64,000 bases of DNA, from NCBI GenBank assembly GCA_015039465.1, contig MU130532.1, positions 472,265 through 536,264 of the forward strand, in the 5' to 3' direction. Shown here piece by piece: positions 1-64,000 of this stretch. The notes beneath the pieces are model-generated. The model did no database searches and had not been told where the DNA came from. It saw nothing but the letters and a program-made list of their open reading frames with translations. This stretch comes from Phlegmacium glaucopus (Eukaryota; Basidiomycota; Agaricomycetes; Agaricales; Cortinariaceae). The position numbers and the translations under genes are program-made. Position 1 is the first letter of the stretch, and every line of letters starts with the position of its first letter.

Positions 1-3000
1 ACCAATCAAAGATGAAATAGCAAGATGGGCATCAACCAACTGATCTGAGCATGTATCTTGGTGACCGGGGAAGACCAGCTTTCGTAGAGTTGATTGAGAA
101 CATTGACGTAAGGCCAATAACCAAGGTTCCAGAGCCACAGCCTCAGAAGATTCAAGCCTAGAGTTCTCTGAATCGCCAGGCAGTAATCGTGGTATCATGA
201 GAGCGATAACTTGGAAAGGAGAAGACCGGAACTCTGTATGTTCATCAAACTGATTGGCGTCTAGAGCAATGACTTCTAGGGATAAGACAATATTATCTAT
301 GAAGGCTAATTAGTAGGCCTCAAATGCTAAACAAAAGAACAGATTGGATACCTTCAGGATTCTGAGCATTAATATGAGCGATGGACAAAGGTTTGATTAC
401 GCCCACGTCTCGAATCAGCACCCAGAGAGGATCATCGTCAGAAGATGACTTAGATTGGACCAGTAGAACAAGATCAGTGAAAACAAACGCATGAACAGGT
501 ATACATTGTGAGGAGACATCGACAACAGATTGAACGTCTCCAACAGATGCCGCTTCCTTACCAGACAGAGACGATTTACTGCGAGAACGTTTCCGAAGTG
601 GTAGACGAGAGAACCAAGAAGATTTTGCCGCTGGGTTAGGAGAAGGAGAGCCACCAAAAGTTGTTGTAGGCTTCGAAGAGCTAGATGGTTTCCTAGATTT
701 GGCAGAACCAGATTTCTCAACATCATAAGCCCAGTCGCTTATATTATCTGCCAGATAACTTGATCGCTGAGATTCACCAATATTCTTGCTTCCAGATCCA
801 GAATTCCTTTTGGCTCGAGGAGTGGGTGCACGATCAGAGACGACTAGACCCAGAGGACCAGAATGCAAGAGTCGTCGGTCTCGAGTTGCCAGTTGACTAG
901 AAGCCGACAAGCCCTGTATCCGCGTTGAGAAACGTTTGATTAGATTATACTCATCTTCACGAATCTTGACTTCTGTCATGACTTTGATGACCAAGTCCGT
1001 AGAACGAGAAAGTGAGAAAGTCGACAAGTAATCTGGGTGCGTCTTTGAGGTTAAGTCCAGCAATCGCTAGAGAGAAGATGTCAGCTGTTTTGGAGGACTT
1101 TCATGGAGAATAGGAAGAAAGAAAAGCCTACTGAGAACAAGATCTGATAGGCGGAAAGTCGATGTACAGGTAGCATTAGCAGTCCTTCAAAAGTCCAGCC
1201 TTCGCATTCTGAAGTCCCTTCTTGAAGATTAATGAACTGTCCAAAGTCACTTTCACCACCTGTCATAAGAAACAAAATCTCCCCAGACACATCAGGAAGT
1301 CTGATCAGATAAGGCTGATACACTTCAGCCTTGAGGACAAAGCAACGAAGGGACTCCGATACACGATCCGTGGTTGGAGATTGGGTATCGCGTGCTGAAC
1401 ATAGAGAATGGTAGATCTGTTCATGCAGATTGACTATATCGTCAAACCAATCCAGCAGTTTCGCAACATTACGTGGCACGCCTGTTATCCACGACCTGCT
1501 ACTCTCCACACGAAGAGGGAGTATAAATTGTCGCATGCAGATATGAAGAAGACGGATTAAGTTCTCTTCTGTCTCAAAAATCTCTTGGATAACAGCCTCC
1601 CTTGTCCTGAAAACCTTTTGGGAGATGTCAGGAATATCCTTGGCTGGGGTAGCCGGGCCCAGGCGCCGCATGGAGTTTTCGCCGTGTTTATCGACTACCC
1701 CGTGTTTCTGCTGCGCTACTTCAGGCGGTCGGTCTTCATAAGTCGACGAATCGCTCAATGTCGGAGAAATCACGCTCAAACGTGGAGGAATGCCATAAAC
1801 CTGCTAAGAAGTCGTCGATATCAGTTTAAAAACGTTGAACTGGAAAGACAAAATTGAATACCTGATGACCCTTACGTCCCTTCATTGAGCCGCTGCTAAG
1901 TTCGCGGAATAAGCTCTCAGCACCTATACTCAGCTCATCACAATTATCTTGCTCCTGCCAAACCGACTCGCTGAGAAACGACAGGTCGCTGTCAGTATGT
2001 GATAGCTGTTGTTGGTGCTCTGCTTTGTAATGGAATTCGTCCGATTCGGAGGGTGGAATACCAAATGCTTGACGTGCAGCGGCGGACCGGTATCGTTGAG
2101 CGAGGGCGGATGCTTCAGTATGTGCATGGGCACTTGGTCGTCGGTGATGTGCGTAATGTGCTTGTGATTGGAAATCGTCGGTGCCATCCGAATATCCCTC
2201 ATCTTCGCTACTTCGGTCAACTGGACTGTTTTGTTTATAGAAATTTGGTCGATGGGGTAAATCGGGAGGTGGAGATGGTACTCTTTTGGGGGGAGCAGGG
2301 GACTTGACAGATGAATTACGGTTCTTGATAAGTTCGCGAAGGTTCTTTGGAGATGTATGAGAAGGATGAGATGTTGGTGAGGCATGGCGTTGACAAGAGC
2401 GTGACCGTGGTGGAACGATTGGGACGTGACCGTCATCTTCAGGAGAAGCGAGTATTTTTGGGGCACAGCTGGAGCTACGGCGTCGCTCATTCTGATGTCG
2501 ACGGATAGAGCGACTTTCGCGCTCCAACCACTCTATTCCAGGATCATGGCTTACGTTTCCCTCTTTTTTCGTGGATGTGGGGGAATTTCGGAAATGCTTG
2601 GAAGGGAGGTCCAAGGGATCATAACCGCTCTGTGATGGTGAAACTTCCAAATCGCCCAGATCCGATATGATATCCATGAAAGCTGCTCTTCTTCTTGCGT
2701 GGTCTGCATCTGCTCCATAACTCTTCCGACATGACTCCTGACGGTAGGTTGGATTGTCTGAGTAAGTCGATTCCACCGATTCCGATGCTGGCAGGGAAAA
2801 CCGGAGGGTTTTCTCTTGTATGGCAGAACGAAACAGGAATGTGTCTCCTCGGACGTTTGTCGGCTTACGTTCAGTTGAATTGATCTCTCTTTTTGAGCCG
2901 TGGGGAAAAGACAATCCCAGACCAACAGCACTTCCGGAGCTATAGTTCGTAGGCACTGTAGAGCGTCCACGATGCACCCTGATATCTGGGTCAAAACTTT

Positions 3001-4283
3001 GATCTTGATTAGGGACAACTTCACTTTCTGAACCAGAACTGGGAACAAAATCTTCAGCATTAGTGACTGTGAGTTTGCGTTTATCTCGTGACCCTGTATC
3101 GTAACGGCCCTCCACGTTAGAATCGTCCATGGTATTTCCACGATAAGAACCATCCATTCTGAGCTTTGTGCGAGGACGAGGAATATTGGACTGAAATGAT
3201 CTGCTATCTGCAGGCATACGTGACGACGACGTCTCGGCACTTGGTGGGTTTTGCGATTCTTCTTTACGACTGGTACGATTGGTCCGAGAATTCGATTGAG
3301 GAAACTGCTGCGTATTAGATGTATCTTCGGCTTTGGGATCCTGTAAACCGAGATTAACAAGGTTTGATGATCAAGACAGGAAAGAGAACCTTGAAGCTCC
3401 ATTTACGAGAGACTTTATCAGCATTAGAAGACTGAGTGCCAGAATCCTTTCGACTAAGTAGATTTTTAACGCTTTTGAACGAAGAAGTTGCTATCGATGG
3501 GGTCGTGGCTGAAATATCGGGCGTAAATAACTTGGGTGCTGGCGATCGAAGGGACGATTTCAGGGCAGATTTTACAGGAGTTTTTGCACGTGGAAGATGG
3601 TTCCCCGTAGTTGGCGTTGTTTGGTTAGAATACATACGGGAAACGTTGGGCGTAGTCAGTTCGTTAGCAATTGGACTATAGCGATGTTTACTGAGCAAGT
3701 TGGCAGATTTGGTGTGGGTATTGTGTTGTGTTGGTGTAGTCATTGGTTCGGGCGAGATACGTTTTCGTTGTTTACGATGCTTATGTTGCCCATCATCAAG
3801 ATAGTCTGGAACCGAGTTGAAGGAGGCTGAAGGAGGGCGAGTCATTCGATCTATTGTATCCCTTAAAGATGGTAAAAGGTGTGTTTCCAAGTCAGGAATA
3901 CCCGCTCTTGAAGTCTCTTGCCTCAAGAGTGGATTCATCCTTAGAGCAGGGAACTCTTCGACTGAGTTTATTTCGAAAGATGACTCTGAGTCTGAGATCT
4001 GAGGAGTGCGTGAGATGGGTGTGGCATTCTTGGAGTGTATTCGCGGACTATGATCTCGTCGGTAACTTTTCGGAACTACAGCGTCAATATTTTGCTCGCC
4101 ATGTCTATTTAATAAAGAAGTAGAAAACCCGCCTGCCGCTGCGTAATGCGATGGCGGTAGAAATGGCCGTGGTGTCGCTGGTAGAGGGGGCGCAGGAGAA
4201 CGAGGCTTGTTGCGGACTGTATTTGAACGTACGATGGGATTGAAGATATTTGCCATGATTCTGAGAACCGGCAATACAGTCAA
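1..4283 (-). CDS. RhoGEF (DH-PH domain) protein, 3' end outside window
   Basis: Predicted Rho-family guanine-nucleotide exchange factor, which would activate Rho/Cdc42-type GTPases at the membrane. Exons splice in frame across introns near 3310-3392, 1800-1860, 1065-1105 and 297-351. The first ~770 residues are low-complexity, rich in Ser, Pro and Arg and probably disordered. A DH domain follows (about 1779-1000), opening with TREAVIQEIFETEENLIRLL and containing LLMLPVHRLSAYQILF, the equivalent of the conserved PVQR helix, then LLDLTSKTHPDY. A PH-like domain follows (about 890-200), starting near RLLHSGPLGLV and interrupted by a basic Ser-rich insertion. The frame is still open at base 1, so the C-terminus is missing. 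Start chosen at 4283 (in-frame alternative at 4256). DH identity is well supported; substrate specificity cannot be read. Confidence 0.82.
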
Positions 4284-4901
4284 GGCTCAATTCATGTCGA
4301 AGCAAGATTCCAAAGTTGTACAGGTGAGAAACGGTGCCCAATTTTAAACTCCGATAGTAGCACGTCTCTAGATCATTCAGTCGTTACAAGAGTGCTTTGA
4401 GAAAAATATGTTCCAGCAAGCATGAAAAATAGCTATACCAGTGCTTGGATTTGGAGGCAACATGGAAGATTGACAGTACAATAGCTCGCTCGACTTCGGC
4501 AATCTCTGAAGTCACGTTCTCTCATGTAAGGAAGGAACTCATCTATTATCTTTTGATTATCTTGTATTCAACTATTGCGCTTGTTTTATTGTTTCCATTG
4601 TTACGATGAAATGCCTAATTCCAGAGTCTTATATGCCCCTCAATCTAGTCGGTGGCTCTTTCGAGTACAGCGATCAAATGCGTTAACGACAATGGGCATC
4701 ATGCGGGCTATCGCTTTGTCTCTTGATTCAGCAATTTTGCTTTGACCAGTCAATTTGGAATGGCAAAAGCGCATAAACAACAATGTGCTTACTATAAGCA
4801 GTGGCTTTCTGACTAGTATATAAGGATCCAACGTCGCAACACTTGCTCTCATCGCATTTAACTAAAAACATCCCTCCAAACCCCAGCTTTACTTTTGAGC
4901 C
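4284..4901. promoter_or_regulatory. Divergent intergenic region with TATA-like box
   Basis: Non-coding spacer between the minus-strand RhoGEF gene and the plus-strand gene at 4902. A TATATAA box lies at 4817-4823, about 80 bp before the downstream ATG, and a degenerate TATA-like motif occupies the equivalent place upstream of the inverted copy near 19,900. No other gene is visible here. Confidence 0.5.
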
Positions 4902-7110
4902 ATGTCTTCTGCCAGTGTCCCGATGCGCCTTTGCCGCCCGGATTTCCGCAAAATTCTGAGGAACCTCTCCGACTACCAGAGGGAACTTGGTGCGCTGACC
5001 ATGGACGACATCTATGAAACCATCACCAAGATTGTCGATGACAAGTCCTTGAACGAGACTGATACAGAGCGTCTTGTCGAAAAATACATGGTAGGAGTGG
5101 CACAACCTCAGGAATGCTTGTACGTTTTTCTTATCTTGGTTTTGAATTAACCGAGCTGAGAATTATTCTTTCCTCTCTAGCGAAGCTATAATGCGCGCCA
5201 TTTGGCCCCCTCCTCAGTACGTTTCCTTCACTTCCCATGTCTTTATTTACCTAACAATAACGACACTCTTCAGGAAAACCTACATCATTGTCTTCAATAC
5301 CAAGGTCACCGATCTTGTCTCCACTTCCAAAGACAAGCTCGAACATTTGGTTGAGGACGTCGAACACGCCCTTGGAATCAAGACCACTCACCGTGCAGTC
5401 TTTCAAGTCATCGATTCTAATTCTACCATCGTTATGGACGACGGTCATTTGATTATTGAAAAAGAAGGACGGGCCATTCCACTTCGAGGTAAAATCTGCG
5501 GCGAACTTTCCAATGCCGACTCTGGAGGATCCTATCACGCGAAGCAGGATTCCACTTCAGCTAACCCTTCCAATGCCCTGATCAACGCCAACATAGCCAA
5601 CGACGCTACACAGACCCCACTTTCAGGTGGTCCATCCACTTCTGATCCTCCTGATTCGGTCCCAGGTAGCAGCCATGGGCTCCAACCCCCGAGCTCCGGC
5701 TCCATCGATTCACATTCCGGTTCTGACGATGACGAAGCCCCTTCCCAACACTTCCAGCCGGCTGGAACTGGACATCACCCAGTTTTCGGGTCTTTATTAG
5801 GTAACTCCCTCCCTCTCTTCTATCCATACATCCATTCATACCTTTTTTTGTTTGCAAGGTGGGGCTCCTCGTGGGCAAACTGCTTTGCGCGGACGAGGCA
5901 GAGGTGGTCCTCGTGGACGAGGTTCCGCGTTCACTCAAAGTAGGCTTGAACCATTTCCTCACTTTGCCTTTGCTCAACCTTATAATTCGTAGATCCCGCT
6001 GCGAGCCATCGGAGCATCAATTATTATCCGCCAAGTGGCCGTGAATTGAAAAGAACGTATGCAATGACAGAATTGTCACCTCCTGGTGCTCAGACGATTA
6101 TCTTGGGCCCGTTGCCACCTACCCTCCCCCCTGGCACAAGAATTTCTACTTTGCCTCCTGGACACCCACCTCAGTCTTATGGCCCGGGTGCCATCCCCCC
6201 ATTCTACAATATACCTGGCACCTCGTCAGGTAATTCCGGCTCTGGCACTACTTCTGGAATAACTCAGGAAGCTGCAAGTGCATCAAGCACCCAACCAGTC
6301 GTGTCGGCTCAAAGCCCTGATTCGAGCGAAAGTTCGAAGAAACGCTCTCGTGACGACCAAGATGACGAAGAGGATCGCCCCTTCTCTCGATCACGCATCG
6401 GAGCCCCACCTCAGTCCCCTCCCCCTGATGATACCACCACCTACACAGCCCCAGTTGCTTTCGTCCCGACTAACGATGTTAAAAGCAGCAGCGACAACGG
6501 CAGCCATAAGAAACGCACTCGCGATGCCGTTGAAGAGGATGAGGAAGAAATTTCTCGTGCCTCTACCAGGATGCGCCAGTCGCCTCCTGCTGTTCGCCCT
6601 CGTTACCCATCTCCTACCCCTTCCGACCGTCGTATTGGACGAATAATCGCACCTTTCGGGAGGTCCATCCGCTTTAACCCTCGGCCTTCTCCTGAGGCTG
6701 ATATTGGAACTTTGGGAGCTGCTCGTAATGAAGGCAACCCCCCAGACAACTTGCAGGTGTCATCTTCTGGATCTCAAACACTTCCCTTAGCTTCCTCTGA
6801 ATCCACCTCTACAAGCCGTTCTTCGCAGAGGATCAGAGAGAAGAAAGCCAAAGAAGTAGCCGAGTAGAAATCGGAAATCCTGACTGTTGTTGAACATCCT
6901 CCAAATTCAAAACCCTCTGTTGTGGTCCCAATTGATTTATCCTGTAGATTTATTCCGTACATGTATTCCGGTCCCTCCTGTATCTCTCCATCCCCCTCTC
7001 TGTTCCTTTTTCTTATTACATTGTTACTCCTCACCTCCCAATATTTACTCTCTCCCCCATCTTCATCCAGATGGTCGGACCATTCGAACCGTTGCTGCTG
7101 AACAGCCCAT
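4728..7110 (+). repeat. Left arm of ~2.3-kb inverted duplication
   Basis: The segment from about 170 bp upstream of the gene at 4902 to about 240 bp beyond its stop is repeated in reverse complement at about 17760-19950. Matching is strong in the exons, introns and 3' UTR (for example the shared TTGATTTATCCTGTAGATTT after the stop) and patchy in the promoter. The remaining bases to about 7540 are pyrimidine-rich and contain no gene I can support. Confidence 0.85.
4902..6867 (+). CDS. Uncharacterised nuclear-looking protein, inverted-duplicate copy 1
   Basis: I do not recognise this family. Five exons splice cleanly: 4902-5119, 5181-5216, 5274-5800, 5859-5939 and 5993-6867, giving one open frame of roughly 570 codons. 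The N-terminal ~140 residues look folded, with an alternating hydrophobic pattern around KTYIIVFNTKVTDL and AVFQVIDSNSTIVMDDGHLI. They are followed by a Ser/Thr/Pro-rich linker, an RGG-type tract (RGRGRGGPRGRG, end of exon 4), a Pro-rich stretch, and two basic/acidic clusters of the KKRSRDDQDDEEDR type that could act as nuclear localisation signals. The RGG tract and basic clusters suggest a nuclear, possibly nucleic-acid-associated protein; that is inference only. The copy at 17942-19808 keeps the same intron positions, so the gene model is supported by conservation. Confidence 0.75.
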
Positions 7111-7539
7111 TCCATATTTCCTATTCTTTCTATTCCTGATATCCATATAACTCTTACTTTTATCTTACATCCCATCTCTTTTCCTCTTCCCTTTGGTTAT
7201 CAGTCCTAGTGTTAGTAGTGTACAACTTTTATTTATGAAATTTGGGATGAGAGCCCGAAGCCCTTGGGCTCTCGTCTCAAATTTCATCTTTTTCCCTCTT
7301 TCCCTTGGTCATCCATCCAAACTGTTCTCACTTGGACTCTCATATTGATTTTCCTTGGCCCATTCTCCTTTCTTACTTTTCATATATTTCTTGCGACACG
7401 ATTCATCTATATTGTATCTTTTGTTACTCGCAGCCTGAATTCGCCTAATTGGATTTGTTTAGTAACCCTTCACTTACGATCTCATGAGCACTCAAGTTAG
7501 CTCATTTCCTCAACATACCAATGACTCGAGCGCAACAAG

Positions 7540-8740
7540 GGGGTGGCGGAACGTGGGATTCGTACCAACACTCACTATTTTCTTTTCGTGGATCTGGCTG
7601 ACCACCCCACCAAAGATGCTCGATGCGTCGAAGTACTAAAGCAAGACACCTTGCAAATAATCGAGTTCTGGCAAGTCGTCTCCGTCAGAAGTATCGTTAA
7701 GAGAATGACAACTGATAATATAATTTAAAACTTGAAGGGTATTGGGATCAAATCGTGTTCATGATCTCTGGGATACGCTAGCCAACTCTCCGATCATAAA
7801 TGGCTAGTCCTGGTCGCCACTTATTTACCAGGCGTTTAGGAGAAACCGCGACATCATATCGCCAAAAATAGAATCTTTCTCGAGTTGGCTGCTTCGGACG
7901 AAACGAATTCTCTACCCCTTCTAACACTCCATCTTCGACGAGCTGATTACACTGACCACTGCATGAATCTCGCCGGATGGGGCTCTACCTACACCGGCCA
8001 AAGTTCATTCCCAGAGTTCGCAGAACGTGATAGCTTTATTATTCCCAAAGGTTATTTAAGCAATGTTACAAGACCCGGCGACACCCACGTTGCGAGTTTC
8101 CTCAGAGGAAGAGGGGATCAAATATTATCTGAAACATTGTTACCCAGATGTCGGACAGGTGATGAAAAGAATGAGGGAAGTTGTACACGATTATGAAGCA
8201 TTCCTTCGGAATAGAAGCGGTGGCGGTCGATTGAATTGGGGTTCTCAGAAATATGAGAATTGGGGGGGTCAAAAACATGGCAGAAGAGGCGGGGCGCAGG
8301 ACGGGAGTCGGTTGGGAATAAACTGCTCAAAAGAGTTTTTATTATAACCAATGGCGATAGGGAGTTATTGCAGGAGTTGAAGCAGGCTTTGATGGACGAC
8401 GCGGAACGCTCCAAGATGCCTACATAATGGAGAAACGAATGGTTGGGATTTCGAGTGGACGGGGCGTCTCGACGAGCCGCGATCTTGACTTGGGCCAGGG
8501 GGAGAAACCTGTTAGTCAGGCATTGGACATGTATACCGCCCAAAGATCAGAATTATTTGTTGGGAATGGGGTAAGTCCTTTTCTTTGACGAAGAAGTGAA
8601 AAAGGCTGATCATTTTTAAACCTTTTCGTTCTCGTCTTTGACTGCCAACATCATAATGCTCCGTATGAAAGACAGACGCAACCCATTACAGATTTGGTTC
8701 TGGCAGGTTAGAGAGAGGGTCGCAGCGCGCTGACCACTTT
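7540..8740 (+). pseudogene. Decayed O-fucosyltransferase-like glycosyltransferase
   Basis: Pieces in different frames resemble the C-terminal half of fungal GDP-fucose O-fucosyltransferase-like proteins. From 7885, LPLLTLHLRRADYTDHC and LAGWGSTYTGQSSFPEF match the HxRRGD substrate-loop region. Then come YYLKHCYPDVGQVMKRM in a second frame, IVTNGDRELLQEL, SQALDMYTAQRSELFVGNG and FSSLTANIIMLRM. The frame changes at least three times and in-frame stops occur, for example near 7735. The probable intron after VGNG (donor GTAAGT at 8570) lacks an AG acceptor at the expected position. The 5' half (7540-7880) is barely recognisable. Probably non-functional. Confidence 0.55.
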
Positions 8741-9179
8741 TTATATATATATTCGGTCTGAAATCATCTCCAGGACTTGATTTCTTTCTTTCTACATAAT
8801 CGGCCTGAGGGTAGATTTAATATATTTAGGTATTAAATTCCCCATCTCCCCTATTTATACCCTCACACACCCGCCCCATCGTTGGGCTATGCCGTTTTTA
8901 TAGTACTACACATAGTGCATCTCTGTAGTCGTCAGATCTCCACATTAGAATAGAGCAATTGGTTATGTTGACTGCACATTATTGGTGTCTTTGGTGATAG
9001 TTTGCTGTTGTACTTGGATCTGGCAATTGCCCTGTTTCACAATTATTGCAGGATTATATTATTCCTTCTGGTCAGTCACTCGCTAGGCCAGTGTTGGCAA
9101 GGCAATGATTCATCAAGATTCAATAGTACCTGCCCAAGTCAAGATTTACAAGTGATCAAGGATATTTTTTAAAGCCAAT
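8741..9179. other. No gene seen
   Basis: AT-rich spacer with short direct motifs (ATATATATAT near 8742) and no supported reading frame or RNA gene. Confidence 0.5.
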
Positions 9180-9365
9180 TTATTCAAGTCTAATAGTGAG
9201 ATGAGATGAGATGAGATAGTAATACAATGAGATAATAATAGAGAGATGGGATGAGATAGTAATAAAGAGATGAAATGAGATAGTAATAGAGAGATGAGAT
9301 GAGATAGTAATACATAGATGAAATGAGATAATAATAGAGAGATGAAATGAGATAGTAATAGAGGA
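9180..9365. repeat. Microsatellite/minisatellite of GATGAGATGAGATAGTAATAG type
   Basis: About seven imperfect tandem units of roughly 26 bp built from GAGAT, GAAAT and AGTAATA words. It lies at the 3' end of a broken hypothetical gene. Long reading frames here translate to repetitive YYYLISS/LLLSH peptides and are not genes. Confidence 0.9.
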
Positions 9366-9993
9366 GGGACTGATCCTGGGCCCATGCATGATCATATGGG
9401 GCACTGCCAGAGAATAGGAGACTCTCCTTCAGGTGCTGAGGTGAGTTGATAAATTCATTGGACAGGAAAGGAGTGTCAGGTGTGGAGGGGGGTGGAAGTG
9501 GTTGATTTGTATTCTCCATAGGGAGAGGAATAGGAAGGAGAGAGAGAGTTGGTAGATGATGATGGTGAAGTATAGGATGGAGAATTTGAACCCAAAGTTG
9601 ACCCCCCAACAAGAGATGCCGCTGATGAGAGGGAATCTATGGAAGCATTACGTCTGTGGTAGGCAGGGGCCTTGTTGGGGTTGTTACTTTTCCGACCGAT
9701 GATGGAAGTTTTAGGAGGCAGGGTCATCTTTGCAGATGAATAATCTATCCTTAGAACTGATAGGATACATCAGTGAAGGGAAGCGAGAGATTGAAGATAA
9801 ATAATACACACTGCTGACTGTGTATAGTGGGTGTCCAAGTTAGATTTCTGGAGAGTACTACTGTAATCGCAGCCTGCCCAAGGGCAAGAGAGTTTGCTAT
9901 AAAATAGTAGGCGTCAATCACAATGAGCGGGGGAGGGGACAACCAAACGCACTTGGCACTGGAGTCGTGCTTCTTCTTATGGCGTCTGGCAGG
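9366..9993 (-). pseudogene. Ser-rich hypothetical protein, apparently broken
   Basis: A basic start MPARRHKKKHDSSA (about 9987) and a Ser-rich segment TLPPKTSIIGRKSNNPNKAP (about 9727-9660) lie on the same strand, separated by a possible intron region. The frame of the second segment stops after STPLHT, and a different frame continues with STPDTPFLSNEFINSPQHL directly at a run of six G/C bases (9485-9495). This suggests a 1-nt indel or a missed splice. The frame then runs into the microsatellite. I do not recognise the family, and I could not connect the first and second segments with canonical splice sites in phase. Confidence 0.35.
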
Positions 9994-10194
9994 CATGATT
10001 ATCAAGAGGGGTACGTGCGTATGAGACTGGGGGGGTGCGATGGGTGGACTCGGGAGGGGATGGGATGTTCAGAGTGGGATAAGATGGAAGATGGGAAATG
10101 GAATGGCTAGATAGAGAAGAGCTTTCGCAATCCACGCGCCTTTAAGCATTCTGAAAACTGGTGGATTGGTTTCCCTGCCGACCGTCGGCGCTTG

Positions 10195-10280
10195 TTTTAT
10201 ACAAGGTATAGTAGGTTACAAGGTTACAAGGTATAGTAGATTACAAGGTATAGTAGTTTACAAGGTATAGTAGTAGATTT
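10195..10280. repeat. Short tandem repeat, ACAAGGTATAGTAG type
   Basis: Four to five imperfect direct copies of an 18-22 bp word containing ACAAGGTATAGTAG. It lies in a non-coding spacer (about 10006-10491) in which nothing else is evident. Confidence 0.85.
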
Positions 10281-10491
10281 GAGGGAAGAAAACAAAGAGA
10301 GAGACAAATGCAATCAGGCATGGTCATGGCGACGGTGAGTGGCTCAGTGGCTTATGGGTAACAGTCGTTTAGACCGATAATAGAATCAGATGAATTACAA
10401 ATTGAAATAATACTATAAACCAGGGTAAGTATCTATAAAGTAGTGTTCTGTGTGCCTCTAAACATTAAAGATTTTGGGTACTTCGTGCGTA

Positions 10492-11850
10492 TTACGATTT
10501 GTCAAGGAATAATTCAGGTAAAGTTATCTCCTTCATAGGTTTATATTTACCCATAATCGGCCCTTCAGGAAGGACAAAAAGGTTGTCACAGCCATCGCCC
10601 ACAAAACCCAAGCGGTCCAAGTTGTTAAGATGTTGAAAAAAGTCCCAATTGATCGTGAGCTTCTGCAGACGAGGAAGCTTATGGTACTGGCGAGCGATAA
10701 GATAGTTGCAAAGATCTTCATTTGGCAATGCGTCGCTGATAGCAAGAAGGAAGTGGGAGAGTTTCGGGAAGAGGGGTGCCTCCAGTGGGTCATACAGGAA
10801 AAGAGTAAAGGCAATCGAAGTTGCTGCCCCAATCCCATAAAGAACTAGTGAAGAAAGGTGGTTCAATGACTTGATATAGTCCAACAGTGCCGATGGATCA
10901 TCAGCAGGTAAGTCGTCTATACCAAAAATCTCGAGACGAGTGATGGACGTCCATTGTTTGATGACTTGAAGCAGACCATCCGGATCGAAAGAGAAAACTA
11001 CATCCATGGGATCCGAAACGGTAGTAGAAGTCGGACATGTGACGAAGTCTCGTAGAGTCAACGAGTCCAAAGCCGGGATTATCATAAATTGGAGGAGAGG
11101 AACAATGTCATCATGGCAGATAACAGTGAGGGAAAGGAGTGCAGGAAACTCCAAAGGCAACCGGACGTCCAATGCAGCAGTAATGTCGGGGCAGAAACCT
11201 TGATATTCGAAATGCTGTAGGGTATGGCAAGCGTTGGCTAGTGCATAGTAGATACCGTCCAGGTCAGGTTTATTCCATAAGTGAGTCGTGTCCAAAGTTA
11301 GGGAGGTGAGTCCGGTGGTGTTCCACGAGCCCCAATCAACCAAATTATTATGAAAGATTGGAGGGATAACATGAACATTTTCATCAATGATAATTATCTT
11401 CCTGCTGACACAAAGCCGCGAAGCATTTGTTATCACGGTCTCGAATGCTTCTAAACGGGGCATCGGCATGTCCATCGCCATCCAAAGAAGATTGGCCAAA
11501 AAGCCTGCGCTGGCTTTAACATGCAAGGAACGAAAGCGGTGAGCATACGGCAGAAGTAGTGCCTCCTTCTCCCAGGACTTGAAGTGTCGAGTGGCATGAA
11601 TGGTGAGAGTGATCAGGACTTTCCGAGAGCGCTCAAAGTAAGCCAACGCCAAAAGATGTTGTTGTGAACTGGTGTACAATCGAATTGTGATGTTAGACCA
11701 TATAAGAGGAGAGTTCAGCGCAGCCACACGCCAGCTCTGGGAAACTTGGGAAGCAGCCATTGGGCCTTTGGCAGGATCGCTGAGAGAGACATGTCCAAAG
11801 AGGTACCAAAGTACATCATGAGGAAGTTGCCGAGACGTTGGAATATGCAT
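10492..11850 (-). CDS. F-box protein with leucine-rich C-terminus
   Basis: Single-exon 452-residue frame. The N-terminus LPHDVLWYLFGHVSLSDP followed by SQVSQSWRVAALNSPLIWSNI is the typical mushroom F-box layout (LPxEVL...CR.WR.iA...P.LWS.I). The remainder has spaced leucine/aspartate motifs (LTSLTLDTTHL, LDSLTLRDF, TRLEIFG, LSSLVLYG, LQKLTINWDFF) like degenerate LRRs. Role inferred from family: substrate receptor of an SCF ubiquitin ligase; substrate unknown. Such genes are multicopy and fast-evolving in agarics. No disruption seen. Confidence 0.85.
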   Translation of the reverse strand: MHIPTSRQLPHDVLWYLFGHVSLSDPAKGPMAASQVSQSWRVAALNSPLIWSNITIRLYTSSQQHLLALAYFERSRKVLITLTIHATRHFKSWEKEALLLPYAHRFRSLHVKASAGFLANLLWMAMDMPMPRLEAFETVITNASRLCVSRKIIIIDENVHVIPPIFHNNLVDWGSWNTTGLTSLTLDTTHLWNKPDLDGIYYALANACHTLQHFEYQGFCPDITAALDVRLPLEFPALLSLTVICHDDIVPLLQFMIIPALDSLTLRDFVTCPTSTTVSDPMDVVFSFDPDGLLQVIKQWTSITRLEIFGIDDLPADDPSALLDYIKSLNHLSSLVLYGIGAATSIAFTLFLYDPLEAPLFPKLSHFLLAISDALPNEDLCNYLIARQYHKLPRLQKLTINWDFFQHLNNLDRLGFVGDGCDNLFVLPEGPIMGKYKPMKEITLPELFLDKS

Positions 11851-12646
11851 CGTAGCTAATTCAATAATGAATGATTAAAGCTAGGTGTTACAGAGAAAGA
11901 AAAGACATACCAGAGAAAGAAACCAAGGTTTGAATAGAGAAAACTTTGTCTTGACAGCCAGCCTTTCCTTTAAGCAGGCAAATTAATCAAAACAAAAGGG
12001 GCCGCCGTCGCATTGACCGCCGGTCAATGCGATGGCAAGACAAGCATACATTGTCACCGAAAAGACGTAATTGGAAGGGTCATGACACATAGTGAGGCCT
12101 ATTGATAGTTGCCGGTGTTAGCGTCGATTCATATTTGAGCTCCGCTGGCAAATACGGCAACTCCAACAGTGAACTTGGAGTTGAACGTTGAACTGCCACT
12201 TGAATGCCACCCGTAGCGATCCAAGAGCAGTCTCGCAATTTTGAACATCTCTCAGCTATGCCAAACTATCCATAAATAAGGATTGCCTCCCTCTGGCGAA
12301 ATTTACACAAATGATATACCATGGCTTAAGGAGCAGAATTCCCTGTCATTGATTCATCCCCGAGTTCTCTTGCTTTCAATGGACGTCTCAAAATCTGGTG
12401 CTGCGGTGGATTCGGACTGTTTCTTGTTGAAACACTCTCCTTTACGGAGTCTCTTGTGTCCTTCTCACTGTTCTGTCATGCATGGCCACTTCAAATTTCT
12501 AAAATTCAACGGATTCAGACCCATAATTCACATTCATGTTAAACTCGCTGCATAGCATATCACCCCTGCTAAGCATTTCATCTCGTTCTCGATTATAATA
12601 ACACGTTACTTCTGTAGTTCCCATTCAGTCAGAACCAAAGTCGTGT
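11851..12646. other. No gene seen
   Basis: Spacer between the F-box gene and the defensin-like gene. A small palindrome-like motif GACCGCCGGTC lies near 12017. The 90-codon plus-strand frame at 12283 has no recognisable feature and is not proposed as a gene. Confidence 0.4.
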
Positions 12647-12939
12647 CTACACTAGGAAGATACGTACGCCACTCTGGACATCGACTTGTACGAACTTGAA
12701 GCTCTCAACTGCAAACGCAAATTTGGTCTGCGGACGGTAGTTGTCAATATTGCATACGCAGGCCGAGGGAATGACAAAAAGCTCTTACCGTCATTGCAGT
12801 GGCCGTTGAGATGGCCGAGTTCAAGGCAATGAGCTTCGCAACCTGCGTTACCAAAGAATTGGCAGCTAATGGCAGAGGCAAAAGGTGTAGCGAGGAGAAC
12901 CAAGGCTAAAATCTTGATGGGAAGACGGTGGAACTGCAT
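12647..12939 (-). CDS. Small secreted cysteine-stabilised (CS-alpha-beta) defensin-like peptide
   Basis: ATG at 12939 is followed by a clear signal peptide (MQFHRLPIKILALVLLATPFASA) and then a cysteine pattern C-x7-C-x3-C-x9-C with the CEAHC helix motif and GHC turn of insect/fungal-type defensins. The final CxC motif is present (TGC GTA TGC, complement of 12752-12760), preceded by Ala and followed by Asn-Ile-Asp, but in another frame from the signal-peptide exon. A GTAAGAG donor-like site lies between them (12782-12788), yet no AG acceptor precedes the CxC codons; the sequence is CTCGG where CTCAG would be expected, and the implied intron would be only 26 nt. The gene may therefore be spliced unusually, or be broken. 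Family role: extracellular antimicrobial peptide. There is no propeptide between the signal and the first cysteine. Confidence 0.6.
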
Positions 12940-15690
12940 CTTTTTCTTTTGCGTGTACGTCGGTGACTATGAGTATTGGCTGTCTGGGCTCTGTTCTGGA
13001 GTGCGGTTGGAGGGTTCGAATGCCTTAGCATTTATACCTTTCAAGGTTTAGGATCGCCTTCCTCTTCGATCCTACAGTAGGCAAAAGGAGGAAAGTGTAG
13101 TTCTTGTCAATCTATCAAGCCCATGTGCCACACAAATGGAGCTGTCATTGTTTCAATGTTTGCATTTTTACATAAATCATGCACCGATTTCTACCTCGAT
13201 TGACATCTATAATTTTTGGCAGACCTCAAAGCTCGCCGTCGATTCAGGTTAGAATGGTCTGTTCTTCACTCAAATCCGTGCCGTTTTGTTGGGATTAGCC
13301 TTGTTAATGAGGCTTGCCAGTGGAAATTCTGTTGATGTCTTTGTTGCGACTGTGATTCTCCTTCAAGTTAGATCATGTATCGATACTGCTAAATGATCGC
13401 CACGCACCAAAGTACTATGATGGCAACCGAATTCACGATGACAGGTAACTCTTTAATCATTTAATTATTTGACAGGTGGTGCATTTCAAGATGAGCTTGG
13501 CAACTTCTAAATCCTGATGGCAAAGGCGTGTGGTTCGCTCCCTGGTATGCAATTCTCTAAATCACTCAATGAAGATTCAAATTAATACAATTATGTTCGC
13601 CGCTCGTAACGTATGGACGGATGTCTTGTTTCGTATGAGCTTCTAGGCCCAGTACACATGACCAAATTCTGAGTTGAACATAAATTGAACATAGGAAGTT
13701 GTTCTCCTTTAGTTCTTCCTATCTCCAAATAGAGACCGCTGGTAGAAGTCTAATAATAATTGTGTGGGGCCCATGTCACCTCGTTGTACTACTCGCTGTT
13801 AACCATCTATTCTTTACATGTGTATTAGACTATGCTCTACTATGCTCCAAACCCTGAATTATTATCATTACTACTTCGCTTTGCTTTGATGGTCGGCTAT
13901 ATTTTCGCAAGAATTACCCCAGCGTTACCGAATAATTAGTATTTCGTTTGATTCGATGACTATCACTCGGGCGGCCTAGTAGTTTAATTTAATGATGAAG
14001 GTGATGTGAACTAAAGCAGCACAGTAGACCCACGGGCAATGGCAAGTCGTAACAGGCGTCGATATAGTCCTCCAAGGTTAAATACTTTGTGGCGGAAGGT
14101 CACCATGCGTTACACACACAACCCTAGCCGGCTAGCCCTCGCTTCCAGTTCAAGATTTTTACCTGACCTTGCCAAATTTATCAGAGTTATGGTTAGTCGT
14201 AAGTCTGTACTCGCCGTAATTACTATCGGGTGCGACCAGGTCTTCTGGAAATTTAGATAACAGGCTGAGGCTTTAGTTAAACTTATTATATATAAAAAGC
14301 TATTGAATAATTGAGCAGGCTTCGAACTAACCATGATGTCAAGGAACTGAGAAGTTGCCGTGCTGTAGTTTTCTGATCATAATCGCCTGTGCCATTCCTC
14401 GAGTCGTTTGTTTTATCTGACATCTTTTATATTAGAACCGTGAATTGTAATTGTGAGCGCTCTCAATTGTGGTCGAGTTATCGAATGCATTTTCAAATGA
14501 CTATAGGCTGACCGGTATTGGGCGGGACCTCCCATTTGTCCTCGAAGGACGTTCTCCAGTGTTAATATTTCGCTGTCACCTCATCCGTCCGAGTCCTTTC
14601 ACCACTTGTCTCTGTAAAGAACCTGTAAAATCCCGAACTTTTGACAGATCATAGTCAAGCAGCAATCAACAATCGGTGCACATGAATAACGTCCCGCGAA
14701 AGTGCTTAGAATCTGGGAGCTTGGTAATATGCATTGTTTTAGCACCGTTTATGGTGTTACTAATTGTAGTGTCGGCAGAACGAGCAACGGGAGAAGATTG
14801 TTCAGCACTTTCTGCCCCCGACAAGAAAGCGCTCTCTGGATCTTTATCATATGCTCATCCGGGGTGTAACAGGGGAATCCGGGAATTGGGATGCGACCTT
14901 ATGTGCACACGGCCAAAGTGCGCAAGGGATGTACCTTAGAGGAAAGTGCAAAGGAAGGGGATGGAAGAAAGATAGAGCGCAAGGGAAAGCGACGGAAGAA
15001 AGATAGAGGATCTGACAAGGTGCATCCTGTAATGAAGCAAAGACTTGGAATTTCATATCAGAGGAATCCGACACTCACAAGAAGCAAACAGCGTTGCATC
15101 GACCTCCACTTCCACCCAGTCTATCCATCCTCCGATACCATAAGGAACGCAAAAAGGTCCAAGCAATTCTCTATTTTGCGATTCAACTCTCCAGCTTCCC
15201 CTTCACTAAGAAGCATTGATCGACCAAGCGCGAACATGCGCCGCAATACCTTTGCCGTATTTCTCGATCGTGGAGTTGTAAATTTCGGTTTCATCGCTGT
15301 TCATCGTAGACGTAGGATCGAGTTAAAAATCATTCATGCAAGGATTGAGAGCGCATGTATGTTCCCTTCGGACCTGGTGTAAGAGAGTTCGGCTGAGGTG
15401 AAGAAGGGGCAACAGTATCAGTTGAGTTTGTACTAGATTATTCGCAGATGATGCTTTAGGTTGAGCATCTTCCACTGTCAGTGGACTATGAGATAGTATT
15501 TGTCGATGGTTGCATCAAGTGTCGTAATAGCGGCATGGAACACACTTCCGATTGCTTCACCGGCATTGATGAAGGTTTGCTTGTTGATTATCTCAAAAAG
15601 CGTTAACGTGATCAGACTTGTCTTCGACAAACATCCCGGGTAGACATCAGTCATTCCAACATACTGACCTGCCACCTACTTCTATTGAAT
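12940..15690. other. Long stretch without a supportable gene
   Basis: About 2.7 kb. Open frames at 14039, 14469, 14676 and 14891 (up to 163 codons) show no conserved domain, and their codons look unconstrained. The short minus frame at 15478-15675 lies just downstream of the PD-(D/E)XK-like gene and could be a 3' UTR remnant. No tRNA-like A/B boxes were found. Confidence 0.4.
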
Positions 15691-16990
15691 CTATTCTGCA
15701 CGGAACCAGTCATCGTCTCCAATATCTTCGTTGCTATGCTCTATCTGTGACCATACCAGAAACAAAAGTCAATGAGGGCAATGACACAGAGGAGAGTAGG
15801 AGTCACTTACCCAATATGCGATGATTCCAGCGATCACATCACACATTGTGCGTGAAATCTCTTCGTTACCAGGAGGGACTACGGTCATGAGCCGAGTCCG
15901 TTGCAAAGACTGAGCATATATGGCACCATCGCCGTTAAGGTTCATTTTAAGGACGAGGAAAATCCAGTTATGTCCATCGGTCACAGCTCCACGAACAATG
16001 TTTTTTCTACTATATAATTGTCATTAATTAATGGAAAATGAAACCAAGAAGTCGCTGACCCAAGTTGTTTTGCACAAGTATACATTCCACATACGGCTTG
16101 AGGGACATGGTCCTCGAGCGAAAGATTGCTTGTCTTGGCTTCTAAAACAAAAAAAGTATGATCAAAGTTGTGCAGTACCTCTAGACGTGGCCTTGCCAAA
16201 AACTTTTCTGCAGAAATTTGAGCCAGGCGAATAGCGGTTGTTGAAGGAAGAAATTTACCTGCGTCCGGTGCGCTTACCTCAATGGCGGTGTAGTCTATAT
16301 AACCTCCAAGGGTGAAACTAAAAGGTTTGACAGTCGTAGCCGGGACGCTCTGCTTGAGGCTGAGCACCAACTGCTTGCTTTGTGGCACCATTGCAGATGC
16401 GCGGAAGAAGAAGGAATCGATCCAAACACGCGAGGCATTCTGATGAATTCAACACGAGATATGTGCCCATTATATTTCGTACACACTCACCGCTCTCGGA
16501 ACGAGTTTTTGCAGCACACGGAGGTGACGATACAACCCCTCAGAAGACCAGTGTTCAGTCATTCCAAGTTCCTCCATCGCGGCCACCCGTACTTCGTAAT
16601 CTGTTTTCAGCTTTAGTGAACCACCAAATTTGATGTTCAGCTGGGACAAATCTTCTTCTGTCATTCCAGAGAAAGAAAGAGCCTGTAAGAGACGATAAGG
16701 TCATGTTTGCTAGCGGGATTACGGCGTACCTCGTCGAGCTTCGATCCCATCATCTCGAGCATTTTTGTTAGCGTTTCCTCGAAATCCGGCTCAAATGTAA
16801 TTAGGTTCTCTTGCGGCTGAAAATCGTCAGAGGCATCAACCTCGTTCGTTGCGGTAACTGTCTTCAGCAATGATTTGATGCTGATGAGCGATTGGTAGGC
16901 CATCCTCAGTTCCAATCCCGTAAGTCCAGACGTTTCATTGCGCTTGTTCCTATTCGTAGCGTTCGATGCTGGCGCTTGTGATATTGGCAT
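15691..16990 (-). CDS. PD-(D/E)XK nuclease-like protein
   Basis: Six exons splice in frame to about 350 residues. Introns: 16685-16730, about 16440-16489, a 48-nt one near 16205-16252, about 16010-16060, and one near 15745-15810. The core contains GGYIDYTAI (Asp candidate of the first motif), then about 40 residues later FFVLEAKTSNLSLEDHVPQA (ExK motif with a following QA helix), then RGAVTDGHNWIFLVLKMN. That order (D...ExK...Q, then a TDG-W-F strand) is what I expect of PD-(D/E)XK-fold proteins found in mushroom genomes. Active-site Asp, Glu and Lys are all present, so activity is possible but unproven. Ends IEHSNEDIGDDDWFRAE. Start chosen at MPISQ (16990); an upstream in-frame ATG lies at 17047. 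Biological role unknown. Confidence 0.62.
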
Positions 16991-17759
16991 TTGCGAGGGA
17001 TGAGACGTAAGACGTATCGTGAAAGAGGCGAAAGAGTAGCAACTCAAGTACTAGATGCTCCTCGATGATCTACATTCTTGTTGTACTGTAATATGGCCGC
17101 AGTTTTCGGAGACTAATTTTTTGGGTACACATGTCTTTTTGGACGGCTTATCGTTATGAATCCTGCTGTAAAGCACCGAATTTTACCCTGCCTAAATTAA
17201 TAATATATTCTCGATAGCGTCAGGCTTTATTCGGTGTTTTAATGAGCCTGGCAATCATGTCCTACAGTGAAAGAAACTTGCTTGCAATTTCCATCATGGC
17301 CACTTTTAACAAGCAGAGAAATTTGAAGTTAGAGAAGTCGGTTGTGTTCGTAACATGATCATCCTTATCTGCGCTGAAAATATCGATGACCGAGGCTAAC
17401 TTGAGTACTTATGAGGTTGGCACATATAAAGCTAAGAGCCAAAACTAAACAGATCCAATTCAATTAAGCGACTACGAGTAACATAGATGTAATCAGATCT
17501 TAAGCAAGTAAAAGGTATATATCTATGGTAGGAAACCAAGAAAAAAAAGGAAATTCGATATGGGAGTCCGAGAGAGTCCTAGGATGGAAAAGAAGAAAAG
17601 AGATGAAAATTGGGAAGAGATGAGATGGTGAGATGAAATTAGGAATAAATATATTAGTATTAGGAAGAATAATCAAATACGGAATGAGAACGGGAACGGG
17701 AACGAGAAAAAATGAGAAGTCAATGAAGCACAAGAAAAAACGGGGAAGGGTATGAAATG
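16991..17759. other. Spacer, no gene seen
   Basis: Purine-rich on the plus strand from 17540 (pyrimidine-rich 3' flank of the minus-strand gene that ends at 17942). Open frames here are low-complexity and not proposed as genes. Confidence 0.4.
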
Positions 17760-19950
17760 GGGAAGAGGGTGGATTTTGGGAGGTGAGGAGTAACAAGGCA
17801 ATAAGGGAAAGAGATACGGGTAGTGGAACAGACAGACAGGAGGGACGGAATACATGTACAGAATAAATCTACAGGATAAATCAATTGAGACCGGGACAGA
17901 AGGTTTTGAACCTGGAGGACCTTCGACAACAGGCAGGACTTTTACTCGGCTACTCCTTTGGCTTTCTTCTCTTTGATCCTCTGCGAAGAACGGCCCGCAG
18001 AGGTAGATTCAGAGGGAAGCATTTGAGATCCAGAAGATGACGCCGGCAAGTTGTCTGGGGGGTTGCTTCCGTTACGAGCAGCTCCCAAAGTTCCAATATC
18101 AGCCTCAGGAGAAGGCCGAGGGTTAAAGCGGATGGACTTTCCGATAGGTGGGATTATTATTCGTCCAAGACGACGGTCGGAAGGGGTAGGAGATGGGCAA
18201 CGAGGGCGAACAGCAGGAGGCGACTGGCGCATCCTGGTAGAGGCACGAGCAATTTCTTCCTCATCCTCTTCGGCATTGCGAGTGCGTTTCTTAGGGCTGC
18301 CGTTGTCGCTGCTGCTTTTGACATCGTCAGTCGGGACGAAAGCAACCGGGGCTGTGTCGGTGGTGGTATCGTCGGGAAGAGAGGACTGAGGTGAAGCTCC
18401 GGTGCGCAATCGAGCAGAGGGGCGATCCTCTTCGTCATCTTGATCGTCACGAGAGCGTTTCTTCGAACTTTCGCTGGAATCAGGACTCTGAACAGACACG
18501 ACTGGTTGGGTGCTTGATGCACTTGCAGCTCCCTGAGTTATTCCAGAGGTAGAGCCAGAGCTGGAATTACCAAACGAGGCGCTAGGTATATGGTAGAATG
18601 GGGGAGGGATGATAGGAGGTGGCAACGGGCCCAAGACAATCGTCTGAGCATCAGGGGGTGACAACTCTGTCATTGCATATGTTCTTCTCAATTGACGGCT
18701 ACTCGGATAATAATCGATACTCCGGAAGCGCGCAGCGGGATCTACGAATTATAAGCTTGAGCAAAGACAAAGCGAGGAAATAGTTCAAGCCTACTTTGAG
18801 TGGGCGCGGAACCTCGTCCATGAGGACCACCGGTGCCTCGTCCGCGCGAAGGAGTTTGCCCATGAGCGCCACCACCTTGAAAGCCAAAAAAGGTATGAAT
18901 GGATGTATGGATAGAAAAGAAGGAAAGAGTTACCTTGGTGATGCCCAGTTCCAGCCGGCTGGAAATGTTGGGAAGAGCCCTCGTCATCGTCAGAACCGGA
19001 ACATGAATCGATGGAGCGGGAGCTCGGGGGTTGGAGCCCATGGCTGCTACCTGGGACCGAATTAGTAGGATGGGAAGTAGATGGACCACCTGAAAGTGGG
19101 GTCTGTGTAGCACCGTTGGTTGTTTTGCCGTTAATCGGAGCGCTGGAAGGGTTTGCTGAGGTGGAATTCTGCTTCGTATGATAGGATCCCCCAGAGTGGG
19201 CATTGGGAAGTTGGCTGCACATTTTACCTCGAAGTGGAACGGCCCGTCCTTCTTTTTCAATGATCAAATGACCATCGTCCATAACGATGGTAGAATTGGC
19301 ATCGATGACTTGAAAGACTGCACGGTTAGTGGTCTTGATTCCAAGGGCGTTTTCGACGTCCTCAACCAAGTGTTCGAGCTTGTGTTTGGAAGCGGGGGCA
19401 AGATCGGTGACCTTGGTATTGAAGACAATAATGTATGTTTTTCTGAAGAATGTTGTTATTGTTAGAGAAGTAAAAAATATGAAAAGTAAAGAAACGTACT
19501 GAGGAGGGGGCCAAATGGCGCGCATTATAGCGTCGCTAGAGAGGAAAGAATAATCCTCAGCTCGGTTAATTCAAAACCAGGATAAGAAAAACGTACAAGC
19601 ATTCCTGAGGTTGAGCCACTCCTACCATGTATTTCTCGACAAGACGTTCTGTATCCGTCTCGTCCAAGGACTTGTCATCGACAGTCTTGGTAATGGTTTC
19701 ATAGATGCTGTTCATTTTATGCGCACCAAGTTCCCTCTCGAAGTCGGAGAGGTTCCCCAGAATGTTGCAGAAATCTGGGCGGCAAAGGCGCATCGGAGCA
19801 GAAGGCATGGTTCAAGTTTTGGTTTGGTGTAGTGAGGATGGTTGTTCGGGGAAAGTGATGAAGGCAAGTGGGTCTTTAGATCGCAGAAAGTCGCGGCTTA
19901 TAAGCACCATGGGCATTTCGAATTGGGCGGTCAATGAGAAATTGCAATAA
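17760..19950 (-). repeat. Right arm of ~2.3-kb inverted duplication
   Basis: Reverse-complement counterpart of 4728-7110, covering a partial promoter, five exons, four introns and 3' UTR. Differences are scattered substitutions plus in-frame indels in the Pro-rich region. This suggests an old segmental or gene duplication with both copies kept open. Confidence 0.85.
17942..19808 (-). CDS. Uncharacterised nuclear-looking protein, inverted-duplicate copy 2
   Basis: Paralogue of the gene at 4902-6867, with identical intron positions (after QPQEC, WPPPQ, TGHHQ and SAPTQ). It keeps the hydrophobic core (KTYIIVFNTKVTDL, AVFQVIDANSTIVMDDGHLI), the RGRG tract (weakened to RGRGTGGPHGRG), and the KKRSRDD and KKRTRN clusters. 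The Pro-rich segment after exon 5 begins is shorter than in copy 1, with roughly 30 residues lost around GPLPPPIIPPP. All frames are open, so both copies appear functional. No family name can be given. Confidence 0.72.
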
Positions 19951-20427
19951 CAAAGACACAAAGCGAGGTTGGTGCGCGTGATGAGACCAATGATTGCAAC
20001 ACCGACATCCATTGTCGTCGCTTTGATCGCTGGACTCAAGCGCGCATCAGACTAGAGGATTAAAGCGTGCACACAAGGTTCTGAAGGTCCATCGTTCCCC
20101 GAAAACAATAGAACAAAGCGGGATACAAGAAAAGCGGGTGAATAGCGACGATATAATAGCATCGCCATGACGTTTTGGGCCAAGGACGGACAATCTCGTT
20201 ACATAAGCCGTTGATTCCAATAACGTTACCTCGACGAGCATCCCTCCGATGGTTGAAGCTTCGAAGGCTTTGAGGGCTCGCTATCTACTAGATATCAGTT
20301 ACCAAAGTAACACCTGATTAAATTGCGTCATTATAGTTTCATATCGATCACGCAATTTGCATTGTAATTTCCCAAGCACCTGCTCAGTGCTTGACCTATC
20401 CTTCCACCATACAAAAAAGAATATCCC
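19951..20427. other. Intergenic region, promoter side of two divergent genes
   Basis: No gene seen. It separates the minus-strand copy 2 from the plus-strand PLP enzyme. Confidence 0.4.
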
Positions 20428-22394
<1,967 letters not shown>

Positions 22395-22506
22395 AAACAT
22401 CGGTTATAGCGTTCCGTGTTAACAATTGCAGATGTTTTTTAATTTTTGCAGATGGTGATAGAAGACGAAGAAATGATTTACTTGTAGTATAACCAATTGG
22501 AATGAA

Positions 22507-23217
22507 TCAAGTTTTGCTCGTTACTTGTGCTATACCGATATCGATGCACGAGCCGTTCAAGTAGTCGAGAGTATGACGTACGAAACCCCGGACCGACGTC
22601 TTCCTCGTGATAATCGATAATTGGTCAATCCTGTCATTGTAACGCTGAAACTTGGCTGAAACTCTGGCATTCTTCTTGAAAGGTCTAAAACTTGTCGAAA
22701 AACATCTCAACTTTGGGGTGTCTATCCACCAGCTCAGAATGGGATACCAATGATCATAACTTGTATCTTCTACGTTCGTCATATTTTCCATCGCATATTT
22801 TATCCTCAATACTCAGGCTCTTCCTTGTAGAAATAGCTTTGGCATGAACTTTGCTCTGAAATTGTGACCCGGGTTATAGAACAGAATTTGCAAGAATTTA
22901 CCAACAGAATCAAATCCCAGGTCCTTCAGAAGCGCTTCCATTCTCTTGAACTTAGATGCCAACTTTTGCATTTCGCTCTGAGGAGATTGAATCAGCCGTG
23001 GTTGGCTCGAAGATTCACCCAGGGAACTGAGCTTGTTGAATGCTGAGCTGAGAAGAGATGATGATGATTCTTTCAGTTCATTTGGAGATGATAGAAGGAG
23101 GGAAGTTGATGCAGATGCCAGACAGCAGGAAATATGTGATATAATCTGGAGTTTCAGGCACTTTAACAATGGCTTGTTTTTCTTGAAAGATCTGATGGTT
23201 TGGACGTTACTTTCCAT
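22507..23217 (-). pseudogene. Fragment of a mushroom multicopy protein family
   Basis: The frame at 23217-22813 contains SKFKRMEALLKDLGFDSVGKF followed by LQILFYNPG. I associate this arrangement with the N-terminal region of repetitive mushroom proteins that carry DUF6589-type domains; this is recall, not a search. No continuation of the family is visible, and the downstream frame at 22809-22507 has no clear similarity. Probably a truncated remnant. Confidence 0.3.
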
Positions 23218-23787
23218 TGAGGTTGATATTCCAATGAAATATGAATTGAATTTTCAATGATAGAGAATGTTGCAAAGGTATAAACGCGTCGAGAGTACAA
23301 AGAGAGTCTGCAATATTGACGCGACGCGGTTTGAATCTCCGCACCTGATGTTATGTAAAATGAACGTGCGCTATCGTTTGGCACAACAAGGACCCTCGCA
23401 ATCGCGCAAGGTATTCATTATTAACTATGTACTTATGTAGATACAAAACAATAAAATGAAATAAAGAATAGTGTGAAGTAAAACAAAAAGGCCACAAGAA
23501 TGTAAGGGCCAGGCAACAAATGTCTTGCGGTGCTCGATATATTCCCAACACTTTACATAAGCATTTTCTGACACGGTTCGGAGGGCGCACAGACTTACTC
23601 CTTAAACATTACGTAACGAACAAGCTCCTTGTGCGTCTCCAACCTTTTATCTCTTTTCCATACCTATCAGCTTTATACTATCAGCGGATCTGCAAACGAT
23701 ATCACAGTTCACGCATTCACGACCAGCAAGACTTATATAGTATCTGTACTATCAAGACGTTACCCTTATAATCTTTCTTAATTAGCC
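23218..23787. other. Intergenic, no gene seen
   Basis: Spacer upstream of the Rab gene. No box or repeat strong enough to annotate. Confidence 0.4.
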
Positions 23788-24684
23788 ATGGCTCCAACAG
23801 CAACTCAACCCATCAACGTCAAGCTCTTGCTCATTGGCAATTCCTCAGTAGGAAAATCAAGTTTGCTGCTACGTTTCTCAGACGAACAGTGGCTGCCAGA
23901 AGATGAGAGCAGCGCTACTATCGGTGTAGACTTTAGGGTGAGTGTGCGAGTCTACTTTATGTCTAGCTTAAGCACGGAAACTCATTTATTTTCCCTTTCC
24001 ACAGGTACATAAGATGGAAGTGAGAGGCAAGAAAGTCAAGCTGAGCATATGGGTACGTGGACTTTGGCTGTGTCACATCAAACGTCTGAATTCGAGGCCA
24101 GGATACGGCAGGACAAGAACGTTTTCGAACAATCACATCATCTTACTATCGAGGTGCTCAAGGGATAATTCTCGGTAGAAATTCTCTTGTTTATCTTGAG
24201 CATCTTTTTTTGATTCCATAAACTCTGAATTCTAGTGTATGACGTATCCAATCGCGAATCTTTTGAAGCACTACCACGGTGGTACAGCGAACTCGAGACT
24301 TACGTCTCTGGCTCAGTGGTCAAGATTCTCGTCGGCAACAAAGTGGATAAGGCTAGTATTAATTCTTTCCTCCTTCGTCTTAATCTTAAACTGGGCACTT
24401 TTCTTATCCAGGAGTTCTCAAGACAAGTACCGACCGCTGAAGCTCAACAATTTGCTTCACGCATGTCTACTCTATTCATTGAGACCTCAGCTAAGACCTC
24501 AGTCGGAGTGAAGGAAGTGTTCCAAGAGGTGGTAGAGAAGATCTTGGATACGCCAGAGCTTTGGGAGGGCGGAAGATCTCAAGGCACGGGCAATGGTGGA
24601 GGTGGTATGCCTGGTGGTGTGCAGGTTGTCGGCTTGCGGGATGATTCAGGACAGAAGCAGGATGGCAGTGGTTGTTCTTGTTAA
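23788..24684 (+). CDS. Rab18-like small GTPase
   Basis: Membrane-traffic GTPase. The exons give about 210 residues. P-loop GNSSVGKSS (residues about 18-26), effector ATIGVDFR, switch [23 protein letters not shown] (spliced across the intron ending at 24102), [21 protein letters not shown]4 motif GNKVDK and G5 ETSAKT. The C-terminus is a Gly-rich tail ending CSC, a geranylgeranylation signal. The YDVTxxxSF...LxxWxxELE pattern and IGVDF effector fit Rab18 best among Rab subfamilies. Introns of about 50-60 nt at 23938, 24052, about 24168 and 24352. Intact. Confidence 0.88.
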
Positions 24685-26046
24685 CGTATATACCTATCAG
24701 ATACATTATATCAAGTGTTATCGATCCCCCTATCTTATCGCACAGACTTTGTTCGGACTCGGATCCTGCTTTGGCATCCACTGTAGTGACTCATGTTAAT
24801 TACATGGACTCGGGTAATATATGATATCCCGCTAGACTTTGTTGGTAGCGCCGTCAGAAGGAACAGGAACGTCGTTCACAGGCAACTACGTCACGTCGAC
24901 TCTATACAACTTAAACCAGAAACCTTGTTTCAACGGTACATACTCACAATTGCAAGTCCAGGTTTACTGTAAGCCTCGGGAGAAATGTTATTATGATAGG
25001 AAGCTGCGAATCCGTCCCTGCGTCCAGCCGGCGGACTTTATGTCATTTCACAAGATAAGGTATCGGGAAAGGTATCTGAAGACAATCTTCAGCCCGCTTG
25101 GTCGGAACCACGATCAAGACTTATGATTTCGGTGAAGCAACCCCGTGTGCACCTTGTATCTCAGGGCCAATCGGGTACACTGCCATGCACTCTACAGTTG
25201 GGAAGGCCCTAATCCAGTCGCCTTGCATATCCTTGAAACAAGGAATCATTCGATAAGCCGTTTGACCTTATGATTCAATTGTTTAGAGTATAGCACGACA
25301 TCCGATAACGAAATAGGACATCAGGTTCAAAGATCCGCTAGAGCTGCATTGAATGAAGACCACCAGCTTTCGACAAGAATACATATCAACATGCCTCCTC
25401 CATGTGGGGCTCGTAACCCACCATAATCCGAGAGGGTAATGACACGGTGCGAACCATCGAATACCAGAAGAGAAAGAACTTGGTGGTGGACACACTTCTT
25501 GTCGAAACAATTATGTTTTTTTTTTTGAGCTAGTATGAGATAACAGTTTAAAAATGAGATGAGGTGAGAGCCTGTTCCATGTGAATTCCGAAGTAATCGC
25601 GGTCTGATAAGAGCCTCACGGCCAAGGCGTTTATATTTGGGGTTGACTGTAATGTAACTGTGGCTTGGGGCAGCTCCAGCGCTGACTTTGACACATTTAG
25701 CCAGAGCTCGAGGAGGTCATGTTGATTCAATATTGAATACTTCTAACTTTGTTAAGCAATGACCAAGTCATATCAAACTCTGGCTGGAGTTATCTTGATC
25801 CGGTGAGGTAACGACTCGTGGCCACCAATGCCAAACATGAGTCAATATATACAGCGAGTCCAGTTATGGACGACGAGGCTTATCGGCTCTCCGCACCCAC
25901 CCACACAAGCTCTAATTGGGGCTTGTTCTTAAACCACAACCATCCCCATCCTTAATAACTGTCCGTTCTAGAGAACTGTCAGCTCTAGAGGTTTCTAAGT
26001 CTCATACATTTTAAACTCCCTTTATTTTTGATACGGATTATACTAC
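24685..26046. other. 1.3-kb stretch without a supportable gene
   Basis: Frames at 24839 (plus) and 25548/25283 (minus) show no conserved features. A T11 run lies near 25516-25526. Probably 3' UTR of the Rab gene plus the promoter of the fungalysin gene. Confidence 0.4.
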
Positions 26047-28827
26047 ATGCGTTGCTTTCTGACAGCGCCGCTCGTCATAGCGAGCCTCGCTGGCCATGTC
26101 TACGGGCTGCGGCAACCCACCCCTTCTCCATATGATGAAGGACGAGTGAACTACCGACGAAAGTCCCTCGGCTTTGGTCCGGAACATCCCCATGCTGTCT
26201 TCCGCTCCAGTCCCTATCAGATTCAGACCAATGGTTTCACACCCGCCGGTCCTTTAATGGACCCCCTAGACGTGGCCCGTGTCTTCATAGAGGACGTCCT
26301 CGACACCCAGTTATCGCAAAGTTCGTCATACAAGCTCCGCAAGGATTCGTACACCGATAAGAACACGGGCGTCACTCACGTCTATGTTCGCCAACTGGTC
26401 AACGGTCTCGAGGTCACTGACGGAGACATGAACATCAATATCAAGGATGGAGTGGTCCTATCTTATGGAACTTCGGTATGTTTAAGTTCTGACATCTCGT
26501 GTGACTTTGAACTAAAAATCGTTCGAGTTCTACAAAGGGCCGAGCCCACCACCTTTTGTCAATTCCGAAGTCAATGCCATCCGGGATCCTCGTCGAGAAT
26601 ATTGCGACCAATTATATCAATCATTCGCAAGTCTCAGGCGTACCAACATGGCTGATTCGGAACAAATCGTCATGGGCTCGGGATCACATTCGGATGGCTC
26701 GTCTCACGACCTCGGGTTCATGCTGAAGAGTAACTGTGAAATTTTCGACCTTCCTTCAAATTTCGACTCGGAAGACACGTCTGATTTCCGCCCTGCTCTC
26801 TTAAAGTTCATGGCAACTGCCACTCCTGATCCCCGAGTCGCGAGTAATATTTTCAATCACTTCAACCGCCACAAAGATGCGATGACCATCACGCCTGTTA
26901 GCCACTTTGCCCCGTCTCCTGGCGAGCATTCCATTCAGTTTACTGTCGATAATGTTCCCGAAGCGGTTAACCCTGTGAAAACAAAGCTGGCTTACATCCA
27001 GGTCCCGACTCAGGACAGAGAAAGCACCGAATTGCACCTCGTGTGGAAGGTTTTTGCTTTTCTGTTTACTTTTATCGCTCCCATATTTACCACCGCAATT
27101 CTAGTTCGAAGTTGAGATGGAAGATAACTGGTATGAAACTGCCGTCTCCGTCTCTGCCCCTCACAAGATCATCTCTGTCGTTGATTGGGCGTCAGATGCT
27201 CCTGTTCCCAAACCTGAGCCTCAAATCCCCGCCACTTATAATGTCTTTTCCTGGGGTATCAACGATCCGAGCCTTGGCAGTAGGTCATTAAACAAGGAAA
27301 ACTTCGATATTTTGGCTTCACCCGTTGGTTGGCATTCTCTTCCCTATAACAACGATCCAGCCTCCAGAGGTGTTAAGGCGACGCAATTTTATAGGAACAC
27401 CACTACAACCTGGGGAAACAATGTACGCGACTTTTGGATTCAAAAAAGTAGTAGCTCAAATCTAAACTTATTCCTTTCTTACAACAGGTCTTTGCGCAGG
27501 AGAACTGGGAGGGTCAGAATTCATTCATTGACAATTACCGACCGGACGCTGGCAAGAGCAAGGTCTTCGATTATAAATATGAACCTCAGATGACGGCGAA
27601 GCCGGACGCTCTGGACGAGGCCCAAAAGTATATCAACGCCACAGTTACGCAACTCTTCTACACTGCGAATTTGGTCCATGATCTCTACTACCGGTCAGTT
27701 CCACATGAATTCCTTTTTTTCCTCCATTGACTAGTCATAACAGATATGGCTTCGATGAACTTGCAGGCAACTTCCAACAATATAACTTTGGTCGAGGAGG
27801 CGAAGAGAATGACGCAGTCATTGCCAACGCCCAGGATGGTTCCGGATACAACAACGCCAACTTCATGACTCCTCCTGATGGGCAGAACGGCCGCATGAGG
27901 ATGTACATCTGGAATTCCGCCCTTCCGTTCCGTGATGGCGACCTCGAAGCTGGTATCGTTATTCACGAAATGAGTCACGGTTTGAGCATACGTTTGACTG
28001 GTGGTCCCGATAATTCGGGTTGCTTGGGCTGGGGCGAAAGCGGTGGTATGGGTGAAGGATGGGGCGATTTCTTGGCTACAACTGTTCGCAGTAACAAGGA
28101 GTACTCTGACTATCCTATGGGCGCTTGGGCCGCAAACCAGGCCAAGGGAATCAGAAATTACATTTACTCTGTGGTATGGCTTGGAAACTTTCGCTTATAC
28201 AAACATTCAGACGCTGATGATCAATCAGGACGAGAAAATCAACCCTTCAACGTATAAAACTCTTGACAAGCCAGGATACTGGGGTGTTCATGCAGTTGGA
28301 GAAGTCTGGGCTCAGATTCTCTGGGTCGTGTCGCAGAAACTGATTGAGAAACATGGATTCTCGGATGACTTGTTCCCTCCCGCTCCCCTCGAAGATGGAT
28401 CTGTTCCACTTGGTGATTTCTACCGTACGGATACCAGAGGACCTCTTGTTCCCAAGCACGGAAACTCTTTGGTAGTGCAGTAAGGCTCTCTCTTGCTTAT
28501 ACGATACATCGCTTACGCTGTATTCTAGGCTCGTTGTGAACGCAATGAAGCTTCAAGTTTGCCGTCCTTCATTCTTTGACGCTCGTGATGCTATCATCCA
28601 GGCTGATCAAATCCTCACTGGCGGAGAAAATTTCTGTACGCTATGGGAAGGATTCGCAGCTCGTGGATTGGGCCAAGACGCGACAGTCCGCGATCGCACG
28701 CCATGGGGTGGAGGCGTCAGGACAGACGTTAGTCTCCCACCTCTTCATCGTCTTTCTTTTATGAGATTCTAATTGTTTTACTTAGGGATATGCTGTTCCT
28801 GTGGCTTGCCAGTCTGACGAAGAATAA
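26047..28827 (+). CDS. Fungalysin, secreted zinc metalloprotease (peptidase family M36)
   Basis: Extracellular protein-degrading enzyme. The N-terminus [20 protein letters not shown] is a signal peptide. The propeptide (FTP-like, about residues 60-150) contains [21 protein letters not shown]. The mature domain includes [53 protein letters not shown] (HExxH with both zinc histidines and the catalytic Glu) and [12 protein letters not shown] (third zinc ligand Glu), then [20 protein letters not shown] and C-terminal [20 protein letters not shown] ending [11 protein letters not shown]. Seven or so short introns. The first intron needs an unusual donor (GTTTAAG inside TCGGTAT) to keep phase; with the obvious GTATGT donor the frame breaks. 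All catalytic residues are present. Confidence 0.88.
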
Positions 28828-30016
28828 GCTTAAGAAACCTTAAGCAGCCCAAGCACAAGAACGACATCTCATCCACTCCATGCTTTCTTTCTTAATCTCG
28901 TAGGCTGATTGGCTTGTTATTTTGATCTCTTCTCGATCCGGTTTTCCTCACTCCCTGCATCGTTAGTGCCGCGACGGTCAAGTTTCTATATATACACGGG
29001 TTCATCTTACGTATGTCTTTTATAGGATAGAAGCACAAGCGTCTATATACCATACCTTTGGCAAACATACAGTTTTGCTTTTTTTTTGTCGTTTTACTCT
29101 ACTTGGTTGATTGTAGGCATATCATAGTCATCTAGTTATGATTTTGAATTGGAAAAATGAAATGTTCTATTTTTTGTGACTGTCCCATCATGCCCGGTCC
29201 ATTTCAATGTGGCCATTCTTCTGGTTCTCAACCCACACCCATTCGTCCAATCACCCGGCTCACTCTTACATCGCACTTGTCAATGAAAGACCGAACAAGA
29301 TGCGTTGCTTCAAATTTTTTTGTTGATCAGGATTGAGTCGCATCTGTACAGTCGCTAAGGAATGGTTTCGTTGATAGCATTCGACGGGCATATAGTGACC
29401 ATCATCATCTTATCAGGTAAGTCTGAGTATGCAGCATACACATTATTATTACCTCAAAAGACCTGATGATGTTTGGATCGCCTGGGCCAGTTCAATTTCT
29501 TACAAGGTTCCGTTCCACCATTCACTGGCCTTACGCTGTCCTTATAATTAGCCTCTCTGAGGAACTGCGGTCTTCTTTTGTGGAACACCAAGGAAAGAAA
29601 AAATTAGCCATATATGCAGACACACCGTCGATTTTGATAATACTTATATCAACCGAAGGATATTGACATCACGGGAAGCTAAAGCTGTAGCACCAATTGG
29701 CAGCCCAAGAACAGTGGTTGCCAGTCTTCATGATGTAGTGTTACAACTTGATCATGTGCATGAAAGCCAAACCGTTGGATGATCACGGAATTCCAAACGA
29801 CCAGCGCAAATTAGCATATTCCAACGCCACATTATACATTGCGGAGAGGACGATCTCTGAGATTAGGAAAAGTTTGTTTGCTCGTATACGATGACATTGA
29901 ATTTCATCGGAGTACCCTAACTCTACGTCGAACAAGAAAATATCTATTCTACCGTATATAAATGTCAGTCAAGTTCGAAAAAAAAAGTAGGGGGAAAAAC
30001 GAGCGCTTACAGGTAT
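28828..30016. other. Intergenic between convergent genes, no gene seen
   Basis: The fungalysin gene (plus) and the MPP-beta gene (minus) converge here. The 66-codon frame at 29466 has no recognisable feature. Confidence 0.4.
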
Positions 30017-31596
30017 CTAATACACCATAGAGGACATATCAGCACGAATACGATTGTAATCCAAAACACCCTCGATGCTTCCAACAGCTGCAATAGCAAT
30101 CTACACCAAAGATCCGTTAGTCAATGGACGACGAAGATAAAATAAAAAACTTACATCTTTGTCCCACAGGTATTTTTGAGCAACACGTTTGATTTCATCT
30201 ACAGTCACCGCATCGACAGCAGTCTCAATTTCTTGAGGCGTCAATCTCTTTCCGCTAGTAACAATTTGACGACCAATATCTTCCGCAACAGCAGTAGACC
30301 CATCCAAACCGAGCAAAAGCCCCGCCTTGAGCTGACTCTTCGCCCTCTCCACTTCCCCTTCCGTAGGAGCCACACTCATCCTCGTCCACTCCCTCAACGT
30401 AAAATGAGTCAAATCATCCAAATTCATCAAGTTCTCCGAAACCAAATAGATACCCCACAAACCCGTATCGGAATATGAAGTAGAAAATGACATGAATGAA
30501 TTCGCGAGATTGTGCGAGGAGATGATATGGGATAATCGGGAGGAGGTGAGGGATGAGGAACCGAGGCTGCGGTCCCAGTTGCCGAAAATACCTTGCATGA
30601 CCATCATGGGAAAATAGTCGGGGGAGCTCCAGCCGACACCTTCGACTGCGATGGCGATGTTGGCTGTTGGGATGTTGTCGTCGCGGATGCGGACTTCGGA
30701 ACCGACGAAACTGGGTTTGGGGTGGGATGTGCGTCCCAGAGGGATGGGAGAAGGAGAGACAGGTAGGGAGGAGAAGTGCTTTTTGGCGAGTGAGACGAGT
30801 TCGTTGTGTTCGACTCCACCGGTGCCGACTAGGACCATGCGGTCCGCGGTGTAGTTCGTCTTGATGTATGAGGCTAGGTCGTCCCTCTGTATAGAGAGGA
30901 TGTTGGCTTTAGGCCCTAGAATAGTACGTCCCAGAGCTTGGCCTAGTCAAAGTAATAAAAAAATCATTCAATGAAATGGTCAACAAACAAGTTGTACCCA
31001 CCTTGGAAAGCAACAGCATGAAGATGATCAAAGACAACTTCCTCAAGTTGCTTATCTACTTCCTGCTGTTCACGCACAATAACATCTCTCTCCCTTTCAA
31101 TCGCCGCCTTTTCAAGTTTAGAATTCTGTAGGATATCACTGATGATATCCACAGCAACAGGCACATCTTTCCTAAAACTCTTCGCATAATACACCGTTTG
31201 TTCTCGAGAGGTATACGCATTGAGGTGAGCTCCGAGGTTCTCTACTTCCAACTCGAGAGCACGTTGAGAACGACGGTTGGTACCTTTGAACGCCATGTGT
31301 TCGAGGAAGTGAGCGGTACCGTTGGTTTTATCAGTCTCGGCTCGTGAGCCAGCGTCAATCCATACACCAACTGTGGCAGTTTGTGCGTGTGGTTGAGCTT
31401 CAGTAGCTACTGTCAACCCATTAGAAAGTGTAGAGACCTCGGTGAATGGTCCTGGGACGTTATGAGCTGTCGCGAAACTGCGCCAGGCTCGAGGCTAATG
31501 TAGTGTCAATAACGTAGGTTTTGAGAGAAAGATGAGGCTTACTGGATTGCGCGCTGCGCTCCTGACGACGCGGCTGAGAACTGTTCTGGAGACCAT
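30017..31596 (-). CDS. MAS1: Mitochondrial processing peptidase beta subunit
   Basis: Zinc peptidase subunit that removes targeting presequences in the mitochondrial matrix, partner of MPP-alpha. Starts [18 protein letters not shown], an Arg-rich amphipathic presequence, and after a short intron continues [19 protein letters not shown] then [12 protein letters not shown]. The M16 inverted zinc motif [11 protein letters not shown] (HxxEH) is intact, followed by [20 protein letters not shown] and the downstream Glu ligand region. Later blocks are [55 protein letters not shown] and the C-terminus [20 protein letters not shown] ending MVY. Introns at about 31550-31505, 30955-31005, 30880-30950 and 30105-30153. 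Length about 465 residues, as expected. The presence of HFLEH makes it beta rather than alpha or a bc1 core protein. Confidence 0.93.
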
Positions 31597-31874
31597 TCAA
31601 TACCGATGAGGGAGCAAGTTTTTTTTGAGGGAGGACCATCATTCAGTCGGGATTTCACGCGACGGATTTTGCCGATATATGACATAAGCACGTATAATTG
31701 GACCGAGACTGAACGTGACCCTACTTACTTACACAAAAACATCCAACTTGCAATACCCTTCAAGTAATGTTACCATTCTGAACACTTCGTAAATTTCTGC
31801 TATGCTATTTTTGGGACCCTGAGCCGCGAACCTCGTATTGTGTTCTGAGGCAGTTTCAATGAAAAGGTTTTTGG
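31597..31874. other. Intergenic, no gene seen
   Basis: Short divergent spacer upstream of MPP-beta. Confidence 0.4.
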
Positions 31875-32860
31875 AGGAGGCATATAACTTTTCAGGACAC
31901 ACTTGAAGCTTGCACTAAACTCAGAAATGGCTTCAAAAAGCTCTTCTCCTTGACGCGAAATTTGAGAGCTCGTTATCGACATCATGCCGGTCCAAAAGCC
32001 ATGATCTGGACACATTCTAGTCAAAGTAAAGGCAGCTTGCACTGAATCCCGTGATACAGAAATATGGCATTATCGTCGAGACGTTCCCAGCACCAATATT
32101 GCCAGACATGTCCAAGAACTCGGTGAAGGTGTAGCCGATTCTGAAAAGTGCGATCGAATGAGAAAGATCTTCATGATCATTTTCATTTATCGCTATCGAT
32201 AGCTCATCACTGATATGTTTGCTTAGAGCCCTTCCGACATTTCCTGCGGTGAAGTTTCTACTTTGCCTGTCGCCCTCACGACACTGATGTCGGTTTGTAC
32301 AATCAAAATCCTCATGATTTTTGGGTTGGTTCCACCCCCTATTGTCATCCTCGGCGGATTCGAGTCCAATTCCGTTGGGCAGAATAATATTGATTGTAAA
32401 TTTGACTGTAACGTCGACCATTCAGCAATACAACTTGTGAAGCTTTCTGGCTTCTCGCCCATCATCACGACTGCTTCTCTCAAGCACGCCGAGTTCCTCA
32501 AGTCTCTCGGCGCAACGCACGTCATTGATCGCAATGTTTCCGCCTCTTCAGTAGCAACTGAGGTCAGCAGCATAACCAAGGATGCGCCTATCAAATATGC
32601 AGTCGATTCTATCTCCTTAGCGGACACACAGCAAGCCGCTTACCTCCTTGGTTAGCTTGCTATTTTTCTTTCAGCAGCAATAAAGGCGACTAAAGATATC
32701 ATCACCGTTTTTGGTGCTATATGCTCGAAACCCTGTATCATCGCCACCTTCAAGTTGAACAACTACTGAAGGTACTATTAAGGTGTTGGTCGTAGCACAG
32801 TTACTTATCCCAAGAACGTACACACTTGAAAATCTCTACCCGATACTGTACTGTAATCAG
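31875..32860 (+). pseudogene. Dead copy of the enoyl-reductase-like MDR gene
   Basis: Aligns with the intact copy at 32985-34256 from its 5' flank (shared GGAGGCATATA) through most of the exons. Exon 1 has stops and indels (for example the codon after the Ser-Ser-Pro segment is TGA, and the ATG-equivalent region is altered). The exon equivalent to 33301-33400 is largely missing. The cofactor-binding exon has lost the GGSSSVGQN loop, while the exon around VDHSAIQLVKLSGFSPIITT to SLADTQQAAYLLG is still open before a premature stop at about 32653. Homology fades near 32800. The first of three copies in this neighbourhood. Confidence 0.85.
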
Positions 32861-32984
32861 TGTATGTATGCCATTCAATTATATATTTTTGGTCAGAAGC
32901 TTCTAGAAGGTAAGTAATAGTCCAGGATCATGGCGTATCCGAGGCATATACCACTACCACTTGAAGCTCGCAGTGACTTCAGAC

Positions 32985-34256
32985 ATGGCACCTTCGACTC
33001 AAAAAGCTCTTCTCCTTGTCGTGAAATTTGGGAACTTCGTTGTCGACACCATACCAGTCCCAGAGCCAGGTCCTGGGGACATTCTAGTGAAAGTAAAGGC
33101 AGCTGCGCTGAACCCCGTGGACTGGAAAATTCACAAATATGGCGTCCTTATCGAGACGTTCCCAGCTATCCTTGGCGCAGCTGTTGCTGGAGATGTCGAA
33201 GAACTCGGTGAAGGTGTAACCGATTTTAAAAAGGGCGATCGAGTGTGATTATGATCATGATCTGTTAATATTATAATCGAAAGCTCATCGCCATCTTATT
33301 TACAGATTCTTTCAAGTTCAATTCAAGGATGGTCATGAGGGATTTCAGCAGCATGCGCTTGGCATTGCTGCAACTGCCGCGAAGGTCGATTACGTCTATT
33401 CCTTCCTGGGTAGTAATTACTCATATGTTTTACTTAGATTCCTTTCAATGTTTCCTACGATGAAGCTTCTACTTTGCCTGTAGCCCTCACGGCAGCATAT
33501 GTCGGTTTGTACAATAAAAACCCAAATGGATTTGGGCTAGTTCCACCTGTATCTCCCGAGGGTAAGGGAAAGTATGCTGGAAACCCTATTGTCATCATCG
33601 GTGGATCCAGTTCCGTTGGGCAGAATGGTATGTTGTCATACAACTTGTCAAAATTTGCCTGTAAATATCAACCATTCAGCGATACAACTTGCGAAACTTT
33701 CTGGCTTCTCGCCCATCATCACCACTGCTTCTCCCAAGAATGCTGAGGCCCTCAAGTCTCTCGGCGCAACGCACGTCATTGATCGTAATGTTTCCGCCTC
33801 TGCACTAGCATCTGAAGTCAGCAGCATAACCCAGAATGCGCCTGTCAAATATGCAGTCGATTCTATCTCCTTAGCGGACACACAGCAAGCCGCTTACGAC
33901 CTCCTTGCGCCCGGTGGTCAACTTGCTATTTTCCTTCTAGTAGCAGTAAAGACGACCAAGGAGAAGGATATTATCGCCGTTTCTGGTGGTATAAGGCACC
34001 CACCCAACATAGAACTGCTCGAAACGCTGTATCATGACCACCTTGAACAACTGCTGAAAGAAGGCGCTATCAAGGTGAGCCACGATCGCAAATGTTCTCC
34101 GTTTCATTTCGTGTTGATTAATTTTTATTACCGCAGCCAAACCAAGTTGAAGTACTGCCGGACGGTCTTGCGGGAATATCGGATGGGTTGAAACGAATGG
34201 AGGCAGGCCAGGTCTCGCGATTGAAACTGGTTGCTCATCCACAAGAAACAGTCTAA
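32985..34256 (+). CDS. MDR-superfamily enoyl-reductase-like oxidoreductase, copy 2
   Basis: Medium-chain dehydrogenase/reductase of the type annotated as zinc-binding alcohol dehydrogenase or enoyl reductase in fungi; probably NAD(P)H-dependent, substrate unknown. About 350 residues in six exons: MAPSTQKALLL; the GroES-like part VPVPEPGPGDILVKVKAAAL then NPVDWK; EELGEGVTDFKKGDRV; YDEASTLPVALTAAYVGLY; the nucleotide-binding loop IIGGSSSVGQN joined to AIQLAKLSGF; ATHVIDRNVS; and LLAPGGQLAIFL. Catalytic-zinc Cys/His residues of classical alcohol dehydrogenases are not evident, which favours a zinc-free reductase. Frame intact; stop TAA at 34254-34256. Confidence 0.82.
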
Positions 34257-34390
34257 TTGTGAATGTGTATTACTCAGCATTATTGTTCAAGTCCTAAAAC
34301 GCCGGTACACGGCTATCACTTGGCTCACCCCGCGGACTGAACAAAATGTAAAACTTACATGAGGTCCTGAGCAAATCAACACTGACTATT

Positions 34391-34414
34391 GTCCCCTTCG
34401 GGGTGACATACGAA

Positions 34415-34445
<31 letters not shown>

Positions 34446-34503
34446 GGCCCCTGCACAAGGATGACACGCTTTCCCGGAGTGGTAGATCTACGGATCTCAA
34501 TAT
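34391..34503 (+). ncRNA. U6 spliceosomal snRNA
   Basis: The 5' stem-loop CCCCTTCGGGG (34392-34402) is followed by ATTGGAACGATACAGAGAAG with the invariant ACAGAGA box at 34429-34435, the AGC triad at 34441-34443, and the internal stem-loop region ATGGCCCCTGCACAAGGATG ending ACACGC, as in U6 across eukaryotes. It is followed by a T4 run at 34507-34510, compatible with RNA polymerase III termination. The 3' tail after ACACGC is not one I recognise, so the exact end is uncertain. No convincing TATA box lies 25-30 bp upstream. Essential core of the spliceosome catalytic centre if expressed. Confidence 0.87.
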
Positions 34504-34510
34504 TTATTTT

Positions 34511-35155
34511 ATTCTTTTTTAATGACTTTTCAGCTATATAAGTATCACTGCCCTTGTCGTTCCCGATTTTTTTGTCAAAGTTGAACCCCTGTTAAAATTT
34601 ATCTACAATAATGTATATAATATGAATACCAATGTATGTAAATTTGACCGCAGCATTAAATAATGTTGAACTTGAGCGTACTTTTTTTATGGCGTCGGAC
34701 GTTAAAAATAGCTTCTTCTGCCAATGTATCAATTTGATGGACTGGATACTACAGAGGACTCCTAGGATTAACTCAATTCAGCCCTCGAGCCCTGTGATAC
34801 AATCGACTGTGCAAAATGAAGCGGTGGTTTTCAAGCAAAATGTGGAGAATATGGAACTTCAGCTTCCGCACTGGCAAGTTTTCTAGCGCGTAACTATAGA
34901 TAAGTACTGAGTCAGACTCGGACTCTGAGCAGCACCGGGAAAGTATGCCATGATACTGGTCGTCGTAAAGAATCATATGTAGATGCACTGGCGCACGGAG
35001 CCTACTAGCACTTGAGTAAGGTATATTCAAGATGTTCGTGTGTTGAATGAAAAGAAGGAAATTTGAGTGCAAATATTTGTCAAACTGATAAATAGTAGTA
35101 TACATAGCCGGTAGGCGATCGATATAACATCGACTTTGTCCGTAACAGTACACAC
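34511..35155. other. Intergenic, no gene seen
   Basis: AT-rich. Open frames on both strands are short and unconserved-looking. Confidence 0.4.
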
Positions 35156-36323
35156 ATGCTGCTCGATTCCACTTGCCCCTACGTTGTGGGTATGACCTTA
35201 AATCTCACTACTATTGTCGATATTCACGGTCCTGAGAGTCGTGGAGACAGCCTCAGTGTTCATGTCGATCACGTCTTCCTTCCATTCACCAAAAGTCAGG
35301 CCATGCGTATTCGCGTCTTTCGTCCTTCTCCTGATAGCACATCAGATATGCCTGAAGTAGCTGTCCTTAAATTGTATGATCGCAGATGGATTGATGATAG
35401 GAAATTCGACGATCAACCATGGTCCCCTGCGCGCGAAGAGGCAGCCCAAATGCGCTGGACCGCAACCGCTTCCGGAGACTTGGTAGATGATTTCGACACA
35501 CTGAGTTCAGATGATTACACTCCATCACACGAGGAAGAGCAACACCGGCGCACTTGCAAAGTAGGTTTGATCCAATATTCATGCACGCAAGCCTGAGGGC
35601 TAATGCATTTCATGATTCCAGCTACGTTTTGAAACCGAACGTGAAGCATATAGACGTCTCTCGGATCTACAGGGTGTGACGATCCCTCGTCTTTACAAAG
35701 CAGTCATCGTCTCTTCACTAGATATAACCCCTCGCAATGCTGCGGAAACTCTCATTTATGGGATCATCATAGAGAAAATTGATGCCATGCCTCTTCCTTC
35801 TGTGGACCCCTCTAGTTACAACTTTTCGTCACTCGGTCATTCTTTGATGGCAGCTGCGTATTCATTCTCGTCGCGCGGCGTTATCCATAATGACGTGCGC
35901 TCGGACAATATTCTTATCTCACCAAAGCGTATTGTCCTCATTGATTTCGGCCAAGCAATCCTAAGAGGTGACAGTGAAGATGCAGAGCAGTGGGCTGGAC
36001 AAGTAGATATGGAGGATGAAGTGGAGGGTCTCCGTCGGATATTGCATAATCGCCGAATACGCGACTCCAGTCCTTACATCCCTATGAAAGATGATGGCTA
36101 TGGTTTCTCCCTTTTCAACCACAACATGTCACTCCAGCGAGAGTCGTGGCGTAATCGCTGGTATGATCAAGTAAGTACTCTACCAAAAAACAGTGACGAC
36201 GATGGAAAATCCGAGCAACCCCCATGGTGGACATTAAAAAAGGAAGTGCAAGAGTGGCTTGACTCTAGACCTTATCCACCTGAGTCCTTCAAAGTTCCTC
36301 GACTTGGTTCGCCCAGTTGCTAG
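35156..36323 (+). CDS. Atypical fungal protein-kinase-like protein
   Basis: Two exons (35156-35560 and 35622-36323) join as RTCK-LRFETERE and encode about 368 residues. Kinase-like signs: VAVLKLYDRR (beta3 lysine candidate) in the N-lobe, EREAYRRLSDLQG (alphaC-like with a Glu), the hinge-like ETLIYGIIIEKIDA, then GVIHNDVRSDNILI in the catalytic-loop position and IVLIDFGQA as DFG. The HRD motif reads HND, keeping the catalytic Asp, and the Asn five residues after it (RSDN) is present. The N-lobe carries a ~50-residue acidic insertion. This pattern is typical of large, fast-evolving kinase-like families in mushrooms. Function unknown; catalysis is possible because Lys, Asp and DFG all remain. 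Confidence 0.7.
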
Positions 36324-37051
36324 AAAGGTTGCCGGTTGCATAATTCCCGACCCGCTGAATCAGGTAGTTGAATACCCGATAATCTTGTACGGGGAGGACT
36401 ATTTGTGTAGCTCTATCCAAGATACCTTTATAGTATAGAATAAAATATAGCACGGGTGACGGTTGGGCACAAGGGTGTTGACTTGGAGCAGAAACGCCCC
36501 CTTATTACCGTCGTTTTGATTCAGAAGGTCAGATTGACAAGTATCTAGTCGTCCTCGACATAGCCATCGTGATATCAGCCAAGGAGAAGCTTCTGGAAAA
36601 TACCTGCTCTAGAGGAGGCCCTTCGGCGCCTACGGTCACCGGCTAACCTTATTAGCCGATACCATGTGTCACAGTGTGTGACAGAGCCAACTTCTTGCAT
36701 CGTTGGACAATTGTTGGTTGATTGTTGGACTACCTTGAAAACTTCCAACTTGGTGAGTACTACCAGTCACTTCAAGTCGTAATATGTCACCATCCAGTCG
36801 CTAAACAATTCATAAACCTTCTGCTAGTCCGAGTCCCATCTATTAGTGTCAAAAGCTAACTAATAACAGACCACGCTTATAAACACTTTCATGGCTAATG
36901 GAAAGCTACTGTAAGCCTGGAGAGTGACCAAGCTTTTTACCAAGCATAGCGCTATTTTTAGCATTTTGACTCCACGTGAGGAGTAGGCTCGTGTTTATAA
37001 AAAGGAAGGCATATGAATCCGACTTTCCAGGACACCCTTGAAAACTCAGAC
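36324..37051. other. Intergenic, no gene seen
   Basis: Contains the promoter of the third reductase copy. Its last ~40 bp resemble the 5' flank of the other reductase copies only weakly. Confidence 0.4.
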
Positions 37052-38322
37052 ATGTCGCCTTCGACTCAAAAAGCTCTTCTCGTTGATGCCAAATTTGGCA
37101 AGTTCGTTCTGGACACCGTACCGGTCCCAAACCCAGGTCCTGGGGAAATTCTAGTGAAAGTCAAGGCAGCTTCACTAAATCCCGTGGACTGGAAGGTACA
37201 GAAATATGGTATCTTTGTCGAGACGTACCCAGCCGTCCTTGGCACAGATATTGCTGGAGATGTCGAGGAACTCGGAGAAGGTGTAACCGATTTAAAAAAG
37301 GGCGATCGAGTGTGAGAGGATCTCCATCATGATGACTTACCGATAGCTCATCACCACTTTTTTTTTCTTAAAAGAGTCCTACAAGGTCAATTCAAAAACG
37401 CTTATTCAGGGTTTCAGCAGTATACACTTGGCATTGCTTCGACTGTTGCGAAGGTTGGTCCACTCCTTCCTAACTAACTGCTCATACTGATATAATTTTC
37501 TTTAGATTCCTTCCAATATTTCCTACGATGAAGCTTCTACTTTGCCTGTGGCCCTCACAGCAGCGTATGTCGGTTTGTACAATAAAAACCCAAATGGACT
37601 TGGGCTGGTTCCACCTGTATCTCCCGAAGGTAAGGGAAAGTACGCTGGAACCCCTATTGTTATCCTCGGCGGATCCAGTTCCGTTGGGCAGAACGGTAAG
37701 TTGTTATATTACTTGTCAAATAAAATTTGACTCTAACGTTGGACCATTCAGCAATACAACTTGCGAAAATTTCTGGCTTCTCGCCCATCATCACCACCGC
37801 TTCTCTCAAGCACGCCGAGTTCCTCAAGTCTCTCGGCGCAACGCACGTCATTGATCGTAATGTTTCCGCTTCTGCACTAGCAACTGAGGTCAGCAGCATA
37901 ACCCAGGATGCGCCTATCAAACATGCGGTAGATTCTATCTCCTTAGCGGACACACAGCAAGCCGCTTACGAGCTCCTTGCGCCTGGTGGTCAACTCGCTA
38001 CTTTCCTTTCAGTCGCAGTAAAGACGACCAAGGAGAAGAATGTTATCGCCGTTTTGGGTACTATAAGGCACCCAGCCAACATCGAACTGCTCGAAACGCT
38101 GTATCACGACAACCTAGAACAGCTACTGAAAGAAGGCACTATCAAGGTGAGCCATGATCGCGAAGGTTCTCCTCTTCATGCTGACTAATTGTATTACTGT
38201 AGCCGAATCAAGTTGAAGTACTTCCAGACGGTCTTGCGGGAATATCGGATGGGTTGAAACGAATGGAGGCTGGCCAGATCTCGCGATCGAAGCTAGTCGC
38301 TCGTCCACAGGAAACGGCGTAA
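37052..38322 (+). CDS. MDR-superfamily enoyl-reductase-like oxidoreductase, copy 3
   Basis: Paralogue of the gene at 32985 with the same exon layout. MSPSTQKALLVDAKFGKFVL, PGPGEILVKVKAASLNPVDW, EELGEGVTDLKKGDRV, YDEASTLPVALTAAYVGLY, ILGGSSSVGQN joined to AIQLAKISGF, and LLAPGGQLATFLSVAVKTTK are all open; stop at 38320-38322. It is more similar to copies 1 and 2 in the C-terminal exons than in exon 1. The U6 and kinase-like genes lie between copies 2 and 3, so the set is a dispersed tandem cluster. Confidence 0.82.
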
Positions 38323-38845
38323 TCGTTGAAGGGTGCTTTGTCGTCAAAGTTAAACCCCTGTACATCAATGTATATAATACTGAAATGTGACTTTAAACCA
38401 CATTGAACTCAAGCGCGCTTTTATTATGTTGGATGTAAATTTGATGAATGATGATCTATAATTCCTCTGTAAGCAAAACCCATACTAGGAATTACCTACG
38501 ATATTAGACATAGTCCCTTGATTCTACGATTAGATAGCTCGAAAATAGATTTTTTAGACGGCGGAGATAATGGCAACGAGGATACCCGACCATCGCAACT
38601 CTGCATGATGTCCTAGTGATGTCCTCGAGGCAATAACGCAGACCCTGTCAGCTGCAGTTCCGCCTCGAAAGAAGGCTAACTTAATTTTTTTCAAATCCAA
38701 ACCTTAATTTCGGAGTTCAAAAGTGTACCTGGCAACGAATTACCTTGCTGTAAAGCAAGGTTTCTCCGGGGTCTAAACTACACATTCGTTTTGTAATGTA
38801 ACGACCTCATGAAGTAACACAAATAAATACGATACGATTTCATTC
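38323..38845. other. Intergenic, no gene seen
   Basis: A small direct repeat GGTTTGAC/AAGGTTTCTCC context occurs, but nothing annotatable. Confidence 0.35.
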
Positions 38846-39870
38846 ATGGCTAAACCTCTTAAAACCCCCGAAATGTTGAAACATTTTTTTGTACATGTTT
38901 GGTCTCCAGACCCAAAATAGTTACTACGCTTTCAAGCCCCTTCAACCCTTCGCGTACGATACAAAGCCATATGGGAAGGACCGCGGCCTGAACATTTCCT
39001 TGTGGTGGACGGAGAACAGATAGGCATGAAGTTTTCATGGCCTCTGTTTGAGAAGAGAGTGAGTCCAAACTTTCCATTGTTTTATCGGAATAACTGTTGA
39101 CACCAATGATGTTAATTGAGGATTTCGAATACGACTGTGAGTACTCGTTACTTTTTTACAAAAATACCACCTTATAAACAAATACGCAGCTCAAGATAAT
39201 GAAGACTGGACGAACGGGTACCCTATTTCAGATAATTACCAAACGGCGTTCGAATCCATCATCCACAAATGGCGTGCAACACCATTACCAGCTTTCGACG
39301 AGGCCGGGAATTTTATCAAGGTTCGAGATCACGAATTTTCACTAAAGGGAGCGTTGGTACTGGTATATTTCCAGTTGAAACACTACGCGATCAGAGACAA
39401 AAATTCAAACGGAATTGCGGGAAACACATTCACCGCCATCGCCACTCAACTAAAAATTCTCGAACGCGCAAAGCGCAACACATCCCCTTACAAAAGTCAA
39501 CTATTGAAGGGCCCGGTCAAGGTCACCCACAAAGCATAGGAACCAAGTAGAAGCTGTGAAGGGTTTTCATTCGGGCACAGCAGCGAAAGCAAAGGCATTC
39601 AAAGCCACTACTTCGGACGAGCCTGGAGGTAATGGCACGATGGCCACCAACATCCCGGAAGACACAACTCATTCGAGCCTTACAAGTTTGAATACTTCCG
39701 AGAACCTAGGAGAATCTGGCCAGCCTTCAATCTCCAAAGCGGAAGGAAAGAAAAGAGCGATAGAGGATGACGAGGAAGCAACGGCGACCAAAGGCGAAGC
39801 AAGCTCTGTCAACTCCATCAAAAAAAAAGAAAGTCAACGAAATAAAATTGGTGAGTTAAACAGCAATTAG
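38846..39870 (+). pseudogene. Broken gene of a mushroom-specific hypothetical family
   Basis: MAKPLKTPEMLKHFFVHVWS opens at 38846 and reaches a TAG at 38918-38920. One base away, another frame continues YYAFKPLQPFAYDTKPYGKD and stops after about 36 codons. A third then runs through MKFSWPLFEKR, and after two short introns through TNGYPISDNYQTAFESIIHK and LVYFQLKHYAIRDKNSNGIA to KVTHKA and a TAG at 39537-39539. A final frame resumes with NQVEAVKGFHSGTAAKAKAF and a Ser/Lys/Glu-rich tail to 39870. At least three frame breaks in about 1 kb indicate a pseudogene. I have seen similar ORFs in mushrooms but know of no function. Confidence 0.6.
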
Positions 39871-40816
39871 GGCCTATATAAAACTTTTAAGCAATTATAG
39901 TCCCCAGAACAAGGTGACATGAATAATGTTATATGACTACCGACAAAATATTGAGAGGATTAAGCGCTGCGGATATGAAGAGTACATATATTCAATTGAT
40001 TTTCTTTCTTAACTCTTAAATTTATTGCGAAAAGAAAAAAAAAAGATTACTCAGCAAGGTATTTTGTCGACGAAGTCGACCGCTAGTATTTAGCGGTTTT
40101 CCAAACCACAACCTACCACAACGACCTGACACAAAACAAATAAATTATTTAACTTGAATCCGGATTTGGTTATAATCAGAATCAGATAGGTATGGCTGTG
40201 GCTGGTCACCTACATCGCCCCAGTACTACGGATGTTGCTTTCTGTTCATGGAAGTGCGAGGCTGATGCTGCTGACGAAGAATTCAATATTCAATGCTCAC
40301 CTGGCCGCAGCACTTCCCATCACAGGAGCGGATGTTGGCCGACTTCTGCGCGATGAACAGCGAAATCTAAAATACCTCTGCCGTCCCCAGATCTTGCGAA
40401 AGGCGCGGGCTCAAGCCTTCAGGGAGGGTGTACAGTCGAGCTCGCCGCAAGGAACAGCGCTGACAATGGGGTGTCGGCGTGGGAGGGATGACAAGCACTT
40501 GTCGTCCAAAAACGGCAACGGGACCCGAAGAGCCTTATTTGGGCATTGCGAGGATTTTAGAATCTGGAGCAGGGGTCGATACCCGGGTTTAGAAAGCTTT
40601 TGAGGTAGATTAGTATCCATGCGGCACCTCGGCATAGGACCCTACCTGTTAGCCTTCTTCCGTTATGTAAGTGTATCGTGAGAGATTGACTATTGTGGAA
40701 TAAATGGTTGGTTTGACTTTCTTGCGCGACACGAGGCAGACCTGACGATCCCAGGCCACCACGAGGCGCGTCTACGATATATCTTATCCCTAATCATAGG
40801 TCGTTGTGCTTCAGCT
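39871..40816. other. No supportable gene
   Basis: The 123-codon frame at 40232-40603 (MLLSVHGSARLMLLTKNSIF...) is Arg-rich and shows no domain. It is left unannotated. Confidence 0.35.
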
Positions 40817-43800
40817 ATGCCACCACCAGCTACCTCCTCACAGGCATCTCCTCTCAATGCCAGCACAACCCCTTCATCTGACAACAACGACAATCCACCT
40901 TCTTCATCCCGTCTTTCCAAAGATTCTGAAGGTTATCCTTCCTGGCTTCCGAAGCGCCCTCCTCCGCCCCCACCCGCTTCAACATTCCAATCTTCAATAA
41001 TAGGCGGTTTCCATGGTACGACACCAAGCCCAGTCGATTCTCCTCCTTTCATAGGCGGTCGCAAACCCACACCCCGTTCAGTTCGTATCGTCAGCCTCGA
41101 GGACTCTTTTGTTGGTGCAGTGGAAAAGGAAACACGCTTCACCCGTGAACCTACAGACCAAACCCGCGTCAACGTCCACCTTCCACCCAAGGTCTTGTCA
41201 CGAGCATCAGCAGTACCTTCAGCAGCTTTCAATGCTTCTGAAAATGATGAATTCTTACCTCTGCCTCAGCCACGCTTTAATGCCAAAAATATGCATCTCC
41301 AGCTATTAAGAAATCCAAGCAAGTGGATGAAACTCTACTTTTACCTCTGGCCTGTGCTTGTTTTGTATCACATACCTTTACAGTCTTTCTTCGACTTTAA
41401 TGCTGTATTCATGCTTTTGCAGTAGGTTTCTCCCTGCGTAATCTCCTCCTCCCTCATCCAATATTTTACCTGCATTTTTTCGTTTCTAGAGTCTCCAAGT
41501 TTCCAAACCCCCAGTCTTCTGGAAAGAACTGGGCGCTGGGCGCTGCAGCCTACATTGCTTGTTGGCTCGTCTGGATATTCGTCATCTGTCTCGTATATGA
41601 ACTCGTTTACTCCTTTGCCAGACGTTGGCGGCTGCGTATGTTCCATCATCACCCTTTTTTCAACTGTCCAATATCTCATCCTTTCTTAGGCCGTCCCTTG
41701 ATACTCCCCATTTACCTGTCTTCTTCAGCCTTCAATTATGTAGCTATGACCTCCTTCACCCACTTTAGCTTTCTTCAACATATTCGCTTCTCCGCCTTCT
41801 TCCCCGAACCAGCGCCCACTCCACAAGATCCTTCAGATGCCGATTACGACCTTGATGAATATTACGACAGTTCACAAAACCTATGGAAATCTGGCATCGC
41901 GGAAACTTTTTTCTTCTATTCTCAAAATTTACCCACCGTAGCTTTGCTTCTCCCTCGCGCGGCATTGTCTATGGCCCTCCTTTTCGCTTTCTCCAAACCA
42001 CCTCCTGCGTCTACAAATTCCCCGCTCTCTGGTGTCAGCAGGAGAGACCAGACGTTTTTCAACTCAGACGGAAGTCTGACTGATTATGCGCGAGGTGTCT
42101 TGTTTGCTAATGCAGCTTGGACGGCGTGGAGGTTATTGGTGCTTATTGCATCCTGGTCAGTTGTCTTGTCGTTTTCTCGCCCTCTGAACTCAACCCCCTT
42201 TTTTTGGCAATCAAGGCTTGGACTTTGGATAATGTCCAAACAGCGTCTAGCAGGGCTTTGTGGTCCTCGGCACACATGGGAAGAATCAGACCAGGAAAAA
42301 ACCCGTTCTATCTACTCTGAAGCCGTATCTGAGTATGGTCCCTACCGCAGTAGTTTCTACCACGATGGATCTGGTGCTGGCGGAGATGGAGCGTTAGATT
42401 ATGCAGGCGACGAATTAGCTTGGGAATGGCGAGAATCTACTCGTATGAGGGTTCAAGATGCCTTCGAATTCTGTTTGACTTCTGGGAGAGGAGGTTCAAT
42501 AGGAATTGCTGGTTTGAGGTGGTCTTCCGGCACTGCCTATGGGGGCAGGAATCGACGGTATACGAACAGACATCGACGACGACGGTCAGCCAAAGGTAAA
42601 GAACCCTCCAACGAGAAATCCGCGGAAGATGTTGCTACCGCAAGCGATGAAGGTTTCGAGGGTATCGAGAAAGTGTTAGCGGCTGTTGGTTTCCCGAATA
42701 CGGCATCTCCTTCTCGGAGAGGTATTTTGAGTGAAGATTTATTCGCTGCGCCCGCCTCTTCGGTCTTGTCTACCAAGCAAAAGCAGGAATTCCCTACGAT
42801 TGAGCCTTTGCGATATCTGCATGAAGAACCAGGACCTTCGACGGGCATGTTTACGGGTTTGGAACCTCCCAAGATGGCCAAACGGAATTCGAAAGATAAG
42901 GTTCCGGGTTCGAGTACGGCTCCGTTGTTGAATCTGCCATACCCATTCTCGAAGCCCGGAACTGGCCAGGTCTCATCGAATGATCTGGTAGTGTTCCCTG
43001 GTAGTGCTAAACCGGACAGTAAAACATCGAAGAGCAGTGGGAGCAATGAAAGCGCACAGACCTCTCAGTCCGGGACGTCGAAATCAAAATCGAAGACTGG
43101 TGGTAGTGGAAGCACAAGTGGTTCTGGGGAAGATAACGAAGAAGAGGAAAATGACGATGATGACGAGGAAGAGGACGACGAAGATGACGAGCAGGGAGAT
43201 GAATTTGATAGTGAAGAACCTTCAGAACCTGCCTCGGGATCCCTGTCTTCTCTCGGTCATCCCATCAACTCTTCATCTCGCTACCCCTTCGGTACTCGTC
43301 GTCCAGGTCACGGAAGGAGTCCATCAGGAGTCTCCTCTGGGATGTCCTCGGGTGGTGCTGGCGTATCCGGAAGTTCACATGCTCACAGCCAAAGCATGTC
43401 ATCATCTCATGGAACCAAGAGTGTGATGGGAGGTGCATCAGTGCTTTCGCAGAGTACGGGCAATAAAGAATCTACGGATTCAGAGTCTGGTGTTATTGAT
43501 GGGAGGAGCTTGAGCCATGGTAGTAGTCCTCTCAGTGGTATCCCGATGCCTCCTAGGCACCCTCATCCACAAGGTCAAGGTCGTGGGCGAAGTGGGACTG
43601 CGCCTTCTTCTACAGTTACTGCTGTTTTGGCAGGTGCCAGTAGTACCCCGCATACGACTTCTATCGCTTTCCCTACTCTTCATCATCATCAACAACGAAG
43701 GAGGGCGGATAGTGGAAGAGGAATCATGGCTGATCCAGCTTTGTTCTATGGATCGGATATTGAAGGCCAACATGAACTTAATGATGACGATCTTGATGAA

Positions 43801-45120
43801 CTACCCGACGACGACGACGACGACCTTGTGGATGACAACGACCACGAGGATGAACAAGGAGAACAAGAAGATCGTGTAGGTCTACTTGGTGTCCCATCCA
43901 GTCCATTAGCTTCGCATAGCCGTATCTCACTATCTGCAAGTCATTCTTCCTCTTCTGGATCTTCCCCGGAAGCTCGTTCTCGAACACATTCTTCATTCTC
44001 TATCCACTCTTCCCGTTCTCGTCATTCTTCTACGCGTGCCCGTTCTCGTTCAAGGACTCATTCAACACAAGGAGGTCCTTCCGTGCGTGAGCGCGCGAGT
44101 TCGTTGGGTACTTCGATGCGTTCGTTGATGCAGAGTACTGCGGCTTCATTGACTCAACTGGATTTAATTATGCGTGGTGCGACTGGACCTGCTGCTGGTT
44201 TGGGTGTGGGGAGTAGGCCGAGGAGTAGAGTGAATTCGTCAATGGCGAGATTGGAAGAGGATGTAGTGTTCTCGCCATCTTCCGCGACTGAGATGACTGA
44301 GAGGCGGCAAGTGAGTGATGGTGGAGATCAAAGTCCCAACGGAAGTGTAGAACTGGTGGCTTCAACAAGTTTGATTGTTGGGAGATTCAGACAGGAATTT
44401 GAGGAAGGAGGATATTCATCATCTGGAGGAACACATTCGAGGAGTGGGAGTGAAAGTATAAGTGCTGAGAATTATACATTTGGAAGACCGGTGCTGTTTA
44501 TGAGGCCTGTGCAGGAACGACAGGATCAACAACAGGATCTGGTGGAGGAGGTGGATGAGGACGAGATCATATTTGCTGAGAAGACAGGAAAGGCTTCGCC
44601 GGATAACTCCTTCCCTACTTCTTCGTCCATGACTAAAGGAGGCGGCGAAGGTGAACCTGAACCGGAATCGGAATCGATTTATTCTTCTCAGACTCCTTCT
44701 GAAAGTACTGCGAGCCCCGGGACACCTATCATCCCAGTCCCTATCCATTATTCCTTGTCGACTTCTCCTTTGAACTCTGGTGAACATTTCCCAGAACGTC
44801 AAGGGTTAGCTATACCCTGGAATGAACAGCAGCAGCAACTATCACTTGCACCGCCTCTTCAACGATGGGGACAACCTTCGCATGATGCGGCCAGTGGCAG
44901 CAGTGGTAGTCCTGCCGATATCAGCACCGCAGCAGAAAGCTTTGTTACTACTGCTCCGACTATGGAGAGTAATACAACAACGACTGATAGTGGTGGTCAT
45001 CATACTACATCGAGTAGCTGGGAAGGTGGTGGTGCCACTGCTGGAGTGCGTTTGAATAATATGGTGGAGAGAGCCGGGGAAGATATGGGTGCTGGTGCTG
45101 GTGGGTGGAGGGTTGTGTGA
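40817..45120 (+). CDS. Large multi-pass membrane protein with acidic, Ser-rich C-terminal tail
   Basis: Four exons (introns at about 41424-41490, 41636-41690 and 42152-42215, all in phase) encode roughly 1,340 residues. Residues 1-165 are disordered and Pro-rich (KRPPPPPPAS). A membrane region of about 250 residues follows with hydrophobic segments MKLYFYLWPVLVLYHIPL, LGAAAYIACWLVWIFVICLV, ILPIYLSSSAFNYVAMTSF, FFFYSQNLPTVALLL and ARGVLFANAAWTAWRLLVLI. The remaining ~900 residues are hydrophilic: a basic patch (RRYTNRHRRRRSAKGK), an acidic run of Glu/Asp (about 43140-43220), Ser/Gly repeats, a second Asp/Glu run (about 43780-43870) and Gln/Ser-rich ends. Intron 3 is itself in frame, so retention would add about 21 residues. 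I do not recognise the family. Confidence 0.75.
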
Positions 45121-46131
45121 TTTATGATTTCCTTCAATGATTTCGGAACCCCACCCCCACGGTCTGTGGGAAGAAGAGAAGAGCTGTCAACAAGATTCCA
45201 TTTCATGATGATCGCTTGCCCTCTCTCTTTCTGCTTTTGTTCTCCTCGGTGGTCCCTCTAAACTCGTGCGTTTCATATACTGCCACGACATCATCGCACA
45301 TGAAAATCTTCTGGCCTGACGGTCATGCGTTTTAATTTCCACCGATCTCTTATCCTTTCAAGTCCAACCCTTTGTTTCAACTATCTCACGTTTTCATGTT
45401 TCCTTTTTTATGACCTACTCTATTACCTGGATGATTCTTTTTCCCTTTCTCGGGCGACATCCCCCTCCTTCCCACTTACCGACATTACCTTTCAAAATAA
45501 TTCTGCGATCCCTATCCGTGCGATCCCTTTCAACCAAAAAAACTTGCGCCTTATTTTATAATCTTCCTCAACGAAACATGATTCCATTGTTAGACATCTA
45601 TTTCTTCATCAATTCCCTTTCATCTCTTCCGTAGTTGTATGTCAAGTTTTATTCCTCACCTCAAATCTTCATTTATGTCTTCCATTAACTCATGATCTAT
45701 CTTTTTTTATTCACACACATCTCTTTCTCTCTCTTCATCTACCAACCATTTACCCCTCTTCCGCAAAAGCATCCTCCATATTCCCATTTTTTTCCATTCT
45801 CAAAGGTTTACGTACACACACATATATTGGAACTCTTTGAAAAAAAAAACTTGTTATAATTTGTTATACCAATTTGTTATACCTACGTACTTACGACTCT
45901 ATAAAGGAAACTCCCCCCTACTTACTCTTTTTTTCCTTTTTCTCTCAGATAGTGTTTACATTTTACAATCGTATACTATTAGTTGGTTTAAATGCATGCC
46001 GTTTCTTTTTCAAATTCCAAGTTCAGTTACTAAGTTAGCGCACTGGTTGATAGAAGCGTCACATGATAAGTCGTCATTGATTCTAATCTGCGCCACCGCA
46101 CACTCTCAGATATCTTACATCTAGCGGCAAC
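45121..46131. other. T-rich intergenic region
   Basis: Pyrimidine-rich 3' flank of the membrane-protein gene followed by the promoter of the GTPase gene. Several Pol-III-like T runs occur, but no tRNA or snRNA motif was found. Confidence 0.4.
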
Positions 46132-47154
46132 ATGGACGACGCCTTCAAACTTCGACAGAAATATACTCGTTTTCGTATCCTCGTGATCGGCCGGGCCAAT
46201 GCTGGCAAGACAACGCTCTTGAAGCGAGTCTGCAATACGACCGAGGAGCCTTGCATTTACGACGAAAAGAGCAACAATCTGGTGCGTTTTCCCATCTAGT
46301 TGTGGATGGATCCCTGGTCTGAAAACTCGAATCAGTTGGACCCAACCTCAGAGGTAAGTAATCGCCATGTTTTGGTTGATTGAACCCGGATTTTTTGACT
46401 CTTGCTGCGAACTAGCGCGGGTGCCACGACATCCACCGCCCATTCGCGTTTTCTAGCAATCCTCAGTTCATCTTCCATGATTCTCCCGGATTTGAGGCGG
46501 GAGACGAGAATCAACTGAAGGAAGTACAGTCGTTCATTGAGAAGCGTGCAAGGTCCACCGATGTGGAGGACCAGCTTCATGCTATTTGGTCAGTTCCATT
46601 ATCTGGCTTCGTCATTTTATTCATTGCTGTTGTAGGTTCTGTTTCAAACCGGATAAATCTCGACCTCTATTGGAGTTAGAGCAGAGGTTTTTCAATGAGC
46701 CAAGAGCAGGAAATGGTGTGTTGTCTTCGTCTTTCTGAGCAACCACATTCAAATTGACATAAATATGATACCCAGCGCCAGTGATTGCAATCTTCACAAA
46801 GTTTGATGATCTGGTAATTCAGGTCTTCAAAAGGTCTTTAGGCATGCAGGGAAGTCGTGAAGAGGGGGTCAAGATATTGGAGGACAGGTTTCGAGCACCG
46901 TTGTTCAAGTATAAGTATCCACCAAAAGCACATGTATGCATGGAAGGCATGTGTCCTATGCTTCAGAGAGTATATCTGTTAGTTGACTTGATTGATATGC
47001 AGCCATGCACAAAGATGACAGCAACCATCAAAAGCAGGTGGAAGAACTGACAGACAAAACAGCAGATTCCCTGGATGACCTTGCACTCAAGATATTGTTT
47101 GTCTCACTTCAGCAAAATAATCTAGAACTGTGTATCACATATGCCATACAATAG
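46132..47154 (+). CDS. P-loop GTPase (G-domain protein), N-terminal G domain
   Basis: Exons 46132-46281, 46336-46353, 46416-46588, 46636-46725, 46776-~46950 and ~47010-47154 join in phase. G1 motif GRANAGKTT (about residues 20-28), G3 region FIFHDSPGFEAGDENQL, the HAIW-FCFKPD strand, and G4 APVIAIFTKFDDL; the tail contains KILFVSLQQNNLELCITYAI. This is the fungal dynamin/septin-like 'G domain-containing' GTPase type common in mushrooms. The frame meets TAG at 47152-47154. The gene at 52782 continues past this point in its own sequence to a membrane-type C-terminus, and exons matching such a C-terminus appear downstream here (see 47188-51722). The TAG may therefore be the true end, a premature stop, or be bypassed by splicing I could not resolve. 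Confidence 0.78.
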
Positions 47155-47187
47155 TGGGTATTTTCCATAATTTTTCCATTATGTCAG

Positions 47188-50100
47188 TTGATGCTGGTGC
47201 CAGTGCACCAAACCTGGGAAGCTCAGTTAAAATGGTTTGTCTTATTGTGAACCTGCAACTTATTACCCGGAGCTGAAGTTTCCAAAAGGAAAAGGTGGTG
47301 GAGGCCTGCATGCTATGGTTCTCCCATTCATATGTGAGTTGAAGTTACATTTGTTTTGTTCAATATTCATCAATAGCATAAAAAGATCTGGGTGAGTACA
47401 AGATTGACAGAGGTAAGAGGCCTATCTCTACTTAAACTTTTTGGTTAGCTGATGCAGGTGTAATAGTAGATGAACTTGGGGGCTGATGATGAGAAGAACT
47501 ATGTATGAAACATCCAGACTTTACTTACCAAAAGACCTGAAGTAATAATCTGTTATTAGGATGTAAGTCATCTTATAATTGACATGCAGACAGTTATTGA
47601 CTGATTGTTTCTTTTAACAGTATGTGAGTTGTATAATTTATACCAAAGATTTAGAGGCATTCAACAAGGTTTCCAGGGGAAAACAGTAAGAAAGCAATCA
47701 TGACAGTAAAGCCCAAAACTGAACTTTGATGTGAAGGAGGTATGAGGTTAAGTCATTCCCATTGAAGTGCTGATGAGGCCACTGGAAAATGTTTCCAGAA
47801 AGTGAGTCCCTCTCTTGCTTTACAATTTGACTGACTGACCTGAAAATGTGTCCAGCTTGTGAGTCCTTGTCTTTTGCCTTAAGGTTTGACTGACTGACTT
47901 GAAAATGTGTCCAGGGAGTGAGCCCCTCTCTTGCCTTGAAATATAGCTGACTGACCTGAAAATGCGCCCAGGAAGTGAGTCCTCCCTCTTGGCTTAAATT
48001 TTGGCTGACTGACCTGAAAATGTGTCCAGCGAGTAAGTCCCTCTCTCTTGCCTTAAAATTTGACTGACATCAGAATATGTCCAGAGAGTGAGTCCTCCCT
48101 CCCTTGCCTTAATATTTGGCTGACTGATCTGAAAATGTATTCAGGAAGTGAGTCTCTCTCTCTTGCCCTTTTGGCTGACTGATCCTGAAAATGTATCTAG
48201 CAAGTGAGTCCCTCTATCTTGCCTTAAAATTTAGCTGACTGGTCTAAAAATGTGTCCAGCTTGTGAGTCCCTCTCTCTCTTGGCTTAAAATTTAGCTGAC
48301 CTACCTGAAAATGTGTCCAGGAAGTGAGTGCCTCTATCTTGTCTTAAAATTTGGCTGACCTGAAAATGTGTCTAGTTTGTGAGTCACCCCCACTTTAGAA
48401 TTTGGCTGACTGACTTGAAAATGTGTGCAGGAAGTGAGTCTCTCTCTCATCTTAAAATTTAGCTGACTGACCTGAAAATGTGTTCAGGAAGTGAGTCCCT
48501 CTCTCTTGCCTTTGAATTAGCTGAGTGACCTGTAAATTGTGTCCAGGGAGTGAGTCACTCTCTCTTGCCTGAATATTTGGCTGGCTGACCTGAAAATATG
48601 TGCAGGAAGTGAGTCCCTCTCTCTTGGCTTAAAATTTGGCTGACTGGCCTGAAAATGTGTCCAGGAAGTGAGTCTCTCTTTCTTACCTTTGGATTTAACT
48701 TACTGACCTGGAAATGTGTCCAGGAAGTGAGTCTGTCTCTCTTGGCTTGGCCAACTGACCTGAAACTGTGTGCAGGAAGTGAGTCTCTCTCTCTTGCCTT
48801 AAAACTTGGCTTGCTGACCTAAAAATGTGTTCAGCGAGTAAGTCCTTTTCTTGCCTTAAAATTTGGCTGACTGACCTGGAAATGTATCTAGCGAGTGAGT
48901 CCCTCTTTATTGCCTGGAAATTTGGCTCACTGACCTTAAAATGTGTCCAGGGAGTGAGTCCTCTGTCTTAAGATTTGGCTGATTGACCTGAAAATATATT
49001 TAGAGAGTGAGTCCCTCTCTCTTGCCCTAAAATTTGCTTGACTGACCTGACCTGAAATTTTGTCCAGGGGGTAAGTCCCCTATCTTGCCTTGAAATGTAG
49101 CTGACAGACCTGAAAATGTGTCCAGCTTGTGGGTCCCTCTCCCTCTCTTGCCTTAAGACTTGCCTGACTGATCTGAAAATATGTCCAGCTTGTGAGTTCC
49201 TCTCTCTTCTCTCTTGCCTTTAAAATTTGCCTGACTGACTTGAAAATGAATTCAGCTTGTGAGTTCCTCTCTTTTGGCTTAAAATTTGCCTGACTGACCT
49301 GAAATTGTGTCCAGCTTGTGAGTTTCTCTCCTCTTGCCTTAAATTTTGCCTGACTGACCAGAAACTTTGTCCAGGGAGTGAGTCCCTCTGTCTTGCCTAA
49401 ATATTTGGCTGACTGACCCTGACAATGTGTCCAGCTTGTAAGTTCCTCCCTCTTGCCTTAAAATGTGGCTAACTAAGCTCAAAATATGTCCAGCGAGTAA
49501 ATCCCTCTCCTACATCAAATTTTACCTCACTGACCTGAAAATGTGTCTAGCCAGTAAGTCCTTCTATCTTGTCTTAAAATTTGACTGATGAACCTGAAAA
49601 TGTCTCCAGAAAGTGAGTCCCTCTCTTGACTTAAAATTTGGCTGACTGACCTGAAAATGTGTCCAGCTTGTGAGTCCCTCTCTGTTGCCTTAAAATATTG
49701 CTCAGACCTGAAAATGTGTCCAGGAAGTGGGTCCCTCTCTCTTGCCTTAAAACTTGCCTGACTGATCTGAAAATATGTCCAGCTTGTGAGTTCCTCTCTC
49801 TTGCCTTGAAATTTGCCTTACTGATCTGAAACTTTCTTCAGGAAGTGAGTCTTTCTCTCTTGCCTTTAAATTTGCCTAACTGACCTGAAAATATGTCTAG
49901 CGAGTGAGTCCCTCTCTCTTGCCTTAAACTTTGGCTGATTGTCATAAAAATATGTCCAGAGAGTGTGTCCCTCTCTCTTGCCCTGATATTTGGCTCACTG
50001 ACCTGGAAATGTGTCTAGCGAGTGAGTCCCTCTCTCTTGTTTGAAATTTTGGCAAACTTGCCTGACAATGCACCCAGCTTGTAAGTCTCTCTCTTGCCTT

Positions 50101-51722
50101 ATAATTTAACTGATTGATCTGAATATGTATCTAGAGAGTGAGTCCCTCTCTCCTGCCTTAAAAATTGCCTGACTGACCTGGAAATGTATTCAGTTTGTGA
50201 GTCCCACTCTCTTGCCTCAAAATTTGGTCCACTGAAAATGTGTCTAGTTTGTGAGTCCCTCTCTCTTGCCTTAAAATTTGGCTGACTGGCCTGCCATTGT
50301 GTCCAGCGAGTGAGTCCCTTCTCTTGCCTTAAAATTTGGCTGACTGACCTGAAAATGTGTTCAGCAAGTGAGTTCCTCTCTTCTCTTAAGACTTGCCTGA
50401 CTGACCTGAAAGTGTGTCTAGGAAGTGAGTCCCTCTCTCTTGCCTTAGAACCTGCCTGACTGATCTAAAAATATATCCAGCTTGTGAGTTCTTCTTGCCT
50501 AAAATTTGCCTGACTGAGCTGAAAATGTGTCCAGGAAGTGAGCCTGTCTTTCTTGCCTCAAAATTTGACTAACTGACCTGAAAATGTGTCCAGGGAGTAA
50601 GTCCCTCTTTCTCACCTCAAAATTTGGCTCACTGACCTGAACATGTCTTTAGGAAGTGAGTCCCTCTCTCTTACCTTAACAGTTAGTTGATTGATTTGAA
50701 AATCTGTCCAGGGAGTGAGTCCCTCTCTCTTGCTTTAAAATTTGCCTCACTGAGCTGAAAATCTGTCCAGCTTGTGAGTCCTTCTCTCTTGTATAAAAAT
50801 TTGGCTGATGGACCTGAAAATGTGCCTAGGAAGTGAGTGCCTCTATCTTGTGCTGACCAACCTAAAAATGTGTCCAGTTTGTAAGTCCCTCTCTCTTGCC
50901 TTGAATTTGGCTGACTGATCTGACCTGAAAATGTGTCCAGTTTGTGAGTCCCTCTCCCTTGTCTTAAAATTTGGCCAACCAACATGTAAATGTGTCCAGT
51001 TTGTGAGTTTCTCTATCTGCCCTAAAAATTTGGCTGACTGACCTAAAAATATCCAGGAAGTGAGTCCTCCCTTGCCTTAAAATTTGGCTGACTGACCTAA
51101 ACATGTGTCCAGGAAGTGAGTCCCTCTCTCTCACCTGAAAAGTGGTTTACCAGTAGTTCATCCAGTTTGTGAGTCTTTTCTCACCTTTCTGTAAAGTTTC
51201 ACTGCTGATCAGTGACAATGCCTTTTGAATCTGTCCTTGTCTTGATTTCCCTAGTTGAAAAATAAACAAGCAGTGATAAATTTTATTGAAACCACATTTG
51301 ACTTGTCTCCATCTTGTACACAAGTTGATTGGAACCAGACATATTGTCTGTCTGTGTTTGCTGGTCTGTCTGGTTTCCTCCCTGCCTTGATACCATTCTT
51401 ACTGTTCTTCTTTCACCTTCTACATTATCTAGCACTTCTAATTTGTCTGGAGAATTCTTTTTGGAACCAGTCTCAATCTACCTCCTTCATTGATGGCTTT
51501 TGCAAGGCTTTTGAAATTTACACAAAAGGTGGTATAAGGGAGAAGGTGGAGGTTGCACTTGAAGGACTTGGGGATTGGCCTAGTGAAGAGCATAGGGATG
51601 GACTGTGTGAATTCAAATCCAAACTATCTGAAACAATTCTCAAGCATCTACTCAGTAAGTTTAATTCTATCTTCTCACTGGCATACATGTAACATGTACC
51701 AATCCTGCTATTAGGCCAATGA
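47188..51722 (+). CDS. Micro-exon-rich continuation of the GTPase gene (putative)
   Basis: A chain of exons in one phase can be followed from 47188: 47188-47234 (LMLVPVHQTWEAQLK), 47279-47333 (FQKEKVVEACMLWFSHSY), 47377-47412 (HKKIWVSTRLTE) and 47470-47502 (MNLGADDEKNY). Then come one-codon exons GAT 47560-47562 and TAT 47621-47623, a three-codon exon 47677-47685, GAG 47737-47739, and 59 further one-codon exons from 47799 to 51168. A final exon starts at 51255 and ends, after an intron at about 51656-51714, at TGA 51720-51722. The last exon's FKSKLSETILKHLLS resembles LETKIGDLIRELLQ at the end of the GTPase at 52782, and LALLICLENSFW resembles its VDLTLVLHNIF. Inference: this is the C-terminal part of the GTPase that starts at 46132. 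No transcript evidence is available; exact splicing of the first and last exons is uncertain. Confidence 0.5.
47802..51254 (+). repeat. Tandem array of ~57-bp intron-like units (minisatellite made of mini-introns)
   Basis: Fifty-nine consecutive units of about 45-64 nt (last one 86 nt). Each begins GTGAGT (variants GTAAGT, GTGGGT, GTGAGC, GTGTGT, GTAAAT), is followed by CCCTCTCTCTTGCCTTAAAA-like sequence, carries CTGAC about 16-24 nt before its end and finishes TGTCCAG, TTCAG, TCTAG or similar. Between one AG and the next GT there are always exactly 3 nt: GAA 17 times, CTT 12, CGA 7, TTT 7, GGA 6, AGA 4, AAA 2, CAA 2, CCA 1, GGG 1. Indels among units fall only inside the intron-like part. Reverse-strand frames such as LVGQILRQGRGTHKLDTFSG are shadows of the repeat. 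Confidence 0.95.
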
Positions 51723-52781
51723 TTGTTGGTCATTTCAAATACATCCAGCAATCTTAAACACTCAAACCAACCATTATTGCCATATTGGAAGTTATTGTCA
51801 GAACACCCTATGTCATTCCAAGCCAATTTTATTGTATTTTGTGTCTGTGTGTGTGTCACATGTGTCACAAGTTACAACTTGCAACAATCATCAAACTAAC
51901 CAAACTTGACCAAAACACATTTATTGCTTTTATTGCAAAGTTTCACGAAGTCGAAACCTCACAAGAACCAACGATATTGCAATCTCAAGTGCATTTTGTA
52001 CTAGCTTGTAAGTTTGTTGAATCTATGTTTCTTATTTGTTGCCTTGAATGCTGGCGAAATATGTAGGGGCCTGCAAACTGATGAGTATTGTATTCGACTC
52101 AACTGCCGTAACCTATGCAATTGGCAATCTGCATCATGGTTTAACCTTTTTCTACCCAAACATTGAAGGCGTAAGTCATCAAAGATGTAGCCTGCAGAGT
52201 GTGAAAGGTTTGATATCTTCCCAATCTGTTCAAGAGCATTGGGTGGGGTGTTTTTGCAAGAAATCGGAGACGTAAATTGTAATCGACCAGAGACAATCCA
52301 AAATCATCCAAGTGATGCTTCTGTGAGTGGGATCCTCGAAAATTTGGTCACCCAGAATATTCATTTCGTCCAATAGTCAACCATAATGCCAATGCTGCTT
52401 CGTCCTTCAAGGCTTTTTATATATATCGAAAGGGGACAACTTGGTGATTGTCTTGCCAGTTCTAAAAGAGAGGCATTTGGTGCTCTTACCAAAGGATTCA
52501 AATTGGCCTGTCCAACCCACATCATGTCGTCAGTCTATGGACAATGAAAATACGCGAATACCTAACCATGGACATTGACCACCTTCAAGTTCTACTGAAG
52601 AAAGGCAGGCAACGCTCACTTCTTATCACATGACCTTCGTGTTTTTTATTAATAAAACTTTCAAGGTTCAGTCAATCGCAACACGTTTCCCTTCGCATGC
52701 GAATGTGGCATAGCCTAATATCACATCAGCCACCCCAGGCAAATAGGATCTTTCACTGGCCTGTGCCCGCCTCCAGTCGTC
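51723..52781. other. About 1 kb without a supportable gene
   Basis: Short open frames without recognisable features. A faint resemblance of 52440-52610 to the 3' exons of the reductase genes was noted but is too weak to annotate. A GT-rich run (GTGTCTGTGTGTGTGTCAC) lies near 51840. Confidence 0.35.
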
Positions 52782-54762
52782 ATGGCCGCGATCTCCACTG
52801 ATTTACCATCGAGGGTTGAAGAAACCCTTGCTGCATGTCCTCAGTGCGTCTCATTCCATCAATCGTCCCTAGATCTTTCTCATTTCCCTGGTCGAATAGA
52901 TTTCGTATCCTTGTCATCGGAAAAGTTTGGGGTTTTCCTTGGTGCCTCCATACGCAGGACTAACCACGATGGTTCGTATAGAGTGGTGTCGGAAAGTCTT
53001 CCCTCGTCAGCAACATCTTCAATATTGCTGTGAAGGTATATCTGCCATTATATCTTCTAGAATGACTGAGTCTGAGAATTCATAGGATATTGATATCCGA
53101 CATGATCGTGCTGGGAACGCCGATATCTCGTATGGGTACACGTCTACTAAAAATATTCGGTTCATCCTCCACGACAGCCTAGGTTTTGAACCTGGCACAG
53201 TCAACCACTGGAAAATTGTAGAGGATTTTCTCCGTCAGAGAAGTACTGTTGCGTCACAGTTGCAAGATCGAGTCCACGCGATTTGGTAGCCTGCTTTATT
53301 CTTCATATTACATATAATATATCCCAGTTAACTGATATTTTTCCAGGCTGTGTATAGAAGCCCCACGAGCTGGATCGAGGGTGCAGGAAACGAGCGATGA
53401 GAACCTCTTACAGCTTGCTAAGGAATGTAAGACGAGTTCGAACTGTCAGCTCCTATGGATGACTAATTCCCAACAAAGTAAAAATTCCTGTCATTGTTGT
53501 GTTCACCAAATACGACATGCTCGTCAACGAATACTACCAAGAGGCACTGATAGCTAATGTGTCACAGTGGGAGATTGACCTGATCTCAGAAAGAAACGCC
53601 GAAATTAGTTTCAATAATCGTATTGGTGATTTTCGAACGTCATCGCAAGTCCCATGTGTGAAGGTATCAACCGATGAAGACTACCCTGGTTTGTCTTCGT
53701 TGTTATCACCAAGTTCGTTAGAAATCTCATCAAGCATGCAGGGAAGGACCGTTTGAGAACACTTCAGGAATTGGTCGACATCACTAGGAATTGTTTGCAT
53801 GAAGTTGAAGGAGACCTCTGGATTCTGTGGGCCACAACTCAGCGAATCAGCGCGCATCAGAAAGTTCAGCGCTCCATTAGGTACGCGCCCTAGCCCAGCC
53901 CGGCCAAATACCATAGGATAACCACTGTTACCCGTCTAGCGAAGGCTACAAGAGCACGTACTTCTCTTTCTGAGCAATTACAAACCCTGACTTTCACCAT
54001 AGAATATTGGCTGGATTTAGGAAGAAGTTCCGTTTTTCAAGGGCGTTACCTGATCGAATGTCTTTGGCGTATCCACGACGACATTCTCAAGATCTGGAAT
54101 TTCAATGACCCACAAAATGTTGGTAGACTCCAACATCTTATCCGCTGGACATATTCAAATGATATACCTTCAGCTACTTTCAGGAAACCTGTTTTTCGCT
54201 CAAATGATCCACCTTGTCGAACCGTTGTTGAGCGAATACGAAAACCCAATCAGGCAGTAAGGTTTGAGTTTCAATTGATTTCTGCTATAATCTAAGTTAG
54301 TTTTGTCTCTAGAGATAACTGGCTTTCGCAGTACTCCAATGTGATGTCTCTGGTAACTGCTGTGAGTACCACTCTTGCGCCGGTTCTGGGTGCTGTTGGG
54401 ATTAGTGCCATCGCTTTCAAGTTCCTCTATGGAAAGTACCAAAAGATGTACGTAAGACATTCTTTGATTGATTTTAAAACCCTATTGAACAATTGCATAG
54501 CCCATTGACTGCAGGATATCTGGGAGCATACATTGTCGACCTCACATTGGTTCTCCACAATATTTTTATAGATACACTCGGTATGGAACCACCAAGACCT
54601 TTATCGCAAGACCTCATTACTGGTGTGGTGGAGAGCCACAAATACTTGGGTGCCAAGACGGTTCACAATCGCATTTTCGCGATGACCTCTGGGTTACCTT
54701 TACATCTCGAGACGAAAATTGGAGACCTGATTCGGGAGTTGCTCCAAATAGATAAGGAATAA
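52782..54762 (+). CDS. Second P-loop GTPase with hydrophobic C-terminal region
   Basis: Exons 52782-52843, 52900-52924, 52982-53035, 53086-53285 and further short exons. The P-loop GKSGVGKSSL is split by an intron (52925-52981) between GK and SGVGKS. G3 lies in FILHDSLGFEPGTVNHWKIV, then HAIWLCIEAPRAG, and G4 is PVIVVFTKYDML. After an intron at about 53662-53712 the frame continues RTLQELVDITRNCLHEVEGD, then LWILWATTQRIS. The C-terminus has a hydrophobic segment TTLAPVLGAVGISAIAF and ends LETKIGDLIRELLQIDKE. Splicing around 53880-54005 could not be resolved without a frame change, so a defect there is possible. Probably a membrane-associated GTPase; a relative of the gene at 46132. Confidence 0.72.
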
Positions 54763-56336
54763 GGCAAGGTGGCATGTATGCATCACAAATTCTGGTAAAT
54801 ATACTATCGACCGTTCCCTGTTGTACAATTGAATTGGTAGTGTAATTTAACCTCGTGTGTTCCACTTGGTCAAGCATTGAAGCGAGATAAGTGGCGATAT
54901 CATTCAGTATGAGAATTTGATTAGAGGATTCCCAGTCCCCCAGAGTGTACTATGCATGCATGCATAAGAGGCTTGCGTATCTGCGAAAGTGGTTTCCGAT
55001 GTCCAAACCTGGTCTTGAAGTTCTCACCCAGGCTGGCAGCGGCTTGTTCTGTTGCTGTAATATTTCGCAGCTAGAACAATGAAACAGTAAGTCTCAACTT
55101 TTGATAGAAATGTAGAAATACGAGGTCGTACTGTTCATAGACCGGTTTCTAACCGTTTGGCAGAGTAGATAGCGTTAACTCATTGCAAACGGATAAGTAT
55201 ACTACGATACAAAACCGTGAGCCTAACCTAAGTAACTATTAGTAATATCCGCTGGTCCGTGCTCCTTGCAGCTCGCACGCGGAATCCACCATTCCAACAA
55301 GAAAGTTGTCTATTAATTAATATACCTAGAACAATGAAACATGTTAGATATAATAACTAAAGAATAAACGAGCGAACTCACCTCTCAACTTTTGATAGAC
55401 TCGCTATAATAAAATTTGTGACTAAAATTTGTGACTGTTGTTGTGACACGAAAATCAAAGAAATGATAAGATATCAAAGATAACGCGCTTAGGAATAGAT
55501 TAACGACTCGGACTTGAAACTCGTATACTCCAACATGTTCTGATAATATTAAATCCCTCCCCCACCTCCAGATAAGTTATAAATGCATCCAACGGTCAGC
55601 TAGCCACCTCATCCTCAATAGCTGTGAATAGGGCTGTGCACCACCCGTATTATAGGTACAGCCGTCATTTTACAGGCCATAATTGTTGAATAAACAAACC
55701 GTATGTAATATCAATTATGCCCCTCTTTCCCCTGTCTCTTGTTTTTTATTTATCTCTTCATCTTATGATCACCTTGTGTGACCGTTAACCGTACCTCTCC
55801 AAGAAGGGAGATGATTCAAACATACTTATACTTGATGCCCTGTTGTAACACCTCAGTCTATTTTACCAAGACTGAGGTCAGTACCTATATTATATATCTC
55901 AACAACAAGAGACTTACAAACGAGTAGTACTATTGTTCTATAGGTACAACTTGACAATATTATAGTCTATTTTACCGAGACTGAGTACTATTGTTCTATA
56001 ATAATGGCTGCCATTGGCTGCCAAGTCTTGACTGTTAGGGAATGAATGGAGGTATAGAACACTCTGTCGAACCTTACATTCTTGGATAACCCCGTAAACA
56101 TTGTTATTGACCAAGGTGCAGATCCTGTATCTGCACCTTAACTATTTATACTAAGATACATGGTCTGTGCGCACATATGGACTTGTTTGTATAGTGATAA
56201 GGATCAGTCCATAATACTAAACTACTAAGCAGATAGCTAACCGGCCTTGTGACTAAGGCGTAATGACTCAGAGTCTAAGACTACAGATCTAGGTCCGGGA
56301 GACGGGTAAGGGTAAGTGCTTCTGTAGGAAGCTCGT
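54763..56336. other. Gene-free interval with small repeats
   Basis: Direct repeats: CTAGAACAATGAAACA ... CTCAACTTTTGATAGA occurs near 55072-55110 and again near 55326-55400. TACTATTGTTCTATA and TCTATTTTACC-AGACTGAG occur twice near 55857-56000. Looks like decayed transposon flank; no gene. Confidence 0.5.
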
Positions 56337-57119
56337 TGTCGCGCACCAATACTGATTGGTAGTGTGAGAAGAAAGCTTAAAAGTCGCCATCATGAAAATA
56401 AGCGGACTTTGAATTTGCTTACCTATTTTGGAAGCGGCCCTGAATCGTGTTCCTGGTCAACAAAACCATTCGTTCAACGATAACATCCTCATCGCTCATC
56501 ATATCCTCAATGTCTTCCACTATGTTATCTATCATTTACACTATCGACATGCTCCTTAACATCTACCATCCGTTTGTCCCTTGGCTAGTGATACAACAAA
56601 GTGATCAATCTACTATTCGCATCGGTCATCGGCTCGCGTTTGATCGTATCTTTGGTCCATCATTTCAAGAATGGCCCGTTTATGGACGCATCAGCCACAT
56701 CTCCCATTATGTCAAAGGATTTGTCATCGTTGTTGTGGCTATGGACCCACAAGTCTTCGCTTCAGCTATCTATCTTGCCATACCTCGCTCCTGGATCTCA
56801 CTCAGTCCCCTATCCTCACTCATCTACCTCTTATCTTATCATTCACTGCCAAAACCATCATTCACGTGGTACCTGAAGCCTTCCCACCCTCTTTATGACA
56901 ATTTAGGAAGTCCAGGAGGATCACAACTAAGCAGGAATTGCAGATGAATCAGCAGCAGAGGATTATTCTCGCAGAGTGTCAAGTGTTATCAAGGCTGCGC
57001 AACATGGGACCATGGGCAAGTAGTGTTTTCTCAGGAACAAGGCTGCGCCTTTCAAGTGTTGACTCAGGACCTTTCACATTTTTGACATGACCACAGCTTG
57101 CGACATAATGACCACACGC
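56337..57119 (+). mobile_element. LTR fragment A (5' part of a ~1.3-kb LTR)
   Basis: Begins TGTCGCGCACCAATACTGAT and matches LTR B (57120 on) for about 750 bp, up to the TTTGACATGACCACA motif near 57094. It ends where LTR B starts, preceded by CACACGC in common. The 166-codon frame inside (MFLVNKTIRSTI...) is shared by copies A and B but is not domain-bearing, and I do not regard it as a gene. Confidence 0.75.
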
Positions 57120-58427
57120 TGTCGCGCACCAATACTGATTGGTAGCGTGAGAAGAAAGCTTAAAAGTCGCCATCATGAAAATAAGCGGACTTTGAATTTG
57201 CTTACCTATTTTGGAAGCGGCCCTGAATCGCGTTCCTGGTCAACAAAACCATTCGTTCAACGATAACATCCTCATCGCTCATCATATCCTCAATGTCTTC
57301 CACTATGTTGTCTATCATTTACACTATCGACATGCTCCTTAACATCTACCATCCGTTTGTTCCTTGGCTAGCGATTCAACAAAGCGATCACTCTACTATT
57401 CGCATCGGTCATCGGCTCGCATTTGATCGCATCTATGGCCCATCATTTCAAGAACGGCCCGTTTATGGACGCATCAGCTACATCTCCCATTATGTCAAAG
57501 GCTTTGTCATTGTTGTTGTGGCTATGGACCCACAAGTCTTCTCCTCAGCTATCTATCTTGCCATACCTCGCTCCTGGATCTCACTCAGTCCCCTATCCTC
57601 ACTCATCTACCTCTTATCTTATCATTCACTGCCAAAACCATCATTCACGCGGTACCTGAAGCCTTCCCACCCTCTTTATGACAATTTAGGAAGTCCAGGA
57701 GGATCACGACTAAGCAGGAATTGCAGATGAATCAGCAGCAGAGGATTATTCTCGCAGTGTGTCAAGTGTTATCAAGGCTGCGCGACATGGGACCATGGGC
57801 AAGTAGTGTTTTTCTCGGGAACAAGGCTGCGCCTTTCAAGTGTTGACTCAGGACCTTTCATATTTTGACATGACCACACGCCTATGGAGTTGATATATTT
57901 TTGCTATTGGACTATGTACACTGCCTTCTTTTCTTTTCTCTCGCACTTTGACACTTTACAGATTATTTTTATTGTTCCTTCTTCTTTTCCATTGTTCTTT
58001 TCTTCTCGCAGCTGTCCTCTCTTTATCTTTCTTCCTTTGACAGCGCGTACTTTGTTTCTTTTTATTGTTTTACATAGCCTCATCCTTAGGGTATAAATAC
58101 TGCTCTTTTGTACCAGGATAGGTAGTTCAGTTCAATTCATTCTTACCCCCCACTTTCATCATCTCAGTGGAATTCCAGTGAATTCCTCCCTCAAGTTCGC
58201 TTTTTCAGTCCTTTAACTGTCAATCTATCCCCACTGTCAATTACTATAGTCTTGCTGAAGACTCCCTCTTATTCTTCCTCATCCTCTTCCTTAACCCCTC
58301 TGAGTTCGCTTTTTCAGTCCTTTACTGTCAACCCACTGTCAACTGCTATAGTCTTACTGAAGACTCTTCTCTCATTCATCCTCATCCTCCTCATCTCTAT
58401 TCTTGCTCCCTACCTCTGTGTGATACA
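57120..58427 (+). mobile_element. Complete-looking LTR B (TG...CA, about 1.3 kb)
   Basis: Starts TGTCGCGC, ends GATACA, and contains a promoter-like GGGTATAAATAC (58090-58099) about 200 bp after the CACACGCCTATGGAGT block. The element in which 61652-64000 begins shows the same boundary when its reversed part is read backwards, where the LTR end TTACA is followed by non-LTR sequence, supporting this 3' limit. LTR only; no internal region follows on this side. Confidence 0.75.
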
Positions 58428-58797
58428 AGTCAGGACCTTTCACATTTTTGACATGACCACACGCCTATGGAGTCGATATATTTTTGCTATTGGACTATGT
58501 ACACTGCCTTCTTTTCTTTTCTCTCGCACTTTGACACTTTACAGATTTTTTTATTGTTCCTTTTTCTTTTCCACTGTTCTTTTCTTCTCGCAGCTGTCCT
58601 CTCTTTATCTTTCTTCCTTTGACAGCGCGTACTTTGTTTCTTTTTATTGTTTTACATAGCCTCATCCTTAGGGTATAAATACTGCTCTTTTGTACCAGGA
58701 TAGGTAGTTCAGTTCAATTCATTCTTACCCCCCACTTTCATCATCTCAGTGGAATTCCAGTGAATTCCTTCCTTAAGTTCGCTTTTTCAGTCCCTTA
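58428..58797 (+). mobile_element. LTR fragment (3' half, second copy)
   Basis: CAGGACCTTTCACATTTTTG through TTCGCTTTTTCAGTCCCTTA repeats 57848-58217, including a second TATAAATA box near 58673. With fragment A it suggests nested or recombined LTRs of one family. Confidence 0.8.
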
Positions 58798-59097
58798 TCT
58801 TGAAGTCTAGGTGATAAGTCTCAGTGTTATCGTCAAAGAGACGGTGAACAACTATGTTTATTATATACCTAGGTGATAAGTCTAGGTGACAATGACAACA
58901 AGTAAGTTGATAGTGTGATACAGTTTTAAAGTAATAGTCTTACCTCAGTGTTATCGTCAAAGAGACGGTGAACAACTGAGATAAGATGTAAACGCAAACA
59001 AGCTTCATATACCATATCTATGGTATCTACAGGAAAAAACAGGCAGAGGTGGCGCGACGTAGAACATGTGATGAGACAAAAGACCGAATACGAACAG
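58798..59097 (-). mobile_element. Probable 3' LTR of the Copia element (partial)
   Basis: Immediately beyond a purine tract on the minus strand, a sequence starting TGTTCGTATTCGG is placed like a 3' LTR. A 35-bp word CAGTGTTATCGTCAAAGAGA... occurs twice, at about 58821 and 58949. Its other end could not be fixed. Confidence 0.45.
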
Positions 59098-59105
59098 CCC
59101 CCCTC
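59098..59105 (-). promoter_or_regulatory. Polypurine tract of the Copia element
   Basis: GAGGGGGG on the minus strand directly precedes TGTTCG. In LTR elements this primes plus-strand DNA synthesis next to the 3' LTR. Confidence 0.55.
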
Positions 59106-61651
59106 AACGAGCTGAGAGCCCGAGACGGGCGACGTGAGATTGAAAGATAACACAAGTGAGAGGCTTGGTGAAGATGTCGGCAGTGTTTTCGGTTCCCGGA
59201 ATGTGATTGACAACAAAAGATTTGGATTCAATGTGAGAGCGAATGAAATGATAGCGTATGTCGATGTGCTTGGCCTTTCCATGATTGGAGTCATTGACAG
59301 AGAGGCTTTTGGCGCCGTTGTTGTCGGTGCATATGACGAGAGGGCTGGGACAATCGACCTGGAACTGAATGAGTGACTGACGAAGCCATACCCCTTCTTG
59401 GATGGCTCGAGTGAGCGCGACATACTCGGCCTCTGTCGTGGATAGAGCGATGCAGTTTTGTTTCTTAGCAGACCAGCTGATGGGTCCACCACCCATTGAC
59501 CAGAGGAAGCCGGACACGGAAGCGTGATCGTTTTTGTCACCGGCCCAATCTGCATCCGACAGACCGGAGAGTGCGAGACCGTGATTGTCGCCTCCATAAT
59601 GGAGGCGATAAGTTCGCGTTCCTTTGAGATAACGAAGCACTCGTTTGGCGGTGGCAAAATGTCGAGGTTCGGGTGAAGAGCAGTGTTGAGAAAGCAAGAG
59701 GACGGCGAATGAGATATCCGGACGAGAGCATATTTGAAGAAACAACAGAGACCCAACCAAACGCTGGAAGGACTTTGTGAGATTCGTTATGGGTGGATAC
59801 GTGTCATCAGGAGACCCGAAAGGGTGATCACGGTCGAGTGGAGTTTTGACGGGGTTGCAATTCGTGAGGTCGTACTCGGCAAGAAGAGTGTCGATGAACA
59901 TTTCTTGATGTATCCAGAGCTCTCTGGTCTCCAATTGATGTTCGAATTGAACACCGAGAAAACAGCGAAGAGGACCCAGGTCCTTAATTCCAAAGGCCTT
60001 TTTGATTTCACTTTTGATGAAATCCAGGAAGGGCATCGATGTGCAGCCGGACAGACCATCATCGACATGCATTGCCAGAAGGCAGTGTACGTCCTCTCCC
60101 CCCCCATGACCGTTTATAAACGAAGACCGCGTGATCGAACTCGGATCGAAGGAAACTGAGACTTTCAAGGACTTTGCGAAGGAGGTTGTACCAGATTAAA
60201 CTGGCTTGCTTCAGGCCATAGAGCGATTTCAGCAGGCGCCATACACCTCGAAGTCCCGATGGGGAGGTGTAACCAGGAGGGTAACGCATATAGATGGTGC
60301 AGGTGAGGTCCCCCCAAAGAAAGGCGCGGGTTGCGTCGAAGCATTCTAGGTGCCAGCCTTTGAGAGCGGCATAGACCGCGATGAACCAAATGCTTGCTGA
60401 CTTTGCAACAGGAGCAAAGGTTGCGTCGTAGTCGACGAAAGGTACTTGTGAGAACCCCTGCGCGACTAAGCGTGCTTTGTGAATCGGAGGTCCACCATCA
60501 GGGTCAAGCTTGAACTCGAAAACCCATCGGTTACCTATAGCCCTCCTACCCTCTGGCAAGATTTCTTCCACGTACACCCCCATTGACTTCAACATCCCCA
60601 GCTCTTTCTCCTCCACTCTCCTCCACTCATCCGCATCAGAACGTGCCATGGCTTCTCGATGATTTGCAGGTGGAGTATTCATGTCATAGTTGGGGCTATT
60701 GGGGTTGCGAACGATGTCGCTGTGTAAGGAGAGAAGCGCCAATTCAAGACTTGCATCCATGTCGCGCTGAAGGTAGTTTTGAACGTCGAGAGAGGCAGCG
60801 AGAGACGTGAAGTCGCCGATTTCCTCAAACAAGTTCGGCAGTTCGCAGCAGAGATAGGAATAATCTGTTATTTCATCGTGGTCGTCCAAGACTAACGCAT
60901 CCTCCTTATCAGCCGTCATGGAAGCTCTCTCCATTACGACTCGTTGAGCTGCTGCCCTCCTCTCCTTGCGCTTCTCTTTATTCACCCTGATTTTTTCCAG
61001 ATGTTCCTTTGCTGATCGAATGGAATCAACATAGTCTCGTCCTCTGGCAGTGAGCAAGCGATTGCTGCGGAGAGTGGGGGTCGACTTGGTCGAAGGTTCA
61101 GTTGTGATGGGAGGGGATTGCGCAGGGACGTTTGACATGGGAACGTCGGATGAAGGTGCATCGTCAACAGGGAGCGAGGTTGCAGGCAATGATTCCGAAG
61201 AGGGTTCGAGAATGGAAGGAGGAAAAGGAAGCGAGGAGTAATCAACAGGAGTGGAGGAAACTTCATGTATTGCATGGTATGGGATGTTCTCGTCAAAGAT
61301 GACAGATCCCGAGTTGAAGGAATTGGTGAGTTGCGAGAGAGCGTACGCGATATCCTCTGCCTGAGGGAGGATATCCCATGAAGAGACATTCCACGGATTT
61401 AACTCCTAGCTTTGACTGTAGTTCAATGGGAACATGCGCGAAGCATCGAACACCCCAGACCCACAAGTGAGAGACGTCTGGCTTATGATTCCGGAAAACT
61501 TCAAAAGGAGTCGTGTTCTTTGGAAGCGTCGATGTTACTGTGAGGTTATAAAGGTATGTCGCGGTGAGGGCTGCCTCTCCCCAGTATGTGAGAGGTAGTT
61601 GAGCGGCAGTCAGCATTGCGAGCATCCTTCCTTGTATGGTTCGAAACACGC
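59104..61651 (-). pseudogene. Ty1/Copia retrotransposon pol, 5'-truncated and frameshifted
   Basis: In order on the minus strand: integrase C-terminal part (QLPLTYWGEAALTATYLYNL, FRNHKPDVSHLWVWGVRCFA); a frame change near 61385; a Ser/Pro-rich linker; reverse transcriptase beginning RRAIGNRWVFEFKLDPDGGP, with LLKSLYGLKQASLIWYNLL; a second frame change at a run of eight C (about 60096-60104); the catalytic MHVDDGL (YVDD-type box), FGIKDLGPLRCFLGVQF and PLDRDHPFG; then RNase H (LSDADWAGDKNDHASVSGFL, SKKQNCIALSTTEAEYVAL-like, NSNHGKAKHIDIRYHF-like) to the end at 59104. Gag, protease and most of the integrase are missing, cut off at the LTR copy at 61652. Not functional. Confidence 0.9.
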
Positions 61652-61799
61652 TGTCGCGCACCAATACTGATTGGTAGCGTGAGAAGAAAGCTTAAAAGTC
61701 GCCATCATGAAAATAAGCGGACTTTGAATTTGATTACCTATTTTGGAAGCGGCCCTGAATCGCGTTCCTGGTCAACAAAACCATTCGTTCAACGATAAC
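61652..61799 (+). mobile_element. First 148 bp of LTR copy C, inserted in the Copia element
   Basis: TGTCGCGCACCAATACTGAT through CGTTCAACGATAAC matches copies A and B almost base for base, then the match stops abruptly at 61799. The continuation expected from A and B (ATCCTCATCGCTC) is found at the far end of the window, written backwards. Confidence 0.9.
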
Positions 61800-64000
61800 G
61801 GGGAGGGAACAGGAACCCTAGCGACCTTAGCTAACATTGTGGTGGGTTATAACAATTGTTATGGCTTACAGTGTGACAACTTGGGCAAAGAGAGATACTA
61901 CTACAGAGTCTCGGTTAGTTACCTAGTATTGTTCAGAGTCTTGGTTAGTTACCTAGTGGTGGTCAGAATTAGCGGATGCTTGCACATCTAGTCTTTTAGT
62001 CTTCAACTATTAGTCCGGTCAGGGAACCTACAAAGGTCTGTTTACAGTTCCACGTGATCCTACTTATGGTTTCTTCAGTAGTTATTAGTCTCAGCTTTAG
62101 TCCGATCAGGGAACCTACAAAGGTCTGTTTATAGTTCCACGTGATCCTCTAATGGTGTCTTCAGTTATTAGTCCGGTCAAGGAACCTACAAAGGTCTGCT
62201 TATAGCTCCATGGACCTTCTAATGGGTTCGTTCAGTTAAGAGATGGCTTCAAAAATAGTCAGTTACGTTGTGAATAAGCTGTTACAAGTGACCTACAGAA
62301 GTGACCTTCTGGATGAGGAGAACGACAATAGTGTTAGGTAGTAAAAACAGATTGAGACACGGCTAGTGTTTCATTGACAGTTGGTTTGTTTATTACGCTT
62401 CTAGGTACTGCTACCTAAGAATGTCAGGTTCTAGCAAAGAGGGGAAAATAAAGGGAGAAGTAGTTTAAGAAAGTTTCGTGGCCGACGTAGTGCTGCTGAA
62501 ATGAAGGGTAAAGTAAGTGAAGAACTTAACAAAGGGCAAGAGTTGTCAGTGGTGTGAATAGACTTACTACAAGTTTTGAGAGGTTAGTACTGTTTCTGGA
62601 AGTCCTGTTGATCTGAGTGGTAAGGTATGGGGGTCGGTATGAGGCCTTTGGCCCCTGCCAAAGTTAAAAGTGAACGCGCCACCCGAGGTCTATATTTCTA
62701 GAGTTTCTGTAATTCTGGTATACAGAAAGCCATATTTAGCAACAACAACAACATATATTTGTGGTTGGTCTCTCGTCACCTGGTCTGGAATCCAGTTCTC
62801 AGAGGGACAACAAGCAAATCCCTTCCACATTGGAATCTGAACATTGTGTGTCTCCATCCCCCACTCTTATCTCTATTCCTCCTACTCCTACTTACTCTTA
62901 CTCAGAAGTCATTCTGATATCGTCAACTGTCTTCCAACTGTCACTCCCTGACTTTTTCGCTTGAGTCTCCCTCATTCCTTCTCCTACTCCTCCTTATTCT
63001 CAGAAGTCATTCTGATATCATTAACTGTCATCCCTATCTAACTGTGAATTCCCGTCTTTTTCGCTTGAACTCCTTCCTTAAGTGACCTTAAGGTGACTCT
63101 CCTACTATTAACCCCCCCCCATTCTTACTTAACTCTACTTTGATGGATAGGACCATGTTTTCTCGTCATAAATATGGGATTCCTACTCCGATACATTTTG
63201 TTATTTTTTTCTTTCTTCATGCGTGACAGTTTTCTTCTTTCTACTTCTCTCCTGTCGACGCTCTTCTTTTCTTGTTACCTTTTCTTCTTCCTTGTTATTT
63301 TTCTAGACATTTTACAGTTTCACGCTCTCTTTTCTTCTCTTCCGTCACATGTATCAGGTTATCGTTTTTATATAGCTGAGGTTTCCGCACACCAGTACAG
63401 TTTTTACACTTTCCAGGACTCAGTTGTGAACTTTCCGCGTCGGAACAAGGGCTCTTTTGTGATGAACGGGTACTCAGGGTACAGCGCGTCGGAACTATTG
63501 TGAACTGTGTGACGCTCTTATTAGGAGACGACGACTAAGTAGACGTTAAGGACGAATCAGCACTAGGAGGACCTGAAGGATTTAACAGTATTTCTCCCAC
63601 CCTTCCGAAGTCCATGGCGCACTTACTACCAAAACCGTCACTTACTATTCTATTCTCCATCTATTCACTCCTATCCCCTGACTCACTCTAGGTCCTCGCT
63701 CCATACCGTTCTATCTATCGACTCCTCTTCTGAACACCCAGGTATCGGTGTTGTTGCTACTGTTTCGGAAACTGTATTACCCTCTACATCGACTACGCAG
63801 GTATTTGCCCGGCAAGAACTTTACTACCCGGTATCTACGCTAGTTTGCGCTCGGCTACTGGCTACGCTTATCATCTAACTAGCGAAACAACATAGTGATC
63901 GGTTCCCTGTTTGCCTACCATCTACAATTCCTCGTACAGCTATCACATTTACTATCTGTTGTATCACCTTCTGTAACTCCTATACTACTCGCTACTCCTA
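61800..64000. other. String-reversed (not complemented) block: LTR copy C plus internal region written backwards
   Basis: Read from 64000 down to 61800 without complementing, the text begins ATCCTCATCGCTCATCATAT, exactly what follows GATAAC in LTR copies A and B. It then tracks copies A/B with only a few differences per 100 bp through TATAAATACTG (63180-63161 backwards) to the LTR end near 62830. The remaining ~1 kb, again only when read backwards, holds ACAACAACAACAACG-type leader sequence and short open stretches as expected inside an LTR element, including three ~75-bp repeats (as written, GGTCAGGGAACCTACAAAGG near 62018, 62105 and 62176). Frames predicted in the given orientation (62761, 63174 and others) are meaningless. 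Confidence 0.93.

Follow-up and report, generated by a model that had tools for sequence, protein, structure and literature searches.

Tandem arrays of predicted one-codon exons in a GTPase gene of the mushroom Phlegmacium glaucopus

The window analyzed here is a stretch of 64,000 nt of Phlegmacium glaucopus DNA (assembly GCA_015039465.1, contig MU130532.1, positions 472,265 to 536,264, forward strand), and within it the predicted exons of one gene surround a long tandem array of intron-like units (Table 1). Judging by its P-loop and its homology, the host gene, whose predicted protein starts with MDDAFKLRQKY, is a G-domain (MMR_HSR1-like) GTPase of an Agaricomycetes family. The host protein has 1,168 homologues at an E value of ≤0.001, and the best of the 120 listed shares 91% identity across the whole query. 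The Pfam cutoff for MMR_HSR1 (21.9 bits) is passed by P0018 with 25.9 bits, while exon 1 of the window gene alone scores 20.2 bits, below the cutoff, and P0087, which is without the P-loop end, has no MMR_HSR1 match in Pfam. A NACHT or NB-ARC domain was not found in the window gene, with NACHT scoring 15.7 bits against a cutoff of 26.7. In a fold search with the GTPase model, immunity-related GTPases were among the top matches, with weak whole-chain TM scores of ~0.32 to 0.39 and with septins and EngB nearly equal on the G domain. The structure model of P0127 has a mean pLDDT of 74.7, with low confidence in the array region. P0004, the apparent GenBank model of the window gene, is partial, comprising 200 residues and ending ahead of the array, and the P0001 model likewise ends upstream of the array region.

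Table 1. Predicted features of the host gene and its array
Feature	Positions	Strand	Remarks
Exon 1 (predicted)	46132-46281	+	MDDAFKLRQKYTRFRILVIGRANAGKTTLLKRV..., G-domain P-loop; homologues
Exon 2 (predicted)	46336-46353	+	LDPTSE; identical residues in P0004
Exon 3 (predicted)	46416-46588	+	RGCHDIHRPFAF...VEDQLHAIW, G domain; 94 matches genome-wide
Exon 4 (predicted)	46636-46715	+	FCFKPDKSRPLLELEQRFFNEPRAGN; agrees with homologues
Exon 5 (predicted)	46776-46946	+	PVIAIFTKFDDL...; apparent GC-AG intron after; homologues
Exon 6 (predicted)	47003-47153	+	MHKDDSNHQKQ...NNLELCITYAIQ
Helical exon (predicted)	47295-47333	+	VVEACMLWFSHSY; matches WFRHSY of relatives; start uncertain
Likely exon KNY	47494-47502	+	Matches NSY/NNY ahead of D-Y in cDNA-like P0121 and P0126; weak acceptor GAG; drawn by the parser as 47470-47502
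One-codon exon GAT (D)	47560-47562	+	Parser; YDY motif of P0087, P0121, P0126, P0127, and P0131
One-codon exon TAT (Y)	47621-47623	+	Parser
9-nt exon (GKT)	47677-47685	+	GGGAAAACA; parser; GKT/EKT in cDNA-like relatives
One-codon exon GAG (E)	47737-47739	+	Completes GKT-E; acceptor AAG
One-codon exon AAA (K)	47799-47801	+	Directly ahead of the first array intron
Array	47802-51254	+	59 predicted introns, separated by 58 one-codon exons (LGERREQLEFEEGEEEERRGRGLLLLGLRPKLELERRRLRFFRQELEGEGLEFFFEEF)
C-terminal exon, phase 0	51255-51654	+	LKNKQAVINFIETTF...LLICLENSFWNQ...

The original prediction described the array as 59 intron-like units at an exact 3-nt spacing, and this description was borne out. 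The donors (n = 59) run from 47802 to 51169, and the final acceptor is at 51254; two chance AGNNNGT sites within units, at 49552 and 50680, were excluded from the unit count by hand. All 59 triplets (the 58 between introns and the AAA ahead of the first donor) are 3 nt long, while the predicted introns measure 45 to 64 nt, with a last one of 86 nt. By sequence, these units resemble U2-type introns, with GT-AG borders in 59/59, consensus donors (GTGAGT in 45, GTAAGT in 8, GTGAGC in 2, GTGGGT in 2, GTAAAT in 1, and GTGTGT in 1), CAG (46/59) or TAG (13/59) acceptors, and a fungal length (45 to 86 nt). A branch site near the intron end had also been predicted, and a branch-like YTRAB motif is present in 55 of the 59 introns, with its A located 17 nt upstream of the intron end in 40 of these 55. 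In an alignment of 58 units, AG and GT are retained in 58/58, in agreement with the claim that none is lost while the bodies drift; the mean conservation of the intron-body columns is 0.82, and the triplet columns have the lowest conservation (0.36 to 0.67). If the 232 intact AG/GT letters changed at the body rate, their retention would have a p value of ~3e-20, a naive figure because the array units share descent. None of the triplets in the window array is a stop codon, the C-terminal exon follows the array in phase 0, and retention of any one of the 59 introns would lead to a stop or a frameshift.

The constancy of the 3-nt gap had been put forward as an argument for selection, and as proof by itself this is overstated. 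Only ~2 gap indels are expected at the body-length variation of this array, and hence their absence from the window array is unremarkable on its own. Across arrays, 2 of 427 interior exons change the frame, compared with 8.7 indels expected; when the array edges are counted too, there are 12 frame-changing exons and 10.8 expected indels. By itself, gap constancy is weak evidence for one-codon splicing.

The one-codon exons upstream of 47802 and the many other arrays in this genome were both absent from the original prediction. Eighteen further arrays of the same architecture were found on 13 other contigs (16 parsed and 2 read), and the 3-nt architecture recurs in repeats of differing sequence. 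A parser containing no exon-length term assigned a length of 3 nt to 512 of 601 exons over 18 regions, versus 25 of 259 on the reverse strand. Stop codons account for 1 of 512 triplets, compared with a column-shuffle mean of 26.2 (10,000 shuffles, none with ≤1). Genome-wide, a pattern of three successive donors separated by 3-nt gaps had 421 matches versus 41 for a reversed-pattern control, and 115 versus 19 when both codons were required to begin with G. With a 4-nt gap, there were 27 matches, all on C203 and C249, versus 103 for the control, and no matches were obtained genome-wide with gaps of 5 nt (control, 0) or 6 nt (control, 1). In some arrays, splice sites have disappeared or exons of 4 or 2 nt occur (GCAT in C7 and GA in C87), and C106a contains one TAG triplet. 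A host gene was sought for the C41 and C67 arrays with 199 proteins from the homology searches, which gave no tblastn match in these regions, and no Pfam family was found in two open frames upstream of C41.

Paralogous arrays in this one genome vary in length, and their intron bodies are much more alike than the intervening codons. On the three paralogous arrays of C7, C176, and C219, a single consensus is matched exactly by 50 of 59 intron bodies, and ten different codons occur between them; part of this likeness is built in, as the units were picked by a 13-nt donor motif and the other compared pairs were selected for similar bodies. Codon usage in the arrays of the window's family comes close to one codon for each amino acid (0.948 of 286), versus 0.485 of 293 by the same measure in the flanking exons of the window gene. 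Identical adjacent codons are in excess (99 versus a shuffle mean of 72.2 and a maximum of 97 in 2,000 shuffles), as unit duplication predicts. A heptad or coiled-coil character of the array peptides was considered and rejected, with only C82d standing out (p = 0.007) and failing correction for the 12 arrays tested.

One array lies directly downstream of a NACHT/NPHP3_N open frame (C6), in which NPHP3_N is above its cutoff and NACHT narrowly below (24.8 versus 26.7 bits); C16 was judged similar by eye. Pfam and PDB sequence searches gave no match for the open frame that follows NACHT on C6, its counterpart on C16 had a single weak Pfam match under its cutoff, and NCBIfam and PADLOC searches gave weak generic matches only.

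Peptides at the array site were found in cDNA-like relatives, which are jgi/lgn contigs of 0.9 to 1.6 kb taken as cDNA because introns are missing and they are short. Eleven of the 14 relatives spanning the site carry an insert of 10 to 33 residues (ends set by hand) exactly at the array position, such as EGGLGGGRLGGRLGHLRLGLGGRGGGLGHLRL, which lies between ...YDYGKTE and the C-terminal exon, and these lengths are within the range of the genomic arrays. Among the 14, P0129 and P0089 have no clear insert, and P0134 has an insert without the KTE anchor; P0124, P0126, and P0131 each appear to retain a single intron. The composition of the inserts correlates with that of the arrays with an r value of 0.71 and with that of the flanks with an r value of 0.32, while arrays and flanks correlate at 0.54. 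In the two closest pairs of relatives, differences fall mostly within the insert: P0123 and P0124 are 83% identical upstream and 90% identical downstream but match at only 6/16 insert residues, and P0121 and P0131 are 93% identical upstream, match at 10/20 insert residues, and are 42% identical downstream, where P0131 apparently retains an intron. The tail of P0130 past KTEDG corresponds to a translated array intron of the paralogue C124 at 14/17 residues.

Splicing with single-codon exons, as originally proposed, is the best-backed reading, given the invariant splice sites, the near absence of stops, the phase 0 continuation, and the cDNA-like relatives. The array is nevertheless a tandem repeat, and a noncoding minisatellite inside one large intron, with splicing from the GKT-E region directly to 51255, would fit the weakness of gap constancy alone, the ends of P0004 and P0001 ahead of the array, and a Laccaria model (P0043) without an insert. 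Such a minisatellite is very unlikely, since it does not account for invariant AG and GT, avoidance of stops, the use of one codon per amino acid, a 3-nt architecture common to repeats of differing sequence, or array-type peptides in cDNA-like relatives. Tandem-repeat decay was rejected as the main explanation because of stop avoidance, splice-site invariance, and the cDNA-like relatives; the gap statistic by itself would not reject it. The partial state of the apparent GenBank model and the TAG triplet in a paralogue could be taken to mean that the window gene has decayed into a pseudogene and that its array is a relic, but the exons that were read are open, 59/59 unit boundaries have survived, and the triplets include no stop, making this reading extremely improbable.

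Near-identical introns around different codons, across contigs too, would also be expected if introner-type mobile introns had inserted between the codons of a preexisting coding stretch. This would require that codon boundaries be hit repeatedly and phase 1 or 2 almost never; moreover, the synonymous variety expected of an ancestral coding sequence is nearly absent, and identical neighboring codons are in excess, as under unit duplication. A genome-wide search with 360 bases taken from the window array, a query ill-suited to finding solitary copies, gave 73 matches, on C82, C91, C106, C134, C181, and C207, and outside C91 and C207 it revealed no solitary copies in unrelated genes. We regard such insertion as highly unlikely. 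Alternatively, the array might be spliced with a mainly combinatorial purpose, random exon skipping yielding many peptide lengths per gene. Each skip would stay in frame because each exon is one codon, and whichever downstream acceptor a donor paired with, the frame would be kept; P0130 reads KTE-D-G where its close relative P0131 reads KTE-D-V-G, and human UBC is described as stochastically splicing tandem dual-specific sites (PMC10809524). However, P0130 and P0131 differ elsewhere too and could represent separate genes or alleles, the insert lengths of the relatives fit the genomic array range, and no isoform pair of one gene was found among the relatives examined, so that skipping as the main role seems rather unlikely.

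Returning to one-codon splicing, we consider it very probable that one-codon exons are joined in phase 0, giving a peptide that is likely hypervariable, with homogenized introns and diversifying codons. The array would be removed as 59 separate introns, and its 59 one-codon exons, preceded by the one-codon D, Y, and E exons, would join in phase 0. The resulting peptide would sit between the GTPase domain and the C-terminal helical domain; that an array-type peptide occupies this exact site is suggested by the cDNA-like proteins of relatives. Concerted evolution through unit duplication and conversion may preserve the similarity of the introns as diversifying selection alters the codons, and array length and codon order could thus be rewritten without a break of frame. 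Sister arrays with near-identical introns and different codons point to a likely means of quickly varying this part of the protein. Most speculatively, the peptide could have a recognition or regulatory role in an NTPase of an immunity-like kind, as proposed from the array found behind a NACHT/STAND gene and from the resemblance of the GTPase model to immunity-related GTPases. In its broadest form, this would be a mushroom diversity-generating architecture, to which we give an even chance: immunity-like NTPases, both GTPases and NACHT/STAND proteins, would have a recognition segment encoded one residue per exon, the introns forming a recombining, homogenized repeat and the codons a hypervariable payload, with units duplicated, lost, converted, or skipped at the RNA level in frame.

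Serial one-codon exons would put splicing by intron definition to an extreme test and would open a new route to protein diversity, in which single residues could be inserted, deleted, or shuffled with the frame kept. The arrays could explain why some models of this large mushroom family (P0001 and P0004) end ahead of the array region. They also make it testable whether they are used in fungal nonself-recognition and whether codon diversity arises from selection alone or from a targeted process.

The exons of micro-exon and bicycle genes, ~6 to 36 nt in schistosomes, are longer than the 3-nt exons of the mushroom arrays, and to our knowledge, the introns of these genes do not form one homogenized tandem repeat. 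The micro-exon genes of schistosomes and the bicycle and megacycle genes of aphids are described as fast evolving with many tiny exons, megacycle having >100 microexons (PMC9168663). Isolated ultrasmall exons, such as the 1-nt exons of plant APC11 and VPS55, which the spliceosome is reported to be able to use (PMC8831610), and the two 3-nt exons of fungal lipS (PMC5639578), occur singly or in small numbers, whereas the mushroom arrays have dozens in series. Fungal introner-like elements and stwintrons are described as multiplying, near-identical spliceosomal introns (PMC4457414 and PMC8469720); they are dispersed or nested, in contrast to the mushroom introns, which lie head to tail, one codon apart. 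A term search of the available text of the introner paper by Gozashti (PMC9860276) gave no occurrence of Cortinarius, basidiomycetes, mushrooms, agarics, or tandem, and among the matches listed, no report of one-codon-exon arrays was found in the open-licence PMC literature. Human polyubiquitin UBC, described as having tandem dual-specific splice sites at its unit boundaries (PMC10809524), resembles the mushroom array in this repetition of splice sites; its units, however, are 228-nt coding monomers that can be exon or intron, whereas the mushroom units are introns, each with a donor distinct from its acceptor. In fungal NLR genes, the units of WD, ANK, and TPR repeats are reported to be homogenized, with a few hypervariable codons per unit under diversifying selection (PMC4986451), and the mushroom arrays likewise combine internally conserved units with hypervariable codons, one of them lying behind a NACHT/STAND open frame. 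The NLR repeat, however, is protein in which some codons vary, whereas the mushroom repeat is nearly all intron, with a coding payload of one codon.

As the original prediction described it, the array within the GTPase gene has 59 donors and as many acceptors, along with 59 triplets (putative one-codon exons) of exactly 3 nt; the triplet count takes in the AAA before the first donor, and two chance AGNNNGT sites within units were excluded by hand. The predicted introns are 45 to 64 nt long, the last being 86 nt. This 59-unit series stands, but it is not the full extent of the phenomenon, as one-codon exons also occur upstream of it and further arrays occur elsewhere in the genome. The 3-nt spacing and the splice sites are seen directly: in an alignment of 58 units, AG and GT do not vary, and the triplets are the columns of lowest conservation, with a mean conservation of 0.82 for the intron bodies. 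Computationally, retention of any one of the 59 introns leads to a stop or a frameshift. The predicted joined product is D-Y-GKT-E-K-array-LKNKQAVINF.

The exons upstream of the array code for a P-loop GTPase, and the best 120 of 1168 homologues come from Agaricomycetes and carry the annotation "G domain-containing" or "GTP-binding." The homologue P0004, with 98% identity across 80% of the query, seems to be the GenBank model for the window gene; it is partial and stops before the array. One exon of the GTPase family gave 94 matches genome-wide.

Coordinates of the arrays, associated exons and neighboring features
Feature	Location	Details
Window array	window 47802-51254 (+)	inside the GTPase gene
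One-codon exons GAT (D), TAT (Y), GAG (E)	before window array	splice parser
Exon GGGAAAACA (GKT)	before window array	splice parser
C-terminal exon	window, from 51255	open in phase 0
Intron after exon 5 of the window gene	window 46947	apparently GC-AG (GAAG/GCATGT)
Second, diverged G-domain gene	window 53116-53286	same strand, just downstream; 39% identity to query exon
Other minisatellite	window 9191-9363	24-bp units
Other minisatellite	window 62097-62238	71-bp units
Array	C6:303700-309929	starts ~150 nt after open frame with NPHP3_N match
Array	C16:27000-33900	downstream of NACHT/STAND-like (NLR-like) open frame
Large array	C41:113401-115194	26 one-codon exons parsed
Large array	C67:15589-17122	29 one-codon exons parsed
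C82c array region	C82:57296-64879	codon string RRRFVG-GRRRFVG
Another tandem repeat, ~76-79 bp	C203:154000-155068; C249:10030-11174	contigs also with G-domain exons

The architecture is repeated at many places. A dynamic-programming parser with no exon-length term, using generic fungal splice matrices hand-set from general knowledge, was applied to 18 regions including the window; 3-nt exons made up 512 of the 601 exons of ≤60 nt, versus 25 of 259 on the reverse strand, and many of the longer "exons" are units without a recognizable splice site. One parsed region, C209, contained no array. Genome-wide, counting overlapping triples of donors, the 3-nt-gap pattern gave 421 matches versus 41 for its reversed-pattern control (115 versus 19 with both codons G-initial). 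The 4-nt-gap pattern gave 27 matches (control, 103), all on C203 and C249, the 5-nt-gap pattern none (control, 0) and the 6-nt-gap pattern none (control, 1). The C203/C249 repeat has ~3 variable nucleotides in mid-unit, the remainder being nearly constant; read on the strand opposite the GTPase exon, it fits the 4-nt-gap pattern.

The arrays of C3, C6/C16, C7, C24, C41/C67 and the window share one architecture, with repeat sequences that look different by eye. The open frames just before the C6 and C16 arrays are NACHT/STAND-like, a family unrelated to the window GTPase. The C6 frame matches NPHP3_N (E value of 4.7e-29) and, slightly below the cut-off, NACHT (2.2e-5); the C16 frame appears homologous to it and by eye has a NACHT-like sensor motif, and the piece searched gave no Pfam match above the cut-off. 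Neither tblastn with the homology-search proteins (C41 and C67) nor Pfam on two frames upstream of C41 revealed a host gene for these two arrays. Large arrays of this group are also present on C17 and C93, and the group has some 5-nt exons (TGATG and ATTAT) at decayed ends.

The avoidance of stops is likewise directly observed. Only 1 of the 512 parsed triplets is a stop (TAG in array region C106a), versus a mean of 26.2 when columns were shuffled within arrays, and none of 10,000 shuffles gave one or fewer; the joined triplets hold 4 and 83 stops in the other two phases. The constant 3-nt gap had originally been read as suggesting selection for splicing, but by itself constancy is not strong evidence: only ~2 gap indels are expected for the window array alone, and frame-changing exons number 2 of 427 in array interiors, versus 8.7 indels expected from body lengths, but 12 of 528 versus 10.8 when array edges are counted. 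The invariance of AG and GT in arrays beyond the window is partly built into the parser; that in the window is not, because no unit was skipped there.

Codons and introns contrast directly. In the 10 arrays with unit pairs whose bodies are ≥95% identical, triplet positions differ by 17 to 70% and bodies by 0.4 to 3.7%, the latter being low partly because pairs were picked for body identity. The paralogous arrays of C7, C176 and C219 (64 sites of a 13-nt donor motif) are a fairer sample: 59 sites have a 67-nt body ending in AG, and 50 of these bodies are identical to a single consensus. Their 59 triplets are GCT (22), GAT (18), CAT (6), TCT (4), TAT (3), GGT (2) and, once each, CAA, GTT, CTT and GGA, with T at the third base in 57. 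Within each array family, an amino acid is almost always written with a single codon (0.948 of 286 for the family of the window and 0.88 to 1.00 for six smaller families, versus 0.485 of 293 codons in flanking exons of the window gene). This contrast fits unit homogenization combined with selection for amino acid change, although a targeted mutational process could also be the source of the codon change. Identical neighboring codons exceed chance (99 versus a mean of 72.2), as expected if units duplicate singly. The C82c string looks like a recent block duplication in which codons were copied with their units.

Among 54 proteins taken from three homology searches, 14 lie on contigs of 0.9 to 1.6 kb and cover the helical to the C-terminal exon with family introns absent, although P0124, P0126 and P0131 seem to keep one intron each; these contigs are presumably cDNA. 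Eleven of the 14 carry, between YDYGKTE (or a variant) and the C-terminal exon, an insert of 10 to 33 residues that is often of low complexity; its ends were placed by hand. P0134 has a comparable insert without the KTE anchor, and no clear insert is seen at this site in P0129 or P0089. The D, Y and E of YDYGKTE are one-codon exons in the window genome. In P0130, KTEDG is followed by VSCSLLFLQNWMTDEAT, and the array introns of the C124 paralogue translate as VSCSLHFVQNWMTDKAT; P0130 therefore seems to represent an incompletely spliced transcript from a close relative.

Judging from these relatives, the one-codon exons of the window gene would be spliced together into a peptide. Concerted evolution together with diversifying selection probably shapes the array units, and it is tempting to speculate that the peptide has a recognition role. 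No published description of one-codon-exon arrays was found among the matches listed from the open-licence PMC literature. The nearest evolutionary analogue is the repeats of fungal NLRs (PMC4986451), and the nearest structural analogues are micro-exon and bicycle genes (PMC9168663), UBC splice arrays (PMC10809524) and isolated 1- to 3-nt exons (PMC8831610, PMC5639578). None of these systems is known to combine, as the arrays do, a repeat made of introns with a payload of one codon.
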